A stretch of DNA of 64,000 nt from Stanieria cyanosphaera PCC 7437 (lineage in GTDB: Bacteria; Cyanobacteriota; Cyanobacteriia; Cyanobacteriales; Xenococcaceae): contig NC_019748.1 in NCBI RefSeq assembly GCF_000317575.1, forward strand, positions 248,001 to 312,000. Direction: 5' to 3'. This document shows positions 1 through 64,000 of the stretch, one piece after another. How positions within the stretch are numbered: the stretch's first letter is position 1; each line of letters starts with the position of its first letter. The translations under genes and the position numbers were made by a program. Below the pieces are notes generated by a model, which made no database searches, was not told the DNA's origin, and saw only the letters and a program-made list of their open reading frames with translations.

Positions 1-1
1 C

Positions 2-1183
2 ATTCCTACAGCAATTCAAACTAGTTTATTGAACGCACCTTTAGCACCAGTAAAATTTTCTCGTTCCCTTCCTACTGCGGGAGAAGATGCGATCGCAGAA
101 TGTATCAGATTACTTTCTCAGAAACCTTTTGCTATTTGGGTTGGTTTTGGAGCAAGAAATGCGGCTACAGAAATCAAACAATTAGCAGAAAGAACTGGTG
201 CTGCGGTGATGTGTTCTCCCCGTGCTAAAGGTATCTTTCCCGAATCTCATCCTCAGTATTTGGGAGTGACAGGTTTTAGCGGTCATGAAACGGTACTAAA
301 TTACATGGAATCCCAACGTCCCGATTATATTTTAGTGTTGGGAACGCGCTTAGGTGAACCGACTTCTTTTTGGAGTCCAGCAATGTTACCTAATCAAGGA
401 TTTATTCATGTAGATATCGATCCAGAAGTACCTGGTACTGCCTATCCTACTGCTAATACTTTTGCCATTCATTCGGAAATTAAGGTATTTGTTAAAAATT
501 TACTGCGATATTTTCCTTCTACATCCTGTAAGGGCAATTCGCGAATTGCCCCTACCACCCGACAATCTTCTTATGGGCAAATACCATTCGCCCCTACATC
601 CCTCGTTCGTCCAGAAATCCTGATGGATGCGATCCAAAAGGTAATCGTAGAAGGTAGCGATGCGATTGTCATGGCGGAGGCTGGTAATTCCTTTGCTTGG
701 GCTACTCATCACTTAAAATTTGACCAACCCTATCGTTATCGGATCAGTACTGGTGTAGGAGCAATGGGACACGCTGCTACGGGGGTTGTGGGTGCTGCAT
801 TAGGCTGGCATGATAAAGCAATTGCGATCGCTGGTGATGGGGCAATGTTGATGAATAGCGAAATCAATACTGCCGTTAAATACGAAGCCCCAGCAGTTTG
901 GATTGTTCTCAATGATGCCCGCTACAATATGTGCGATCAAGGTATGAATTTGCAAGGTTTGAAAGGGATAGATGCCCATATTCCCCCAGCAGATTTTGTC
1001 AAAATTGCCCAAGGTATGGGTGCAGATGGTATTCGGGTTGAAAAAGAATCCGACTTAGAAGCCGCTTTAGCCAAAGCTATGGCTGCAACTATACCTTTTG
1101 TAGTCGATGTCATTATCGATCCAACTTTTCCCTCACCAATTGCAGGTAGAGTCAAGAGTTTGATGAAACAAGGCGCGAAATAA
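2..1183 (+). CDS. ThDP-dependent acetolactate synthase-like enzyme, C-terminal part
   Basis: The frame is open from base 2, so the gene begins upstream of the window and only about 393 C-terminal residues are seen (family length about 550). What remains is the central domain followed by the thiamine diphosphate (ThDP) C-terminal domain: a GDGAMLMN motif starts the Mg/ThDP site and is followed 24 residues later by the matching ND. Family enzymes decarboxylate a 2-oxoacid and join it to a second carbonyl compound, giving acyloins or acetohydroxy acids. It resembles ScyA-like paralogs rather than a clear housekeeping IlvB. The linker between the two domains is enlarged by palindromic repeat DNA at 528-597, translated in frame. 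Nearby chorismate mutase and TyrA genes suggest an aromatic 2-oxoacid substrate (inference). The N-terminal catalytic Glu is outside the window. Confidence 0.85.
   Translation: MPTAIQTSLLNAPLAPVKFSRSLPTAGEDAIAECIRLLSQKPFAIWVGFGARNAATEIKQLAERTGAAVMCSPRAKGIFPESHPQYLGVTGFSGHETVLNYMESQRPDYILVLGTRLGEPTSFWSPAMLPNQGFIHVDIDPEVPGTAYPTANTFAIHSEIKVFVKNLLRYFPSTSCKGNSRIAPTTRQSSYGQIPFAPTSLVRPEILMDAIQKVIVEGSDAIVMAEAGNSFAWATHHLKFDQPYRYRISTGVGAMGHAATGVVGAALGWHDKAIAIAGDGAMLMNSEINTAVKYEAPAVWIVLNDARYNMCDQGMNLQGLKGIDAHIPPADFVKIAQGMGADGIRVEKESDLEAALAKAMAATIPFVVDVIIDPTFPSPIAGRVKSLMKQGAK
528..597. repeat. Palindromic repeat pair inside the ThDP-enzyme frame
   Basis: A 28-bp near-perfect palindrome (528-555; arms GTAAGGGCAATTC / GAATTGCCCCTAC) is followed by a second imperfect one at about 573-597 (GGGCAAAT / ATTCGCCC). 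The short direct repeat ACATCC flanks the pair (521-526 and 596-601). The pair is translated in frame as about 25 extra residues in the interdomain linker, rich in S, T, R and P. The same palindrome family recurs at 4208, 5388 and 9847. Confidence 0.7.
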
Positions 1184-1300
1184 CAGTTATCAGTGAGCAG
1201 TTATCAGTCAACAGTTTTTTAGTTATCAATTATATGAGATAGAACAAAGAATGCTACGAATAAATCATTACTGCAGCCTGACTTTTAACTAATTCATATT

Positions 1301-1660
1301 ATGAGTACAACCAATAGTTTAGTTTATGCCAAAGCTTATCAGTTTGCTATCAGGATTGTTAATGCTTATAAACATCTAACTGAAGAAAAGAAGGAGTTTG
1401 TTTTATCCAAGCAGCTTTTGAAAAGTGGTACTTCGATTGGAGCAAATATTGCAGAAGCCAATGGAGCAATATCAAAAGCAGAATTTAAAGCAAAAATGTC
1501 AATAGCTTATAAAGAAACTTTGGAAACAAAATACTGGATATCTCTTTTAAAAGATACAGGATATATCTCAGAAAAAGCTTTTGAAAGTCTTTATCTAGAT
1601 GCCGATGAAATTGGCAAAATGCTTTTTACCATTATCCAAAATACTCAACCCAATCACTGA
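1301..1660 (+). CDS. Four-helix bundle protein, S23 / 23S rRNA-intervening-sequence family
   Basis: A 119-residue all-helical protein. The segment with LLKSGTSIGANIAEANGA around residues 44-61 is the family hallmark, and the length is normal for this family. These proteins were first seen encoded inside intervening sequences of bacterial 23S rRNA and are scattered as single genes in cyanobacteria; their molecular role is not established. There is no link to rRNA here. The last codons (…IIQNTQPNH) are the start of a 50-bp unit that is repeated in tandem downstream, so the 3' end of the gene has been copied several times. The ATG at 1301 has no strong ribosome-binding site. Confidence 0.8.
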   Translation: MSTTNSLVYAKAYQFAIRIVNAYKHLTEEKKEFVLSKQLLKSGTSIGANIAEANGAISKAEFKAKMSIAYKETLETKYWISLLKDTGYISEKAFESLYLDADEIGKMLFTIIQNTQPNH

Positions 1661-1887
1661 TGACTGATAACTGATAACTGTTAACTGAAAATACTCAACC
1701 CAATCACTGATGACTGATAACTGATAACTGTTAACTGAAAATACTCAACCCAATCACTGATGACTGATAACTGATAACTGTTAACTGAAAATACTCAACC
1801 CAATCACTGATGACTGATAACTGATAACTGTTAACTGAAAATACTCAACCCAATCACTGATGACTGATAACTGTTAACTGAAAATAC
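1638..1887. repeat. 50-bp tandem repeat array, five copies
   Basis: The motif ATACTCAACCCAATCACTGA occurs at 1641, 1691, 1741, 1791 and 1841, an exact 50-bp period. Each unit joins the last 20 bp or so of the S23-family gene, including its TGA stop, to heptamer repeats of the TGATAACTG type. The last copy is shorter because it has lost one heptamer. Copies are essentially identical, which suggests recent slippage or unequal exchange. There are no variable spacers, so it is not a CRISPR array. Confidence 0.95.
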
Positions 1888-1942
1888 CCTAATTATTCCC
1901 GATTGATTTTTAAATTGAATTTTAAATTCCAGGAGATTTATT

Positions 1943-3058
1943 GTGAACTTATTACCCGTTGGAATTCGTTCTCTTGCCGTTAGTTTTCCCAGCATTATCC
2001 GCACTAACGATTATTACAGAGAAAATTATCCCGAATTAGTAGCTCAAGCAGAGCAAAAAACCTTATCTAAAGTCTTTTCTACCACAAATTCTGATTCTAG
2101 CAATGAATTTGATCGAGAAATGCTGCCTTATCTAGCCGATCCGTTTCGAGGTACGGTAGAAAGAAGAGTATTTGCTCCTGGTGAATCGGCTTTAACTATT
2201 TCTTATCAAGCAGCCAAAGATGCGATCGCAGCAGCTAAGTTAACGGCTGAAGATATCGATCTGATGTTGGTTGGTACAATTTTCACCGATCAATTAGGGC
2301 CTGGTAATGCAGCTTTCTTAGCAGAAAAACTTGGTTTACAAGGTGCAGCTTGGAATTTGGAATCGACTTGTTCGAGTGCGGTAGCTGCTTTGCAAACTGC
2401 TTCAGCAATGGTTCAAACCCGACAGTATCATAATGTTTTAGTGGTTATCTGTACTAACTACTCTCCCTTAACCGATCCTCAAGATACTCTTTCCTTTTTA
2501 TCGGGTGATGGTGCAGGGGCATTTGTCGTTAGTCAGTTGAAACCTAATCAAGGGGTTTTAGGAACGAAAATTCTCAATACTGCTTGTACTTGCAATACTT
2601 TTTACAACGAATTAGTTATGGATGCTGAAGGTAAACCTCACATTTATATTCGTGCTGCGAAAGGTACAGGTAAAATTCTCAGCGACACTGCTACGGAATT
2701 TCTCAAAAAATGCTGTGATGGTGCTGTTAAGGCTGCTGGTGTAACTCTCAAAGATATCGATTTCTTTGCTTTCAATACTCCTACTGCTTGGTATGCCGAT
2801 GTTTGTGCCAGGGCATTAGGAATTAGTAAAGAACACACTATTAATCTTAACCATCTTTACGCCAATATCGGCCCTACTTTTCCGCTAGCCAATCTCTATC
2901 ACGGGGTGGAATCAGGCAAAATCAGGGAAAATGACTTGGTTTTAGTCTATACCATCGGTTCTGTCTCTAATGCTGGTGCTTGTGTCATGCGATGGGGTGA
3001 CGTTTCTATCAGTTATCAGTCATCAGTTAATAGTAAACAGGTTGCAATTGTTAGGTAA
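1943..3058 (+). CDS. 3-oxoacyl-ACP synthase III-like condensing enzyme, atypical active site
   Basis: This 371-residue thiolase-fold protein starts at GTG 1943 behind a good AGGAGA site at 1931-1936. The nucleophile Cys143 is in LESTCSSAVAAL and the late Asn is kept (N308 in YANIGPTFPL). The His that follows xxxP in FabH is replaced by Asn278 (FAFNTPTAW). Standard FabH enzymes use Cys-His-Asn to condense acyl-CoA with malonyl-ACP; loss of the His argues against normal decarboxylative condensation and for acyl transfer or another coupling (inference). The last 20 or so codons run into TATCAGTT-type repeat DNA, so the C-terminus beyond GDVSI is probably not conserved. Its position between the ThDP enzyme and shikimate-pathway genes suggests a specialised-metabolite role. 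Confidence 0.8.
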   Translation: MNLLPVGIRSLAVSFPSIIRTNDYYRENYPELVAQAEQKTLSKVFSTTNSDSSNEFDREMLPYLADPFRGTVERRVFAPGESALTISYQAAKDAIAAAKLTAEDIDLMLVGTIFTDQLGPGNAAFLAEKLGLQGAAWNLESTCSSAVAALQTASAMVQTRQYHNVLVVICTNYSPLTDPQDTLSFLSGDGAGAFVVSQLKPNQGVLGTKILNTACTCNTFYNELVMDAEGKPHIYIRAAKGTGKILSDTATEFLKKCCDGAVKAAGVTLKDIDFFAFNTPTAWYADVCARALGISKEHTINLNHLYANIGPTFPLANLYHGVESGKIRENDLVLVYTIGSVSNAGACVMRWGDVSISYQSSVNSKQVAIVR

Positions 3059-3063
3059 AAACG

Positions 3064-3727
3064 ATGAAAACTAACCCATCCCAAACAATTGAACAAACTT
3101 TAACTACAGGTAGCATTCGCTCTCATTTAATTAAATTGAGCATACCAATGTTCTGGGGAATGTTGACTGTTGTAGCTTTAAACCTGACTGATACTTATTT
3201 TGTTGCTCAACTGGGAACTAAACAATTAGCAGCGATGAGTTTTATTTTTCCTGTATTTGCTACTTTAGCAGGTTTAGCAATGGGTTTGGGTAATGGGGCA
3301 AGTGCGGTTATAGCTCGTGCGATTGGGGAAGGAGACAAATATAAAATTAAGCGATTAATTACCGATACTCTGGCTTTATCTATTTTAATCTCTATCGAAG
3401 GTTAAAGAAGTAAAAGAATCTTGGCAAGAAGTTTTACACATTGGTATTCCTGCTGCTGCCACTAATGCCATTTCCCCAATTGCGATCTCGCGAAGCGAGG
3501 CACTGCGTGATCGCAATTATTACCAGTATGGTTGCTACCTATGGGGCGGAAGCTGTGGCTGGTTTTGGCATTGCCTCTCGGACGAATCTTTGGCTCTAAT
3601 TGCTTTTATTGCTCTATCTGCTAGCGTTACGCCCTTAGTAGGTCAAAATTGGGGTGCTGGAAAATTAAAGCGGGTTAATCAGTCTTTTTATTGGAGTGTC
3701 ATATTTTGTCTCATTTGGGGAATTTCA
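3064..3727 (+). pseudogene. MATE-family efflux transporter, degraded
   Basis: The ATG at 3064, just after the KAS III stop, opens a good MATE N-terminus (LIKLSIPMFWGMLTVVAL, then ALAGLAMGLGNGASAVIAR-like text) that ends at 3405 after 113 residues. The next bases encode a later MATE segment (SWQEVLHIGIPAAATNAI), so the middle helices are deleted. A palindromic repeat (3482-3514) is then inserted, and a one-base loss near 3580 shifts the frame before SASVTPLVGQNWGAGKL. Similarity stops near 3727, where a functional protein would continue to about 450 residues. The remains therefore lack most transmembrane helices and cannot form a transporter. Its position suggests that it once exported the product of this locus. 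Confidence 0.88.
3482..3514. repeat. HIP1-bounded palindromic repeat in the MATE pseudogene
   Basis: Ends GCGATC / GATCGC enclose an inner hairpin CTCGC-GAA-GCGAG followed by GCACTGCGT. An almost identical copy lies in frame in the RND pump gene at 11227-11261, with the inner stem changed in a compensatory way to CTCGGC / GCCGAG. Confidence 0.75.
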
Positions 3728-3776
3728 GAAATCATTAAAAAATCTAACAAATCAATTATTCAACTATTACATCAAC

Positions 3777-4205
3777 ATGAATCAACTAACCTTTTTACAA
3801 CATCGCCCTAGTTATCGATCTCAAACCGTTTCCTGGAGGGTTCGTGGACTTAGAGGTGCAACCACTGTAACAGAAAACTCTTCAGTCGCGATCGCAGAAG
3901 CTGTGAGAGAATTATTTGATGTCCTTCACAGCAAAAATCAATTAGATACCGATCAAGTTGTCAGTGTAGTTTTCTCTGTCACTAAAGATTTAAATGCGAT
4001 CTTTCCTGCTTCAGTAGTTCGTCATCGTCCAGGATGGGATTTAGTTCCTCTCTTAGATGTACAGCAGATGGATGTTCCAGATAGTTTACCTAGATGTATT
4101 CGGGTGCTAATTCAATTCAATACGCCTTTGCCTCAAACTGCTTTGCAACCCGTTTATTTAAGAGATGCTGCCTTATTACGTCCCGATTTGGCGATCGCGC
4201 ATTAA
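3777..4205 (+). CDS. aroH: Chorismate mutase, AroH type
   Basis: The 142-residue protein rearranges chorismate to prephenate, the branch-point step to Phe and Tyr. Similarity to Bacillus AroH runs over the full domain: RGLRGATTV (substrate Arg), SVTKDLNAIFPA, QQMDV, RCIRVLI and the C-terminal VYLRDAALLRPDLAI. The Glu of the Bacillus QEMDV motif is Gln here. The start is set at ATG 3777, about 20 residues before the conserved domain; an upstream TTG/ATG extension would run through MATE pseudogene debris. It lies 66 bp before a tyrA-type gene, so prephenate made here could feed that enzyme directly. The 5' end overlaps no intact gene. Confidence 0.92.
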   Translation: MNQLTFLQHRPSYRSQTVSWRVRGLRGATTVTENSSVAIAEAVRELFDVLHSKNQLDTDQVVSVVFSVTKDLNAIFPASVVRHRPGWDLVPLLDVQQMDVPDSLPRCIRVLIQFNTPLPQTALQPVYLRDAALLRPDLAIAH

Positions 4206-4207
4206 TC

Positions 4208-4235
4208 GTAGGGGGTATTCACGAATAGCCCCTAC
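4208..4235. repeat. 28-bp palindrome between aroH and tyrA
   Basis: Arms GTAGGGGGTATTC / GAATAGCCCCTAC directly follow the aroH stop codon. It belongs to the GTAGGGGCGAAT / ATTCGCCCCTAC family found inside several neighbouring reading frames. It could also act as a transcription terminator or mRNA-stability hairpin. Confidence 0.75.
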
Positions 4236-4271
4236 CCAAATTATTAATTAACAGTAATTAGGTAATCAATC

Positions 4272-5462
4272 ATGATCAAACAATATATTAAAGAAATCAA
4301 TGCAGAATTAATTCAATTATTAGGAAAAAAAATCGATCTTTTACGGGGCGTACAAGCCCCTGCGTCGAACGCAGGGGTCAGCCCCTTACAAGAAATAAAA
4401 AGCAATGATGATAATGAGTCAGATATTCCTTCCATTTTAAATCAAGCTGGTGTTCCTCAATTTGTTTGGCAAAATTTAGTAATTAATTGTCAAGCAGCAG
4501 TCAAAAGTAGATTACCAACTAATCTTCAAGCAAAACCGCGACGGGTTACGATTATTGGTGGAGGCGGAATGATGGGCAGCTTTTTTGCTCAAAAACTATC
4601 CGCAGCAGGACATCAAGTAACCATTCTCGGACATGATGATTGGGATAAAGCAGAAGAATTATTAAATGACAGAGATTTAGTGTTAATCTGCGTACCCATT
4701 GAATATACAACTGAAGTAATTCAAAAAACCGTTAAATATCTTTCACCTAATACAGCTTTAGCCGATCTTACCAGCATTAAAACTCCTGCGTTAAAAACCA
4801 TGCTGGAATACCATTCGGGGGCAGTAATTGGTTTACATCCCATGTTTGGTAAGGTGCAATCCTTTTTATCGCAAAAAGTTGTAGTTTGTTCGGGACGTAG
4901 AGATGAAGAATTTCAATGGTTGCTAAAACTAATCGAAGCAGACGGAGGGGAATTAATTCATTCTACTGCCGAGGAACACGATCGCATGATGGTGGCAGTC
5001 CAAGCTATTCGTCAGTTTACTACTTTTAGTCTGGGGGTTTTTCTTGCAGAACAAGAATTAGATGCCCGTCGCAGTTTAGATTTTGCTAGTCCTCCTTATC
5101 GTTTGCAACTGGGAATGATTAGTCGCTTGTTAACTCAGTCTGCACCAATGGTAATCGATATTATGCTCGCTACGACCGAATCTCGTCAGGCAATTGGTAA
5201 ATTAGCTGCTACTTATGCCCGATTAGCAAAACTAGTAAAAGAAAGCAGAAGAGAAGAGTTAATTGCCGAATTTGGCGCAATTCAAGCCTATTTAGTTCCC
5301 CAAATGGATTGTTGTCTGACAGAAAGTCATCATGTCATCAATGCATTGAGTAATTTTTTAAATGGGAAGAGACAGGAAACAGAGAACGTAGGGGCGAACC
5401 GCGGTTCGCCCCTACAGAAGGAAGAAGGTAGGAGGCAGAAGGCAGAAGCTAGTGTTTTTTGA
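4272..5462 (+). CDS. tyrA: Prephenate dehydrogenase, E. coli T-protein type
   Basis: The core is clearly E. coli TyrA-like: NAD-binding RRVTIIGGGGMMG near residue 94, then GLHPMFG, EHDRMMVAVQAIRQF and ASPPYRLQLGM. It would oxidise prephenate to 4-hydroxyphenylpyruvate. Cyanobacterial housekeeping TyrA enzymes are of a different, shorter arogenate type, so this looks like an additional copy for a special pathway. The N-terminus (KEINAELIQLLGKKIDLL) matches helix 1 of the fused chorismate mutase domain of T-proteins, but that domain is disrupted by palindromic repeat DNA (4345-4385) and probably inactive; a stand-alone mutase lies just upstream. The last 25 or so residues are encoded by another palindrome (5388-5415) and repeats. 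It forms a likely unit with aroH. Confidence 0.88.
   Translation: MIKQYIKEINAELIQLLGKKIDLLRGVQAPASNAGVSPLQEIKSNDDNESDIPSILNQAGVPQFVWQNLVINCQAAVKSRLPTNLQAKPRRVTIIGGGGMMGSFFAQKLSAAGHQVTILGHDDWDKAEELLNDRDLVLICVPIEYTTEVIQKTVKYLSPNTALADLTSIKTPALKTMLEYHSGAVIGLHPMFGKVQSFLSQKVVVCSGRRDEEFQWLLKLIEADGGELIHSTAEEHDRMMVAVQAIRQFTTFSLGVFLAEQELDARRSLDFASPPYRLQLGMISRLLTQSAPMVIDIMLATTESRQAIGKLAATYARLAKLVKESRREELIAEFGAIQAYLVPQMDCCLTESHHVINALSNFLNGKRQETENVGANRGSPLQKEEGRRQKAEASVF
4345..4385. repeat. Palindromic repeats within the tyrA mutase remnant
   Basis: Nested hairpins, GGGGC / GCCCC and CCCCTGCGT-CGA-ACGCAGGGG (4357-4377), are translated in frame as roughly 14 residues (RGVQAPASNAGVSP). They interrupt the chorismate mutase-like N-terminal helix of the TyrA protein. 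Confidence 0.7.
5388..5415. repeat. Perfect 28-bp palindrome in the 3' end of tyrA
   Basis: Arms GTAGGGGCGAACCG / CGGTTCGCCCCTAC are perfectly complementary. The palindrome is translated at the non-conserved C-terminus of the TyrA protein. It is the best-preserved member of the palindrome family in this region. Confidence 0.85.
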
Positions 5463-5639
5463 GTTTTTGCAGCGTATAAACTAGAATTCCTTGCATTCTA
5501 TCGGTATTTCTCAATAAAGGGTCAAGAAATTTATCTTCTGTTAATTCTACTCTTTTGGCAATTGATAACTGATAACTGATAACTGAAATATCTTCTGCCT
5601 CTTTCATAAAATCATTTCTAATTAATAACTCTACAAACA

Positions 5640-7670
5640 ATGAACAAACAACTTATAGATATAGAAGCTACACAGCTTAATAATGAAACTGTTAATCCTT
5701 TTGTTGAAGAAACAATTCCCACTCAACAAATAACTCAGTTAAAAGTATCTTCAGAGAAATCGCCATCGGAACAATTAATTGAAGCTTTACTAACCTATCC
5801 TGATCGCGCCATTGATATTTTAGAAGCTAACGAAGAATTAATTAATTCTGAATTAGTAGAACAAATGGAATTGGCAGCCGTCCAAATGAAAGCTAAGGGT
5901 TCAACTGATGCAGCTAATTTTCTTAAAAATATAGCCTCTCAAATCAAAAAGGCTTTAGCTGTATGCGAATTCCGTGAAGCTAATGAAGAATCTTTATCAG
6001 CTTATCATCATTTAATTGAGGTTTTACTTACCTATCCCAACCAAACTAGCAAAATTTTGGCTACTAATAAAAAGCTGCTTGATGCTGGATTATTTCAAGT
6101 TATGGAACAAATGGCAATGCAGATGTCAACCAATGGTTCTGAAAAAGCAGCAGTTTTTTTACAAGATTTGGCAGATCAATTACAAGAAGCTGGTTATCAT
6201 CAGTTACCAGCAGCACAAACAAAACGTAACTGGAAATTATGGTTTGGGGGTGCAGTTGTCTTGCTATCAGGTTTGTCAATCTTATTAATTAATCCTTTTG
6301 CTGCTAAAACTCCACCTTCTCAAGAAAGCACTTTAAATTCGGTAGTATCTTCAGATAATGCTTTACCTTTCAAAACTGTTGCTTTAGAAGCGGTAGATTC
6401 CTATCAAGTATCTCGTAATTATACTGGAACGATCGCAGCTAATCGCAGTAGTGAATTGGGTTTTGAACGGAATGGTAAATTACTTTCAATCGATGTTGAT
6501 GAGGGGCAAAAGGTTGAAACAGGTACGATTTTAGCCACTCTTGATCGCAGTTCTTTAGAAGTACAACGACAACAATTATTAGCCGAGCGATCGCAAGGAG
6601 AGGCTCAACTGCGGGAAATGCAAGCGGGTTCTCGCCCTGAAACGATTGCTGCTGCTCGTGCCAAACTAGATCAAGCTCAAGCTCAATTAGATCAAATGGA
6701 AGCAGGTTCGCGTGCTGAAACGATTGCTGCCTCTCGTGCCACGGTAACAGAATTAGAAAAACAATTAGAATTAGCTCAAAGCAAACGCGATCGCCGAAAG
6801 GGATTGTATCAACAGGGGGCAATCTCTCGGGAACAGTATGAAGAGGTAGACACAGAAGTTAATGCCCAACAAGCACGTCTCGATCAAGCTAAAAGTCAGT
6901 TAGATGAAATCCTTGCTGGTACTCGTCCCGAGGAAATTGAAGCTCAACAGGCAAAAGTTGCTGAAACCCAAAGTCAATTAGATGAATTACTTGCTGGGAC
7001 TCGTCCCGAACAAATTGACGCTCAACAAGCTGCGATCGCGCAAATCGATGCTCAAATAGCCAGTTTAGATATCGACCTCAATAAAAGTACTCTTAAAGCC
7101 CCCTTTGCTGGAACTATTGGGGCGATTAACCTTAATGAAGGCACAGCAGTTTCTGCTGGTCAGGGAGTGATTCGTTTGGTAGAAAATGGAGATATTGAAG
7201 CTCATATTGGTGTTCCTGTGGCAGAAGTTGCCCAAATTAAAACTGGTAGTACTCAATCTCTCAAAATTGGCGAAAAAATCTATCAAGCTAAAGTATCTTC
7301 AGTTTTACCCGAAGTAGATTCTGCGACTCGCACTCGAACAGTTGTCCTGAAATTAGAAGGTATAGCTGCAAACGAGATTTCTCCAGGACAAACAGCCAAT
7401 TTAGCCTTAGATCAAACTGTAGCTACCTCTGGCTATTGGTTGCCCAATACTGCATTAGTTTCTGGGGTTAGGGGTTTGTGGTCTTGTTATGTTATCGGTG
7501 AACCTATTCAAAATAATATTTACCGCGTTGCCAGAAAAGATGTAGAAGTTTTATACACAGAAGGAGAAAGAGTTTTAGTTAGGGGAACTCTGCAAAAAAG
7601 CGATCGCGTTATTGTTAGTGGGACTAATCGTCTTGCACCTGGTCAATTGGTTAGTGTCATTGGTGATTAG
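5640..7670 (+). CDS. HlyD/AcrA-type RND periplasmic adaptor with N-terminal helical repeat pair
   Basis: This 676-residue protein links an inner-membrane RND pump to an outer-membrane channel. Residues 199-217 form one membrane segment, followed by the usual adaptor layout: lipoyl half near residue 275 (NGKLLSIDVDEGQKVETG), a long coiled coil with four near-repeats of AGTRPEEIEAQQAK type, the second lipoyl half (KAPFAGTIGAINLNEG) and a beta-barrel. The unusual part is cytoplasmic: residues 46-105 and 124-184 are two copies of an approximately 60-residue helical repeat with shared LLTYP, ILEANEELI and AANFL-type positions. The pump gene follows at 8355, separated by a small antitoxin region on the other strand. 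Cargo is unknown; the locus context suggests a specialised metabolite. Confidence 0.88.
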   Translation: MNKQLIDIEATQLNNETVNPFVEETIPTQQITQLKVSSEKSPSEQLIEALLTYPDRAIDILEANEELINSELVEQMELAAVQMKAKGSTDAANFLKNIASQIKKALAVCEFREANEESLSAYHHLIEVLLTYPNQTSKILATNKKLLDAGLFQVMEQMAMQMSTNGSEKAAVFLQDLADQLQEAGYHQLPAAQTKRNWKLWFGGAVVLLSGLSILLINPFAAKTPPSQESTLNSVVSSDNALPFKTVALEAVDSYQVSRNYTGTIAANRSSELGFERNGKLLSIDVDEGQKVETGTILATLDRSSLEVQRQQLLAERSQGEAQLREMQAGSRPETIAAARAKLDQAQAQLDQMEAGSRAETIAASRATVTELEKQLELAQSKRDRRKGLYQQGAISREQYEEVDTEVNAQQARLDQAKSQLDEILAGTRPEEIEAQQAKVAETQSQLDELLAGTRPEQIDAQQAAIAQIDAQIASLDIDLNKSTLKAPFAGTIGAINLNEGTAVSAGQGVIRLVENGDIEAHIGVPVAEVAQIKTGSTQSLKIGEKIYQAKVSSVLPEVDSATRTRTVVLKLEGIAANEISPGQTANLALDQTVATSGYWLPNTALVSGVRGLWSCYVIGEPIQNNIYRVARKDVEVLYTEGERVLVRGTLQKSDRVIVSGTNRLAPGQLVSVIGD

Positions 7671-7705
7671 TCATTGGTTGATTGTAACCAGCTTAATTTT
7701 TAGTC

Positions 7706-8029
7706 TTAAGTATTACTTACCCTAATCTCTTGACTATCAATTGTGAGGGTAGTAACAGAAAAACGCAATCCTATTTGGCGAAGTATTTTATCAATAGTTG
7801 CAATTTGCGGATTACCTGATTCCGAAAGAGATTTGTAAAGACTTTCTCTTCCTACACCAGCTATTTCAGCAGTTTTTGTCATGCCTTCTGTGGCGCGAAT
7901 CACATTTTGCAATGCTACTAAAAATGACTGTATTCCATTTTCTTCAAGGGCAGCTTCTAAATATTCTTTGACAAACTCAGGATCTCTAAACTCATTACTG
8001 AAAACTTCGTCGAAACTGTTCAATTTCAT
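7706..8029 (-). CDS. HTH antitoxin of a HigB-HigA-like (HI1420-family) addiction module
   Basis: The 107-residue protein matches the addiction-module antidote family: RDPEFVKEYLEAAL near the N-terminus, then an HTH with GMTKTAEIAGVGRESLYKSLSESGNPQ and the closing LRQIGLRFSV. Such proteins bind a RelE-like toxin and repress their own operon. The frame is intact and the start is the ATG at 8029. The upstream toxin gene, which overlaps it, is broken (7995-8143), so this is an orphan antitoxin. A perfect 16-bp palindrome at 8155-8170 is a likely operator. It lies on the minus strand between the HlyD and RND genes, and so interrupts an export operon. Confidence 0.88.
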   Translation of the reverse strand: MKLNSFDEVFSNEFRDPEFVKEYLEAALEENGIQSFLVALQNVIRATEGMTKTAEIAGVGRESLYKSLSESGNPQIATIDKILRQIGLRFSVTTLTIDSQEIRVSNT

Positions 8030-8143
8030 CTTTGTACTTCTCCCATAGTTTTATTGCCTTATCGATAGAGAGTAATACCATTCTTCAAACGGAGAACGAC
8101 CATTTTCTATCTCAAGGACTGTTATTTCTTGTGGGTCTACCAT
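7995..8143 (-). pseudogene. RelE/HigB-like toxin remnant
   Basis: From the ATG at 8143 the minus strand reads MVDPQEITVLEIENGRSPFE and onward to EEWYYSLS, the N-terminus of HI1419-type toxins. It then stops at once in that frame. The adjacent frame gives the family C-terminus (DKAIKLWEKYKDEIEQF) up to a stop at 7995-7997, overlapping the antitoxin start. About half of the usual 100 residues, including the RNase core, is missing, so the product cannot be active. Confidence 0.85.
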
Positions 8144-8154
8144 ACTATCTTAAT

Positions 8155-8170
8155 GTATCTTTAAAGATAC
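8155..8170. promoter_or_regulatory. Perfect palindrome, candidate antitoxin operator
   Basis: GTATCTTTAAAGATAC is a perfect 16-bp inverted repeat that ends 12 bp upstream of the toxin-remnant start on the minus strand. Antitoxins of this family autorepress by binding palindromes at this position. The assignment as operator is inferred from position and symmetry only. Confidence 0.55.
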
Positions 8171-8354
8171 GATAGGTCAAATTGTTGGCATTGATAACTG
8201 AAACTTTTCTCTTCTTCTTCTCGATCGCGATCAATAACTGTATTAATAACGAGGCAATTATTTCTAATAGATAACTGATGTTATTGCTCGATCCTCAAAA
8301 TTATCTCCACGCCTAATTTATTCCACAAAACCAGTCGATAACTATCGCTCGCCA

Positions 8355-11300
8355 ATGACAAAGGACAAAGAAATGACAAATCTTTTTTATCGCAATATTC
8401 GACTGCTAATTTTAACCATTATTGTAATTGTGGTTTGGGGACTTTCGGCTTTCTTTAGTTTGCCTCGTTTGGAAGACCCAGAACAAACTCCCCGTAATGC
8501 GGTAATTACAACTAGTTTTCCTGGTGCTAGTGCTGAAAGGGTAGAATCTTTAGTTACAGAAAAACTGGAACAGGAATTATTAGAAGTTGAAGAGATTGAT
8601 AAGATTGAATCTACTTCTCGCCTGGGTTTTTCGACCATCAATGTGCAATTGAAAGATGAAATTGTTGAAGTCGATCCGATTTGGTCGAGAATCCGCGACC
8701 AAGTAAACGATGTTGTCCCTCAACTTCCTGCTGGTGCAGCTACACCTAATCTGGATGAGACGGAAATTCAAGCTAATGCCCTAATTATTGGTTTAACTTG
8801 GGAACTAGATTCACCACCTAATTATGCTATTTTACGTCGTTGGAGTGAAGAACTACAGGCTCGATTGCGATCGCTTGAAGGAACTAAGCAAGTAGAACTT
8901 TACGGTACTCCCACAGAAGAGATTACGGTTACTATTAGTCCCGAACGTTTAAATTCTTTAGGTTTAAATGTAGCTGATATTTCCCAACAAATTAAAAATA
9001 GTGATGCTAAAGTATCAGCCGGTCAATTACGTAGTGATAATAACGATCTTTTATTTGAGGTAACAGGAGAATTAGATTCTCTCAACCGTATTAATAATAT
9101 TCCGATTCAGTTTGGTAGTACAGGACAATCAATTCGCTTGGGTGATCTTGCTGTAGTTAAAAAGGGAATTGTTGAACCTGCTAGTGAGTTGGCTTTAATT
9201 AATGGTAAACCTGGTATTGCGATCGGGGCAATGGTTCAGTCTAATCAACTTCTTGATCGTTGGGCAAAAGTTGCCTTTCTGACTCTAGATCAATTTAAAG
9301 CACAATTAGCTGATGGAGTTGGTTTACACATCCTGTTTAATCAAAGTGTTTATGTAGAAGCCCAATTAAGTCAAGTAATTAGTAACTTGATTACAGGAGG
9401 ATTACTAGTTGTAGCTGTTACCTTCTTTATGATGGGTTGGAAATCCTCTTTAATTGTTGGTTCAGCTTTACCTTTAGCAACCTTAACTGTGTTTGGTTGT
9501 ATGCAGGTTTTGGGAATTCCTCTTCATCAAACCTCAGTTACAGGAGTGATTATTGCATTGGGTTTATTGATTGATAACGCAATTATTGTTGTTGATGAAG
9601 TGCAACACTGTCTTAAAGAAGGGATTAAACCCGATCGCGCGATATCTAAAACTGTTTCTACCATAACCATACCTTTACTCGCTTCTACTGTAACTACAGT
9701 TCTCGCTTTTCTGCCGATTGTTTTAGCTCCAGGTGGTGGTGGGGAATTTTTGGGCGATTTGGGCATGACAGTTATTCTAGCAATTGTTAGCTCTTTAATT
9801 CTCTCTTTAACTATCATTCCTGCTTTGGTAGGGAGATTGAATTCCCGTAGAGGCGAATGGCATTCACCCCATCAAAAGCATTCGTCTAAACAACCTTGGT
9901 GGCAAGTTGGCTATTCTAATTCTCATCTAACTGAAATCTATCGCTGGAGTTTAGATAAAATTCTTGGAAAACCTTTATTAGGCATTGCTTTAACTTTAAT
10001 TTTGCCAATCTCTGGTTTTTTGATTGCACCGCATTTAGAACAACAGTTCTTTCCGCCCACAGACCGCCAACAATTTTATCTTGAAATAGAATTACCTACC
10101 CAAACATCGATCGCAACTACTCAAACTACGGTAACAGAAGCCAGGCAAATCATTACCAAACGCCCTGAAGTAGTAGATGTTCATTGGTTTATGGGCAAGA
10201 GTGCGCCTTCATTTTATTACAATGTTGTGCGCGATCGCGAAAATTCTGCCAATTATGCCCAAGGAATGGTACAGGTTAAACCTGGTGTTAAATCTGGCTC
10301 TTTAATTCAAGGTTTACAAACAGAATTAGACCGTGCCTTTCCTCAAGCTCAAATTTTAGTGAGACAATTAGAACAAGGTCCTCCCTTTGGCGCACCAATT
10401 GAATTGCGTCTTTATGGTTCAGATTTAGATCGATTACAAGAATTAGGTAATCAGGCGCGGACTATTCTCTCTCAAGTGCCTAATGTCATTCAAACTAAAG
10501 CAGATTTAAGCGAAATACCTAAACTAGCCTTAAATATTAACGAAGAAGAAGCCAGAAGAGTAGGAATTGATAAAACTGCGATCGCACAACAGTTAGATTA
10601 TTCTCTAGAAGGTGCGGTTGGTGGTTCGGTTTTGGAATTTACTGAAGAACTAGCAGTTAGAGTGCGCCTGGATCATGTAAACCGCTCTAATTTAACCGAT
10701 ATTTCTTCCCTTAATATCAATACTCCCAATGGTTCTATTCCTTTATCTGCCGTCGCTGAAGTGCAAATAGTTCCCGATCTAGCTGCGATCGCCAGACGTA
10801 ATGGAGAAAGAGTGAATACTGTCAAAGGATATATTAGTGCAGGAACTTTACCTGCTGAGGTTTTAGCCCAATTTCAACAACAACTAAAAAGTAATCATTT
10901 TCAACTGCCTGTAGGTTATCGCTATGAATATGGTGGCGAAGCAGATACTCGAGGTTCAGCGGTAGGTAATTTATTTTCTAGCATCGGAATACTATTAATT
11001 TTAATGGTAGCAACTCTCGTCCTGACCTTTAACTCTTTCAAACTCGCAGCCGTCATTGCTGTAATCGCCGTTTTATCAGTAGGATTAGGATTTGGTTCTC
11101 TTTGGTTATTTAGTTATCCCTTCGGTTTTACTGCGATTCTTGGCACTATTGCTTTAGTTGGAATAGCTGTCAATGATTCAATTGTTGTTTTGAGTGCTTT
11201 GGATGAAGATCCCCAAACCCGTACAGGCGGTCTCGGCAAAGCCGAGGCACTGCGTGATCGCTATGCAACCAGAGAAATAGTAGTTCGTTCTACTCGTCAT

Positions 11301-11693
11301 ATCATTTCCACTACTGTTACTACTGTGGTTGGTTTTATTCCCTTAGTTTTAGACCCTAGTGGTTTTTGGCCACCGCTTGCCATTACCATCGTTTGTGGGT
11401 TAGGAGGAGCTACTTTAATGGCATTATATTTTATTCCCTGCATTTATCTCCTGATTTGTCGTTATCCCAACCCTTTACTACTTTTACCAGCAGCAGCGCA
11501 AGTAGTGGGGTTATTGCCACCTAGCAAACCTAGTTCTAGTAAATTATTACCAGGAAGTAGCGATCGCGGTAGTCGAGTCAAACAAAACCATCAACGCTAT
11601 TTACCCAAAAATGTAGCTCAGAAAAAAGGCAGAAAAAATTTAGCTTTAAAAGCTAGTAAATTTCCTTTGATCAATAAAATTAAGTCCGATTGA
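8355..11693 (+). CDS. RND-family efflux pump (AcrB-like inner-membrane transporter)
   Basis: The 1112-residue protein has the AcrB plan: an N-terminal helix, two large periplasmic loops and two blocks of membrane helices. Recognisable parts are RLEDPEQTPRNAVITTSFPG after helix 1 and the helix-4 motif GLLIDNAIIVVDEV, where the second Asp of the proton relay is Asn. The second half has GIAVNDSIVVL, with Asn at the relay Lys position. Two in-frame repeat insertions enlarge loops, at residues about 497-506 (9847-9872) and 958-971 (11227-11261). The basic C-terminal tail after residue 1065 is poorly conserved. It should pair with the HlyD adaptor at 5640-7670. ATG 8355 or ATG 8385 could be the start. 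Confidence 0.9.
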   Translation: MTKDKEMTNLFYRNIRLLILTIIVIVVWGLSAFFSLPRLEDPEQTPRNAVITTSFPGASAERVESLVTEKLEQELLEVEEIDKIESTSRLGFSTINVQLKDEIVEVDPIWSRIRDQVNDVVPQLPAGAATPNLDETEIQANALIIGLTWELDSPPNYAILRRWSEELQARLRSLEGTKQVELYGTPTEEITVTISPERLNSLGLNVADISQQIKNSDAKVSAGQLRSDNNDLLFEVTGELDSLNRINNIPIQFGSTGQSIRLGDLAVVKKGIVEPASELALINGKPGIAIGAMVQSNQLLDRWAKVAFLTLDQFKAQLADGVGLHILFNQSVYVEAQLSQVISNLITGGLLVVAVTFFMMGWKSSLIVGSALPLATLTVFGCMQVLGIPLHQTSVTGVIIALGLLIDNAIIVVDEVQHCLKEGIKPDRAISKTVSTITIPLLASTVTTVLAFLPIVLAPGGGGEFLGDLGMTVILAIVSSLILSLTIIPALVGRLNSRRGEWHSPHQKHSSKQPWWQVGYSNSHLTEIYRWSLDKILGKPLLGIALTLILPISGFLIAPHLEQQFFPPTDRQQFYLEIELPTQTSIATTQTTVTEARQIITKRPEVVDVHWFMGKSAPSFYYNVVRDRENSANYAQGMVQVKPGVKSGSLIQGLQTELDRAFPQAQILVRQLEQGPPFGAPIELRLYGSDLDRLQELGNQARTILSQVPNVIQTKADLSEIPKLALNINEEEARRVGIDKTAIAQQLDYSLEGAVGGSVLEFTEELAVRVRLDHVNRSNLTDISSLNINTPNGSIPLSAVAEVQIVPDLAAIARRNGERVNTVKGYISAGTLPAEVLAQFQQQLKSNHFQLPVGYRYEYGGEADTRGSAVGNLFSSIGILLILMVATLVLTFNSFKLAAVIAVIAVLSVGLGFGSLWLFSYPFGFTAILGTIALVGIAVNDSIVVLSALDEDPQTRTGGLGKAEALRDRYATREIVVRSTRHIISTTVTTVVGFIPLVLDPSGFWPPLAITIVCGLGGATLMALYFIPCIYLLICRYPNPLLLLPAAAQVVGLLPPSKPSSSKLLPGSSDRGSRVKQNHQRYLPKNVAQKKGRKNLALKASKFPLINKIKSD
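9847..9872. repeat. Degenerate palindrome within the RND gene
   Basis: GTAGAGGCGAATGGCATTCA followed by CCCCATC is a decayed member of the GTAGGGGCGAAT / ATTCGCCCCTAC family. It is translated in frame (RRGEWHSPH) in a loop after the sixth membrane helix of the pump. Confidence 0.6.
11227..11261. repeat. HIP1-bounded palindromic repeat within the RND gene
   Basis: Inner stem CTCGGC-AAA-GCCGAG is followed by GCACTGCGTGATCGC. This is the second copy of the element in the MATE pseudogene at 3482. It adds about 12 in-frame residues (GGLGKAEALRDR) between ALDEDPQTRT and EIVVRSTRHI. Confidence 0.7.
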
Positions 11694-11906
11694 ACAACAT
11701 TTCGGTAAACTCATTCTAAGTACTCTTAAGGGAAACACCCAAACAGTTTATCTAACTTGATCTATCATCAAGGAACAAAAAGTGATTTTGAACTTGCGAT
11801 CGCATTTAATAACTAAAATCAGTACAATAAAAGATTAGAGCTATTTTCAATATTTAATGATGTTGACTTGCACTTTGTTTAACTTAACCTACGCCTATCA
11901 TAAAAT

Positions 11907-12158
11907 TTAAACCTTTTCTTCCACAGAAGAATTGGCATAAAGTTCTTTAATCATACGGGGATAAAGAATCAAAAAATAACCCCACCATAAACCAATTAAA
12001 ATAGCTAAGATTAACGTGAGCCATAGTATTTTAGTTAAAACCCAACAAACACTTACTAAACTAATCCCCGTCAAGATAATTGACCAAGGTTGACACCACC
12101 AAGGCTTATAATTCCAAATGTTAAATGAATTATTTTTTGATTGAGAATTCAATTTCAA
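11907..12158 (-). CDS. Small conserved cyanobacterial membrane protein
   Basis: This 83-residue protein begins with a polar stretch, then IWNYKPWWCQPWSIILTG and two hydrophobic segments (about residues 27-45 and 47-66), ending in a charged tail. The WNYKPWWCQPWSI motif is typical of a short uncharacterised cyanobacterial family (DUF6737-like, from memory). It is probably an integral thylakoid or plasma membrane protein of unknown function. It stands alone on the minus strand, downstream of and convergent with the RND pump gene. Confidence 0.65.
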   Translation of the reverse strand: MKLNSQSKNNSFNIWNYKPWWCQPWSIILTGISLVSVCWVLTKILWLTLILAILIGLWWGYFLILYPRMIKELYANSSVEEKV

Positions 12159-12264
12159 CTAATCCTAACTAAGTACAAAATTTTATATGGATTTGGCTTA
12201 TATAAATACTTCATATTCAAGATTAGCATGATTTAAAAAAAACATAATTTTAACTAGATATCAA

Positions 12265-12774
12265 TTAACTAAACCATTCTGCTCCGCCTGGTAATTGAAC
12301 TAACTGCTGATCGATTTCATTAGGTAAATCTTTAACAGTATGTATATAAGTTAAATCTAGTAATTTTTGACTAATATTTATTAATTCATCGCGTTGAATT
12401 TGTGCTGATATTTGTGCGGGTTTTAAACCGCCGTTCAAGACTTCTACACTAACAGGACGAATAGCCACCTCAATGGCTTCTTCTAAATAAGGTAACCATT
12501 CAGCTTGCTTAATATAATAAGACTTTTTATTGTCTTTAAGATTAAGTTTTTTAATTTGAATAATTGAATCAGATATAGAAGCTATCCAAGAATTTGTTAA
12601 GCGTTTTTCGAGTTGATTTTTAATTAAATGAATCAGTAAGCGAACTAAAAAGGATTCAATATTGCGTAAAATTGCCTGTTTACCCATTCCTTCTAGTTCA
12701 TCAATAATATCTAATGCATCTTGATAGCGTCCTTCAACTATACTCTGTTTGAGATCGATTAATTCTTGAACCAT
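12265..12774 (-). CDS. DUF29-family protein
   Basis: A 169-residue, mostly helical soluble protein of the DUF29 family, which is greatly expanded in cyanobacteria and has no proven function. The N-terminal part (DALDIIDELEGMGKQAI, then LIHLIKNQLEKRLTNSW) closely parallels the second DUF29 gene of this window at 45327-45752. It has no signal peptide or membrane segment. The copy is a single gene on the minus strand; the 280 bp between it and the flippase gene contain no other gene. Confidence 0.8.
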   Translation of the reverse strand: MVQELIDLKQSIVEGRYQDALDIIDELEGMGKQAILRNIESFLVRLLIHLIKNQLEKRLTNSWIASISDSIIQIKKLNLKDNKKSYYIKQAEWLPYLEEAIEVAIRPVSVEVLNGGLKPAQISAQIQRDELINISQKLLDLTYIHTVKDLPNEIDQQLVQLPGGAEWFS

Positions 12775-13054
12775 TATGTTAGTTTGATAAATTAAAATTG
12801 GTCACAACACTTTTTCTTGCTTCTATTTTAAGAATTATACGATCGCGCGTACTTGGACACGGATTTTTTTGAGCAACTAAGTCTAGTGAGTGCGTCGAAG
12901 ACTAGCTGATTTTTTACGGGACACGGAATTATTATCCCTCAGATTAAGTTAAATTTGGAGCAGATATCTATTTTTTTACATTTGAGGATGTTTAATGATT
13001 CTTAAAATTACTAATTGCTTGGGAAATTGCTCTAGCTGTCGTTAAAATACTTGA

Positions 13055-14410
13055 ATGCTAAAAAGATTATCTAAAATTCACCAAAAATTTAGTCCCGAAA
13101 AACTCAAGATTATTAGTAATATAGGTTGGTTGGTTTCCGAGCGAATCTTCGGGATGGTGATCAACTTTGTGGTAGTTATTTATGTAGTTAGATATTTAGG
13201 TTCGGCGAACTTTGGAAAACTAAGCTATTGTATTAGCTTTGTGGGTTTATTTGAGGCGATCGCGAAATTAGGACTAGATGATATTGTAGTTCGTAACTTA
13301 GTACGAGAAAAAGAATATACGAATATTATTCTCGGTTCATCCTTTATTTTAAAATTAATTGGTTCGTTGGTTGCTTGCAGTTTGATTTTTATTAGTAGTT
13401 TAAGTTTTAATAATGACTGGCAAACTCAACTGATGACTTTAATTATTGCATTGGGTTTAGTTTTTACTTCTTTTGATGTGATTGATTACTGGTTTCAATC
13501 TCAAGTTCAATCAGGAGCGATCGCAATTGTCAGAAGTGGACAATTAATTTTAAATTCTTTAGCTAAATTAATTTTTGTAATTTGGCAATTTCCCTTGATT
13601 GCTTTTGCTTGGTTAATACTAATAGACTACCTAGGTAAAGCGATCGCTAGAATTTGGGTATATTGGCGACATCATTATTCTCTGTTTGATTGGCGGTTTA
13701 ATTGGTCACAAGCAAGAAGATTACTGAAAGATTCTTCTCCTCTAATTTTATCTGGGGTAATGGTTGCGATTTACATGAAAATCGATCAAGTCATGTTGGG
13801 TAATCTTGCTAACGATCAAGCGGTAGGAAATTATGCTGCTGCGGTAAGATTTTCGGAAATTTGGTATTTTATTCCAATTGCAATTTGTTCTTCGGTTTAT
13901 CCTGCCATTATTCAAGCTAAACAAAGAAGTGAGCAAGAATACTATTCTAAATTACAACAATTATATGATTTGATGGTTTGGATAGCGTTAGCAATTGCTG
14001 TTCCTATGACTTTTGTGGCAAAACCTTTAATGATTAGATTACTCGGCGCAGAATATGCTGAAGCAGGAGAAATTTTAGCGTGGCACATTTGGGCAGGAGT
14101 TTTCGTCTTTTTGGGCGTCGCTCGCAGCAAATGGTTAATGGTAGAAAATTTTACAGTATTTAGTTTTGCGACTACCAGTATTGGTGCATTAACTAACGTA
14201 ATCTTAAATTTTCTCTTCATTCCTACTTATCAAGGCAATGGTGCTGCGATCGCGACAGTAATTTCTTATGCTGTTGCTGCCTATTTTGCTTGTATTTTTT
14301 ATCCCCCAATGTTTAAAACTGGTTGGATGTTAACCAAAGCTCTTTTTATCCCCCTCAGATTTCGCCAAAATTTAGTTTATTTTCAGGCAATCAAAACTAA
14401 GTTATTATAA
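13055..14410 (+). CDS. Polysaccharide flippase, Wzx-like
   Basis: The 451-residue protein has about 12 to 14 hydrophobic helices and the family start (NIGWLVSERIFGMVINFVVV, then YLGSANFGKLSYCISFVGLF). Members flip lipid-linked oligosaccharides across the plasma membrane during exopolysaccharide, capsule or O-antigen synthesis. The neighbours fit: an FkbM methyltransferase follows after 22 bp in the same direction and a GT2 glycosyltransferase faces it. The start ATG at 13055 lies just before the first amphipathic stretch. The sugar carried cannot be read from sequence. Confidence 0.9.
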   Translation: MLKRLSKIHQKFSPEKLKIISNIGWLVSERIFGMVINFVVVIYVVRYLGSANFGKLSYCISFVGLFEAIAKLGLDDIVVRNLVREKEYTNIILGSSFILKLIGSLVACSLIFISSLSFNNDWQTQLMTLIIALGLVFTSFDVIDYWFQSQVQSGAIAIVRSGQLILNSLAKLIFVIWQFPLIAFAWLILIDYLGKAIARIWVYWRHHYSLFDWRFNWSQARRLLKDSSPLILSGVMVAIYMKIDQVMLGNLANDQAVGNYAAAVRFSEIWYFIPIAICSSVYPAIIQAKQRSEQEYYSKLQQLYDLMVWIALAIAVPMTFVAKPLMIRLLGAEYAEAGEILAWHIWAGVFVFLGVARSKWLMVENFTVFSFATTSIGALTNVILNFLFIPTYQGNGAAIATVISYAVAAYFACIFYPPMFKTGWMLTKALFIPLRFRQNLVYFQAIKTKLL

Positions 14411-14432
14411 TTTAATTTTTACACTTAAAAAT

Positions 14433-15236
14433 ATGAATTTCGCCGAACAACTTACTTATTGGTATGCTCGAATTTTTGCTAAACCTCAATATATTAAATT
14501 AAATAGATTATTGTTTACGTTGGGTTCAAAAGGACTGGGTTTGCGTAACTATCAGGATTTATCAATTACTGGTGAATTATCTTTCTTGAAAAAATATTTG
14601 ATTCAGCGTCAAAATCCTATCGTATTTGATGTTGGCGCGAATCGAGGTAAATATAGTTTGATTTGTCAACAATTAAATCCTAACTCAAAAATATTTTGTT
14701 TTGAACCTCATCCTCAAAATTTCTCTTTCTTAAAAGAGCAAATAAAATCCTCAAATATTGTTGTGTTGAATCAAGCTTTATCAGAACAACCAGGCAAACT
14801 ATTTCTTTATGATTATAAAAATAATAATGGCTCTACCCATGCCACTTTATATGAAAATGTAATTGAAACTCTTCATGGTTCAGAAAGTACTGCTGTAGAA
14901 GTTGAAGTTTCTACTATTGATACAGTAATTAAAAATTATAATCTTGATAAAATCGATTTGCTAAAAATAGATGTTGAAGGACATGAATTAAAAGTATTAA
15001 CTGGAGCTAAAGAAGCAATTCAACAGGGAAAAATTGAGGCAATTCAATTTGAATTCACTCATATCAATGTTATTTCTAGAGTATTCATGAAAGATTTTAT
15101 CGAGCTTTTGGGAGAAAATTATAATTTTTATCGGTTGTTACCCACAGGTTTATTACCATTAGGTCAATATAATCCAATTACTCACGAAATTTTTATCTAT
15201 CAAAATATTATTTGTCTCAAAAAAGATTGTAATTAA
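14433..15236 (+). CDS. FkbM-family SAM-dependent methyltransferase
   Basis: The 267-residue protein shows SAM-binding motif I (VFDVGANRGKYS, about residue 67), an acidic strand end (CFEPHPQN) and the family signature LLKIDVEGHELKVLTGA near residue 182. FkbM-type enzymes O-methylate sugars or polyketides; beside a flippase a sugar O-methyltransferase is most likely. It is 22 bp downstream of the flippase gene, almost certainly co-transcribed. The following 176 bp contain heptamer repeats only. Confidence 0.88.
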   Translation: MNFAEQLTYWYARIFAKPQYIKLNRLLFTLGSKGLGLRNYQDLSITGELSFLKKYLIQRQNPIVFDVGANRGKYSLICQQLNPNSKIFCFEPHPQNFSFLKEQIKSSNIVVLNQALSEQPGKLFLYDYKNNNGSTHATLYENVIETLHGSESTAVEVEVSTIDTVIKNYNLDKIDLLKIDVEGHELKVLTGAKEAIQQGKIEAIQFEFTHINVISRVFMKDFIELLGENYNFYRLLPTGLLPLGQYNPITHEIFIYQNIICLKKDCN

Positions 15237-15412
15237 TTTTGATTATAATGATCATCTTACCTAAGTTATCAGTTATCAGTTACTAATTATGAGGGATGAA
15301 TAATCAACCATTAACATAAGCGAAGCGCACTACCGTAGGTCTCAAAAATCAACCATTTACTCAATATAAAAACACAGAGTGAAAAAGTTTATTTTAAATA
15401 TTGAATGCGGTA

Positions 15413-16519
15413 TTACCAACCTTCAATTCGCAAAATTTTATTTTTAAATAACTGATAACCATAACCAAAAAAATGAGCTAAAGGCATGGTTAAGATGACA
15501 ATTCCAGTATAAAACCAGCGAACTAGTAAAGATGGTATTTGTTCTGATTTTCCTCGCCAAATCTCAGTAGCAAATCGCTCTTTTAACTTCCAATTAACAC
15601 GTAAACTTTCAATCAAAGGAATCAATAAACCAGCTAAAATTATTTCCCGAATATGTAAATTTAAGTCGGAAAAAGCTAAATCTAATAATAATAATAAAAT
15701 TAAAGTTAAAATAAATAAAAAAGGTAATTTACCTCGAAGTTGCATTTGCTCTGGATGTTTGACACTAGTAAGATAGCGTCCTCTACCATATTTAAAATAT
15801 TGTATCCATAATGATTTCCAAGTTTTTCTCGGATAATACCACACTTTAATATCCGAACTTACATAGATAGCTTCGGGATTTTTACTCAGTAGTTTTTGAT
15901 TTAATTCTGCATCTTGGTTAGTAATTTGAGATGTGTCAAAAACATTAATCTCATTTAAGTTAGAGTTATTATCTACTGCTAGTAATGCTTTACGCCAAAA
16001 ACATCCTAGATAAACAGTATCCGCATAACCGTCATAATTAATATTTCTATATTTTGCACCACCATTGCCTAAAATACTATTAGCAGCCAGAGCTACTCCT
16101 GCTTGAAAAGCACCAGCAGCAACAAAACGCTGTGCGCCACCAGCGTTGTCAGCTTTAGTTTCTAGTAAAGCTTTGACGCATTTTTCTACATAATCAGAAG
16201 CATATTCACAATGAGCATCGGCACGCAAAAAAATATCTCCTTTGGCTTTTTGTAAGATTATATTGAGAGCGTGTGATTGAATTTTATGGGGATTAATTAT
16301 TAGTTTGACTCGTGAGTCGAATAATGAAATTTGTTTAACTATTTCCTGAGTGCGATCGCTACTGTTGCCATCGGCAATTATAATTTCGATTAATCTGGGA
16401 TATTGACTAGCCAAAAATTTTTGAACAACTTTTTCTATATAAGCTTCTTCGTTATAAGCAGGAATAGCAATTGTTACTGAAGGCAAATCATTGGCAAACG
16501 AGTCAGTTGAAATAACCAT
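15413..16519 (-). CDS. Glycosyltransferase family 2, membrane-anchored
   Basis: The 368-residue protein has an N-terminal GT-A domain: VTIAIPAYNEEAYIEKVV, EIIIADGNSSDRT and the metal-binding FLRADAH. Two to three hydrophobic helices lie in the C-terminal third (about residues 270-310 and 340-360), as in membrane-bound enzymes that transfer sugar to a lipid carrier or extend a polymer. The start is the ATG at 16519. It converges on the FkbM gene and belongs to the same small polysaccharide group. The donor sugar is unknown. Confidence 0.88.
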   Translation of the reverse strand: MVISTDSFANDLPSVTIAIPAYNEEAYIEKVVQKFLASQYPRLIEIIIADGNSSDRTQEIVKQISLFDSRVKLIINPHKIQSHALNIILQKAKGDIFLRADAHCEYASDYVEKCVKALLETKADNAGGAQRFVAAGAFQAGVALAANSILGNGGAKYRNINYDGYADTVYLGCFWRKALLAVDNNSNLNEINVFDTSQITNQDAELNQKLLSKNPEAIYVSSDIKVWYYPRKTWKSLWIQYFKYGRGRYLTSVKHPEQMQLRGKLPFLFILTLILLLLLDLAFSDLNLHIREIILAGLLIPLIESLRVNWKLKERFATEIWRGKSEQIPSLLVRWFYTGIVILTMPLAHFFGYGYQLFKNKILRIEGW

Positions 16520-16650
16520 AAATTACAATTTTTTAGTGGTTGAGATTTAATGGTTGTCTCTAATTAACTACAAAAGTTTTTAAAATCATAACAGCCAAAA
16601 TAGCTAAAAGTTATACTGATTCTTGACAAATAATTTTTCTTGGTCATCCT

Positions 16651-17517
16651 CTAAATTAAATGTCGTTGTAAAGATTGACGCATCACATCTACGGGGACAG
16701 GTTGCTGTAACCAAATTTCTAACGCTGCTACACCCTGTTGTACCAACATTTCCAACCCATCAATTATAATTGCACCTTGTTTTTGAGCGAGTTGTAGAAA
16801 TTTAGTGGGATTAGGAGTGTAAATTAAATCGTACACGATCGCGTCTGATGATAATTTTTTGAACAATTGGGCATCGATAGGAGATTGTTCTACTTGGGGA
16901 TACATTCCAATGGGGGTTGTATTGATTAACAATTCTGCTGCTGGTAGTAATGCGTTCAATCCTTCCCAATAATGAATTTTTAATTTTTTAATAATTTCAC
17001 GATTATCTTGCCAACTTTGATAAAACTGAGCCATTTTATCTTTATTGCGTCCTACTATGTGTATTTCTTGACAGCCAAGTTGAATTAATCCAACAATTAC
17101 TGCTCTAGCTGCACCACCATTACCCAAAATTACAGGTGTTACTTGATGCCAATTTCGTTCTAAATTCTGTAACGGAGCGACAAATCCTATCACATCAGTA
17201 TTTGTTCCTTGCCAACCAACCTTAGTACGCCAAACGGTATTAACTGCACCGATCATCTCCGCTTCAGGAGTAACTTCACTTAATAAAGGTATAATTGCTT
17301 GCTTGTGAGGAATAGTAACACTAAAACCAATTAAATCAATGGTTGCGAATCCCGCGATCGCAATGGCTAAATTATTTGGTTTAACGGGAAAAGGAATATA
17401 AACATAATCAATGCCCATTTGTTCGATAGCAGCATTGTGCATGACGGGCGATAAAGAATGTTCAACTGGATCACCGATAATTCCGAGCAGTTTAGTTGCA
17501 CCTGTAATTAAGACCAT
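16651..17517 (-). CDS. aroE: Shikimate dehydrogenase
   Basis: It catalyses NADPH-dependent reduction of 3-dehydroshikimate to shikimate. Family motifs are complete: SLSPVMHNAA (substrate Ser pair), TIPHK (catalytic Lys), the NADP loop GNGGAARAV, INTTPIGM and YDLIYTPNPTKFL. The ATG at 17517 is preferred because it places the conserved GATKLLGIIGDPVEHS at the usual distance; an in-frame upstream start at 17550 would add 11 unconserved residues. Length is about 288 residues, as normal. It is a housekeeping gene without an evident operon partner. Confidence 0.93.
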   Translation of the reverse strand: MVLITGATKLLGIIGDPVEHSLSPVMHNAAIEQMGIDYVYIPFPVKPNNLAIAIAGFATIDLIGFSVTIPHKQAIIPLLSEVTPEAEMIGAVNTVWRTKVGWQGTNTDVIGFVAPLQNLERNWHQVTPVILGNGGAARAVIVGLIQLGCQEIHIVGRNKDKMAQFYQSWQDNREIIKKLKIHYWEGLNALLPAAELLINTTPIGMYPQVEQSPIDAQLFKKLSSDAIVYDLIYTPNPTKFLQLAQKQGAIIIDGLEMLVQQGVAALEIWLQQPVPVDVMRQSLQRHLI

Positions 17518-17659
17518 AAAATGTTGTGATGTAATCCTCTTTTTTAACAATAGCTTGCCAGGTAAGTCACTTGACTACTAAAAAATTGATGTCATTGCCA
17601 AGCGCGATCGCTTTTAACTAAACTAGAGTAAGAGCGATCGCCAATGTAGTTAGCAAAAA

Positions 17660-18967
17660 TTATTCACCAGCAGGATTAACTTTATCTATTACTTCTAAAC
17701 TACCGTCATCATTAACTTTCCAAACATCATAACTTCCTACCACATCACCATTAGCATCAATATCGACATTTCCACTAGCCCCTTGATAATTAATATCCTC
17801 GCCTTGACGGACTAATTCCATCGCCTGACAAGCATCAGTAACTTCGGTACCAGGTGCATTAGCTACATCAAGAATTTTGCTTTTAATACCTTCTCCTGTA
17901 TTAGCATCAGCAGCTTCCGCAGCTAGCATCATTAATACGGTTGCATCCCAAGTATGAGGAACATAAGCAGTTATTTCTTTACCTGTTTTTTCTTTCCAAA
18001 CAGTAGTAAAGTCAGCCAAAGCTTTTCCATCTGCCCCTGGTACTGTTCCTAAAGCCCCTGCAATAATCGATTTTCCGTCTCCTGTTTTACCAACTTGGCG
18101 CACAAAATCTTCTGAATAAACACCGTCTGTCAATAAAAGTGTTACCCCCTCGCTTAATCCCTGTTCAAATGCAGATTTAAGCAAAACACTACCAGTTTCC
18201 GAATATAAAACGGCTGCTACCGCGTCGGGTTTACCACCAAAAGCAGCTTTGGCTTCACTATCTAAAGTGGCTGCTTTAGGATCGTAACGAACAGGTTTGC
18301 TAGCATCGGTTATTTTTCCTCCAGATTTTTCAAAAGCTTGGACAAATTCTTTTTCAAATCCAACCCCATAATCATTATTGATTACAACTGTAGCTACGTT
18401 TTTAAATCCTTGTTTACTCGCTAAAACTGCTAAAGCTTGAGCTTGATAATTGTCGGGAGGTGCTGTCCGCGCCCAATAACCGTTAAATTCATCATTTTTT
18501 GCTCTCTCGGTAAAAACGGGGCTAGTACTACCAGGCGAGACTAACATTACTTGATTTCTTACAGCTACATCGACTGCTGCACTAGAAACACTACTAGCAA
18601 AAGAACCTACTACTCCAGCTACCCGATCTACTTCTGCTAATTTAGTCATCGCAGTACTACCTACACTAGGATCGGTTTGATCGTCTTCAGTAATCAAACT
18701 GACTGATTCTTGATTAACTCCACCACAAGCATTGATAGTATCAACAGCTAATTGTGCTGCGACTGGCATATTTTTGCCAATGGAAGATAAATCACCTGTA
18801 ATTGGAACTAAAGTTCCTAGTTTTAATCCTTTACCACTAGTTTGACCCGTAGTTTGTCCAGTTTCTCCTCCAGAATTGGTATTTTGACAAGCAGTTGTTA
18901 AAGAACTTAGAGTGATTAAGACTAAAGTAAATCCAACCAAAGATTTGCAGCGATAGACTATATTCAT
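17660..18967 (-). CDS. Branched-chain amino acid-type ABC transporter substrate-binding lipoprotein
   Basis: The 435-residue protein has a lipoprotein signal (hydrophobic residues 10-24, lipobox LTTAC with Cys27) and a Leu/Ile/Val-binding domain (periplasmic binding protein type I): LGTLVPITGDLSSIGKNM, VAGVVGSFASSVSSAA, then VATVVINNDYGVGFEKEF. It would be tethered in the periplasm and deliver amino acids, or related small ligands, to a permease. No permease or ATPase genes are adjacent, so it is an orphan component or uses a distant transporter. Confidence 0.9.
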   Translation of the reverse strand: MNIVYRCKSLVGFTLVLITLSSLTTACQNTNSGGETGQTTGQTSGKGLKLGTLVPITGDLSSIGKNMPVAAQLAVDTINACGGVNQESVSLITEDDQTDPSVGSTAMTKLAEVDRVAGVVGSFASSVSSAAVDVAVRNQVMLVSPGSTSPVFTERAKNDEFNGYWARTAPPDNYQAQALAVLASKQGFKNVATVVINNDYGVGFEKEFVQAFEKSGGKITDASKPVRYDPKAATLDSEAKAAFGGKPDAVAAVLYSETGSVLLKSAFEQGLSEGVTLLLTDGVYSEDFVRQVGKTGDGKSIIAGALGTVPGADGKALADFTTVWKEKTGKEITAYVPHTWDATVLMMLAAEAADANTGEGIKSKILDVANAPGTEVTDACQAMELVRQGEDINYQGASGNVDIDANGDVVGSYDVWKVNDDGSLEVIDKVNPAGE

Positions 18968-19086
18968 TTTGTTGTTTTACTCCTCACAAGACTAATTGAG
19001 TTGACACAGATTGTAACCAAAATTTTTACTGATACTAAATTCGATTACTAAAGTACACTTATCGATTAGAAGACAAATTATTCTAT

Positions 19087-19116
19087 CGGAGGGATAATTC
19101 ATGAATTATTCCTCCG
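19087..19116. terminator. Strong inverted repeat downstream of gap2
   Basis: CGGAGG and CCTCCG form the base of a 30-bp inverted repeat whose arms meet at ATAATTCATGAATTAT. It lies 80 bp beyond the gap2 stop codon on the minus strand, between gap2 and the binding-protein gene. There is no clear T run, so it may be a terminator or an mRNA-end stabilising hairpin. Confidence 0.6.
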
Positions 19117-19195
19117 GAAAAACATAATAAAAATTCCCCCGACGCATCACACAATCAAGGGAATTAAGTAATTGATTAAACCGTAATTCAATGAA

Positions 19196-20215
19196 TTAAG
19201 CTTGCCATTTTTGAGCAACTAATTCTGCCAAGTCAACAACTCGCTGAGAATAACCCCATTCATTGTCATACCAAGCAACAACTTTAACCATGTCACCATC
19301 CATAACTAAGGTTAAACTAGCATCAACAATTGAAGACTCATCAGTACCACGATAGTCACAGGAAACCAAAGGTAAATCATTATAACCAAGAATACCTTTT
19401 AATTCTCCTTCGGCTGCTCTTTTCAAAGCTTCATTAACTTCTTCGGTAATAGTTTTCTTCTCAACTTGAGCTACAAAATCAACTACAGAAACGTTGGGAG
19501 TAGGTACACGCAAAGCAATACCATTTAGTTTGCCTTTTAATGCTGGTAACACCAAAGCAACTGCTTTAGCAGCACCAGTAGAAGTAGGAACAATATTAAT
19601 AGCTGCTGCTCTTGCTCTTCTCAAGTCGCGGTGACTAGCATCAAGAATACGTTGGTCACCAGTATAACTATGAGTAGTAGTCATCGTGCCTTTAATGATC
19701 CCAAAATTCTCGTGTAGCACTTTAACTACAGGTGCAAGACAGTTAGTAGTACAGCTAGCATTACTAACAATATTGTCTTTACCGTGTTCGTAATCTTTGT
19801 GGTTGACACCCATTACATAAGTACCGATACCACCACCTTTACCAGGAGCAGTAATTAAGACTTTTTTCGCTCCTGCTTCTAAATGTTTGGATGCGCCGGC
19901 TTCATCAACAAAAACACCAGTAGCTTCAATAATTAAATCTACTCCCCAATCTTTCCAGGGCAAGTTGAGAGGATTACGATCTGATACACATTTAATAGTT
20001 TTACCATTAACAATTATTGAATTAGCATCAGCTTCGATATCAACACCTTTAAGAACACCCAGCATAGAGTCGTATCTCAACAGATGGGCATTGGTTCTAG
20101 GATCGGAAGTATCATTGATCCCTACCAATTCTAATTGGCTATTTTCTCTTCCTAGCCAACATCTTACAAAGTTACGTCCAATACGTCCAAAGCCGTTAAT
20201 CGCTACTCTAATCAC
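19196..20215 (-). CDS. gap2: Glyceraldehyde-3-phosphate dehydrogenase, Gap2 photosynthetic type
   Basis: The 339-residue enzyme interconverts 1,3-bisphosphoglycerate and glyceraldehyde-3-phosphate. It has the Rossmann start [13 protein letters not shown], catalytic Cys155 in [12 protein letters not shown], the catalytic His in THSYTGDQ and the C-terminal WYDNEWGYS. The extended length and sequence match cyanobacterial Gap2, the dual NAD(P)H enzyme of the Calvin cycle, rather than catabolic Gap1. It is a single gene, divergent from murC, with a 350-bp leader. Confidence 0.95.
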
Positions 20216-20568
20216 TGCGTCTTGCCCTCTATTTTGTTAGATGAATAGATTAAAAGATTCTTAATATGACTCATCATATCGTAAAGTCTGAATAATTCAA
20301 TACTGTAAATTTGATTGATTAATGTGACAGAAAACATCAACATTACCTAAAGTTATAAATTTATACTTAAAAATACTCACAACTTTGAAGTTTTGTTCTA
20401 CGTTAAGAAATTTATTTATTTTTTGATGAGTGTTAACAAATCAAAGAGTTTTACTAATTTGCGACTAATTGCTTATACATAGACCAAAAAAATCTTGTTA
20501 TCATAGCCCGTAATTATTGCGAGCAACGCGCTAACCACAGTTTTGGTGGTGTAAAAGGAGATTTAAGG
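20216..20568. other. Divergent gap2-murC intergenic region
   Basis: This gene-free 353-bp AT-rich region must hold the promoters of gap2 (minus) and murC (plus). A small hairpin (ACCAC-AGTTTT-GTGGT type, about 20534-20550) precedes the murC ribosome-binding site. No further structure was recognised. Confidence 0.5.
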
Positions 20569-22098
20569 GTGAACAAAGTAGATTTGAGTGGCAAACCATT
20601 TCATTTTATTGGTGTCGGCGGAATTGGAATGTCAGCTTTAGCTTATATTGTCGCTAAACGACAACTACCTGTATCTGGTTCAGATCTTCGAGCTAGTCAT
20701 ATTACTGAAAGACTTCAAAGTTTAGGAGTTCAAATTTTTACTTCTCAAACAGCAGCAAATTTAAACTTTTTTAAGTATCAAACTGAAGTAATTTGTCAAA
20801 CTTCTTCAGTATTATTAGCAGGAAATATTCCAGAAACCAATTCAAATAATGCTGCTATTTCCGCTAGACATTCTCATCAAAATGAGAAAGCAAATTATTT
20901 ACCTCAAGTTGTCTGTTCTACTGCGATTAATCCTAATAATCCTGAATATCAAGCTGCTCTAGAATTGGGTTGTCCGATTTTTCACCGTTCTGATCTTTTA
21001 GCTGCTTTAATTGCTGATTCTTATAGTATTGCAGTTTCGGGAACACATGGTAAAACTACTACCAGTAGTATGATTAGTTATATGCTCCTGAGAGCAGGTT
21101 TAGACCCTACTATTATCGTTGGGGGTGAAGTAGATGCGTGGGAAGGTAATGCTCGAATTGGGGAAAGTGAGTTTTTAGTAGCAGAAGCAGATGAATCTGA
21201 TGGTTCTTTAGTGAAACATTCTCCTACTATTGGTATAGTTACTAATATTGAATTAGACCATCCCGATCATTATGAAAGTTTAGAAGAAGTAGTTCAAATT
21301 TTTCAAACTTTTGCTCGACAATGTGGAACTTTAATTGGTTGTTTTGATGATGAAGTAGTGCGTCACAATTTGCCAGTAGATATTAGTTATAGTCTTAATC
21401 CTGAAACCGAAGCAGATTATATAATAAAAGATATTTCTTATTATTATCAAGGATGTCAGGCTCAAGTTTGGGAACGAGGAAAATATTTAGGAGATTTACA
21501 GTTACAATTACTTGGAAAACACAATCTTAGTAATGCTTTAGCTGCCGTAGCAGTGGGGAGAAAATTAGGTTTAGAATTTCCTGTAATCGCCAAAGCTTTA
21601 GCTAGTTTTTCTGGAACAAAACGAAGATTTGAACATCGTGGTGAAGCTAATAATATTACTTTTATTGATGACTATGCTCACCATCCTAGTGAAATTAAAG
21701 CAACTCTAGATGCTGCTCGTTTAAAAATACAAGAAGATGCGAATAAACAGAGAGTAATAGCTGTTTTTCAACCTCATCGCTATAGTCGCAGCCAAACTTT
21801 TCTGCAAGAATTTGCAACTTCTTTTGGTGATGCAGATTTAGTTGTTGCTACAGATATTTATAGTGCAGGAGAAAAAAATCAAAGCGGAATTGAAGGTCAA
21901 CAAGTAGCAGAAGCGATCGCACGAAATCACTCTCAAGTCTATTATCATCCTTCTTTGGATTCTTTAAGCAGTTTTCTGCATCAACAAATCTTGCAACCAG
22001 GTGATTTAGTAGTGTTTCTCGGTGCTGGTAACCTCAATCAAATTATTCCCCAAACCTTAATTCTCTATACTCAACCAGAAAATACTACCCAAAAGTAA
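20569..22098 (+). CDS. murC: UDP-N-acetylmuramate-L-alanine ligase
   Basis: The 509-residue enzyme adds L-alanine to UDP-MurNAc in the cytoplasm, using ATP. Motifs are the N-terminal HFIGVGGIGMSALA, the P-loop SGTHGKTTTSSM, ADESDGSLVKHSP and the C-terminal FIDDYAHHPSEI. The start is a GTG at 20569 behind AAAGGAG (20554-20560), which decides the start. The loop at residues 95-115 is longer than in many orthologs. murB follows after 160 bp, the usual cyanobacterial murC-murB pairing. Confidence 0.95.
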   Translation: MNKVDLSGKPFHFIGVGGIGMSALAYIVAKRQLPVSGSDLRASHITERLQSLGVQIFTSQTAANLNFFKYQTEVICQTSSVLLAGNIPETNSNNAAISARHSHQNEKANYLPQVVCSTAINPNNPEYQAALELGCPIFHRSDLLAALIADSYSIAVSGTHGKTTTSSMISYMLLRAGLDPTIIVGGEVDAWEGNARIGESEFLVAEADESDGSLVKHSPTIGIVTNIELDHPDHYESLEEVVQIFQTFARQCGTLIGCFDDEVVRHNLPVDISYSLNPETEADYIIKDISYYYQGCQAQVWERGKYLGDLQLQLLGKHNLSNALAAVAVGRKLGLEFPVIAKALASFSGTKRRFEHRGEANNITFIDDYAHHPSEIKATLDAARLKIQEDANKQRVIAVFQPHRYSRSQTFLQEFATSFGDADLVVATDIYSAGEKNQSGIEGQQVAEAIARNHSQVYYHPSLDSLSSFLHQQILQPGDLVVFLGAGNLNQIIPQTLILYTQPENTTQK

Positions 22099-22260
22099 AG
22101 CGATCGGTTACATTAGCGTTGAAGTTAAGGAACATTTTTTTATCCCCCTAGTCAGCCAAGGTTAAATAGTTCTGCTTCCATAAGTTGTCTTGACTTCGCC
22201 AAGAAGTGTCTGAGATTACGAAAATTTAAGTATAAATACTTAAAAAATCTCTTTTGTTTC

Positions 22261-23190
22261 TTGACCAAAGTTAAACCTGTTTCTGAACTAGCAATTACCA
22301 TGAATTCAATTATCACTGATTTAATTCAAACTGAAGTCCCTCTAGCTAATCAAACTTCCTATCGAGTAGGAGGCAAAGCTCAGTGGTATACTGCACCAAG
22401 AAATTGGTCAGAACTAGAAGCTAGTTTTGAATGGTATCAAGCTCAAGATGTACCGTTAACTCTGTTAGGTGCAGGTTCAAACTTACTAATAAGCGATCGC
22501 GGAATTGAGGGTTTAGTGATTTCAACTCGGTACTTCCGTAATTACAACTTCGATGTAGAAACAGGACAACTAACAGCAGATGCAGGTGAACCTATTGCTA
22601 ATTTAGCGTGGAAAGCAGCCAAACGAGGCTTAAAAGGATTGGAATGGGCAGTCGGTATTCCTGGCACAGTAGGCGGTGCTGTCGTGATGAATGCAGGGGC
22701 GCACAATCAATGTTTAGCCGACATTTTAGTCAAAACAACCGTTCTTGCTCCTGATGGTACAATCCAAGAATTGACCGTAGAAGATTTAGATTACGCTTAC
22801 CGTACCTCAAACTTACAAGGGGATCGGCGGATGGTGTTGCGAGCGACATTACAACTGCAACCAGGTTTTACTAAAGCCGAAATCATGGACTTGTCTAACC
22901 GTAATTGGACACAACGTAAGACAACTCAACCCTATCATTTACCTAGCTGTGGTAGCGTATTTCGTAATCCTCAACCTCATGCAGCAGGTTGGCTAATCGA
23001 ACAACTGGGTTTAAAAGGATATACAATCGGAGATGCTCAAATAGCCCATCGTCATGCCAATTTTATTCTTAATTGTGGTCAGGCAACAGCCAGTGATATC
23101 TTTCATTTAATTCGTTACATTCAAGAACAAGTAGAATATCATTGGTCAGTGTCTTTAGAACCAGAAGTTAAATTGATAGGAGAATTTTAA
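22261..23190 (+). CDS. murB: UDP-N-acetylenolpyruvoylglucosamine reductase
   Basis: This FAD enzyme reduces UDP-GlcNAc-enolpyruvate to UDP-MurNAc, the substrate for MurC encoded just upstream. It shows NQTSYRVGGKAQWY, the FAD site LGAGSNLLISDRGI, GLEWAVGIPGTVGGAVVMNAGAH, PSCGSVFRNP and the terminal LEPEVKLIGEF with the catalytic Glu. The start is uncertain: TTG 22261 gives 309 residues, while ATG 22300 gives 296 and begins just before the conserved part; the ATG is more likely. Confidence 0.93.
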   Translation: MTKVKPVSELAITMNSIITDLIQTEVPLANQTSYRVGGKAQWYTAPRNWSELEASFEWYQAQDVPLTLLGAGSNLLISDRGIEGLVISTRYFRNYNFDVETGQLTADAGEPIANLAWKAAKRGLKGLEWAVGIPGTVGGAVVMNAGAHNQCLADILVKTTVLAPDGTIQELTVEDLDYAYRTSNLQGDRRMVLRATLQLQPGFTKAEIMDLSNRNWTQRKTTQPYHLPSCGSVFRNPQPHAAGWLIEQLGLKGYTIGDAQIAHRHANFILNCGQATASDIFHLIRYIQEQVEYHWSVSLEPEVKLIGEF

Positions 23191-23282
23191 ATCAATCCAA
23201 GTCTTCAACAGACATAATCGCTTTAAAACTATAATGATAGCTCAGTCGAATTTTTGTAGTTTAAACAATAAATAATCACAAT

Positions 23283-23621
23283 ATGGTAGGAAAAGGTTTT
23301 GGTCCCCTAGGTAAAATGAAAGAGCTTGCCGAAGCTTTTAAAAAAGCCCAAGAAGTTCAGCAAGGAGCGCAAAAACTCCAAGCAGAATTAGAACAAATGG
23401 AGATCGAGGGACAAAGTGACGATGGTTTAGTCAAAGTAGTTATGAGTGGCAATCAAGAACCTCGTCGCGTCGAAATTTCTCCTGATGCTGTGGCTAAAGG
23501 TGCAGAAGCTCTTTCCGAATTAGTCACAGTAGCAATGCAAGATGCTTACATCAAATCCACTGAAACAATGCGATCGCGCATGGAAGAATTAACCAATGGT
23601 TTAAATCTACCTGGAATGTAA
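23283..23621 (+). CDS. YbaB/EbfC nucleoid-associated protein
   Basis: The 112-residue protein has the family layout: a helical N-terminus ([20 protein letters not shown]), then [22 protein letters not shown] and a C-terminal helix. YbaB/EbfC proteins bind DNA as dimers and influence nucleoid organisation and gene expression. It lies 92 bp downstream of murB in the same direction. A hairpin (23642-23662) follows the stop codon. Confidence 0.92.
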
Positions 23622-23641
23622 ACTAATTGGAGTTCTCATTA

Positions 23642-23662
23642 CACCGCCGTTAGTAGGCGGTG
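23642..23662. terminator. Hairpin after ybaB
   Basis: CACCGCC-GTTAGTA-GGCGGTG forms a 7-bp GC-rich stem 20 bp after the ybaB stop. No long T run follows, so factor-independent termination is uncertain. Confidence 0.55.
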
Positions 23663-23760
23663 CTTACTCTGTATTTTAACATAGGCGATCGCATCAAGCC
23701 AAGCTAAAGATAAATCAAAAATAAAATTTAGCTAATCAATTCAAACTCATCAACGATTGA

Positions 23761-23991
23761 TTAGTTATTAGTAGTTAAAGTTGCTTGTTGCTGGCGGAGA
23801 AACTCTAATTTGGCATCGATATCCGCTAATTGGGGTTCTAGTTGTGTCATTACTTTATTTTTAGACATCTTGGCTTTTTGGGCTGTGGCTAAAGTTTCAT
23901 TAACTAAACGTTCCCGATATTGTTCAAATTCAGCAATAACTTCTGCTATCTCTTCAGCAGTTACTTGATTGAATTCTGAGGCTTCAGTCAT
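23761..23991 (-). CDS. Small conserved hypothetical, coiled-coil
   Basis: A 76-residue acidic protein that is almost entirely helical, with heptad-like spacing from residue 12 to 68 (ITEFEQYRERLVNETL-type text). It has no signal peptide, cysteine or catalytic motif. Codon use fits the neighbours and the ATG at 23991 has GGAAAT-type upstream sequence. I do not recognise the family with confidence. It is convergent with ybaB and divergent from sodC. Confidence 0.6.
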   Translation of the reverse strand: MTEASEFNQVTAEEIAEVIAEFEQYRERLVNETLATAQKAKMSKNKVMTQLEPQLADIDAKLEFLRQQQATLTTNN

Positions 23992-24073
23992 GATTGGTTA
24001 TTTCCTAAAACTTAATCTTTATCAATCGATTTTAACGTGAGTTAGACTCCTTCAAAAATGTAGTCAATCGATA

Positions 24074-24103
24074 ACTGTAGAGACGTAATATGTTACGTCT
24101 CTA
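24074..24103. repeat. Hairpin repeat with flanking heptamers
   Basis: TAGAGACGTAA-TATG-TTACGTCTCTA is flanked on both sides by GATAACTG heptamers. A related GTAGAGACGT / ACGTCTCTAC-type palindrome recurs at 61992-62016, and a decayed copy lies near 39473-39500, so this is a dispersed family. Confidence 0.7.
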
Positions 24104-24194
24104 CTGATAACTGTTCATCCCTCTTCCCTAAATATTCTCCCTTGCTTTTTAGATTTGAAAAAAATCTATTATTACCTGCAAGGTAGTTATTTTG

Positions 24195-24773
24195 ATGTTC
24201 AAATTCTTAACTCGATACAAATCATTGCTTAAATATGCATCTCTAAGTGCTGCTACCACAGCTACTATACTTACATTGACCCTAGCTAATTATTCTAATC
24301 ATTTATTATTAGCCCAAACTTCCGCTTTACAAACAACCATTAGTGGTACATCCCAATCTCCCAACACTACAGGAACAGTAGTATTAACCGAGACAGCGGA
24401 GGGATTAAGAATTACTGGAACGATTGCTAATCTTACTCCTGGCGAACATGGATTTCATGTCCATGAATATGGAAGTTGTGGCAATGATGCAGATGATGCT
24501 GGTGGTCATTTTAATCCGGCTGGAGTACAACACGGACATTTACTTTCTCACGGTTTTGAACACGCTCATGGAGGAGATTTAGGAAATATTTATGCTGCTG
24601 AAGATGGTGTAGCTAAATTCGATCAAGTCTATCCTGGGTTAACTTTAGCTGATAGTTCTTATTCTGTGATGGGACGTTCTTTGGTGGTTCATGCCAACCC
24701 TGATGATTTTGCTACTCAACCGACAGGGAATTCTGGTGCCAGGATTGGTTGTGGTGTAATTGGAGGTGGTTAA
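24195..24773 (+). CDS. sodC: Cu/Zn superoxide dismutase, secreted
   Basis: It dismutates superoxide in the periplasm or lumen. An N-terminal signal sequence (basic MFKFLTRYKSLLK, then a hydrophobic stretch to about residue 40) is followed by the SodC fold. Metal ligands are visible: HGFHVHEYGSCG, GGHFNPAG, HAHGGDLGN and RSLVVHANPDD, and the disulfide partner is in RIGCGVIGG. Copper and zinc sites look complete. The ATG at 24195 is preferred over the TTG three bases upstream. It is monocistronic; Cu/Zn SOD is patchy in cyanobacteria. Confidence 0.93.
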   Translation: MFKFLTRYKSLLKYASLSAATTATILTLTLANYSNHLLLAQTSALQTTISGTSQSPNTTGTVVLTETAEGLRITGTIANLTPGEHGFHVHEYGSCGNDADDAGGHFNPAGVQHGHLLSHGFEHAHGGDLGNIYAAEDGVAKFDQVYPGLTLADSSYSVMGRSLVVHANPDDFATQPTGNSGARIGCGVIGGG

Positions 24774-25165
24774 ACAGCAGGAGGCAGAAGTTGAGTTAAT
24801 CATTTTGCACATATGTTTCCTAGTTGCTATTTAACTTAAAATTTGCTGGAAACTGATAATGTTAAACAGGATTGTTATTGCTCAACTTGAATTTGATTAC
24901 TGGATCGATTATTTGAGGTTTGATTTTCTGGCATTTTTTCGCAAGCAATCAGTACAACTACCAGCATAAAAGTTGTGATGATGCGGTTGATAAATCCCCT
25001 TGAATGATAATTCGACATAGCCCATCTCCCAAATATCCCTATTTCTTAGGATGACGTTTGAAATTAGATCGGGTAAAAGACTTTGTTCCACCTTTTTGAT
25101 TGTCACATTAATTTAATCTGAGTTAAAGAGATTTAAGGTTAGACCAGATTATTCGTTGAAAAGAG
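24774..25165. other. Intergenic region between sodC and aspA
   Basis: 392 bp without a convincing gene. A short minus-strand frame (24909-25106) exists but has no recognisable domain. The aspA promoter should lie in the last 100 bp. Confidence 0.4.
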
Positions 25166-26626
25166 ATGGTATATTTTGATAGTCTCTACCGAACTTTTGA
25201 CGATCGCGTTATGAATCAGGCTGGCAACTCTAATTATCGAATTGAAAAGGATTCTATGGGAGAAAGACAAATCCCTGTGGATGCTTACTTCGGAATTCAG
25301 ACGCTACGGGCAACAGAAAATTTTCCGATTAGTGGCATTAAACCTTTGTCTACTTATGTTGATGCTTGTTTATTAATTAAAAAAGCTACTGCGATCGCTA
25401 ATGGAGAGTTAGGTTGTATTTCAACAGAGATTAGTCAAGCGATTGTTCAAGCTGCGGATGAAATTCTACAAGGCAAGTTACGCGAACAGTTTGTAGTCGA
25501 TATTTATCAAGCTGGTGCGGGTACATCTCACCACATGAATGTTAATGAGGTGCTAGCTAATCGTGCTTTGGAGATTTTGGGAACAGAAAAGGGCAATTAT
25601 CAAAAGGTGAATCCTAACGATCATGTTAATTATGGTCAATCTACTAACGATGTCATCCCTACAGCAATTAGGATTGGGAGTCTGTTGGCATTAGAACATA
25701 GTTTATATCCTGCCCTAACCGAAGCGATCGCAACTCTGAAACAAAAAGCTGATCAATTTCAAGATATAGTAAAATCTGGTCGCACCCATCTCCAAGATGC
25801 AGTACCAGTACGATTGGGAGAAGGATTTCGAGCTTGGGCGCACATTTTAAGCGATCACCACAAAAGAATTACTACCGCCGAACAAGATTTATATGCCCTT
25901 GGTTTGGGTGGTAGCGCAGCAGGAACGGGATTAAATACTCATCCCCAATATTGCGATCGCGTAGCTCAACTTCTTTCTGAGTTAGTTGGTAAACCTTTAC
26001 GTCCTTCTCCTCACCTAATGGCAGCAATGCAGAGTATGAGTCCGTTTGTCAGTGTTTCTGGAGCGTTACGCAATTTAGCTCAAGATTTAGTCAAAATTTC
26101 CCACGATTTACGGCTGATGGATTCGGGTCCCAAAACTGGTTTTAAAGAAATCCAATTACCACCCGTTCAACCTGGTTCATCGATTATGCCAGGAAAATAC
26201 AATCCTGTGATGGCAGAAATGACTTCAATGGTGTGCTTTCAAGTGATGGGTTACGACAGTGCGATCGCTCTAGCTGCCCAAGCGGGACAATTGGAATTAA
26301 ATGTAATGATGCCCTTAATTGCTTACAATCTTATTCACAGCATCGAAATTTTGGGTAATACCATTGCAGTATTAAGTAAATTCTGTCTAGCTGATATTAC
26401 GGCTAAACGCGATCGCTGTTTAGAATATGCCGAAGGAAGTTTAGCTTTAGTAACCGCCCTTAATCCTCATATTGGTTATCTTAATGCTGCTGCGATCGCC
26501 AAAGAATCTTTAGAAACTGGTAAATCCCTCAGAGAAATTGTCTTAGCAAAAGGATTAATGAATGAAGCAGAATTAGCCCAAGTATTAGACTTAGAAAAAA
26601 TGAGTCAATTACCCCAAACAAATTAG
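25166..26626 (+). CDS. aspA: Aspartate ammonia-lyase
   Basis: The enzyme splits L-aspartate into fumarate and ammonia. The fold family is fumarase/aspartase: YFGIQTLRATENFPISG, NVNEVLANRALEILG, NPNDHVNYGQSTNDVIPTA, SGRTHLQDAVPVRLG and the signature GSSIMPGKYNPVMAEM. Substrate-site text matches aspartase rather than fumarase C, but this split rests on recognition only. The ATG at 25166 gives 486 residues; ATG 25211 would give 471 and begins closer to conserved sequence (YRIEKDSMGERQIP). Confidence 0.9.
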   Translation: MVYFDSLYRTFDDRVMNQAGNSNYRIEKDSMGERQIPVDAYFGIQTLRATENFPISGIKPLSTYVDACLLIKKATAIANGELGCISTEISQAIVQAADEILQGKLREQFVVDIYQAGAGTSHHMNVNEVLANRALEILGTEKGNYQKVNPNDHVNYGQSTNDVIPTAIRIGSLLALEHSLYPALTEAIATLKQKADQFQDIVKSGRTHLQDAVPVRLGEGFRAWAHILSDHHKRITTAEQDLYALGLGGSAAGTGLNTHPQYCDRVAQLLSELVGKPLRPSPHLMAAMQSMSPFVSVSGALRNLAQDLVKISHDLRLMDSGPKTGFKEIQLPPVQPGSSIMPGKYNPVMAEMTSMVCFQVMGYDSAIALAAQAGQLELNVMMPLIAYNLIHSIEILGNTIAVLSKFCLADITAKRDRCLEYAEGSLALVTALNPHIGYLNAAAIAKESLETGKSLREIVLAKGLMNEAELAQVLDLEKMSQLPQTN

Positions 26627-26710
26627 TTGCCAAGTTTGGAATTAAAAGTAAACTTTTCCATTTGCGTTCAAACTATTTAGAATTAGAATAAATCCAGTAA
26701 TTCTGAATGA

Positions 26711-26974
26711 ATGACAGAAAAAAGAATTAGTGAGCTTTTTCGAGAAATAGCCGAATTAAAACGACGAATTTCCAAATTAGAATACGGGCAACATGAACTA
26801 GATACTGTTGTCGATCCTTCTGATTAGATAGGAGAAGCTTTTGAAAGAGTAGATCAAGATTTTGAAGAAATTAAGCAAGAAGTCAAGGAATGTAATCGTA
26901 AGCTTGACATTATTGTCAAACATTTAACTAGCGGTTCTCAGATTGATGAAAGACAGTTCATTTCCCTGGTATGA
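26711..26974 (+). pseudogene. Small coiled-coil protein interrupted by an in-frame TAG
   Basis: ATG 26711 opens MTEKRISELFREIAELKRRI and runs 38 codons to TAG at 26825-26827. The same frame continues without a break to TGA 26972-26974, reading IGEAFERVDQDFEEIKQEVK and onward, so both halves form one heptad-patterned protein of about 87 residues. A single base change would restore it. It resembles short cyanobacterial coiled-coil proteins that sit next to PIN or restriction-like genes, but no partner is present here. Confidence 0.6.
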
Positions 26975-27026
26975 ATGTTAATGGTTAATAGTTGATAGTC
27001 GATTGATAACTGATAACTGTTTATAG

Positions 27027-27602
27027 CTATAAATAAAATTTTTTCAATCTTTTTTTCTTGCTTTTGAGATTACGTTTATGCCAGCGTTTAATAAAATGAA
27101 TACTTACAAAATAAGTAATAATTGCTAAGACAATTCCCACAACTAAACAACCAGCTAAAAGTGTTGCAGCAAAGCTAAAACCCAACTCCATAAAAGAAGA
27201 AAAAGAATCAAGATCTAAAGTTAACCCTGGTTGTTCTTCAAGACCTAACAGCAGTTTTCCCACTTTATAATTAAATATATATAGTGGAACATAAGTGAGA
27301 GGATTGCTAATCCAAGTTCCTGCTGCTGCTGCTATTTTACTACTACGTAAACAAGTAGCTAAAATTACGCCAATCACAGTTTGTAAACCAAAAAAAGGAA
27401 AACTTCCAGCAAAAACACCAACGGATAATCCTCTAGCAATTGATTCTGGTTTACCCCGTAGACGAGAAAGACGTAGATGAAAAAGACGAAAGTATTTAAA
27501 CCACCAACTTCGTTGACGTTTAGACGAACGCACTAAATTGGTTGTTTTTGGCAAACAAATATTGGAGCTAGGCGAATTCCTTTTCGGGGTAAATTCACTC
27601 AT
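27027..27602 (-). CDS. DUF2062 membrane protein
   Basis: The 191-residue protein has a basic N-terminal third, then the DUF2062 core: ESIARGLSVGVFAGSFPFFGLQT, TWISNPLTYVPLYIFNYKVG and a C-terminal hydrophobic segment followed by a Lys/Arg-rich tail (KRWHKRNLKSKKKRLKK). Two or three membrane helices are visible. The domain is widespread and uncharacterised, and often linked to envelope or polysaccharide genes. It is divergent from the bilin lyase gene. Confidence 0.88.
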   Translation of the reverse strand: MSEFTPKRNSPSSNICLPKTTNLVRSSKRQRSWWFKYFRLFHLRLSRLRGKPESIARGLSVGVFAGSFPFFGLQTVIGVILATCLRSSKIAAAAGTWISNPLTYVPLYIFNYKVGKLLLGLEEQPGLTLDLDSFSSFMELGFSFAATLLAGCLVVGIVLAIITYFVSIHFIKRWHKRNLKSKKKRLKKFYL

Positions 27603-27796
27603 TTAAAATATTCACAAATTAATTTTAATTTTTTAATATATTAAATACTACACAATAACTAAATCTTAATATCAATAAAATAAAACAAAATCTATCAAAA
27701 TGTAGATTAACAGCCTAAATTAATCGTAAATTTGTCGTAATTATTCAGGTCAGAAACGATATATTGCTAATTGGTAATTAATTTAAGTTTAAAAAT

Positions 27797-28378
27797 ATGC
27801 GCTTCAAACCACCTATGACCATGATGGACTTTTTTCGCAAAAGTGAAGGTATTTGGTTTATAGAAAGAAATGTTCATCATTTTGATGTTGTGGCTAATGA
27901 ATCAGGAGAATCTAATCTAATTGTCAAAGTTATTGAAAAAGAAGATCCACGAGTCAAAGAAGTATGTCAACTGCAAGGAATTGATCCTGCTAAAGCGATG
28001 GGAGGAGCAAGTTTTAATTGGTTAGCAACTACGGATGAAGATGAACCTAATCCTAATTATGCTGCTGTGGTGATCGATATTCCTGATGAGCAGAATAATT
28101 TGACAGGAAAATTAATCCGCAATAAAGGATATGTCGAAGGTATTCCTGTTACCAGTCGTTATTGGTTTGGTCAAGATGGAATTTTGACTATCAATACTGA
28201 TTATGACAATAATCAGGGGCAGGAACGTTGCTGGTTTATTACCGATGATTTTCGAGTACGAGTTGGTACTACTCGGATGATGAATGGAATCAATTTAGTT
28301 ACTTACTGTTCCGAGCGTCGTTGTGTTTCTCCTAATGCTTTAGAAAAAATGTGGCAAAATCATCAAACCCGACTTTAA
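27797..28378 (+). CDS. Chromophore lyase, CpcS/CpeS type
   Basis: The 193-residue lipocalin-like lyase attaches phycobilins to the Cys82/84-type sites of phycobiliproteins. Family features are MDFFRKSEGIWFIERNVHHF at the N-terminus, ASFNWLATT and the late FRVRVGTTRMMNGINLVTYCSERR. It precedes pebA and pebB and lies about 3 kb before cpcB. Whether it loads phycocyanobilin on CpcB (CpcS) or phycoerythrobilin on a phycoerythrin (CpeS) cannot be decided by eye; adjacency to pebAB favours at least some link to phycoerythrobilin. Confidence 0.88.
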   Translation: MRFKPPMTMMDFFRKSEGIWFIERNVHHFDVVANESGESNLIVKVIEKEDPRVKEVCQLQGIDPAKAMGGASFNWLATTDEDEPNPNYAAVVIDIPDEQNNLTGKLIRNKGYVEGIPVTSRYWFGQDGILTINTDYDNNQGQERCWFITDDFRVRVGTTRMMNGINLVTYCSERRCVSPNALEKMWQNHQTRL

Positions 28379-28488
28379 AGAACTGAGCCAAAATATTACG
28401 GATTGTTGCTTTGTTTTTAAGAAATGAGACTGATTTAGTAGATATTTTTTATCCTCGAAAAGAGCTTTTGTATCTTGAGCCGTAATCT

Positions 28489-29223
28489 ATGTTTCAGCCT
28501 TTTAAAGAATACTTAGAGGAAGAACTATTCAGTCGTTTCGATTTGAGTAGTCGTTCGATTCCTGCTGGATTAGAATCCAATCTAAGCGATCGCGGAAAAA
28601 ACCAAGCAACTATCCAAAGTTGGTGTTATCAATGTCCTCAACTGAGAAAAATCCGCTATACCTACATTGATGCTGGTGAAACTGCCCAGGTTTTTAACAG
28701 TGTCATGTATCCCAGTCACAATTATCAAATGCCTTTACTAGGAATAGATTTTCTTTCCTTTGGTAAGAAAAAAATTTTGGTAGTCTTGGATTTTCAACCT
28801 TTATTTCGCGACCGCGCTTATTTAGATAAGTATATCGAACCAATGCGAACAGTTCGCGATAAATATAATGAGTTAGCGCAAAACTTAGAAATGAAGTTTT
28901 ATGATGCTAATCAATATTTCTCTAAGTATCTTCTCTTTGCTAAAACTGATGCCGATACAGTAGTTAATCGACTCTTTCCTGCTTATCAAGAATATATTCA
29001 ACTTTATTGGCAAATGTTAGAGTCAGCCGAACAATTTACCGCTCCAGAGCAAGTACAGCGTATTATCAAAGCTCAACAAGATTACGATCAATATAGCGCA
29101 GACCGCGACCCTGCTCATGGTTTATTTAGCAGCTATTTTGGCTCAGAATGGGCAGAACGCTTTTTATATGAATTTTTGTTTGAAGATGCAGTACCTTTAG
29201 CTGTTCCTTCTGGTAGCCGATAA
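28489..29223 (+). CDS. pebA: 15,16-dihydrobiliverdin:ferredoxin oxidoreductase
   Basis: The 244-residue ferredoxin-dependent bilin reductase converts biliverdin to 15,16-dihydrobiliverdin, the first step to phycoerythrobilin. Typical segments are SIPAGLESN, RKIRYTYIDAG, the core LGIDFLSFGKKKILVVLDFQPLF with the Asp positions of the family, and DPAHGLFSSYFGSEWAERFLYEFLF. It precedes pebB with a 12-bp gap, the standard order. The pebA versus pebB assignment rests on sequence features plus order. Confidence 0.9.
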   Translation: MFQPFKEYLEEELFSRFDLSSRSIPAGLESNLSDRGKNQATIQSWCYQCPQLRKIRYTYIDAGETAQVFNSVMYPSHNYQMPLLGIDFLSFGKKKILVVLDFQPLFRDRAYLDKYIEPMRTVRDKYNELAQNLEMKFYDANQYFSKYLLFAKTDADTVVNRLFPAYQEYIQLYWQMLESAEQFTAPEQVQRIIKAQQDYDQYSADRDPAHGLFSSYFGSEWAERFLYEFLFEDAVPLAVPSGSR

Positions 29224-29235
29224 AAACTGATCATC

Positions 29236-29982
29236 ATGACTTTATATCAACCTTTTTTAGATTACGCGATCGCAATTTTGCAAGAGCGGTTGGATTTACA
29301 ACCTTATCCAATTCCTGCTGGTTTTGAATCGAAAGAAGGAATGATGGGAAAAGGAAAAAAAGCTGAACCAGTTGTTACTACTAGTCATGCTTTTCAATCT
29401 TCTAAACTAAGGCAGATTCGAGCAGCCCATGTTCAAGGTGGTAATTCCTTACAAGTACTTAATTTTGTCATTTTTCCCCACCCTATCTATGATTTACCTT
29501 TTTTTGGGGCTGATTTAGTCACTTTACCAGGAGGACATCTCATTGCTCTTGATATGCAGCCGTTGTTTCGCGACGATCCTGATTATCAAAAAAAATATAC
29601 TGAACCAATTCTGCCTATTTTTTACAAATATCAACAAAGCTTGGAATGGGGTGGGGATTTTCCTCAAGAAGCTCAAGCTTTCTTTTCACCAGCTTTTTTA
29701 TGGACTCGTCCTCAAAGAACAGAAATAGTACAAACTATAGTTTTTCAAGCTTTTTGTGATTATCTGCAAGCTTATCTTGATTTTGTTCAAGTAGCTCAAC
29801 CAGTGACTGATTCACAACGATTAGCAGAAATTTTAGCAGCCCAACAACGTTACCTTAATTATCGTGCAGCTAAAGATCCGGCTAGAGGAATGTTTACTCG
29901 TTTGTATGGTGAGGAATGGACTGAAGAATATATTCATGGTTTTCTCTTCGATCTAGAGAGAAAATTGGCATTAACAAAATAA
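29236..29982 (+). CDS. pebB: Phycoerythrobilin:ferredoxin oxidoreductase
   Basis: The 248-residue enzyme completes phycoerythrobilin synthesis by reducing dihydrobiliverdin delivered from PebA. It carries [46 protein letters not shown] and [21 protein letters not shown]. Start ATG 29236 lies 12 bp after the pebA stop, so the two are co-transcribed and their products are known to form a channelled pair in other cyanobacteria. A terminator candidate lies 510 bp downstream, before the cpc operon. Confidence 0.92.
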
Positions 29983-31046
29983 TTTATAATTAGTTTTTTT
30001 GTTAATTAGGCAACTAAAATATTGGTAAATTTTAATCTGATTTATTAATATTTATTTGTCTCAATTTTAGTATGGCAAATTACTCCAAAACATCTTAAAA
30101 AAATTACATAATGTTACTGTTTTTTACAAAAAGAGAAAGTAGAAAGATTTTATTTACTGAAACTAGATATCTTATTAAGAGAGTTAACTAAACAAAGAAA
30201 CAGCTTACTTAAGCTTAATTTAAAATTAACCACAGTAGGTTTAGATAGTAATTATTCTCTTTCAATAAAAATCTAAGTATAATTCAAATAAAAGGTAGTA
30301 AAAGATAAAATTTTCTAGTCTAGCTAGTTTAAATTTTGTTTTTTACTACAGGAAGAGAAGCAATTATCAGGACAGCTTAGAGGTGGGTTTTTCAAAAGCA
30401 AAAACTGCCAAACTGTTAAGTTGTGTCCCAAACCTAAACTTAGTCAAAAAATTGTTTCTGTACCTTGAAAGATAAATACATTAATTGCAGCTAAAAAGCG
30501 CAGCCATCCCCTGCGCTGCTTTTTTGTCGCTGTGATTTATAAGATGGCAGTTTTGCCTAAAAAGCACTTGATGACTTAAGTCTGCTGTTAGATAGTCAAT
30601 AGAATCAAGCTCAAATGCTTGTGGAATTGATTCTGACAAAAGCATGATTTTTGTTAAGTTTAGTTAAGGCTTGATCAAGCAAGACAACGTGCTAAATCAC
30701 GTGAGGTGTGCAATTGATCTGGTGTTAATCAGCAGACTCATTAAACCAGTAAAAATTTAACAAGATGTAACAAATAAATGCACAACGTCGTTGTATAAAA
30801 GATATCTGAGGGGTAAATGCTGCTAAGCAATGCCCAAAACAACCACTAGCCAACTTTCTCAGGTTTGCTATTGGAATGTAAAGTTTTTTTAGCTAGCTTA
30901 AAAAAAATATACTCTTAAGCGTTACGCTGGAGAAGCTTTAACAAATGTTGTGGTCAAGAGTCTGCTTTAGACTATCTTCAGCGATTTAGCTGACAAATCA
31001 TTTGAAGTTAAACATTCAAACTCAAGATAATTAGGAGATTGATTAA
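29983..31046. other. Long leader between pebB and cpcB
   Basis: 1,064 bp without a protein gene. It contains a good intrinsic terminator (30493-30525) and, after it, about 520 bp that must hold the cpc promoter(s) and 5' leader. A small palindrome ACAACG-T-CGTTGT followed by TATAAA lies at about 30781-30799. A ribosome-binding site AGGAGA (about 31032) precedes cpcB. The stretch before the terminator (30000-30490) could encode a small RNA, but no family was recognised. Confidence 0.6.
30493..30525 (+). terminator. Intrinsic terminator
   Basis: Stem AGCGCAG / CTGCGCT (30497-30503 and 30511-30517), with a CATCCC-type loop, preceded by a run of A and followed by six T. It would end either pebAB transcripts or an undefined small RNA transcribed from the 500 bp upstream. 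Confidence 0.8.
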
Positions 31047-31565
31047 ATGTTAGACGCATATACTAGGGTTGTATCTCAAGCCGATGCTCGTGGCGATTAT
31101 GTTTCCTCATCTCAACTAGATGCTCTCGACAAAGTAGTTGCAGATGGTTTGAAACGCATTGACGCTGTTAACCGCATTACTGGTAGTGCTTCGGCTATCG
31201 TAGCTAATGCTGCTCGTGCATTATTTGCTGAACAACCTCAGTTGATTGCTCCTGGTGGTAATGCTTACACCAACCGTCGTATGGCAGCTTGCTTGCGTGA
31301 TATGGAAATCATCTTACGCTATGTAACTTATGCTACTTTCACTGGTGATGCTTCTGTACTCAACGACCGTTGTCTCAATGGTTTACGTGAAACTTATGTA
31401 GCTTTAGGAGTTCCTGGTGGTTCTGTAGCTGCTGGCGTACAAAAAATGAAAGACGCAGCGATCGCTATTGCTAACGACCCCAACGGAATCACTCAAGGTG
31501 ATTGCAGTTCCTTAATGTCTGAAATTGCTGGCTACTTCGATCAAGCAGCAGCAGCAGTAGGCTAA
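31047..31565 (+). CDS. cpcB: C-phycocyanin beta subunit
   Basis: The 172-residue beta subunit of the rod pigment phycocyanin. The bilin-binding cysteines are present, Cys82 in AACLRDMEI and Cys153 in ITQGDCSSL, as is the methylated Asn72 context [11 protein letters not shown]. Length and order (cpcB before cpcA) are standard. It is an abundant thylakoid-surface protein that with CpcA forms hexamers stacked by the linkers encoded downstream. First gene of the operon, with an AGGAGA site 8-10 bp before the ATG. Confidence 0.98.
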
Positions 31566-31655
31566 TTTTAGAGAACTCAATTAAAATACCTTCGTTGGAA
31601 AACTTCCAGCAACATTTTTAGAAAACTTTGCACAAGATAGGGAGAAATCTAAATC

Positions 31656-32144
31656 ATGAAAACCCCATTAACAGAAGCAGTAGCAGCAGCAGATTCTCAA
31701 GGTCGTTTCCTCAGCAGCACCGAATTACAAATTGCTTTCGGACGTTTACGTCAAGCTAAAAGTGGTTTAGAAGCAGCCAGAGCTTTATCCTCTAACGCTC
31801 AAGGTTTAGTTAACGGTGCAGCCCAAGCTGTCTACAACAAATTCCCCTACACTACTCAAATGCAAGGCAGTAACTATGCTTCTACCTCAGAAGGTAAAGC
31901 TAAGTGTGCGCGTGATATCGGCTACTATCTCCGCATGGTTACCTACTGCTTAATTGCTGGTGGTACTGGCCCTATGGATGAATACTTAATTGCTGGGGTT
32001 GCTGAAATCAACAGCACTTTTGACTTATCTCCAAGCTGGTATGTTGAAGCTCTCAAGTACATCAAAGCTAATCATGGTTTAAGTGGTGATGCTGCTTCAG
32101 AAGCTAACTCCTATATCGATTATGCAATTAACGCTCTAAGCTAG
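31656..32144 (+). CDS. cpcA: C-phycocyanin alpha subunit
   Basis: The 162-residue alpha subunit, with the bilin site Cys84 in [20 protein letters not shown]-terminal [20 protein letters not shown] and C-terminal [13 protein letters not shown] are typical. Phycocyanobilin is attached to Cys84 by the CpcE/CpcF lyase encoded in the same operon. It is separated from cpcB by 90 bp and followed by a hairpin that probably sets the pigment-to-linker ratio. Confidence 0.98.
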
Positions 32145-32183
32145 TCAGCTAAAATTGCTTCCCAAGGTTTAGAGATTGTTTGT

Positions 32184-32243
32184 GACCTGGAAAAGTAAAC
32201 GGTTATTAGCAATAGGGTTAATGATTGTTTGTCTTTCCAGGTC
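32184..32243 (+). promoter_or_regulatory. Long-loop hairpin between cpcA and the first linker gene
   Basis: GACCTGGAAA (32184-32193) pairs perfectly with TTTCCAGGTC (32234-32243) around a 40-nt loop. Such intercistronic stems stabilise the abundant cpcBA transcript or partly stop transcription before linker genes in cyanobacteria. The function here is inferred from position. Confidence 0.65.
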
Positions 32244-32280
32244 TTGTTATATCCGAAAATAAACGGAGAGGTAATCTAAA

Positions 32281-33105
32281 ATGACCAGCTTAATGACAGC
32301 ACAACGATTAGGAATTGAACCCTTTGCTCAATCGGCTTCAGTAGAACTATTTCCTAATGAAAAGGGAGCAGAAGTAGAAGTTATTATTCGAGCTATATAC
32401 CGTCAAGTGTTGGGTAATGCCCATGTGATGGAAAGTGAACGCTTAGTGGTAGCCGAATCTCAACTTAAACAAGGCAATATTTCTGTTCGAGAATTTGTTC
32501 GACAATTAGGAAAATCTGAACTTTATCGCAGCCGTTTTTTTGATAATTGTCCTCGTTATCGAGCAATTGAACTTAATTTCAAGCATTTTCTTGGTCGTGC
32601 GCCTGAAAGTTATGAAGAAATGACTGCTCATAGCGCATTACTCGATCAAAGTGGGTATGAAGCTGAAATTGATTCTTATCTAGATTCGGATGAGTATCAA
32701 CAGAATTTTGGCGAAAACATTGTTCCTCATTATCGCGGTTTTGCGACAGAAGGAAATAATAAAATGGTTGGATTTAGTCGCATTTTCCAACTATATCGAG
32801 GATATGCTAATAGTGATAAAGCTCAAATCGGTAACGGCAAACAAGCACGCTTGAACCGAGAAGTAATCCAAAATACAGTCTCACCAATTTATATTGGTTC
32901 TACAGGAAATGCGATCGCAGGTACTTCTGGTGGTAGTCGTGGTCAATTCTATCGCTTGCGGGTAATTCAAGCACCAAAATTGACAAGAACACCTCAATAC
33001 CGCGTCAGTAACTTAGAGTATCTTGTCCCTTACGAACAGTTGTCTTGGAAGTTACAACAGATCAATCGTCAAGGTGGCAAAGTAACCAGTATTACCCCTG
33101 CTTAA
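32281..33105 (+). CDS. cpcC: Phycobilisome rod linker, first copy
   Basis: The 274-residue linker joins phycocyanin hexamers in rods. An N-terminal PBS-linker domain (VEVIIRAIYRQVLGNAHVM, SVREFVRQLGKSELYRSRFF, RAIELNFKHFLGRAPES, then [14 protein letters not shown]) is followed by a C-terminal CpcD-like domain (FYRLRVIQAPKL to INRQGGKVTSI). GGAGAGG lies before the ATG. Two tandem linker copies in the operon match rods of three hexamers. The second copy is about 20 residues longer in the connecting segment. Confidence 0.95.
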   Translation: MTSLMTAQRLGIEPFAQSASVELFPNEKGAEVEVIIRAIYRQVLGNAHVMESERLVVAESQLKQGNISVREFVRQLGKSELYRSRFFDNCPRYRAIELNFKHFLGRAPESYEEMTAHSALLDQSGYEAEIDSYLDSDEYQQNFGENIVPHYRGFATEGNNKMVGFSRIFQLYRGYANSDKAQIGNGKQARLNREVIQNTVSPIYIGSTGNAIAGTSGGSRGQFYRLRVIQAPKLTRTPQYRVSNLEYLVPYEQLSWKLQQINRQGGKVTSITPA

Positions 33106-33163
33106 ATTAACTAACTGGTAATTTACATAATTTTAATTAATTCTTTTTCAAGGAGAAGATCGG

Positions 33164-34057
33164 ATGGCTATTACTACAGCAGCCTCTCGTCTTGGTGTAT
33201 CTGGTTTTAGTGACAATAATAAGATAGAATTGCGTCCCAATTGGAAACCAGAAGAAGCACAGCTTGTGATTCGTGCTGTCTATCGCCAAGTTCTGGGTAA
33301 TGACTATATTATGGCTAGCGAGCGTTTGAACAGTGCTGAATCGCTGTTAACCAACGGTCAAATCAGCGTTCGAGAATTTGTTCGTAGCGTTGCCAAGTCA
33401 GAACTATATAAGTCTAAGTTTTTTTACAACAATTTTCAAACTCGAACAATTGAACTAAACTTTAAACATTTGTTGGGACGCGCTCCTTATGATGAATCAG
33501 AAATAATCTATCATCTTGACCTTTATGAAAATGAAGGTTACGAGGCAGATATTGATTCCTATCTCAACAGTAATGAATATCAAGAGAACTTTGGCGAAAA
33601 CATTGTTCCCTACTATCGCGGTTTTGAAACTCAACTAGGACAAAAAACTGTTGGTTTTACTAGAATGTTTCAACTTTATCGCGGTTATGCCAATAGCGAT
33701 CGCGCTCAAAACAAAACTGGAGTTCCTCGTCTGGCTAATGAACTAGGTCAAAATACTGCTTCTACTGTCATTGCTCCTTCTAATGGTAGTGGAGGATGGG
33801 CTTATATTCCTTCTAAAGCTCGTGCTTTAGGAACAGGTTTAACTCCTACCAAAGCTTTGGGCGGTACTGTACCTTTTGGCACAGCTAGTCGCATCTATCG
33901 CATTGAAGTAGCAGGAATGGCTCAATCTGGCTATCCTAAAGTTCGTCGTGCTAGTAAAGCTTTCTTTGTACCTTATGAACAGCTTAACGAAACACTCCAA
34001 CGAATCAACCGTCAAGGTGGCAAAATCGCAAGCGTTACTCCTGCTAGTCTAGATTAA
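33164..34057 (+). CDS. cpcC: Phycobilisome rod linker, second copy
   Basis: The 297-residue paralog of the preceding gene has the same two domains: [40 protein letters not shown] and a terminal CpcD-like part ([12 protein letters not shown] to [14 protein letters not shown]). The middle linker is Gly/Ala/Thr rich and longer than in the first copy. It likely places the distal hexamer. No separate short cpcD capping gene follows, so capping relies on these C-terminal domains or a gene elsewhere. An AAGGAGAAG site precedes the ATG. Confidence 0.95.
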
Positions 34058-34082
34058 AATTAAAGATTGCTGAATCAAATTA

Positions 34083-34113
34083 GAGGTTGAAGGATGATGA
34101 TTACTTCAGCCTC
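34083..34113 (+). terminator. Hairpin after the second linker gene
   Basis: GAGGTTGAAG pairs with CTTCAGCCTC (one G-U pair), 25 bp after the cpcC stop. A second small stem, GGGCGA / TCGCCC, lies at 34196-34216. They may attenuate transcription into cpcE-cpcF, whose products are needed only in catalytic amounts. Confidence 0.55.
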
Positions 34114-34346
34114 ATTATATTTATTGGGTAATTAGATTTGTTGATAGCTGATCTAGCAGTACAAACAAAGATGAGGACATTATTATAAATCTTAGGGGCG
34201 ATTGGCGCTCTCGCCCTGACAAGATTTGTGTGTCCTAACCTAAATACGTAGTGCCATAGATAAAATAAACAGTCTTATTTCTCTTCTGCTGCACCCGCTT
34301 TCTTTTTCTTTCTCTGTTTTATAACTATGAATTAGCCCGCCAACTT

Positions 34347-35183
34347 ATGTCCGATTTTAATTCTGAATTAGTTACTGATAATTCCTCTGATCACAGTGCT
34401 GCTTTAACTGTTGAGCAGGCGATCGCTAATCTGCTGCAAAAACAAGATTTAGGTTTGCGTTACTATGCTGCTTGGTGGTTAGGACGATTTCGAGTAAGAA
34501 AACCAGAAGTAATTGACGCGCTCTTAATTGCCTTAGAAGACGAAAGCGATCGCGCTCCTGATGGTGGTTATCCTTTGAGGCGTAATGCAGCTAGAGCGTT
34601 AGGTAAATTAGGAGACAAACGAGCAGTATCTCCTTTAATTCGTTGTTTAGAATTTCCAGACTTTTATGTGAGGGAAGCTGCTGCTCAAGCTTTAGAAAAA
34701 TTAGCAGATCAAAGTTGTATTCCTGCTTTAATTAAATTACTAGATGGTGGTGTAGCAGCAGCACAGTTAGTACCAGGCAAACCCCATTTAGTTCAACCCT
34801 ATGAAGCAATCATTGAAGCTTTAGGAAGTTTGGGTGCAACCGAAGCTATTGAATTAATTGAACCATTTACTCAACATGATGTTGCTAAAGTGCAATATGC
34901 AGCAGCTAGAGCCATGTATCAGTTGACTGGTGAATCGGTTTATGGTGAAAGATTGAGCCAAGCTTTAACAGGAGAGGATCTACAACTAAGACGTTCCGCT
35001 TTGATGGATTTGGGAGCAATTGGTTACTTACCCGCAGCAGAAGCGATCGCAGAAACTTTGGCAGAAAATAGCATGAAGTTAATCTCGCTGAAAGGTTTAT
35101 TAGAAACTGATTTACAAAGCAATGGTGCTGATTTATCTCCAGAAAGTATCAAAATTATGAAACTAATGGATTCTCTTTTATGA
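34347..35183 (+). CDS. cpcE: Phycocyanobilin lyase alpha subunit
   Basis: The 278-residue HEAT-repeat protein is one half of the heterodimeric lyase that attaches phycocyanobilin to Cys84 of CpcA. Repeats are visible as LRYYAAWWLGRFRVRKPEVI, RRNAARALGKLGDKRAVSPL and VREAAAQALEKLADQSCIPAL. It overlaps cpcF by the ATGA at 35180-35183, indicating translational coupling. The ATG at 34347 is the only good start near the first repeat. Confidence 0.95.
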   Translation: MSDFNSELVTDNSSDHSAALTVEQAIANLLQKQDLGLRYYAAWWLGRFRVRKPEVIDALLIALEDESDRAPDGGYPLRRNAARALGKLGDKRAVSPLIRCLEFPDFYVREAAAQALEKLADQSCIPALIKLLDGGVAAAQLVPGKPHLVQPYEAIIEALGSLGATEAIELIEPFTQHDVAKVQYAAARAMYQLTGESVYGERLSQALTGEDLQLRRSALMDLGAIGYLPAAEAIAETLAENSMKLISLKGLLETDLQSNGADLSPESIKIMKLMDSLL

Positions 35184-35866
35184 ATCATCAATCATCAACC
35201 ATCAACCAAGTTCAACAATTAATTGCAGCCGTTAATCAAGCTGACTCAGCAGATAGTTTGTTAAGCGCAGTAGAAAATCTGGTCGAAGTGCGATCGCCTG
35301 AAGCGATTCCTACTTTAGTAGAAGTCTTAAGCTATAATAACCCAGGTGCAGCGGTAGCTGCGGTTGAAGGTTTAATTGCCCTAGGTGAACCTGTAGTACC
35401 TTATTTAATTAACAATCTCGATGAGTATAATTATGGAGCAAGAGCTTGGGCTACAAGAGTTTTTGCCGGAATCGGCGAGCCTTCTACTCTAGATATCTTG
35501 TTAAAAGCAGCAGTTGGCGATTTTTCTCAAAGTGTTCGTCGTGCTGCTGCCAGAGGATTAGGAATCATTCGTTGGTCAAAATTAGCTCCTGAGCCAAGAA
35601 TGTCTGCACAACAAGAAGTATTGTCAACTTTGCTGTTAGTTGTACAAGATGGAGAATGGGTAGTTCGTTATGCTGCCGTAGTCGGTTTACAAGCTCTAGC
35701 TGAAGCTGTCAGGGAAACTCAACCTCAATTGATCGAGAAGATTACCGCAAAATTTCAGGAATTAATTACTACCGAACCAGAACCAGTAATTCGCGCTCGC
35801 GCTCAATTAGCTCAGATTCGCATAAGCACTCTAGCGTCAACTACCCATCGCTTCCCTAACGAGTAA
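35180..35866 (+). CDS. cpcF: Phycocyanobilin lyase beta subunit, 3' end replaced by an insertion
   Basis: The 228-residue HEAT-repeat partner of CpcE contains IPTLVEVLSYNNPGAAVAAVEG and SVRRAAARGLGIIRWSKLAPEP. The first 218 codons are native. From 35836 the frame enters the right end of an IS605-type element, which supplies the last residues (STTHRFPNE) and the stop. Joining 35835 to the far flank at 37215 would instead give a short ending (SKLRPNS, then stop), so only the extreme C-terminus was exchanged. The protein is probably still functional because all recognisable HEAT repeats are intact. Confidence 0.9.
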   Translation: MNHQSSTINQVQQLIAAVNQADSADSLLSAVENLVEVRSPEAIPTLVEVLSYNNPGAAVAAVEGLIALGEPVVPYLINNLDEYNYGARAWATRVFAGIGEPSTLDILLKAAVGDFSQSVRRAAARGLGIIRWSKLAPEPRMSAQQEVLSTLLLVVQDGEWVVRYAAVVGLQALAEAVRETQPQLIEKITAKFQELITTEPEPVIRARAQLAQIRISTLASTTHRFPNE

Positions 35867-37214
35867 GCGTGGGCTTGTATCTGAACTCCACCTCAATTCA
35901 GAATATCTATCTAGACGTTCTGCTTTGGCTTCAACATTCGATACATCTGGGCATACTGACAAAATGCCCGTTCTCTCCCAATCTTGTCGAAAAAGAAGCG
36001 TTCTTAAGGCAATATTTCTGGATGCTGCTAAATCTGCATGAAGTTCAAAATTGCAAGCTTCACAATGGAAAATTAAGCCTTTATTTGGTCTATTATTGTC
36101 ACTCACATGACCACATTTTGGACACATTTTACTAGTATAATTAGCATCAACTTTAATAGCTAAACTTTTTACAAATACCGCTTTATAATCTAAGAAAAAA
36201 TGTAATTCGGCAAATGACCATTTGGCTTGTTTTCTCTGAGCTTTTTTTGGTTTTTTAGATGCTTTTTTACCTTTTCTCTTTGGAGAAGTTCTTTCTCTTA
36301 TATGTGTCAAATCCTCTAGCCCAAATAGAGTATTCGGCTTGATTATTTGCTTGCTAATTTTGTGATTGGTATCAGCAGTAAACCGTCTTTCTCGTCCAGA
36401 TAGTGCTACTAATCTACGTGTGGCTGAACGAGTGCCTTTCTGCTGTAAAGTTTTTCTAGCTCTTTGATATTTATTTGCTTTGTGTATTATCTCCTTACCA
36501 GAAAAGAATTGTGATTTATTGTTTAAATCAGTAGTAACTGCCAAAAATCTTCTACCAACATCAACACCAACAGTTTGTTTTAAATCAGTAGGCTTTAATT
36601 CAGGTAGTTCAATTTGCAAACTAACTAATAAATAATAAGTTTTAGTTGGCTTTGAGTAATAGATTTTAGCTCCTTTAATACGTGAACCTTTTTTGATTAG
36701 TTCTAGATGCTTGTTGTACCCAGAATAGTTAACAATAATTCGTCCTTTAAGTGTAATCAGACTTACTTGTTGATTATTCTTAAAAGTAAAATCTCGTAAA
36801 TAATTTAAGTTACAAGTTCTAGAAACATATTTAGGTGCTTGATCGAGTCCTTTAAATTTCTTTTTAGTTTTTCCTTTTTTAATAGCTTCTTGATTTTGTT
36901 TAAGCTTAGTTAATAATCCCTTATAAGTTGCTCCAACCTGTCTAGGGACATTACAAGCCATTTGGGAAGGAAGAGAAAACTTAGAACGTAAATCCAGATA
37001 GACTAATTTTTGAATTTTAGTTCCATTAGCTGATTTTCCATTCTCAAAATTGCGTTGAGAAGTATAGTTCAAAGCATCACGATAAGCAAGAGAAACTTCA
37101 CGAAGCAAAAGTGTTTGCTCGGTATTGGTATGAAGTTTCAGCTTGGCAGTGATAATTTGGTGCATACTTTAGTTTTCACGACAATTTCAAATCCAAAAAT
37201 ATCGTGAATAATGG
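35836..37214 (-). mobile_element. IS200/IS605-superfamily element with tnpB only
   Basis: The element is oriented on the minus strand. The right end finishes with TTGAC (complement at 35836-35840), after a hairpin formed by the CCCACGCTT / GAAGCGATGGG arms (about 35845-35870); another stem, GAATT-GAGGTG-GAGTTC, lies just inside. At the left end TTGAA (complement at 37215-37219) fits the expected target motif, followed by a subterminal hairpin TTCACGATAT / ATTGTCGTGAA. TTGAT-like left and TTGAC right motifs are known for ISDra2. No tnpA is present, so it would need help to move. Boundaries are inferred from these motifs and from reconstruction of cpcF. Confidence 0.75.
35837..37165 (-). CDS. 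tnpB: RNA-guided nuclease TnpB of IS605 type
   Basis: The 442-residue protein has a complete RuvC site: Asp202 in TVGVDVGRRFL, Glu284 in LFGLEDLTHIR and Asp378 in ELHADLAASRNI. Its zinc ribbon is intact (CPKC at 348-351, CEAC at 368-371). TnpB cuts DNA next to a short target motif, guided by an RNA made from the 3' end of its own gene and the flanking DNA. The guide would therefore start at 35835 and read into the cpcF 3' end. The last 50 or so residues after the third Asp overlap the guide-RNA region. Lysine-rich segments at 95-106 and 296-315 fit nucleic-acid binding. Confidence 0.92.
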   Translation of the reverse strand: MHQIITAKLKLHTNTEQTLLLREVSLAYRDALNYTSQRNFENGKSANGTKIQKLVYLDLRSKFSLPSQMACNVPRQVGATYKGLLTKLKQNQEAIKKGKTKKKFKGLDQAPKYVSRTCNLNYLRDFTFKNNQQVSLITLKGRIIVNYSGYNKHLELIKKGSRIKGAKIYYSKPTKTYYLLVSLQIELPELKPTDLKQTVGVDVGRRFLAVTTDLNNKSQFFSGKEIIHKANKYQRARKTLQQKGTRSATRRLVALSGRERRFTADTNHKISKQIIKPNTLFGLEDLTHIRERTSPKRKGKKASKKPKKAQRKQAKWSFAELHFFLDYKAVFVKSLAIKVDANYTSKMCPKCGHVSDNNRPNKGLIFHCEACNFELHADLAASRNIALRTLLFRQDWERTGILSVCPDVSNVEAKAERLDRYSELRWSSDTSPRLLVREAMGS

Positions 37215-37262
37215 TTCAAAGTTAAGACCTAACTCGTAATTCCTGAGGGGCTGTCCGACCTC

Positions 37263-38553
37263 TTACAAGGGTAGGTTTTTTACAATCTACGAAGAATCAG
37301 AAAAAGCCAAATCGCTGAAGTGATTGAAAGAGAAAGGAAGCAAACGACCAAGAGCGACAGACTGACCATTGAGCAGTCGCGCTACTATAGTTAACAAACC
37401 ATTAAGAAAACAAGAGATTTGACGAGTAGGAGTGGGTTCAAAAGCTAAAGAGCGATCGCCAATTAATTCATCCTTAGAGGAAATTTCCTGTTCTCCACCC
37501 AGAGTAACCATCCACAGCATAGCCACTGCCATTGCTAACCAATGACGTTCGGCTCTCTCGGCTTTCAAAAGACGAGTTTTATGCCATTGCCAACCATCAC
37601 TTTTGACATCTCTATAGGAACATTCAATCCAAGAGCGAAATCCATACCAACCAATATCAGCATCAGTTGATTTTAAATCCGTGAGAATTAACCAAGGGTC
37701 AGTATAACCCTCATCCCATCGAGCTAGAAGAGTACAATCAATCTGATTGCTTTTAAAGCAAGTCACTCGTCCAGACCAACTCTCGCCAGCATCAGTTACA
37801 ACTGTTGATAGAGAATACCATAAAGATGAATTTTGTCGTCGATATTGACCTTGGTGATTAATTCGTAAAAACGGATGCCAACCTAATTTCACAATCTGTT
37901 CGTATAGCCAAGGAGCATACAATCCTCTATCAGCACTAACGATTACCTTCCAATCTGTCGGCACAACATTGTTGAGAGATTGAAACAGTTCTTTCCAGTA
38001 CGGTTTCCAACTACCTTTGTCTGTCCCTTTAACCACTTTCCAAGCTATAGGAATGGCACTACCTCGATATAAAACATTGATTGAAAGAACTACAAAATTT
38101 TGACCGATACTGGTGGCATCTAATGCCATTGGTAACTCTTGATTACTTTGAGGTAGTAAATCGACAATCCATTTTAGTAATGAGGCAAAACAGCCTTTTA
38201 CTTCCAGAGATACTCTTTTATTCCCTGTTTTGGCTTTGGCTGTTTCTTCTTTGTACCATTCTTTCAATCTTTGGCGTACCGTATTGTCTTTCTCCTGATT
38301 GATTTTGGCAATTAACGTGGAAACTTTAGTCAGACTGCTTGATTGTGTCATTACCATTCCAAAACTCCAGGTTGCTAATCCAGAAACTTGAGGTAGACTC
38401 AGGTCTGGAAATTTTTGACTGACAATCTGTTTCCAATCTTTGAGATGTTGATTTAATTTCATCTCATGATAACTATACTATTTACTTCTCTTAATACTTT
38501 TACCTTATTTCTGAGCTTTTACTCCTCCCTTTGTAAAAAACCTACCCTTGTAA
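37263..38553 (-). mobile_element. Complete IS4-family insertion sequence
   Basis: A 1,291-bp element bounded by perfect 23-bp terminal inverted repeats (37263-37285 and 38531-38553; ends TTACAAGGGTAGG). Exact 13-bp target duplications GCTGTCCGACCTC lie outside both ends (37250-37262 and 38554-38566). The transposase gene is intact, and identical repeats and duplications point to a recent insertion. It has split a GC-rich palindromic array. Confidence 0.96.
37287..38462 (-). CDS. IS4-family DDE transposase
   Basis: The 391-residue transposase has the DDE triad in context: Asp115 (ALDATSIGQ), Asp178 (VSADRGLYAPWLYE) and Glu280 (RSWIECSYRDVKSDGWQW), with the Y-(2)-R-(3)-E-(6)-K-like motif of IS4 proteins represented by the last block. 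It starts 69 bp inside the right inverted repeat and ends just before the left one, as expected for an intact element. There is no frameshift or stop. Confidence 0.95.
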   Translation of the reverse strand: MKLNQHLKDWKQIVSQKFPDLSLPQVSGLATWSFGMVMTQSSSLTKVSTLIAKINQEKDNTVRQRLKEWYKEETAKAKTGNKRVSLEVKGCFASLLKWIVDLLPQSNQELPMALDATSIGQNFVVLSINVLYRGSAIPIAWKVVKGTDKGSWKPYWKELFQSLNNVVPTDWKVIVSADRGLYAPWLYEQIVKLGWHPFLRINHQGQYRRQNSSLWYSLSTVVTDAGESWSGRVTCFKSNQIDCTLLARWDEGYTDPWLILTDLKSTDADIGWYGFRSWIECSYRDVKSDGWQWHKTRLLKAERAERHWLAMAVAMLWMVTLGGEQEISSKDELIGDRSLAFEPTPTRQISCFLNGLLTIVARLLNGQSVALGRLLPFSFNHFSDLAFSDSS

Positions 38554-38716
38554 GCTGTCCGACCTCCGGTCGACGGGGCTTACAGGGACTCGAATTGAAT
38601 TCGAGTCACAGCCCCTCCCCTTCGGGAAGGCCGAAGTGAATTCGGCAGTTCATACGCCCCGTCCGCATCGCCTGACTTCGTCTAGGCGTGGGACTCCTTA
38701 CGAAAGAAAGTTGAAG
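38554..38716. repeat. GC-rich palindromic array, split by the IS4 insertion
   Basis: A chain of inverted repeats: GACCTCCGGTC, GACTCGAATT / AATTCGAGTC (38587-38607), CCTTCGGGAAGG, CCGAAGTGAATTCGG and CGCC / GGCG around 38670. GACGGGGC at 38572-38579 pairs with GCCCCGTC at 38656-38663. ACAGCCCCTC (38608-38617) pairs with GAGGGGCTGT at 37246-37255 on the far side of the IS4 element, so the structure was continuous before that insertion. It may be a non-autonomous palindromic element or the scaffold of an IS605-like RNA. Confidence 0.65.
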
Positions 38717-39367
38717 CTAATTACTTTTTTTTCTGGCAATTACGGCATAAAAAGGATCGCCACCGACTAACCCCAACATCCTTAACATTGTAGGAACAGG
38801 AGATTGACGGACAATGACTTCTGGAGAAGAAAAACCAGACACCGACTGAAAGTATTGTTTGACTAATTCTACACGACTGCTTTCTGTGCCATCTCGCCAA
38901 GCTGCGATCGCTTTTTGATAAAACATTCGATTAGAAAAACTGACGATGGTAATACCATTTGGTTTGAGAATACGGTAAATTTCGCTAAAAATGGCTTCGG
39001 GATATTGTAAATACTGTACCGAAACCGTAATTAGTACGGCATCAAAATCGGCATCAGCTAGGAGGAATTGAGGATTTTGGTTTAAATTTTGAATAAAATA
39101 ATGATTTAGTTGGGGATTCTTGGCTAATTCTTCTTCATTCATTCCATGACCTTCTACATGGGCAAATTCCATCTCTTCAGGAAGGTGAGATACCCAACTA
39201 CTCATTAGATCGAGGATCCGAGTTTGAGGTTGAAGTTGTTCGCGATAAAGATTAGTTAATTGATCGATAAATCCTTCGTCAACATGAGTCACAAAACGAG
39301 GAAAGGCATAAAAATCGCGATCGCTAGTTTCATCTAATTTAGTTCTTTGTTCTGGTCGCAGCAGCAT
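38717..39367 (-). CDS. Class I SAM-dependent methyltransferase, unknown substrate
   Basis: The 216-residue protein resembles methyltransferase domain type 11: the motif I region is weak (TRILDLMSSWVSHLPE, with no GxGxG), but ADFDAVLITVSVQYLQYPEAI and EIYRILKPNGITIVSFSNRMF are characteristic motifs. The substrate is unknown. The atypical motif I is shared by a group of cyanobacterial and plant-plastid proteins, from memory. It is a single gene on the minus strand, immediately beside the palindromic array. The ATG at 39367 is the likely start. Confidence 0.75.
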   Translation of the reverse strand: MLLRPEQRTKLDETSDRDFYAFPRFVTHVDEGFIDQLTNLYREQLQPQTRILDLMSSWVSHLPEEMEFAHVEGHGMNEEELAKNPQLNHYFIQNLNQNPQFLLADADFDAVLITVSVQYLQYPEAIFSEIYRILKPNGITIVSFSNRMFYQKAIAAWRDGTESSRVELVKQYFQSVSGFSSPEVIVRQSPVPTMLRMLGLVGGDPFYAVIARKKSN

Positions 39368-39574
39368 ATCATCTTAGTAGTTATAGTTTCTCTAGAAAAT
39401 ATATTACAAAATATTAAGTATTCAATGCTGGTGAGTTATCCAGAAGAATAACTATTCAAAAAGGCAGAAGTTGTAGAGATGCGAAGTTTTACGTCTGTGC
39501 AAAAGCTTTATTCTGAATGCAAGCGAATAGATTCAAATTTAGAGTTTTTGATTTTAAAAATGCGAGTGGGAATT

Positions 39575-40025
39575 CCCTTATGCCTTTAGGCTAGGGGATG
39601 AAAACGAGCGCAACAACTTTACGGTTTAGACACAAAATTTTCATATAAAACGGGTTTTTGTCGTTATATAATAAACTTGGTCGTAAGGCATGAGCCTGAA
39701 TTGAACCTTCGTATTGGGATTCGCCCAACGTGATTGACACGAACGAATACGCCTTAGTTGCGTGGTGAACAGTGCAAACTCAGGGAAACGTAATGAAATT
39801 GAATAAACTCGATTCATAGTACCCAAGGACTTTGGGGGAAAGAAATTGCCTGTCAAACAAAGGACACGTCGTCTGAGGTTTCCTCAGACGCTCGTGATGT
39901 CCGCGTTGTACTGTCGGGGAGTAAGTCAAGAGGCTGCTCTAGATAAGTGGCTTAGGGCAGGAAAGCCCAATCGTGAGTTTGGGAAGCTCGTATGGCTTTA
40001 GCCTACGAGAGTAGTCACGTTGATT
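39575..40025 (+). ncRNA. Candidate orphan omega-RNA / HEARO-like structured element
   Basis: A gene-free stretch with dense folding on the plus strand. A left part near 39590-39605 (GCC-TTTA-GGC followed by GGGATGAAAACGAG) resembles the subterminal hairpin plus GATGAAAA of the IS605 element at 56690. A TATAAT box (about 39668) precedes nested stems: TAAGGC / GCCTTA enclosing CGTATT / AATACG and TTGGG-ATTCG-CCCAA; a long hairpin with GTCTGAGG-TTT-CCTCAGAC; CTGCTCTA / TAGGGCAG; CCCAA / TTGGG; and the terminal CTCGTATGGC-TTTA-GCCTACGAG followed by AGTAGTCAC. This layout fits guide-RNA scaffolds of IscB/TnpB elements without their nuclease gene. The class name is inferred from memory of such RNAs. 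Confidence 0.55.
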
Positions 40026-40062
40026 GTGACAACAGACTAATATTAGCTTAAAATCTATTTTG

Positions 40063-41088
40063 TTAGATGACAAAAGTTTCTATGCGATCGCAATTAGGTA
40101 AAGATGCTTTAATACTGAAAAATTCTCCTTCTTTGCCACTAAAACGAAATTCAATTGTTTCAGTCTGATCAGCTTGCACTTGCATAATCGGAATTTCCTG
40201 TTCGTTCAATACTAACGCTTCTAGTCCTTGAGGAAGATAAGTATGCTGATTGACAGGATAAATTTTTACAGAAATATCTTTTTCTTCGTTTGAAAGAGAA
40301 CTAATATTTAAAATTAAAGCAAGAGAAAGTTTTTGCACTCCGTTATTGCTATTGGGCAATGGACTCAACTCTAAAATTTTAAAACGACTAACTCCCGATA
40401 AAAGAGGTTCTTTTGGTGGTTGGAGTTGATCGATACTTCTAAATGCCATAACTTTTGTTGGTATTAATAACTCTTCCAACGGTTGCCAACCAGTTTCCAA
40501 TCTTCCTTCTAACCATTTACCCAAATTAATTGGTTGATTTGTTTCAGTTTTAGGCTTCGCTACTATAGTTGAAGAAGATAATTTAGATAGCGTTCCTGAA
40601 TGATTAACTCGTCTAAGTTGGCTCAAATGGTATGGTAGACAATCAATAGATTTTAATTGATTGAGAGTTATTCTATTATTTTGAACTTCAGTTACAAATC
40701 CTAGTAAAGTAGCCTGTCTAAGAGATTCGTGAAATTGTATGATAATGTAACCGCTTCTGTCGGAACTAACTTCAGCCGGAATTTCTACCCATTGCTGATT
40801 TGGTAAGACAAAACGGCACTCTATCTTACCATAATTAACTAAATCTAAATCAGCTATATTCATTAAACTTTGGAGCAAAGGATTCCAACTATCGCTGGTT
40901 TCTAAACTAGTTTCCCAGCCCAAATAATTTAAATAGTTGTGTACGGCATAAACCGCCAAAGTATTTAAATAAACTTGCTTGGTTTTTTGAGAATTTGATT
41001 GATAACTACTAAACTGCTTTGCATAAGTATGAGCAGTTACAGACAAAGAAATTTGAATTTTCAACGAATCTGTCATCATCTTTAACAT
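40063..41088 (-). CDS. DUF1822-family protein
   Basis: The 341-residue soluble protein shows the DUF1822 pattern: AVHNYLNYLGWETSLE near residue 50, WVEIPAEVSSDRSGYIIIQF, LLGFV, then a middle WLEGRLETGWQPLEELL and a C-terminal half rich in beta strands. The family is confined to cyanobacteria and has no known function. It usually follows a sigma-like gene, as here (20-bp gap to the upstream regulator gene on the same strand), so the pair probably forms one functional unit, perhaps an effector or partner of that regulator. Confidence 0.85.
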   Translation of the reverse strand: MLKMMTDSLKIQISLSVTAHTYAKQFSSYQSNSQKTKQVYLNTLAVYAVHNYLNYLGWETSLETSDSWNPLLQSLMNIADLDLVNYGKIECRFVLPNQQWVEIPAEVSSDRSGYIIIQFHESLRQATLLGFVTEVQNNRITLNQLKSIDCLPYHLSQLRRVNHSGTLSKLSSSTIVAKPKTETNQPINLGKWLEGRLETGWQPLEELLIPTKVMAFRSIDQLQPPKEPLLSGVSRFKILELSPLPNSNNGVQKLSLALILNISSLSNEEKDISVKIYPVNQHTYLPQGLEALVLNEQEIPIMQVQADQTETIEFRFSGKEGEFFSIKASLPNCDRIETFVI

Positions 41089-41107
41089 TTTCTAAATCCA
41101 ATTTAAT

Positions 41108-42046
41108 TCAACTTTGAAATTCTTGTTTTAATAGAGGGGCAAGTTTTTGGCAAGAACGTTGATAAAAACGACTTAAAGTAGAAACTGTCAACTGAAAATT
41201 TTCTGCTATTTCTTCCCAACTATATCCATTAAATCTAGCTAAAGCGATCGCTCTAAAATTTGCATCGGGTCGATTTCTAATATGTATTTGGCTAAAAACT
41301 TGATTAACATCTTCTTCAATGTATCTATAAAGCAATTCGGATAATAATGGTGTTATTTCTGGCTGATTAATAGTTTCTAAATCTTTTAAATTTGGTAATT
41401 CTATACTTTGAGAATCATTAAATTTACGACGACATTCAATAATCGCTTTTTCTAAACGAAAATTGACCCAATTCATAAATTTGCCTTTGCCTCTTTCTGG
41501 GTCATAAAGCTCTATATGTAAACAAACGTACGTAAAAGTAATAACTACTGCCTCTTCATAAAGTAATTGATAAAATTTGGGAGCAAAAGTTTCTTGATAA
41601 GGTCGGCATAATTTACCTGATAACTGAATTGCCCTAATTAGTTCAGTTAAAGCATAACTTCTTAACTCGCTTTGAGGAGGAGCTTTTTGAGCTTCTAACC
41701 CTAATTGTTTAAGTCTTTCATCAGTTAAAATTGCTTTAAATGTTTGTTTTTGTAAGTTATTTTTCCAGTTACTAACATTAATTTTATCTAATTTTCCTTG
41801 CCATCCGTCTTGAGTTATACTTTGAAAAATCTGCTGTTTAGCTTGGTCATAAATTTCTTGATAGATACCCCATATATTTCCATTAAACTGCCGACAAATA
41901 GGACGAGAACGCAAAATTAATTCGACTATTCTAGCAATTAATAATTGCTGTTGAGAGAATAGTTTCTTTGAATTTTGTAATTCAAACAGAAGTTGTTTAA
42001 GTAGCTCGTCACTACTAGAAAATTGATCACTCTCAAAACTTATCAT
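41108..42046 (-). CDS. Sigma-70-like regulator (cyanobacterial ECF-type)
   Basis: The 312-residue protein has a long unique N-terminus, a possible region 2 around residues 155-215 (YQLLYEEAVVITFTYVCLHI, then FMNWVNFRLEKAI) and a clear region 4 HTH near the C-terminus (ARFNGYSWEEIAENFQLTVS, then TLSRFYQRSCQKL). It most likely directs RNA polymerase to a small regulon. Such atypical sigma-like proteins are usually encoded next to DUF1822 genes in cyanobacteria. It is divergent from tldD; the 177-bp gap should hold both promoters. Confidence 0.75.
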   Translation of the reverse strand: MISFESDQFSSSDELLKQLLFELQNSKKLFSQQQLLIARIVELILRSRPICRQFNGNIWGIYQEIYDQAKQQIFQSITQDGWQGKLDKINVSNWKNNLQKQTFKAILTDERLKQLGLEAQKAPPQSELRSYALTELIRAIQLSGKLCRPYQETFAPKFYQLLYEEAVVITFTYVCLHIELYDPERGKGKFMNWVNFRLEKAIIECRRKFNDSQSIELPNLKDLETINQPEITPLLSELLYRYIEEDVNQVFSQIHIRNRPDANFRAIALARFNGYSWEEIAENFQLTVSTLSRFYQRSCQKLAPLLKQEFQS

Positions 42047-42223
42047 TTGAGAAAACTTTGCCCACCTTTAAAAAATTGATTAGCTAAATCAGAAACACTT
42101 CTTATTTTTCACTCTGCTGAACTGAGGCAAATTTATGCTTTTTTTACAAAATTTTACAATTAGGCAGTAAATGAGAAATTGCTACCATAAAAAAAATGAA
42201 TCAATAACTAACTAAAGTCTGAA

Positions 42224-43711
42224 ATGGTACAAACTCCTCAAAAAAAAACAACCAAAGAATTAGCAACATTAGCAATAGATTTAATTCGCCAATCTGGTTG
42301 TGAATATGGTGAGATTAGAATTTGTAGTTATCGTCATCAAAGCTTGACAGCAAGAGATCTTTCATTAAGTCATCTTGCGGACGATGTTAGTTCGGGGTTT
42401 GGAGTACGAGTTTTGTTAAATGGTTCATGGGGATTTGCTGCGTCTCCTCGTCAAAATCCTGAAGAAATTACGAGAATTGTTGATTTAGCTGTAGAAATTG
42501 CTCGTGGAAGTCGTTTAACTCAACAAGAACCAGTTCGATTAGTTCCAGTGGCAGCTTATCAAGACCAATATACCACCCCGATCGCTCTCGATCCTTTTGA
42601 GATTTCGATTGCAGAAAAAGCAGAGTTATTATTAACTATTAACGATCGCCTTTTAAAGTATAGTGAGAGTGGCATCAAAAAAGCTTATTCTTTCCTGCGT
42701 TTTACCAAAGAAGATAAAATTTTTGCCTCGACAGAGGGTTCTTTAATCGAACAAACTATTTATCGTAGTTATCCTGGTTTTGGTTGTACTGCGATCGCTG
42801 CTGGTGATGCCCAAGGGCGTAATTACGAACGTCCTCCCCTCAACATTGGTTACGAACATATAGACAAAGAAGATTTATTAAACAATATAGATCGAGTTGC
42901 CCAAGAAGCGGTCGCCAAAGTTCATGCCCCAGAATTAACTACCGATACTCGTACCACTCTGATTTTAAAACCAACTAATCTCTTTCTAACTATTCATGAA
43001 TCGGTAGGACATCCAACTGAATTAGACCGTGTTTACGGTTATGAAGCGAATTTTGCTGGAACTAGCTTTGCTACTACGGATCAATTAGGAAAGCTTCAAT
43101 ATGCTGCGCCTTGGGTCAATTTTATTGCCGACCGCACCCAACCAAACGGACGCGCTACAATGGCTTATGATGATGAAGGTGTACCTGCACAACAATGGTA
43201 CGTAGTCAAAGATGGCATTCTCAATGATTATTTAACTGACAGAGAAACTGCCTACAGATTAGGACGTGGTAGTAGTAATGGTAGTGCTTATGCAGATAAT
43301 TGGTCTAGCGTACCAATAGTGAGAATTCCCAATTTAGGCTTAGAACCAGGAAAACCAGGAGATAGTCACACTGCTACTTTAGCAGAAATGATTGCCGATA
43401 CCGAATCAGGAATTTTAATTGATGGCATTGGCAGTTATTCCATCGATCAACAACGGCGTAACTTTCAATTTGGTGGTGATGCTTTCTGGAAAATCGAACA
43501 AGGCAAAATCGTTGGGATGTTAAAAAATGTCACTTACCACAGCATGACTACTGACTTTTGGAATAGTATTGACGCGATCGCGCCAGCTTCAGAATGGCAA
43601 CAATGTGGCACTAATATGTGTGGTAAAGGCGAACCGATGCAAATTGCCCAAATGACTCATGGATGCGTTCCTGTCAGAGTCAAAGATATTCACGTCGGCA
43701 GAAGTTCTTAG
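42224..43711 (+). CDS. tldD: TldD/PmbA-family metalloprotease, TldD subunit
   Basis: The 495-residue protein carries the TldD zinc motif HESVGHPTELD (HExxxH type) near residue 259, and SGFGVRVLLNGSWGFAA in the N-terminal domain, which is shared with TldE. TldD acts with TldE to cleave unfolded or precursor peptides. The TldE gene, which is next to tldD in many cyanobacteria, is not present here. The C-terminal CGTNMCGKGEPMQIAQMTHG is conserved. Start ATG at 42224. Confidence 0.92.
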   Translation: MVQTPQKKTTKELATLAIDLIRQSGCEYGEIRICSYRHQSLTARDLSLSHLADDVSSGFGVRVLLNGSWGFAASPRQNPEEITRIVDLAVEIARGSRLTQQEPVRLVPVAAYQDQYTTPIALDPFEISIAEKAELLLTINDRLLKYSESGIKKAYSFLRFTKEDKIFASTEGSLIEQTIYRSYPGFGCTAIAAGDAQGRNYERPPLNIGYEHIDKEDLLNNIDRVAQEAVAKVHAPELTTDTRTTLILKPTNLFLTIHESVGHPTELDRVYGYEANFAGTSFATTDQLGKLQYAAPWVNFIADRTQPNGRATMAYDDEGVPAQQWYVVKDGILNDYLTDRETAYRLGRGSSNGSAYADNWSSVPIVRIPNLGLEPGKPGDSHTATLAEMIADTESGILIDGIGSYSIDQQRRNFQFGGDAFWKIEQGKIVGMLKNVTYHSMTTDFWNSIDAIAPASEWQQCGTNMCGKGEPMQIAQMTHGCVPVRVKDIHVGRSS

Positions 43712-43752
43712 ATTGTTGCTCCTTTGAGGGCTGGCTCTAATTCATAATTGAC

Positions 43753-43829
43753 AAATCTTATTTCAAAAAATAGCATATATGTAAAATAAGATTTAATATT
43801 CTCAATCTTATTTCATAGCAGTGAAATAA
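43753..43829. promoter_or_regulatory. Inverted repeats upstream of the fic gene
   Basis: AAATCTTATTT (43753-43763) faces AAATAAGATTT (43784-43794). A second palindrome, TTATTTCA-TAGCAG-TGAAATAA (43808-43829), lies 22 bp before the fic ATG and repeats the CTTATTTCA core. Three related half-sites so close to a toxin-like gene suggest an operator. Confidence 0.5.
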
Positions 43830-43850
43830 AATAACTAGCCATCTAATCTT

Positions 43851-44999
43851 ATGATGCGATCTGGTCAATTAGTAAAACAGCTTGAAGGCTACACCGCTTT
43901 TATTCCTGCACCATTACCACCAAACCCTCCAATTAAAATGGATGTAGAACTTACCCGTTTACTTTCTCAAGCGGATCGTTCACTAGGAAGATTAGATTGA
44001 GCTACATCTATTTTGCCCAATCCCGATTTGTTTGTTGCTATGTACGTTCGTCAAGAAGCCGTACTTAGTTCTCAAATAGAAGGTACTCAAAGCACACTTG
44101 AAGATGTACTACAATATGAAATCGATGCTAAAGGACAAGAACGCCCTAAAGATGTCGAAGAAGTAGTTAACTATGTTCATGCATTGCAATATGGCTTAGA
44201 ACGTCTTCAAGAGTTACCTTTGTGTCTACGCTTGATTAGAGAAATTCATGCTAAATTACTCGATGGGGTTAGAGGAAGCGATCGCACTCCAGGAGAATTT
44301 CGTAAAACTCAGAATTGGATAGGTTCTCCAGGTTGCACTTTAGCTACAGCAACGTTTATTCCACCACCTGTTTTGGAAATGCACAAGGCTCTTGATAATC
44401 TAGAAAAATTTTTACATGATCGCAATTCTTTTCCTGCTTTAATTCACTGTGGTTTAGCCCATGCCCAATTTGAAACAATTCATCCCTTTTTAGATGGAAA
44501 TGGGCGTGTTGGAAGGTTATTAATTACCTTTTTACTTTGCCAAAGAGAGATTTTACAAAAACCTTTACTATATCTTAGTCATTATCTTAAGTTTCATCGT
44601 GCCGAATACTATGACAGATTAATGGCAGTACGCACTGATGGTAATTGGGAAGGATGGTTAAAGTTTTTTCTCAAAGGAATTTGGGAAGTTAGTGAATCAG
44701 CAACTACTACAGCTCGATCTATTCTTACTCTACGGGAACAACATCGAGAATTAATTGGTAAACAAATTAACAATAGTGGCTATGGATTGCGTTTGCTAGA
44801 CTTATTATTTGAAAAACCAATGATTAATATTCCTTTGGTAGAAGAGTATTTAGAATGCTCCTATGGAACTGCTAATAAAACTGTTAAACAATTGGAACAA
44901 TTAGGTTTACTTAATGAAATTACAGGTTGGCAGCGTAATCGTCTTTATCGATACGATCCTTATTTAGCTCTTTTTGCCAATGACCATCGATTAAATTAA
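43851..44999 (+). pseudogene. Fic-family AMP-transferase with one in-frame TGA
   Basis: From ATG 43851 the frame reads MMRSGQLVKQLEGYTAFIPA to SLGRLD, meets TGA at 43998-44000, and continues without other damage for 333 codons. Homologous Fic proteins have Gly at this position (GGA), so one base change explains the stop. The rest is complete: inhibitory motif SSQIEG, catalytic HPFLDGNGRVGR and a C-terminal winged-helix-like part (LLDLLFEKPMINIPLVEEYL). Fic enzymes AMPylate target proteins. A product starting at TTG 44013 or ATG 44040 could still contain both inhibitory and catalytic motifs, so activity is not excluded. Confidence 0.85.
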
Positions 45000-45326
45000 T
45001 AGAATGCTAATTCTTTCAAAGAGAAAAATTTTTTTATGAGATCGCTTTTATCTAGTTAATTCAGATTATTATTTTCGGACTTTGACCGAGTAAAACGATA
45101 GTAAAACCCATTTATTGATTGCTACCAACCCAATAACGCAAAATGATTTGATACCAATTCTCGCGCTAAATCCATAACAGATTTATTATTATAATTAACT
45201 TCTAAAAACATTTTTATCTTTGTTTAGAATCAAAATTTAGTCTTGCTATTTGTGACTTTTTTCTACTTTTTTACTTAGGCTAAAATTAAATTAAATTAAA
45301 TAAAGTTTTATATCGCCCAAAAAACC
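45000..45326. other. Intergenic region before the second DUF29 gene
   Basis: 327 bp of AT-rich DNA. No gene, strong palindrome or terminator was seen. The DUF29 promoter is presumably in the distal part. Confidence 0.4.
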
Positions 45327-45752
45327 ATGTACGAATTATTTGAATTGCGCAAATGTATTGAAGCACAAGACTATCAAAAAGCCTTACAGATTGTTGATGA
45401 ACTCGAAGAAATGTCTCTGGAAGATAAACTCAATAAAATATCTAGCTATTTACTTATTTTACTAACACACTTAATTAAAGAACAAGCTGAAGGTAAATTG
45501 ACAAATTCTTGGCGATACTCAATTAATAATTCTGTTTTTCAAATTAATAAAATAAATAAACGTCGGAAAGCGGGTGGCTACTATGCCAAAAAAACAGAAG
45601 TAGTTGAGATGATTGAAGAAGTTTTCGATCTTGCTGTAGAAAAAGCCTCTCTAGAAGCTTTTGGTGGTAGTTATAATCCAGAACAACTACAAAAGTTAAT
45701 CGACCGCGATTCTATTACAGCAAAAGCAATTAGTTTGATCGAGGTATCATAA
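45327..45752 (+). CDS. DUF29-family protein
   Basis: A 141-residue helical protein and a paralog of the gene at 12265-12774: both share the order DALxIxDELEEM, L(L/I)xLxxHLIKxQxEGxLTNSW and a C-terminal segment ending near a Tyr/Asn-Pro-rich turn. No catalytic motif is known for DUF29. It is a single gene, convergent with htpG. Start ATG 45327 is the first codon of the conserved part. Confidence 0.8.
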   Translation: MYELFELRKCIEAQDYQKALQIVDELEEMSLEDKLNKISSYLLILLTHLIKEQAEGKLTNSWRYSINNSVFQINKINKRRKAGGYYAKKTEVVEMIEEVFDLAVEKASLEAFGGSYNPEQLQKLIDRDSITAKAISLIEVS

Positions 45753-45878
45753 GCGATCGCTATAGATTTACATACAGTATTTTAGATTGAGTTAGAGTTA
45801 ATAATAATCAATAAAGATAAAAATAGCCCACAACTTATAGCTATGGGCATTAAATAATTTAGTTAAAAGCAAACAAGC

Positions 45879-47855
45879 TTATTTTTGGGTTAATTTGGTT
45901 AAAACTTGATTGGAACGTTCTACAAAAGCTTTCATTCCTTCTGCATCAAAAGCTTTTTGCGCCATTAATGCCAAATCATAAACGTGTTGACACATCAGAT
46001 TAACCATTTCTGCCGTGGGAGATTCTCCACTACCTTGAATAATTGCACCTTGATTGAGTTCAAGGATATTTTGAATCAAAGGATGGCTAGTATTGATTAA
46101 CAAGACATGATCTTCAGGAAAACCCATACTACGATCTTGCATCAAAGCAGTCATTTCTTGAAGTCTCCGCATCGCTTCGGGTAATAATACCATTGCTGGT
46201 GGTGTACCTTGAGGATCATCGGATTTAATTGCTTGAGTTTTGATATTAACTCTGGGTTTATTGAGTGCCTTCTCAAAGATTTCTTTGATTACTTCGTTAC
46301 GAGTTTTGTTGGTTTTGGGGTCGACAATTTCCTGTGCTTTATCATCTTCAACTAGAGTTTGATCTAGTTCGGAGTCAACACGGGAGAATTGAACGTCAGA
46401 ATATTCTCTTTCTAAGAAAGGAATAAAGTAATTAGTATCGATAAAGGAATCTAAGAAAAGAACTTCTAAACCTTGTTTTTTGTAAAGTTCTACATAAGTT
46501 CCTTGAGTTGAAGGATCGCTACAGTAGAAGACGCGCTTTTCTTGTTTGGCTTGGTTGCGGTCAAGATATTCTTTAAGAGTGGTGTAGGGTTGAGTAGAAG
46601 TAGTTTTACTTTCTTCTGTACTTACTTCTTCCCAAGCATCACCAGATTCTTTTTGTACTTCTACTTGGGGAGTATCTGCGGTAGCTGGAGTAGGTTGATA
46701 GGTAGTGCGGTAAATGATTAAATCTTCGACTTGTTGTTTGAATTTCTCATTTTTGAGAGAACCATATTTAACAAAAGTTCCTACATCTTCCCAACAACGA
46801 ATATATTCATCGCGGTTTTCATTGTAAAGAGATTTTAAGCGATCGCCGATCTTTTTGGCAATAAAGTCAGCAATACGTCGAACAGTGCGATCATTAGTTA
46901 AGGCACTCCGAGAAACATTGAGAGGAATATCGGGACTATCAATTACACCCCGCAGAGGCATTAAAAATTCAGGAATAATTTCTTCACAATGATCGCTAAC
47001 AAAGACTTGGTTGCAGAAGAGTTTAATTTGTCCTTTGGAAAAATCTACATCAGGTTTTAGTTTAGGGAAATAGAGAATGCCGTTGAGAAGGAAAGGATAA
47101 TCAGTATTAAGATGAACCCAGAGTAAAGGATCTTCTTGGAAAGGATAAAGATAACGATAAAACTCTAAATAATCCTCTTTACTTAAATTTTGAGGTGATT
47201 CTTTCCACAGTGCTTGCTGTTTATTGATTTGTTCCCCGTCTAGTTTAATTTTTACGGGTATGAAATCACAGTAAGTCTTGATTAACTGTCTAACTCTAGC
47301 TGGTTCGGCGTATTCTTTTTCTTCTTCTTGCAGAGTTAAAGTAATCGTAGTTCCAACTGTTGTACGTTCACCTTGAGATAACTCAAATTCTGGAGAACCA
47401 TCACAACTCCAATGTACTGCTTCCGCACCTTCTTTGTAGGAAAGAGTATCAATTTCTACTTTTTGAGCCACCATGAAGGAAGAGTAAAAACCTAAACCAA
47501 AGTGACCAATTAGATCGTTAGCACTTTTTTCATATTTGGTAATAAAATCTTCGGCACTAGAAAAAGCAACTTGATTAATATATTTTTTTACCTCATCGGC
47601 AGTCATGCCAATGCCATTATCAGAAACAGAAAGAGTTCGTTTGCTTTGGTCTAATCTAATAGTAATTTCTGGTTCTTCAATTTCGCCTTGGACTTCTCCT
47701 GCTAAGGATGCCATTTTCAGCTTAGAGATAGCATCAACAGAGTTTGAGATTAATTCCCGTAAAAAGATTTCATGATCGGTATAGAGAGACTTTTTAATAA
47801 TGGGGAAGATATTCTCGGTATGGATCGTAATATTGCCTTTTTCCAATACTGCCAT
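45879..47855 (-). CDS. htpG: Chaperone HtpG (Hsp90)
   Basis: The 658-residue bacterial Hsp90 has the GHKL ATPase domain motifs FLRELISNSVDAISKL, VSDNGIGMTADEV and GHFGLGFYSSFMVA, the middle-domain FYRYLYPFQEDPLLWVHLNTDYPFLLNG and the VSRSALTNDRTVRRI block. It assists folding of client proteins under heat and light stress and is known in cyanobacteria to act on phycobilisome linkers. There is no CIRCE element visible upstream; the region before the ATG (47856-48010) is short of recognisable operators. Confidence 0.96.
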   Translation of the reverse strand: MAVLEKGNITIHTENIFPIIKKSLYTDHEIFLRELISNSVDAISKLKMASLAGEVQGEIEEPEITIRLDQSKRTLSVSDNGIGMTADEVKKYINQVAFSSAEDFITKYEKSANDLIGHFGLGFYSSFMVAQKVEIDTLSYKEGAEAVHWSCDGSPEFELSQGERTTVGTTITLTLQEEEKEYAEPARVRQLIKTYCDFIPVKIKLDGEQINKQQALWKESPQNLSKEDYLEFYRYLYPFQEDPLLWVHLNTDYPFLLNGILYFPKLKPDVDFSKGQIKLFCNQVFVSDHCEEIIPEFLMPLRGVIDSPDIPLNVSRSALTNDRTVRRIADFIAKKIGDRLKSLYNENRDEYIRCWEDVGTFVKYGSLKNEKFKQQVEDLIIYRTTYQPTPATADTPQVEVQKESGDAWEEVSTEESKTTSTQPYTTLKEYLDRNQAKQEKRVFYCSDPSTQGTYVELYKKQGLEVLFLDSFIDTNYFIPFLEREYSDVQFSRVDSELDQTLVEDDKAQEIVDPKTNKTRNEVIKEIFEKALNKPRVNIKTQAIKSDDPQGTPPAMVLLPEAMRRLQEMTALMQDRSMGFPEDHVLLINTSHPLIQNILELNQGAIIQGSGESPTAEMVNLMCQHVYDLALMAQKAFDAEGMKAFVERSNQVLTKLTQK

Positions 47856-48006
47856 AGGTTTTATCTGTCTAAGGTTTTATTTATTGATTTTGACTCATCA
47901 TTTTTTGAAAACGACTTTGGGATTATACGCCAAAACTGATGTGGATTTCCCTACCTGCCATACTTTTCAGAAACGATTATACGAAAATATCGCTGTTTTC
48001 AATTGA

Positions 48007-48544
48007 TGAAGTTCAGTTTACCATCTTGGTTTATGTTTGATTGCCTAGCAATTGCTGATGAACCATTGTCTTGGTGTATTTGCCTAAGTCAAAAAAATAG
48101 TAAAATCTTTTTTTATTTATAGTTAATCGCTAAATAACTGAATTAATTATCAAAAAAAAGACAACTTATTGATTTTGTTGCTTACTACTTCAACTATCAT
48201 TGGTAGCGTGATCGCAATTACTTTACTACTCAAAAAAGTTTTTAGCACAATACTCATCATTTAATTGTTTTGTAATTTTTGACAATTTAAGTTTCTAAAC
48301 ATAATTAATTGAACATTTTTTTGTCTATTTTAAATAGCTATATCTCCTACCTGTTAACTATTTTTGGTTTCCTTTTTCCAGGATTAACTATGTAATTTCT
48401 TTTGTGTAATTGTTTATAAACATATTTAATTTTAGGTAATCACTCTTTTGATAGAAAACATATCTATCTAATGATAGATTTTGAGAATAATTATTAGGTT
48501 GTTTACTTGATTAATTGATTAATGATTTATTTTTAGGATTAAAT
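48007..48544. other. AT-rich gene-free region upstream of the DUF389 gene
   Basis: 538 bp between htpG (minus) and the DUF389 gene (plus). It contains one short hydrophobic frame (about 48170-48262), without ribosome-binding site or known match. AAATGATAGATTT-like dyads near 48468-48481 may belong to the promoter. Nothing else was recognised. Confidence 0.4.
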
Positions 48545-49624
48545 ATGCTATTTAAAATTAATTTTAACTATTTCCAGCAAATAAAACTGTTAGTCAAATC
48601 AAAATTTTCTCCTCAAATAGCCAGTATCAAAAAGTTTTGGTATACCGAGAGTGGTGAGTGGCATTGGCTTAAAGAAAAACCGATGCCTATTGCTAGTTTA
48701 AATCGTTCTATATGGCGAATTTCTGTCCCTTCTTTTAGTTTTCATTTTATGTTGGGACTGTCTAGTGTGATTGCCACATTAGGTTTATTAGCGGATAGTG
48801 TAGCCGTTATTATTGGGGCGATGATTATTGCTCCTTTAATGGGCCCAATTTTAGGAATTGCTTATTCAGCTACAGTTGGTAATCGACGATTGTTAAGGCG
48901 TTCAATGTTAACTTTGTCTACAGGAATAATTCTGACTATTATTACTGCTTGGTTAACTACTTTAATTGTCGGTTTAAGAACAGTTAGTCCCGAAATTCTC
49001 TCTCGAACAAATCCTACTTTACTAGATCTCAGTATTGCTTTAGCTGCTGGTTCTGCTGGTGCTTTTGCTAATTCTCGACGCAGAATTGCTGATGCTTTAC
49101 CAGGAGTGGCAATTGCAGTTGCTTTAGTTCCTCCTTTAAGTGTAGTGGGAATTGGTTTAGCTTTTGCTCAAAAGACTTTGTCTTTAGGAGCATTTTTACT
49201 GTTTGTTACCAACCTAGTTGGGATTATTTTTAGTGGTAGTTTAGTATTTTTATTTCAATCTTATGGCAATCTTAAAAGAGCTAAAAAGGGATTATTTTTT
49301 TCAATCTTTGTGTTGAGTATATTAGGATTACCTCTTAGTTTTTCTTTAAGAGAATTATTGGTTAAAGAAAGCGTTCGTAGTAAGGTTAGTCAATTAGTTA
49401 GAAATCAAACTTTAACTTTTGCTAATTCTGATATCAATTCGCTGCAAGTCGAGTCCTTTTCCAATCGCATCAATATTCAAATGCAAATTGCAGCCGATGA
49501 AGATTCAATTACTCAAAATCAAATTGAATTAGTTAGAGATTTTTTAGCGCAAGAACTTCAAAAGCCTGTGGAATTAAAAGTAGTTATAGTTCCTGTTAAT
49601 ATTTTACAAGCACCAGTCCAATAA
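48545..49624 (+). CDS. DUF389 membrane protein
   Basis: The start is taken at ATG 48545, behind TTAGGATT; a TTG at 48515 would add 10 residues. The protein (about 359 residues) has 6 or 7 hydrophobic helices and the DUF389 core: SFHFMLGLSSVIATLGLL, SVAVIIGAMIIAPLMGPILG, AGSAGAFANSRRRIADALPG and AIAVALVPPLSVVGIGLA. The soluble C-terminal 90 residues carry alpha/beta character. Its transport role is unknown. It is convergent with the next gene. Confidence 0.9.
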   Translation: MLFKINFNYFQQIKLLVKSKFSPQIASIKKFWYTESGEWHWLKEKPMPIASLNRSIWRISVPSFSFHFMLGLSSVIATLGLLADSVAVIIGAMIIAPLMGPILGIAYSATVGNRRLLRRSMLTLSTGIILTIITAWLTTLIVGLRTVSPEILSRTNPTLLDLSIALAAGSAGAFANSRRRIADALPGVAIAVALVPPLSVVGIGLAFAQKTLSLGAFLLFVTNLVGIIFSGSLVFLFQSYGNLKRAKKGLFFSIFVLSILGLPLSFSLRELLVKESVRSKVSQLVRNQTLTFANSDINSLQVESFSNRINIQMQIAADEDSITQNQIELVRDFLAQELQKPVELKVVIVPVNILQAPVQ

Positions 49625-49678
49625 ATTACAGCAGTTTTTGTGTATGTGTTCTATTGAACTGAAAAACGCAGTAAATTT

Positions 49679-50974
49679 TTAAGAATCAGATTCTAATCTT
49701 TTTTGCCATTCTTGATCAATTTTGTCACTGTTCAGCAGATTTTGATCTAATAAATCCGTTTCTGTAGTATAGGTAATATCGCGATCGCTAATAATTTCTT
49801 GTTTGGCAAATTGACGAGCAAATAGCATTTTTTGTTGTAATTTTTGCTGGGCTGCTAATAAAAATTCTGCTCTTTGTTGACGTACTTGATTACGTTTTTC
49901 AATCTTTTGATTACGTCCTTGAATCCAAAAATAACGAATCAAAGGAATAGTTAAAAAAGCAATACCATAACCTAACAATAACCAGTAAATCGAACCAGCA
50001 AAAGCGACTACTCCTCCTAATTGTGCTGCAATAGTACCATCTCGCAGTAGAGAACCCAATACCAAAGCCAACACTAAATTAACTGTACCCAAGCCAATTG
50101 AAAGCATTACCTGTCCGCTAGAAGCTTGAGTAAAACGCCATAACTGTTCCTTCAAATAAGCCGAAATAGGTTGGGGTTTTCTTTCAGTAGCTGTAACTTG
50201 CAATTCGGGAAAGTAATAAATAATTTCCCCTTGAGGAGACACTTCAGGATAACCATTAAAACGACTTAAAACTGGTAACATATAGTCCTCATCAGCATCA
50301 ACTCGATCTAAATAAGGAGCAATTTGTTCGGCTATCACTGCACCACCGTGATTACGAATTACCTGTCCGATGGCAGCATAACGTTTCTCTTCTAAATCTG
50401 CATTAGGATTACCATCACCAAAGATAAAAGAAAATACTGCTTCCAAAAAATTCATTTGGTAATTAGCAGTACTTTTTCTGCGCTGACGACGACGATAATT
50501 ATAATCAGGGTCAAAAAACCAGAACAAATCTGGACCAATCCAAAAGCGAGGTAGGAAAAAATAGCCACCACCATAACTATCTCTTCCTCCACCATCATTA
50601 TCATCGCGACTAGAACTAATCGAAATGATTACTACTGCGATCGCAACTAACATCAACAAAATTGAAGCGATCAAAACAATCCCAAAGGAAATACGAATTA
50701 TATAAAATAAAACACGCCAAACTCGTTCCCACCACTGCTGTAATCTTAATTTCCAATACTTATTCCGTAAAATAGTCCGAAAATTGCGAGGAAATAAATA
50801 AGCTATTTCTCCTGACTCAGCTACTTGAAGATGTCCCCCTGCATCACTAGCCAAAGCCAATAATCCTTGTTGCGCTAAATTAACATCTAAACCAGCTAAA
50901 GATGCCACATCACCTACCGTAACACGGTAATTAAGTTGTTCGACTGACTTAACAATCTGTGGATTGGGAGTCAT
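49679..50974 (-). CDS. Conserved cyanobacterial/plastid-type membrane protein
   Basis: The 431-residue protein begins with a winged-helix-like domain (VTVGDVASLAGLDVNLAQQG), then a membrane helix at about residues 88-118, an acidic and Gly-rich loop (SSSRDDNDGGGRDSYGGGYF) with many aromatic residues and a soluble domain. Two more helices (about 298-355) precede a charged, coiled C-terminus. A long family with this layout is conserved in cyanobacteria and chloroplast-containing plants; its role is not assigned. Start at ATG 50974. Confidence 0.7.
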   Translation of the reverse strand: MTPNPQIVKSVEQLNYRVTVGDVASLAGLDVNLAQQGLLALASDAGGHLQVAESGEIAYLFPRNFRTILRNKYWKLRLQQWWERVWRVLFYIIRISFGIVLIASILLMLVAIAVVIISISSSRDDNDGGGRDSYGGGYFFLPRFWIGPDLFWFFDPDYNYRRRQRRKSTANYQMNFLEAVFSFIFGDGNPNADLEEKRYAAIGQVIRNHGGAVIAEQIAPYLDRVDADEDYMLPVLSRFNGYPEVSPQGEIIYYFPELQVTATERKPQPISAYLKEQLWRFTQASSGQVMLSIGLGTVNLVLALVLGSLLRDGTIAAQLGGVVAFAGSIYWLLLGYGIAFLTIPLIRYFWIQGRNQKIEKRNQVRQQRAEFLLAAQQKLQQKMLFARQFAKQEIISDRDITYTTETDLLDQNLLNSDKIDQEWQKRLESDS

Positions 50975-51067
50975 AAAAATTATCTATTCAGAATTAAGAT
51001 ATTTTGAGCGATCAATAGAGCTTTCGTTTCGATCTTATCTTTTTTTCACCAAGCAGGTAGGAACACT

Positions 51068-51145
51068 AATAACTGGTAACTGTTAACTGGTAACTGGTAA
51101 CTGATAACTGGTAACTGATAACTGATAACTGGTAACTGGTCACTG
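51068..51145. repeat. Heptamer repeat tract (TAACTGG/TAACTGA)
   Basis: About eleven tandem copies of TAACTGG or TAACTGA lie between the 431-residue membrane-protein gene and the rnz stop codon. Similar heptamers occur in short runs at 1187, 1660-1880, 3011, 5560-5585, 15266, 24070, 27003 and 61976, so this is a genome-wide type of short tandem repeat. Confidence 0.85.
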
Positions 51146-52108
51146 TCAACTAACTAACTTCAAACTTTTCGATTCAGATCTTCTTCTAGGAACTTCGTAA
51201 GTAAAGAAATCATACGCCAATTTAGTATTGGGAAAAATTGCTCTAGCTTCCTGCTTCAAATCATCTAACTGTAAATTATTACCAGGAGCATAGCGAGGAC
51301 TAAAATGAGTCATAATTAACTGCTTTACTCCTGCCAAAAGAGCAACCTGTGCAGCCATAGTAGAAGTAGAATGTAATCTTTCAAAAGCCATTTCTGCATC
51401 TTGATGAGCAAAAGTAGCTTCATGAATTAAAACATCTGCATCGGTTGCCAACTCTACTGCTGCGTCACAAAATACTGTATCAGTACAATAAACTACTTTG
51501 CGCCCGATTTCAGGTTCACCACAAAGTTCTTTGCCATTAATCTGACGACCATCAGCAAGCGTAACTGTTTCTCCTTGTTTAAGTTTCCCATAAATAGGCC
51601 CTGGAGGAATCTCAAGTGCTTTGGCTTTTTCTACATCAAATCTACCAGGACGATCTTTTTCTGCAATGCGATAACCATAAGCTGGCACACGATGTTTTAA
51701 CAAAGTACAACTCACACTAAATTCTTCATCTTCATAAACCAAACCAGGTTGAATGATATGTACCTGTAAACGCGAACCAAAATTGATATAAGAATATTTA
51801 CTACAAGCTTTTAAATAATCTTCTAAGCCAGCAGGACCAAAAATTTCTATATTTTGAGCATTTCCTGCTAATCCACAACTAGCAATTAAACCCATTAAAC
51901 CAAAAATATGATCGCCGTGCATATGAGTAATAAAAATGCGTCGAATTTGAGAAGTTTTGATCTCGCTGCGTAACAGTTGATGTTGCGTTCCTTCACCACA
52001 GTCAAATAACCAGACTTCTGCTCTTTGGGGTAAGCGTAAAGCCACACTAGATACATTGCGCGCTCTGGTAGGTACTCCAGAACTTGTTCCCAAAAAAGTA
52101 ATTTCCAC
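51146..52108 (-). CDS. rnz: Ribonuclease Z
   Basis: The 320-residue metallo-beta-lactamase-fold endonuclease trims the 3' trailer of tRNA precursors. Visible parts are the start MEITFLGTSSGVPTRARNVS, zinc ligands THMHGDHIFGL near residue 62, YCTDTVFCDAAVELA with the bridging Asp, and the final TFAHQDAEMAFERLHSTSTMAA and MTHFSPRY with the C-terminal His ligands. All metal ligands appear present. The stop abuts heptamer repeats. Confidence 0.95.
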   Translation of the reverse strand: MEITFLGTSSGVPTRARNVSSVALRLPQRAEVWLFDCGEGTQHQLLRSEIKTSQIRRIFITHMHGDHIFGLMGLIASCGLAGNAQNIEIFGPAGLEDYLKACSKYSYINFGSRLQVHIIQPGLVYEDEEFSVSCTLLKHRVPAYGYRIAEKDRPGRFDVEKAKALEIPPGPIYGKLKQGETVTLADGRQINGKELCGEPEIGRKVVYCTDTVFCDAAVELATDADVLIHEATFAHQDAEMAFERLHSTSTMAAQVALLAGVKQLIMTHFSPRYAPGNNLQLDDLKQEARAIFPNTKLAYDFFTYEVPRRRSESKSLKLVS

Positions 52109-52307
52109 AGTATTTTTTTTCTTTACTTTATCCCAATCTAATAAAACATCTTAGCAGCATTTTATTTTTGCTTGATTTATCGAATATTTTCGGTTGACGT
52201 TTTAAGTTTAGATAGTCAACACTGGTGAATTGATTTGATAGATAGAGTAAGATTTTGTTTAAATTTATCTCAAACCAGATTTTATCGTAGGGAGAAATAA
52301 CTATTCT

Positions 52308-53459
52308 ATGAGTCGGCAAAATTACTCAACCCTAATCAAATGCTTGCTCAAGCAATCTATCTTAAATCAGAAACACCATTGGTGGTTATCTGCTGTAATT
52401 TGGATTTGTTTAATCTTTCCTAGTCAAGCACTCGAATTGAGAGTGGCAATCAAAAAAAATGTCGCTGATCTTAAAGTAGGTAGTTCTACTAGTGCCATTG
52501 TTAAAGATGGTGCAGGAAAACCAATTGGTGAACTAAATCCAATGGCTGCCTTGGCTGCTCAACCTCAAGGAAATGGAATTGGACTAGATCGTCTGAATGC
52601 AGGTGAAATCATTATCGAACCAAGTCAAAAAGATGGTTTAGTTTGGATAGGCGATCGCTGGTATCGGGGACGAACTCATCTAGTGCGTCAGGGAGATACT
52701 CTTACCGCTATTAATTATGTCGATTTAGAAGACTATTTATATAGTGTTGTCGGTGCTGAAGCCGTCGCTACTTGGCCTTTAGAGGCTCTTAAAGCTCAAG
52801 CTGTAGCTGCTCGTTCCTATGCTCTTTACAAAAGTTCTACTGAAAGAAGTAGTCTTTACGACCTTGATACTACAATCGGTACTCAGGTTTATAAAGGATT
52901 GGATACCGAATACACCACTACTCATCAGGCTGTCAACGGTACAGCAGGACAAGTAATGACCTACAATGGCAAAGTAATTTTAGCAGCTTTCCATTCTTCT
53001 TCTGGTGGTCATACCGAAAACGTTGAAGATGTTTGGACTTCTCCTCTTCCTTATCTACGCGCAGTAGTTGACTACGATCAGCAATCTCCAGTTTTTCAGT
53101 GGGATAAAGTTGTCTCAGCCCAACAAATGAATAATTTAATTGCAGGAGTGGGTACAATTAAAACTATGGTTCCCGAAGAAACTACCCCTCATGGAAGAGT
53201 TGTTAATATGAAAGTAGTAGGCGATCGCGGAACAACCGTAGTTACTGGTGCCGAATTGCGTAAAGTTTTAGATTTACGTAGTACTTTGTTCCGTGTTACA
53301 GGTGACGGTGCTAACTTCCGAATTTATGGCAGAGGCTTCGGTCATGGTTTAGGATTGAGTCAATGGGGAGCTTATTATCTTGCCAAACAAGGTGTTAAAT
53401 ATGCTCAAATCCTTTCCCACTATTATCAACAGGCTAATTTATCTCAAATCAACCGTTAG
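52308..53459 (+). CDS. SpoIID/LytB-domain protein, exported
   Basis: The 383-residue protein has an N-terminal hydrophobic signal (HHWWLSAVIWICLIFPSQAL) and a SpoIID domain: VVGAEAVATWPLEALKAQAVAARSYAL, then AAFHSSSGGHTENVEDVW with the catalytic-type Ser/His context, and the C-terminal GRGFGHGLGLSQWGAYYLAKQG. SpoIID of Bacillus is a peptidoglycan lytic transglycosylase acting on denuded glycans; the cyanobacterial versions are presumed cell-wall enzymes. Start ATG 52308 is preceded by GGGAGAAA. It is divergent from rnz. Confidence 0.92.
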   Translation: MSRQNYSTLIKCLLKQSILNQKHHWWLSAVIWICLIFPSQALELRVAIKKNVADLKVGSSTSAIVKDGAGKPIGELNPMAALAAQPQGNGIGLDRLNAGEIIIEPSQKDGLVWIGDRWYRGRTHLVRQGDTLTAINYVDLEDYLYSVVGAEAVATWPLEALKAQAVAARSYALYKSSTERSSLYDLDTTIGTQVYKGLDTEYTTTHQAVNGTAGQVMTYNGKVILAAFHSSSGGHTENVEDVWTSPLPYLRAVVDYDQQSPVFQWDKVVSAQQMNNLIAGVGTIKTMVPEETTPHGRVVNMKVVGDRGTTVVTGAELRKVLDLRSTLFRVTGDGANFRIYGRGFGHGLGLSQWGAYYLAKQGVKYAQILSHYYQQANLSQINR

Positions 53460-53584
53460 TTTGGTTGCTTTTTAGCTCAAATTAAAATCATCCTTGCTCA
53501 ATGTCATTCATAATTCAAGATAATATATCTTAATCATAATTATCAACCCTGAGCAGGTCTACTGAAAAGTTGAATTCGTTAACT

Positions 53585-54730
53585 ATGTTAACTAAGTTGA
53601 ATAGTGATGCTAAACAGTCATCTCGAATATTGTTATTTTCCCAAAGAGGATTAAGGTATCAAGCTGCGAATTGTTGCTTGTACGAATTTGAAGATTTGAT
53701 TGCTGATTTTGACCGAGTAGATTTGTTTGTTCCCAGTAACGAATATGCTTTTTCTCGTAAACTGCACCGAATTATCAAATATGTCACCAAATCTGACTCT
53801 TGTGCTACAAAAATTAGTCCTTTTCCCAATCAATCTACTTTAGATCAAGAATACGATCTACTATTTGCGGTTTTAGATAATCCCTGGCAAATCTATTTAC
53901 TTGATTCAATCAAAAACTGGCGGGACAAATGTAAATACGTAGCTTGTTATATCGGTGAACTTTGGCAACCCGAACTTGATAATTGGCGATTGTTACAAGA
54001 ACCATTTCAATATTGCGATCGCATTTTTCTGGGTGTTGAACATACAGTAAAACCATTATCTCAACTAGTCAATATTCCTTGTAGTTATCTAGCACCAGGA
54101 GTAGACACGGTTTTATTTTCTCCCTATCCCTTTTTACCATACCGTAGTCTTGATGTTTGTTATGTCGGTCGTCGCGTACCCACAATTCATCAAACGCTTT
54201 TAGAGTTAACTACCAAGAAAAACTTTTTTTATTATTACGATACTGCCAAAAAATTACAGCTAGAAGTTGAAAATCATCAAGATCATCGTCGTTTACTCGC
54301 TAATCTTTTAAAAAGAAGTCGATATACTATTTGTACTTATGCAAAGTTTAATCGTCCTGAAGAAACAGGTGGTAATCAAGAAATCGGCTATCGTTTTTTT
54401 GAAAGTGCAGCAGCAGGAACAGTGATGTTGGGTATTCCGCCTAAAACTGCTACCTTTGAAAAATATTTTGGTTGGTCTGATAGCATCATTGAAATCGATC
54501 TCAATACCCGTGATATTGATAACATTATTACTGAATTAGATACACAGCCAGAAAGATTAATTCGTATTAGTCGAGATAGTGTAACCAATTCTTTACAAAA
54601 ACACGATTGGGTTTATCGTTGGCGAGAAATATTAACTGCTTTTGGACTCGAACTTACTCCTGCAATGTTAGACCGAGAAAAATATCTTCAACAACTAGTT
54701 GATAGTATTCAAGCACAAGCCTTGGTTTAA
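53585..54730 (+). CDS. Glycosyltransferase-like protein (CgeB/GT-B type)
   Basis: The protein of about 381 residues starts at ATG 53585 (a TTG at 53570 would add five residues). The C-terminal half has the GT-B features DVCYVGRRVPTIHQTLLEL and NQEIGYRFFESAAAGTVMLGIPPKTATF, as in CgeB and related glycosyltransferases. The N-terminal half lacks the usual GT1 glycine-rich start and contains FDRVDLFVPSNEYAF. The substrate is not known. It is followed by transposon debris, so it stands alone. Confidence 0.8.
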   Translation: MLTKLNSDAKQSSRILLFSQRGLRYQAANCCLYEFEDLIADFDRVDLFVPSNEYAFSRKLHRIIKYVTKSDSCATKISPFPNQSTLDQEYDLLFAVLDNPWQIYLLDSIKNWRDKCKYVACYIGELWQPELDNWRLLQEPFQYCDRIFLGVEHTVKPLSQLVNIPCSYLAPGVDTVLFSPYPFLPYRSLDVCYVGRRVPTIHQTLLELTTKKNFFYYYDTAKKLQLEVENHQDHRRLLANLLKRSRYTICTYAKFNRPEETGGNQEIGYRFFESAAAGTVMLGIPPKTATFEKYFGWSDSIIEIDLNTRDIDNIITELDTQPERLIRISRDSVTNSLQKHDWVYRWREILTAFGLELTPAMLDREKYLQQLVDSIQAQALV

Positions 54731-55044
54731 ATTGATTAGTTATAGCACCTACTAAAAACCTAAACATTCTTAGTCATATTTAGGCTTGAGGCTCGGTGAA
54801 TCCTCAAATATACGATTTGATTGTCTACTGGCATGGCAGAGAGACAAGCTCATCTCATCAATATCACTACTAACAAGAATCTCCGAGGGTTTTTGTCCAA
54901 TCAAAAAGTTCTGAACGTCTAACTCTGTTAGATTTAAGATATCGTGCAACACGATTCCAACTCGTCCAAGGATACCTAGTTTGATCCTCTGGTTGTAGTT
55001 GCTGCGGACATATTCACGCCAAATTAAAACTTAAGGACAGAGAG
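54731..55044. other. Intergenic region with a possible gene remnant
   Basis: On the minus strand a frame from about 55030 to 54773 reads WREYVRSNYNQRIKLGILGR and then HDILNLTELDVQNFLIGQKP. It looks like a piece of a real soluble protein, but it has no upstream start and no family that I recognise. It abuts the IS605 element at 55045-56690 and may be its disrupted target. Confidence 0.4.
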
Positions 55045-55083
55045 TGGACTTTTGACATCTCCTAGTTTTGAAAAACTAGGATT

Positions 55084-56481
55084 CTAAGCGTTGCTCCGAG
55101 ATAGTCTTAAGACCATCTCGGAGCGCTTACGATATAATTTTTTTAAGTTACTAAATAAATCATACCGCTTCGGAACTATCAACGATTCCCTACCGACCTC
55201 GACTAAACTTATGCCTAGCTGTATCGCTACCTTTTTAATTATATTAATTGCACCTAACGCATCCGCACATATAATTCCGAATTTACTTCTATAATTACCT
55301 CTTGTAATTCTTCTAACTGAAAATCGATATTGTTCGGGTTTTTCACCAAATTTGAATAAACAATCTTCAGCTAAATAATCACTTTTAGACGTATAAGCTT
55401 CTTCGGTTTCAATAAACTTTATCCCAATAGCTTCCGCTAACTCCTTAATTCTTTTTTTTAATCTTGCTGTTGGAATAGCCACAAAATTCTGGTTATTAAT
55501 TTTTCCTAAATTGGAATTTTGCTTAATCTCTTTTCCCCATCCAAATACTATATTTCCGATTTTATTCACTAAGCAATAATTAATAATAAATCTAGCTGCT
55601 TTGTTAACAACATCTCGCCTTTGACAATTACGTTTATGTGTTAAATTAGCTAAAAAACTATCCCAAGAGAAATTAGATTTGCCTTTTTTATATTTAGCTA
55701 CTAATTTATTGTATTTTTGATTGATTGATTTAATCTTTTTGCCACATAGAATAAAACTTTTTCCTAATGTCGAAACACCAGTTAACCAATTATTTACTCC
55801 TGGGTCTAAACCAATTGCCTGGGAATAATCTAAGTCATTAGCTTGTTTTTTATCTGATTTATAAACATATTCAGCCCAAAGTTTTCCATTACTTGGCGTA
55901 ATTCTAACTTCTACTAATTGTTCTGGTTTAAAGTCAACTCCACTAGGAATAATTAACTTTTTAATTTCTAAATTTGGTCTTGCTTCATTACTAATTGCTA
56001 ATGAACAATAACCTTCATATTTATTGTATGTAACAGCTTGACTGGGAAATGTTACCTGGTTTAGACCTCCAGATTTACGATAATTAGGAAGTTTAGGTTT
56101 AATGTCGATTTCTTTTTGCCAATATTTTTTAAGCAGTTGATTATAACTTTGAATTGATTCAACAACGGATTTAATACATTGTTGAGCTTGTTGCCCACCA
56201 AGTCCAATATAGTTGTGATTAAACTTAAAATCCTTACAAAGTTGAGCATAGCTAACAGAAACATACCTATCCTTAAATTCAGAACGATAGAAATCATTCT
56301 TATCAAAAAATTCTCTTCTAGGACATCGAGCAAAATGAGCCTGTCGAACAGAAAATAAAGTGGAGTTTGACAAATTATTAGACAGATGACAAGCCCAAAT
56401 TAGATAGGATTCAGTTTCATCAGAAACATTACCCGAAAGAAGAATTTTTTGAGTTTGATAGTTAGGTTTTAAGTCCTCCAT
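55084..56481 (-). CDS. tnpB: TnpB-like RuvC protein of IS605, atypical active site
   Basis: The 465-residue protein belongs to the WKQ-type branch of TnpB proteins. RuvC-I Asp226 (AIGLDPGVNNWL) and RuvC-III Asp407 (IICADALGAINIIKKV) are clear. The RuvC-II region reads IVFGWGKEIKQNSNLGKINN instead of the usual xGLEDL block; the position of the catalytic Glu is unclear (Glu318, or the Glu pair 360-361 before AYTSK). The CxxC pairs of the zinc ribbon are missing. The frame is open over its full length, so either it is recently silent or it still has a role. A tnpA fragment lies upstream on the opposite strand. Confidence 0.85.
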   Translation of the reverse strand: MEDLKPNYQTQKILLSGNVSDETESYLIWACHLSNNLSNSTLFSVRQAHFARCPRREFFDKNDFYRSEFKDRYVSVSYAQLCKDFKFNHNYIGLGGQQAQQCIKSVVESIQSYNQLLKKYWQKEIDIKPKLPNYRKSGGLNQVTFPSQAVTYNKYEGYCSLAISNEARPNLEIKKLIIPSGVDFKPEQLVEVRITPSNGKLWAEYVYKSDKKQANDLDYSQAIGLDPGVNNWLTGVSTLGKSFILCGKKIKSINQKYNKLVAKYKKGKSNFSWDSFLANLTHKRNCQRRDVVNKAARFIINYCLVNKIGNIVFGWGKEIKQNSNLGKINNQNFVAIPTARLKKRIKELAEAIGIKFIETEEAYTSKSDYLAEDCLFKFGEKPEQYRFSVRRITRGNYRSKFGIICADALGAINIIKKVAIQLGISLVEVGRESLIVPKRYDLFSNLKKLYRKRSEMVLRLSRSNA

Positions 56482-56529
56482 AAATACTCTAGATTAATTT
56501 GTTGTATTTTAGTATACAAAGTTAAGTAA

Positions 56530-56629
56530 ATTGCCGTGTTTATGGAGTCCAAGCTACTTTGTGGCATCAACGGGACAAGTAAGTACAGAGACAGTAAAGA
56601 GGTACATACAAAATCAGCGTTCAGCTTAG
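56530..56629 (+). pseudogene. IS200-type transposase TnpA, C-terminal fragment
   Basis: The plus strand encodes YGVQATL in one frame and VASTGQVSTETVKRYIQNQR plus SA-stop in another. This is the end of a Y1 transposase, where the conserved pattern is YFVASTG followed by a C-terminal KxYIxxQ helix. The catalytic Tyr and HUH residues are gone. It runs divergently from the tnpB at 55084-56481, as in IS605. Confidence 0.75.
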
Positions 56630-56789
56630 GGAGACAGGGGGTTAAAACCCCTAACTTATTTTCATCCTATGGCTAAAGCCGATAGGCTCTCAATTGGAAG
56701 ATTTTATGGTAGTATAGCAATACTGGGTTAGGTTAGGACAAAGTAAGCTAGTATTAGGATTAAAGCGATCGCTAAAAAAGAAGAAGAAA

Positions 56790-56873
56790 ATGCCTGCTCC
56801 CTATAGCTACGATTTGAGAAAAAAAGCGGTAAATGCAGTAAAAAGAGGAGAGAAGAAAATAGTTATTTGTTAA
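56790..56873 (+). pseudogene. IS630-family transposase, N-terminal fragment
   Basis: ATG 56790 opens MPAPYSYDLRKKAVNAVKRG followed by EKKIVIC and a stop. This is the typical start of cyanobacterial IS630-type transposases (PAPYSxDLRKKxxDAVKRGERK), cut off after 27 residues. No DDE domain follows. Confidence 0.75.
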
Positions 56874-56892
56874 GTTATTTGACCTCTTTTAC

Positions 56893-57400
56893 CGTAAAAT
56901 TATTTCTCTAATGTATCATAGATTCCATAAGCGTTTACTGATACAATACCACGATCTATTTTTCCAATACTTACCCAAGTATTGTCGAGCCACATAATCT
57001 GTTTTTGTTCCCTTCTTTGTATCTCCTGTTTCATCAATTACTACTGTAATTGCTTGTTGTTTTAATGCTTCAAGAGTTTGATTTAATCTTCGGGCTTTTA
57101 ATTCTTCTACTGACCAAGGTGAATTAGCAATAAAATGATGTAATGATTGAGGTGAAGATATTCCGACAAATGAACGCTATTTCTGGTAAGGATTTCTTTT
57201 TAATTGGTGAGATAATTCCTTGATGTAAATATTTGAAGCATTCGTAACTTCTGACTTCAACAAATAAATCATTATAAGCCTGACAATATCGATCAATGAT
57301 AGAAACTGTGGGTTAAGCATCTCTCTTTAAATGTTTGAGAATCTGTAATTCTATATCGATTGTCTCATCTAGCTTGTAGCTATCTGGAGTTTTGGTTTTC
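56893..57400 (-). pseudogene. IS701-family transposase, degraded N-terminal part
   Basis: Reading from 57400 down: DSYKLDETIDIELQILKHLK, an in-frame stop, PTVSIIDRYCQAYNDLFVEV, ECFKYLHQGIISPIKKKSLP, then frameshifts, a DETGDTKKGTK-like segment, YVARQYLGK and DRGIVSVNAYGIYD. This matches the first 150 residues or so of IS701 transposases, including the first catalytic Asp region, and then stops. Several lesions make it nonfunctional. Confidence 0.8.
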
Positions 57401-57487
57401 TTATTTTAATTCTCGGAGAGTGACATAAGAAGGATAACTGCCAGTTTGAAACAGCCCTATATCATAAAACACGTAGGAAATTATATT

Positions 57488-58798
57488 TTAAGTTGCTCTT
57501 ACTAGAGTAGTAAAAGCAAAATAAACTAATGAACCACTGATAATTAACATTGAAGGAACAATTAAAGCAGCTTTTGCTTCGGAAATATTCCAAATTTGGG
57601 TACATCCAGCATAAAAAGTTAGAATACTATAACAAAAACCATAAATCAACAGAATTATTATTAATAAATTTAAGGATAGAGGTACAATAAAACCAAGTAT
57701 TAAAGTCATTAAACCAAGCGGAATCAAAGCAGCCCCAACAATAAATATATCTCCTTCTATACCACCACTACCTCGACAAAAATTCCGCATTAAATTGGCA
57801 ATTATAATTAAACTAAAAAAAGGAATTGAACCGAGCAGTAATAGTTCTAACCAAGGAAAATTAGTTTCTGCCCAAATCATATAAATACCATTGAGAAAAA
57901 ATAAATTTGTTAAGGCAGCATAAATAATTCCTACTTCCATTGCTTGCTGTTTTTCCAAACGCGCAAAAGCAGGTAATAATCCTCCTCCTGGATTAAATAA
58001 ATAAATTACTAAGCTTGTTAAAACATTACTTAATAAATTACCAGACCAGCCAAATAAATCGTTAATTTGCCAATTTTTTGGATTTAAAGCTTGAATATTC
58101 TTTTTAGTTAAACGATAAGCACTATGATTGCCTTGAAGACGAAATAGTTCTGCTGCCGTATGCAAATCTTCAACTGCTGGTATACTATCTTTTAAATCTC
58201 GATAGGCTATACCCCGATAATAATAAGCTTGAGCATAACTTTTTTCATGATAAATTGCTTGAGTATAAGAAGCGATCGCTGATTGAGTATAACCGAGACG
58301 ATATCTCGCTCTTCCTTGATAGTAATGAGCTTTACCAACAGTCATATCGATTTCTAAAACACGGGAACAATCTTCAAGTACGCCTTGATTGTCTCCAAGT
58401 TTATACCGCATTTCGCAACGCTTGAGATACGCCTCTACAAAATTAGTATCAAGCTCGATCGCTTTAGTATAATAATCTATAGCTCTTTGATATTCTCTTT
58501 GTTGAGATTTTTGTACGCCTTTAAAATAGTAGTCTTGAGAAGTTGAAGCAGAATTTTTGATTCTACTGGTTTGATTGGTAAAAGCACGCTCACGATCATA
58601 GCGACGGCGTTTAGTTGTATCGGAAAGAACATTGTATGCTTGAGAAATCAGTTTAAATTTTTCTGCTGCTACCAAGTCATTAGGATTAAGATCAGGATGA
58701 TATTGGCGTGCAAGACGACGAAAAGATGCTTTAATATCTTGAATAGACGCATCAGAAGAAACTTGAAGAATAAAGTAGTAATCTTCAGTTTTTGCCAT
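57488..58798 (-). CDS. DnaJ-TPR membrane protein
   Basis: The 436-residue protein has a J-domain at residues 5-70 (YYFILQVSSDASIQDIKASF, HPD motif at 34-36 in RQYHPDLNPND), then four or more TPR units (YFKGVQKSQQREYQRAIDYY, AYLKRCEMRYKLGD, AHYYQGRARYRLGYTQSAIA) and about five hydrophobic helices from residue 265 to the end (Yip1-like region). It probably recruits Hsp70 to a membrane site. The HPD is intact, so stimulation of DnaK ATPase is expected. The start is ATG 58798. Confidence 0.88.
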   Translation of the reverse strand: MAKTEDYYFILQVSSDASIQDIKASFRRLARQYHPDLNPNDLVAAEKFKLISQAYNVLSDTTKRRRYDRERAFTNQTSRIKNSASTSQDYYFKGVQKSQQREYQRAIDYYTKAIELDTNFVEAYLKRCEMRYKLGDNQGVLEDCSRVLEIDMTVGKAHYYQGRARYRLGYTQSAIASYTQAIYHEKSYAQAYYYRGIAYRDLKDSIPAVEDLHTAAELFRLQGNHSAYRLTKKNIQALNPKNWQINDLFGWSGNLLSNVLTSLVIYLFNPGGGLLPAFARLEKQQAMEVGIIYAALTNLFFLNGIYMIWAETNFPWLELLLLGSIPFFSLIIIANLMRNFCRGSGGIEGDIFIVGAALIPLGLMTLILGFIVPLSLNLLIIILLIYGFCYSILTFYAGCTQIWNISEAKAALIVPSMLIISGSLVYFAFTTLVRAT

Positions 58799-59202
58799 TG
58801 ATTTACCCTATTTTGATAACTAAACCTCCAAAAACAACCTCAATCTCTTCCATAAAAGTAACAGATTGGGCAACTATTGTAACTTTACTTCATCTTAATT
58901 GAAGGGGTTTGCTCTACAAAAATTATTACTATAATTTCTTACTTTTAGAGGTTTTTTAGTTAAATTGGTGGTTCTATCGTTACAATAATCTTTATTTTCT
59001 AAACAATTGTACCGAGTTATAAGTTTGAGCAACTATAGTGATGAAGTTTGTTTTTTTTCTTGTTTAAGTTGAGGAGGCCGATCAAACAATAATTTTTTTT
59101 TGAGAAGTGATTTTGAATAATTCTAATTAACTGCTTAAAATCTGAGCGGAAATTATTTAATTGTTAACCAGCTAATTAAAACTTGGTCTTTTATTTATTT
59201 GT
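58799..59202. other. Divergent intergenic region dnaJ-like / MFS gene
   Basis: 404 bp, AT-rich with T runs; it holds the promoters of both flanking genes. No further gene or palindrome was recognised. Confidence 0.4.
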
Positions 59203-60573
59203 ATGCAAACTTTTTTAATTATTTGGATTGGACAAGTTGTTTCTTTATTCGGTTCTAAATTGACAGAATTTGCGTTAGGATTTTGGATTTTAGAACAAAC
59301 TTATCAAGAAACTGGAACAATCTCTCAATTTGCTCTCACAATTCTTTTGATTTATTTGCCAAAAGTAATCATTTCTCCTGTGGCAGGAGTGTTGATAGAC
59401 CGTTGGAATCGACGCTATGCAATGATTTTAAGCGATTCTGTATCAGGAATAATTACTTTAGTAGTAATGTTGCTGGTTTTCACGGGAAAACTACAAGTTT
59501 GGCATATTTATGTAGCAGTCACAATTAATTCTGCGTTTGGCGCATTTCAATTACCTGCTTATCTAGCTGCGATCGCTCAACTTGTTCCTAAAGAAAATTT
59601 CAGTCGTGCTAATGGCATGGTACAAGCTTCTAGTGGGGCAGCTAAAATTGCTGCTCCTTTTGTTGCTGGTTTGTTAATGAAAATGTTTGGCATTGAAGCG
59701 GTGCTATTTATTGATCTAACTACTTTTGTCGTAGCTTTAATTACATTATTAGGCGTTAGGTTTCCTAATCATAAACGAGCTAGTCATAGAAAGACCAAGA
59801 TTATCGAACAAATTGTCAACGAAACTTTATCAGCTTGGAATTACATTGTCGCCCGAACAAGCTTACTTAAGCTACTCAGTTTTATTGCGATTAGCTACTT
59901 TACAACAGGAATGTTAGAAGTAGTTTTGTGGCCTTTATTATATAAACCAGACTCAACCACTGAATTAGGTTCGGTTCTTTCAATTGGTGGTTTTGGAATG
60001 TTGTTGGGTAGTATTTTAATGACGGTTTGGAATGGCCCTAAATATTTGGTCAAAACTATTATTATTTTTGTTGGTATTCAAGGAATAATTATTTTATTAA
60101 GTGGTTTAAAAATTTCAATAATAGTAGTAGGAATTGGTGTTTTTTGCTATTTATTTTCCTTACCGATTATTGTTAGTTGTAATCAAACCATTTGGCAACG
60201 TAAAATTCCCCCACGCTTGCAAGGAAGAATTTTTGCTCTACAACAAACTATTGAAAGATCTCTGGCTATTTGTGCTTACCTTTTAGCTGGACCTTTAGTA
60301 GACCGAGTACTAAATCCTTTAATGAATGAAAATGGCTTTTTAGCTCATAGTATTGGCAAAATTATTGGTACAGGATTAGGACAAGGAATTGCTTTACTAT
60401 TAATTTTACTCGGGTTAGTTAATCTAGTTGCTGCTGCGATCGCTTGGCGACAACCACGCTTACAAAAATTAGAAAAGGAACTACCAGACTTGGGGAAGTC
60501 AAATTTTAAATTTGAACAATTTGATTTAACAGAACACCATAATTCTGAATATCATTTGCACAAATCAAATTAA
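59203..60573 (+). CDS. MFS transporter
   Basis: The 456-residue protein has about 12 hydrophobic helices and the MFS_3-type layout: WIGQVVSLFGSKLTEFALGF at the start, GVLIDRWNRRYAMILSDS (the loop 2-3 motif), and AFGAFQLPAYLAAIAQLVPK followed by FSRANGMVQASSGAAKI. This subgroup includes macrolide and enterobactin exporters, so drug or metabolite efflux is likely. It lies 18 bp before a glycosyltransferase gene in the same direction; the two could form a unit. The charged C-terminal tail is not conserved. Confidence 0.88.
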   Translation: MQTFLIIWIGQVVSLFGSKLTEFALGFWILEQTYQETGTISQFALTILLIYLPKVIISPVAGVLIDRWNRRYAMILSDSVSGIITLVVMLLVFTGKLQVWHIYVAVTINSAFGAFQLPAYLAAIAQLVPKENFSRANGMVQASSGAAKIAAPFVAGLLMKMFGIEAVLFIDLTTFVVALITLLGVRFPNHKRASHRKTKIIEQIVNETLSAWNYIVARTSLLKLLSFIAISYFTTGMLEVVLWPLLYKPDSTTELGSVLSIGGFGMLLGSILMTVWNGPKYLVKTIIIFVGIQGIIILLSGLKISIIVVGIGVFCYLFSLPIIVSCNQTIWQRKIPPRLQGRIFALQQTIERSLAICAYLLAGPLVDRVLNPLMNENGFLAHSIGKIIGTGLGQGIALLLILLGLVNLVAAAIAWRQPRLQKLEKELPDLGKSNFKFEQFDLTEHHNSEYHLHKSN

Positions 60574-60591
60574 TTTTTTTTGTTCATTGCC

Positions 60592-61839
60592 ATGAAAATT
60601 GCTATTATTACCTCTGGTTTTCTTCCTGTAATTGATGGAGTAACTGTTAGTGGCTGGAATCGCATCCAAAAATTAAGTGAATGGGGACATCAGGTATTAT
60701 TATTTTGTCCCGATTATAGTGCGATCGCTTCAATTTATCCTAATTGGCAAGATTTTACAGGTAATATTTTACCTGGAGTCAGAGTAGTCAACTTAAAAAG
60801 TACTCCTTTTTTTGTCGAATTTGAACGTAATGTAGCTTTCTATTCCTATTCAAAATTACAGGATGAACTAGAAAAATTTAAACCAGACATTATTCATGTT
60901 GATGAACCAGAACGTTTATTTGTTGGTTTCTGGAGGATAGCAGGTAAAGATTATGCTAAAAAACATTACATTCCCTGTATTAGTTTTTTCAGAACCAACT
61001 TTCTTGAATATTTAGAAGACTTTTTTCCTTTGCCAACGGCCTTACTCAACTTTCTTAAATATATAGTTAGAAAATTAATTCTTTTTGTTTACAACTCCTA
61101 CGATTTAACTCTGGTAACAAGTAAAATTACTGAGCCAAAAATTAAAGACATTGGCATTAAAAATATTTGCTATAGCAATTTGCTTGGTTTTGATTCTTCT
61201 AAATATAATCTTCAATTACGTCAAACAAATTTTTTTAAAACTAACTATAATCTTCCTGAACTAGACAATAAAATAAAACTAGTATTTTTAGGAAGATTAA
61301 CACCTGATAAAGGTTGGAGTTTTACTCTTAAAACATTCCCAAAACTTTTTCAAACTATTGATAAAAATAAAATTGCTATTCTGATTATTGGTGATGGAGA
61401 AATGAAGACAGAAATTTGTCAGACAATCAGTCAATTTACTCCTCACTTTTATTGTTTTGGTAGAGTCGTTCCAGAAGAAATTCCTTTACTGTTAGTCAAT
61501 AGTGATTTTCACGTTACAACTTCAGAAAAAGAAACCAGAGGACTAACTGTTCTTGAAGCTTTTGCTGCTAATATTCCAGTTTTAGCTCCTCGTGCTGGCG
61601 GAGTAGTAGAAAATATTCAAGATGGAATTAATGGATTTTTATTTACTCCCCAAGACCAAGATGATTTTATTCATAAGTTAAAAATATTAGTAGAAAATCA
61701 ATCTTTACGTCAGCAAATGGGAATTCAAGGCAGAAAATCAGTGATTGGTAAATATAGCTGGGAACAGGCTGTAACAAATTTATTAAATATTTGGGAAGAG
61801 CAAATTATTCGCTATCAAAATATTATTGTTGATGGTTGA
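60592..61839 (+). CDS. Glycosyltransferase family 4
   Basis: The GT-B protein of about 415 residues has an N-terminal ITSGFLPVIDGVTVSGWNRI with the variable acceptor domain and a C-terminal donor domain: LVFLGRLTPDKGWSFTLKTF, LLIIGDGEMKTEI and the E-x7-E motif in ETRGLTVLEAFAANIPVLAPRAGGVVENI. It resembles sulfolipid/glycolipid-type transferases (SQD2-like family members), but the acceptor is unknown. ATG 60592 fits the conserved start; a TTG at 60580 would add four residues. Confidence 0.88.
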   Translation: MKIAIITSGFLPVIDGVTVSGWNRIQKLSEWGHQVLLFCPDYSAIASIYPNWQDFTGNILPGVRVVNLKSTPFFVEFERNVAFYSYSKLQDELEKFKPDIIHVDEPERLFVGFWRIAGKDYAKKHYIPCISFFRTNFLEYLEDFFPLPTALLNFLKYIVRKLILFVYNSYDLTLVTSKITEPKIKDIGIKNICYSNLLGFDSSKYNLQLRQTNFFKTNYNLPELDNKIKLVFLGRLTPDKGWSFTLKTFPKLFQTIDKNKIAILIIGDGEMKTEICQTISQFTPHFYCFGRVVPEEIPLLLVNSDFHVTTSEKETRGLTVLEAFAANIPVLAPRAGGVVENIQDGINGFLFTPQDQDDFIHKLKILVENQSLRQQMGIQGRKSVIGKYSWEQAVTNLLNIWEEQIIRYQNIIVDG

Positions 61840-61860
61840 CGATTATTAGTAAAGTAAAAA

Positions 61861-62030
61861 GCGCTTCGGCGTCAGAAACGTGAAACGAAGGATCAAAGGG
61901 CGGAATGCCCCGCTTGCAAGCCCCGATGGATTCCCCACACTTGAATTAAATTCAAGTGTACCGAGCGGTAAAAAACTGATAACTGGTGTACAGACGTTCC
62001 ATGGAACGTCTCTACTGGTAACTGTCATAA
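61861..62030. repeat. Palindromic repeat cluster between the GT4 gene and tpiA
   Basis: Palindromes ACACTTGAATT-A-AATTCAAGTGT (61937-61959) and AGACGTTCCATGGAACGTCT (61992-62011) lie in sequence rich in GCTTGCAAGC-type dyads. TGATAACTGG heptamers flank the second palindrome. The first palindrome resembles the GACTCGAATT / AATTCGAGTC unit at 38587 and the second resembles the repeat at 24074. Confidence 0.75.
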
Positions 62031-62151
62031 CCTAGCTTTAACCTACATAAAGCCTTAAACTTAATTTTGCAGAGTACAAAACAAAAGATTGCCAAACTAT
62101 GACAATCTCCAAAATATCTGCATTTGATGTTGAACGTAAAATAGATAAGTC

Positions 62152-62877
62152 GTGCGAAAAATCATTCTTGCTGGGAACTGGAAAATGTACAAGACTCAAG
62201 CAGAGTCTGTTGAATTTGTGCAAAAATTTAAACCTGAAATAGAAGATACTGCTGAAGGAAGAGAAATTGTTTTATGCACTCCCTTTACCTCTCTAACGGC
62301 AATGTCCAAAATTTTACACGGCAGTAAAATTCGTTTAGGTGCGCAAAATATTCATTGGGAAGATCAAGGAGCGTACACTGGAGAAATTGCAGGTAATATG
62401 CTCACAGAAATTGGAGTTAATTATGTAATTATTGGTCATAGCGAACGCCGTCAATATTTTGGAGAAACAGATGAGACTGTTAATTTACGTCTCAAAGCTG
62501 CACAACGTCATGGAATGATACCAATTCTTTGTGTTGGTGAAACCAAACAACAACGAGATGCAAGACAAACTGAAAATGTTATTATCAATCAACTTCAACA
62601 AGATTTAGTTGATATCGATCAAAATAACTTAGTCATAGCTTATGAACCTATTTGGGCGATTGGTACAGGAGATACTTGCGAGTCTGTTGAAGCTAATCGA
62701 GTGATTGGGATTATTCGTAAGCAACTAACTAATCAAAATGTTCCGATTCAGTACGGTGGTTCTGTTAAACCAAATAATATTGATGAAATTATGGCACAAC
62801 CAGAAATTGATGGTGTACTCGTAGGAGGTGCTAGTTTAGAAGCTGATAGTTTTGCTCGGATTGTTAATTATCAGTAG
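62152..62877 (+). CDS. tpiA: Triosephosphate isomerase
   Basis: The 241-residue TIM-barrel enzyme interconverts dihydroxyacetone phosphate and glyceraldehyde-3-phosphate in glycolysis and the Calvin cycle. It starts at GTG 62152 with the family's first strand ([14 protein letters not shown], with catalytic Lys). Other residues are [13 protein letters not shown] (catalytic His), [13 protein letters not shown] (catalytic Glu) and [12 protein letters not shown]. Length is normal. A hairpin follows the stop. Confidence 0.96.
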
Positions 62878-62889
62878 TTAAAGCTTGAT

Positions 62890-62908
62890 GGCAACCTTTT
62901 TGGTTGCC
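62890..62908 (+). terminator. Hairpin after tpiA
   Basis: GGCAACC-TTTTT-GGTTGCC lies 13 bp after the tpiA stop codon. It is a likely transcription end although no T run follows directly. Confidence 0.65.
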
Positions 62909-63697
62909 TGGAAAAAGCAATTGTGCCAGGAGTCAAAGCTAATAGTTAAGAAAAAGTTTTGTCTCAATGAAATAATTGTATCTATTTTTTTTATTATCAA
63001 AACTTAATTGTTATTTTTTCTATTGCTGATTATTTTTGCTCAAAGTTCTCTAACTAACTTAATAAGGTTAGTTTTTTTTTGCTAATTAACTAAGTTTTAT
63101 ATTTATCAAAAAAAACAATTATTTTTTAGTTTAAAAATAGTAAATTAAATTCTAAAGTTTCATCAAAATAAAAAAAATATCTTTTTGGTATTTAATTATT
63201 TTTCAAAAAATAAAAAAATAAATTGTTTTAGTTTATTTTTTTGTTTTATATCTATTATTTACAATATTCCTTGTGTTTAGAGTGGTTTTTAAAAGTAGAT
63301 TCTTTAACATAAATTATTATTTTTGTTTTTTAAAAATCTTAGCACTTTTGAGCTTATAGTTGATTTAATTATTAGGACATGAATAAAAAACAATTAACTG
63401 AACAAAACTTGATCTATTCACTTTGAGAAAAAAAAATAAATTAAAACTAATAATCTTTAATTCTTGTTTTTATAAAATCTTTACTCAATATTTACATAAA
63501 TGTTAATTTTTATAATTGACAGAGTTTCTTAAGCAAGTTAACTTCTTATATAAAGCTAATTTTTATGAATCAAAAACTTACTTATTGTCTCACGAAAACA
63601 ATTTGCTTTTTATAGCATTGGTAATCTAAGAGTTTACCTATTTTACACTTATTTTTTCTACCAAAAAGACTGTTCTATTTAAGCTATTAAACATATC
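62909..63697. other. AT-rich gene-free region with a second terminator-like hairpin
   Basis: About 790 bp without a gene. The stem AACTAAC / GTTAGTT followed by nine T (63052-63080) is a good intrinsic terminator on the plus strand; what transcript it ends is unclear, so a small RNA between 62909 and 63052 is possible. The rest (63080-63690) is very AT-rich with long A and T runs and no open frame or DnaA-box cluster that I can see. Confidence 0.55.
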
Positions 63698-63943
63698 ATG
63701 ACAAGACCAAAACAAGGTCAATTAGAATCAACCAAATCTCCTTTTCGACAACTAAGACTAGCAGCAAGACTATCTCAAGAGAAATTAGCTAGCCAAATTG
63801 GTGTAGCTGTTTCTACTATTCGTCGCTGGGAAAAAGGACAAGCAGAACCGACAATGACTGTGGCACAAATGAAAGCATTTTGCCAAGCAGTCAACAAAAA
63901 CTTAGACGAGTTGCCAAATTCTTTTTTACCACCATCAGATTAG
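63698..63943 (+). CDS. XRE-family HTH transcriptional regulator
   Basis: An 81-residue protein that is essentially one Cro/CI-type HTH: FRQLRLAARLSQEKLASQIG, VAVSTIRRWEKGQAEPTMTV and AQMKAFCQAVNKNLDELP. There is no extra domain, so it probably acts as a small dimeric repressor or antitoxin-like regulator. Cyanobacteria have short conserved genes of this type next to photosynthesis and housekeeping loci. It lies at the right edge of the window; downstream genes are not visible. Confidence 0.88.
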   Translation: MTRPKQGQLESTKSPFRQLRLAARLSQEKLASQIGVAVSTIRRWEKGQAEPTMTVAQMKAFCQAVNKNLDELPNSFLPPSD

Positions 63944-64000
63944 TTATTTTCTGATATTTGTAAACGGAATTGATTAAAGCAAACTTTTATCTAAGATTTT

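Follow-up and report, generated by a model that had tools for sequence, protein, structure and literature searches.

HEARO RNAs have been reported with or without a nuclease ORF, and there are earlier reports of orphan omega-RNAs for IscB and, perhaps, for certain TnpB elements. The guide of a HEARO RNA lies at its 5' side; a guide that is read downstream fits TnpB, not HEARO. For the TnpB of ISDra2, the guide RNA covers the tnpB 3' end, the right end of the element and then approximately 16 nt of flanking DNA, and its target motif is the motif of insertion, as described in the cited sections of PMC8612924. Transposase-free elements derived from IS605 are also already known as PATEs, according to the cited sections of PMC3119063. 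In our searches of the open-licence PMC literature, including sections of PMC10711439 and PMC12558985, we found no prior description of protein-free elements that combine a TnpB-type guide RNA with 5' modules.

Here, we describe such an element in a window of 64,000 nucleotides (the whole stretch of DNA analysed) from Stanieria cyanosphaera PCC 7437. A first-pass annotation had read the locus as an orphan omega-RNA of HEARO-like type. That description holds insofar as this is an omega-RNA-type guide RNA of a mobile element, with its guide on the 3' side and no nuclease gene, but the family is that of the TnpB reRNA rather than HEARO/IscB.

Anatomy of a protein-free element

The element (Table 1) is situated between a methyltransferase-like gene (38717-39367, minus strand) and a DUF1822 gene (40063-41088, minus strand). 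The ORF list holds no tnpA or tnpB ORF in 39558-40018, the ORFs of at least 50 aa inside the element being two short ones at 39641-39856 (minus strand, 71 aa) and 39846-40001 (plus strand, 51 aa); hence, it can only be a non-autonomous derivative of IS200/IS605. In keeping with that family, it possesses subterminal hairpins and lies 3' of a short motif with no target duplication. Like PATEs, as defined in the cited sections of PMC3119063, it is transposase-free and has near-terminal palindromes related to those of IS605. Both end hairpins share the same geometry; the one at the left end is probably a subterminal hairpin of the TnpA type, and the one at the right end shows compensated changes in relatives when inspected by eye and is followed directly by AGTAGTCAC at 40010-40018.

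Table 1. Features of the element and R1 matches elsewhere in the same genome
Feature	Position	Strand	Remark
Whole protein-free element	39558..40018 (461 bp)	+	left end to right end
Target site / transposon-adjacent motif TTTAA	39553..39557	+	immediately outside the left end
Left-end imperfect hairpin, TTTA loop, one unpaired base	39574..39598	+	z -0.78 for the left end alone
TATAAT, -10-like box	39667..39672	+
5' RNA module, type A	39664..39821	+	R2 match, 117 bits; window itself among training rows
Guide-RNA scaffold core, reRNA-type (predicted)	39817..39991	+	R1 match, 119.7 bits; window among training rows
tnpB 3' coding-end remnant GLWGKEIACQ (relatives GLWGKEIGCQ)	39827..39856	+
Variable palindromic insert, in core loop	39859..39903	+
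Right-end hairpin CTCGTA / TACGAG	39987..40009 (arms 39987-39992 / 40004-40009)	+	z -2.7
Right-end terminus GTCAC	40014..40018	+
Putative 16-nt guide from flanking DNA	40019..40034	+	position by analogy with ISDra2 reRNA (cited sections of PMC8612924)
5'-truncated core	C1:837340		R1 match
Broken tnpB element	C1:3614010		R1 match, 92 bits; best-fitting tnpB-element core of the genome
Intact tnpB element	C1:1296852		R1 match, 61.7 bits; divergent reRNA
Second complete ORF-less element, L202	C1:2778217		R1 match, 48.1 bits; type C module, TTTAG-like site

The RNA fold of 39566-40025 is more stable than those of all 100 dinucleotide shuffles (z -3.1), and the stems, right-end hairpin, AGTAGTCAC and TATAAT box that had been noted from the letters are all present, with compensatory changes in homologues. 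Boundaries and details required revision: the left end is at 39558 rather than 39575, and the guide, placed earlier from 40013, would instead begin at 40019, after GTCAC. The 20-mer that starts there occurs only once in the genome when up to three mismatches are allowed. A folded 5' part does exist, but its first helix begins at around 39677, and the interval assigned to the module overlaps the promoter and the first bases of the core. The hairpin described as having eight pairs is a perfect one of nine (39870-39878 / 39882-39890), but it belongs to the variable insert, which is missing from 19 of the 24 rows of alignment A8. TATAAT is where it was said to be, but a promoter scan of 39440-40100 found neither a -35 box nor a sigma-70-like pair at it, the only such pair being at 40026-40054. 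No terminator-like site was found in the same interval.

The palindromic insert has the form GGAC..GAGGTTTCCTC..GTCC and, by itself, without the core, has matches in many genomes of the family; by eye, similar repeats are nested in loci L053, L078, L127 and L229.

The guide-RNA core and the sequence in front of it

A DNA search with the window element gave matches in at least 22 of 27 genomes of the family, and 40 stretches around chosen matches were fetched. In some of these, a long tnpB frame is present whose last codons (..STQGLWGKEIGCQVGLSGAFCLDKWR..), together with the right end, align with window positions 39817-40018; others have no tnpB frame, as in the window. The core could be aligned with seven loci carrying a long tnpB frame (L064, L080, L082, L083, L085, L086 and L088) and with five more in which tnpB is broken or partial. 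This establishes the homology of the RNA to tnpB ends. Since the core spans the tnpB 3' end together with the right end, as the published TnpB guide RNA does, it is by that definition, and as predicted from sequence, a TnpB-type guide-RNA scaffold (reRNA/omegaRNA) whose guide would start at 40019. The overlap itself is evident both in the seven aligned loci and in the GLWGKEIACQ remnant, and conservation of the scaffold fold is evident from covariation.

Covariation was demonstrated in several alignments. RNAalifold predicted 29 pairs from 23 sequences, 19 of them with compensated changes. For the R1 structure in a 21-row alignment, 17 of 28 pairs have changed on both sides while 97.8% of cells pair, and none of 500 shuffles reaches the covariation score; this structure was derived from the same 21 rows, which favours it, and controls in which it was slid scored 0.03-0.08 vs 0.51. 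Furthermore, compensation is retained where the sequence is free of the constraint of a tnpB reading frame: among 24 ORF-less copies alone, 17 of 27 core pairs are compensated (covariation 0.500 vs 0.173, reached by 0/500 shuffles). The shuffle controls for covariation ignore how closely the rows are related. The window core departs from R1 by one marked non-standard pair. Homologous copies with compensatory changes, the lack of which was one of two conditions named by the first-pass annotation as speaking against its reading, do exist (17/28 and 17/27 pairs).

What lies in front of the core was assessed through an exact-pattern scan of named genomes, which yielded 66 stretches, 65 labelled cyanobacterial and one Chloroflexaceae. 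R1 matches 65 of the 66 (L153 was missed), in addition to four loci of the Stanieria genome itself. Upstream of the core in these 65 loci we found tnpB in 28, ending 1-12 nt before the core, module A in seven, module B in 12, neither in 18 and both in none (thresholds of 1e-5 for tblastn searches with two TnpBs and 1e-4 for blastn searches with eight module sequences); the loci are not all independent, three being near-identical copies from one genome. Of the 18 loci with neither, 11 have less than 100 nt of sequence ahead of the core; a degenerate copy and fusions of left end and core are among the remaining seven. We have thus shown that, in the loci examined, tnpB and the module are mutually exclusive. 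An exchangeable module at the place where tnpB normally lies is the unusual part of the element.

In the ORF-less copies, the interval from the -10 region to the core is occupied by a folded module, of which there are several types. Type A, the type present in the window, aligns in 16 copies with 25 pairs, nine of which are compensated, seven of these in a single long helix (columns 74-85 with 157-169) that provides most of the evidence. Its covariation score (0.358 vs 0.138) was reached by 0/500 shuffles, while two of five control measures were no better than shuffles, namely double-change pairs (57/500) and pair types (459/500). Type B was aligned from 12 copies, with 14 of 32 pairs compensated, and type C occurs in L078 and in the second complete ORF-less element of the Stanieria genome. 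The modules of the scanned loci have no match to any Rfam family. At the place of TATAAT, a -10-like hexamer TA[TC][ACG]AT was seen by eye in 10 of the 11 rows of alignment A2 and in all 12 of A7; in the closest relatives of the window's module (L189, L191 and L142), it is not clearly recognisable.

Within the order, module A was detected in 17 of 291 genomes and the core in 94 of 291, using stricter filters by which weak matches are lost. The genomes with module A belong to four families (f1, f8, f16 and f18), the match in f18 (G154) being weak. When the loci of module A were fetched, the window included, 24 of 30 had an R1 match at the 3' side of the module, some of them weak. Among those without one, L218 and L226 stop at contig ends, L209 and L223 pass into unrelated sequence, and L219 passes into a different RNA-like end. 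In this last case, at approximately 1490-1830, an RNA similar to module A (47.3 bits) runs into a different 3' RNA whose end also differs (GGGAGTGTCAAT), a hint that guide-RNA families exchange modules.

A resemblance of module A to domain I of a group II intron was also considered; a search with the L067 module lent this no support. Its 11 matches, in seven of the 27 family genomes, include seven loci that are further such elements, fragments, or type-C-like (L127). Plasmids contained no match to the L054 module, nor to the window element.

Mobility of relatives and candidate partners in the same genome

Relatives of the element are mobile, as follows from three near-identical copies in one genome together with a copy that splits a long frame. 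Pleurocapsales cyanobacterium LEGE 06147 contains three copies, 98-99% identical, whose flanks differ right outside the ends, as well as a fourth, truncated copy. At L161, joining the flanks at the element ends restores a frame of 599 codons, antisense to the RNA, that stays open through both 900-nt flanks. Among 30 rows representing 29 distinct ORF-less copies (L175 being the same as L055), 18 allowed the left end to be placed. All 17 left ends for which the fifth letter was printed have TTTAA; the left-end pattern itself required TTTA[AG], and for the right end the first GTCAC was used. In the only other genome of the genus (G001), the flanking genes are syntenic (92% and 85% identical), and there is no copy of the element between them; 20 nt there replace 39436-40062, an interval larger than the element, so that this locus does not display an exact empty site.

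R1 matches five places in the Stanieria genome including the window (Table 1), and two truncated copies (L002 and L003) are present in this genome. The genome has 45 matches to the TnpB zinc domain and 17 to Y1 TnpA, some of the latter fragments. The intact tnpB element encodes a TnpB of 414 aa that exceeds the NF040570 cut-off of 100 with 284.6 bits and has matches among TnpB chains of solved structure, including 8bf8 and 8h1j. This protein retains the motifs GCDVGLK, VEDI and RDHASA, which we take to have the RuvC role. Compared with the cognate-type TnpB of L088, the intact TnpB is 54.6% identical, and a second long frame (L106) is 47.6% identical, among 30 of the 45 TnpB places plus L015. 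A text search for core motifs in 30 TnpB loci found none; this is cruder than R1, which did find a related one.

Recognition of the window RNA by the intact TnpB is not assured, given the TTTAG-type site of its element (by eye) and its divergent reRNA. By eye, L202 and the intact tnpB element have similar left ends (TTTAGC, then ..GAAAGCCCCGCTCC or ..AGAAGCCCCGCTCC), and this likeness of sequence suggests that the intact TnpB is best partnered with L202 and that, at present, the closest TnpB of the window RNA may be lacking.

Elsewhere in the window, 35837-37165 (minus strand) is the frame of a TnpB from a different clade (NF040570, 161 bits, above cut-off), adjoined at 37287-38462 (minus strand) by an IS4-type DDE transposase (PF01609; NF033591 below cut-off). 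A palindrome-rich stretch at 38550-38720 (GACTCGAATTGAATTCGAGTC, GCCGAAGTGAATTCGGC) lies beside the methyltransferase gene, and the left end of L201, the intact tnpB element, has a similar palindrome.

Competing explanations and relation to known systems

Taken together, our findings make it likely that the locus is a non-autonomous IS200/IS605-type element that carries its own guide RNA gene, with the guide read from 40019, and that uses TnpB and TnpA in trans. Transcription would proceed from the TATAAT box through the right end and into the flank. A TnpB encoded at another locus of the cell would bind the core and use approximately 16 nt from 40019 as guide, while a Y1 TnpA acting in trans would recognise the end hairpins and move the element 3' of TTTAA. 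After excision, TnpB could cut the empty site (TTTAA plus flank), and repair from an intact copy would restore the element; cutting of the empty site with such repair is the model proposed for ISDra2 in the cited sections of PMC8612924. The 5' module may serve to produce or protect a stable guide RNA in the absence of a tnpB mRNA from which to process one.

The same anatomy could, with a lower probability that we would call rather unlikely, be that of a decayed deletion remnant of a TnpB element, similar to a PATE or MITE, in which the RNA is no longer in use, the pairs are a legacy of copies that were active until recently and the presence of the 5' module is incidental. In the genome, the tnpB element that fits best is broken, two truncated copies occur, the -10 box is unclear in the nearest relatives of the module, and simple fusions of left end and core without a module do exist (L151, L165 and L182); indeed, the window copy itself might be inert. 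Decay is less easily reconciled, however, with a core that still scores 119.7 bits with one non-standard pair (the window being among the training rows), with compensation that continues among the ORF-less copies themselves, and with a module A that covaries and recurs in four families, weakly in f18.

The two remaining explanations fare far worse. If the module were a self-splicing intron, the element would be removed from RNA as an IStron is, and a structured 5' RNA ahead of a TnpB-type 3' part is indeed the IStron arrangement (PMC4227781); yet no group I or group II Rfam match was obtained around the element (E up to 10), in the loci of 18 relatives (E up to 0.5) or in nine loci (E up to 2). 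Moreover, only one of 17 joined sites gives a frame open across both whole flanks, and it runs antisense to the RNA, where splicing cannot help; the remaining sites give short or ambiguous results, as at L193 (a frame of 208 codons, antisense, with 160 nt on one side). We therefore regard this origin as very improbable. More improbable still is a HEARO, that is, an IscB omega-RNA without its gene, even though the element is protein-free, mobile, structured and cyanobacterial: this reading is refuted by the homology of the core to tnpB ends. At gathering score, Rfam matches nothing in the whole window, and around the element, with E up to 10, there are only sub-threshold matches to unrelated families. 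The covariance-model search with HEARO proposed in the first-pass annotation gave no match in the window or in the Stanieria genome, where a count of zero is by itself no evidence of absence given that 14 control genomes also have none; the same library does detect a HEARO at L053:1735-2028 (84.9 bits). Nor is an iscB linked to the element among the four neighbouring window proteins, which Pfam assigns to TnpB, DDE transposase, methyltransferase and DUF1822. The HEARO of L053 follows an ORF-less TnpB-type element at a distance of 18 nt, which places two kinds of guide-RNA element in tandem.

Beyond the preferred reading of a mobile element with its own guide RNA gene, it is tempting to speculate that cyanobacteria harbor protein-free transposons consisting of guide RNA only, in which tnpB has been replaced by exchangeable 5' RNA domains (A, B and C) and the guide RNA has become an independent gene that uses, or even controls, TnpB in trans. 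We advance this tentatively, as a possibility of somewhat less than even weight. If the element does act as proposed, TnpB guide RNAs have become mobile genes in their own right, a change that resembles the one by which transposon guides gave way to the separate RNA genes of CRISPR; the TnpB family is held ancestral to Cas12. The 5' modules would then be undescribed RNA domains standing in for a nuclease gene. Natural copies also offer ready pairs of orphan RNA and intact TnpB with which guidance in trans may be studied.

Several known systems share parts of this arrangement. The window RNA resembles HEARO (RF02033) as an orphan, structured and mobile RNA, but has no match to the Rfam model. 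With IStrons (PMC4227781) it has in common a 5' RNA joined to an IS605-type 3' part; in contrast, it lacks a detected group I intron and tnpB, and its insertion sites are unfit for splicing. Haloquadratum PATEs are likewise transposase-free with near-terminal palindromes related to IS605 ends, some having arisen by core deletion (cited sections of PMC3119063). The cited sections of that 2011 account mention no guide RNA, whereas the window element has a covarying scaffold; its module, found in none of the tnpB elements examined, is a feature that sets it apart from PATEs. The ISDra2 TnpB reRNA is alike in comprising the tnpB 3' end and the right end, in extending into approximately 16 nt of flank and in having a target equal to the insertion motif, which is TTGAT there (cited sections of PMC8612924) and TTTAA in the window, where a guide function is proposed by analogy. 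Unlike ISDra2, the window element has no tnpB, and it instead possesses a -10 box and an extra folded 5' module of approximately 145 nt.
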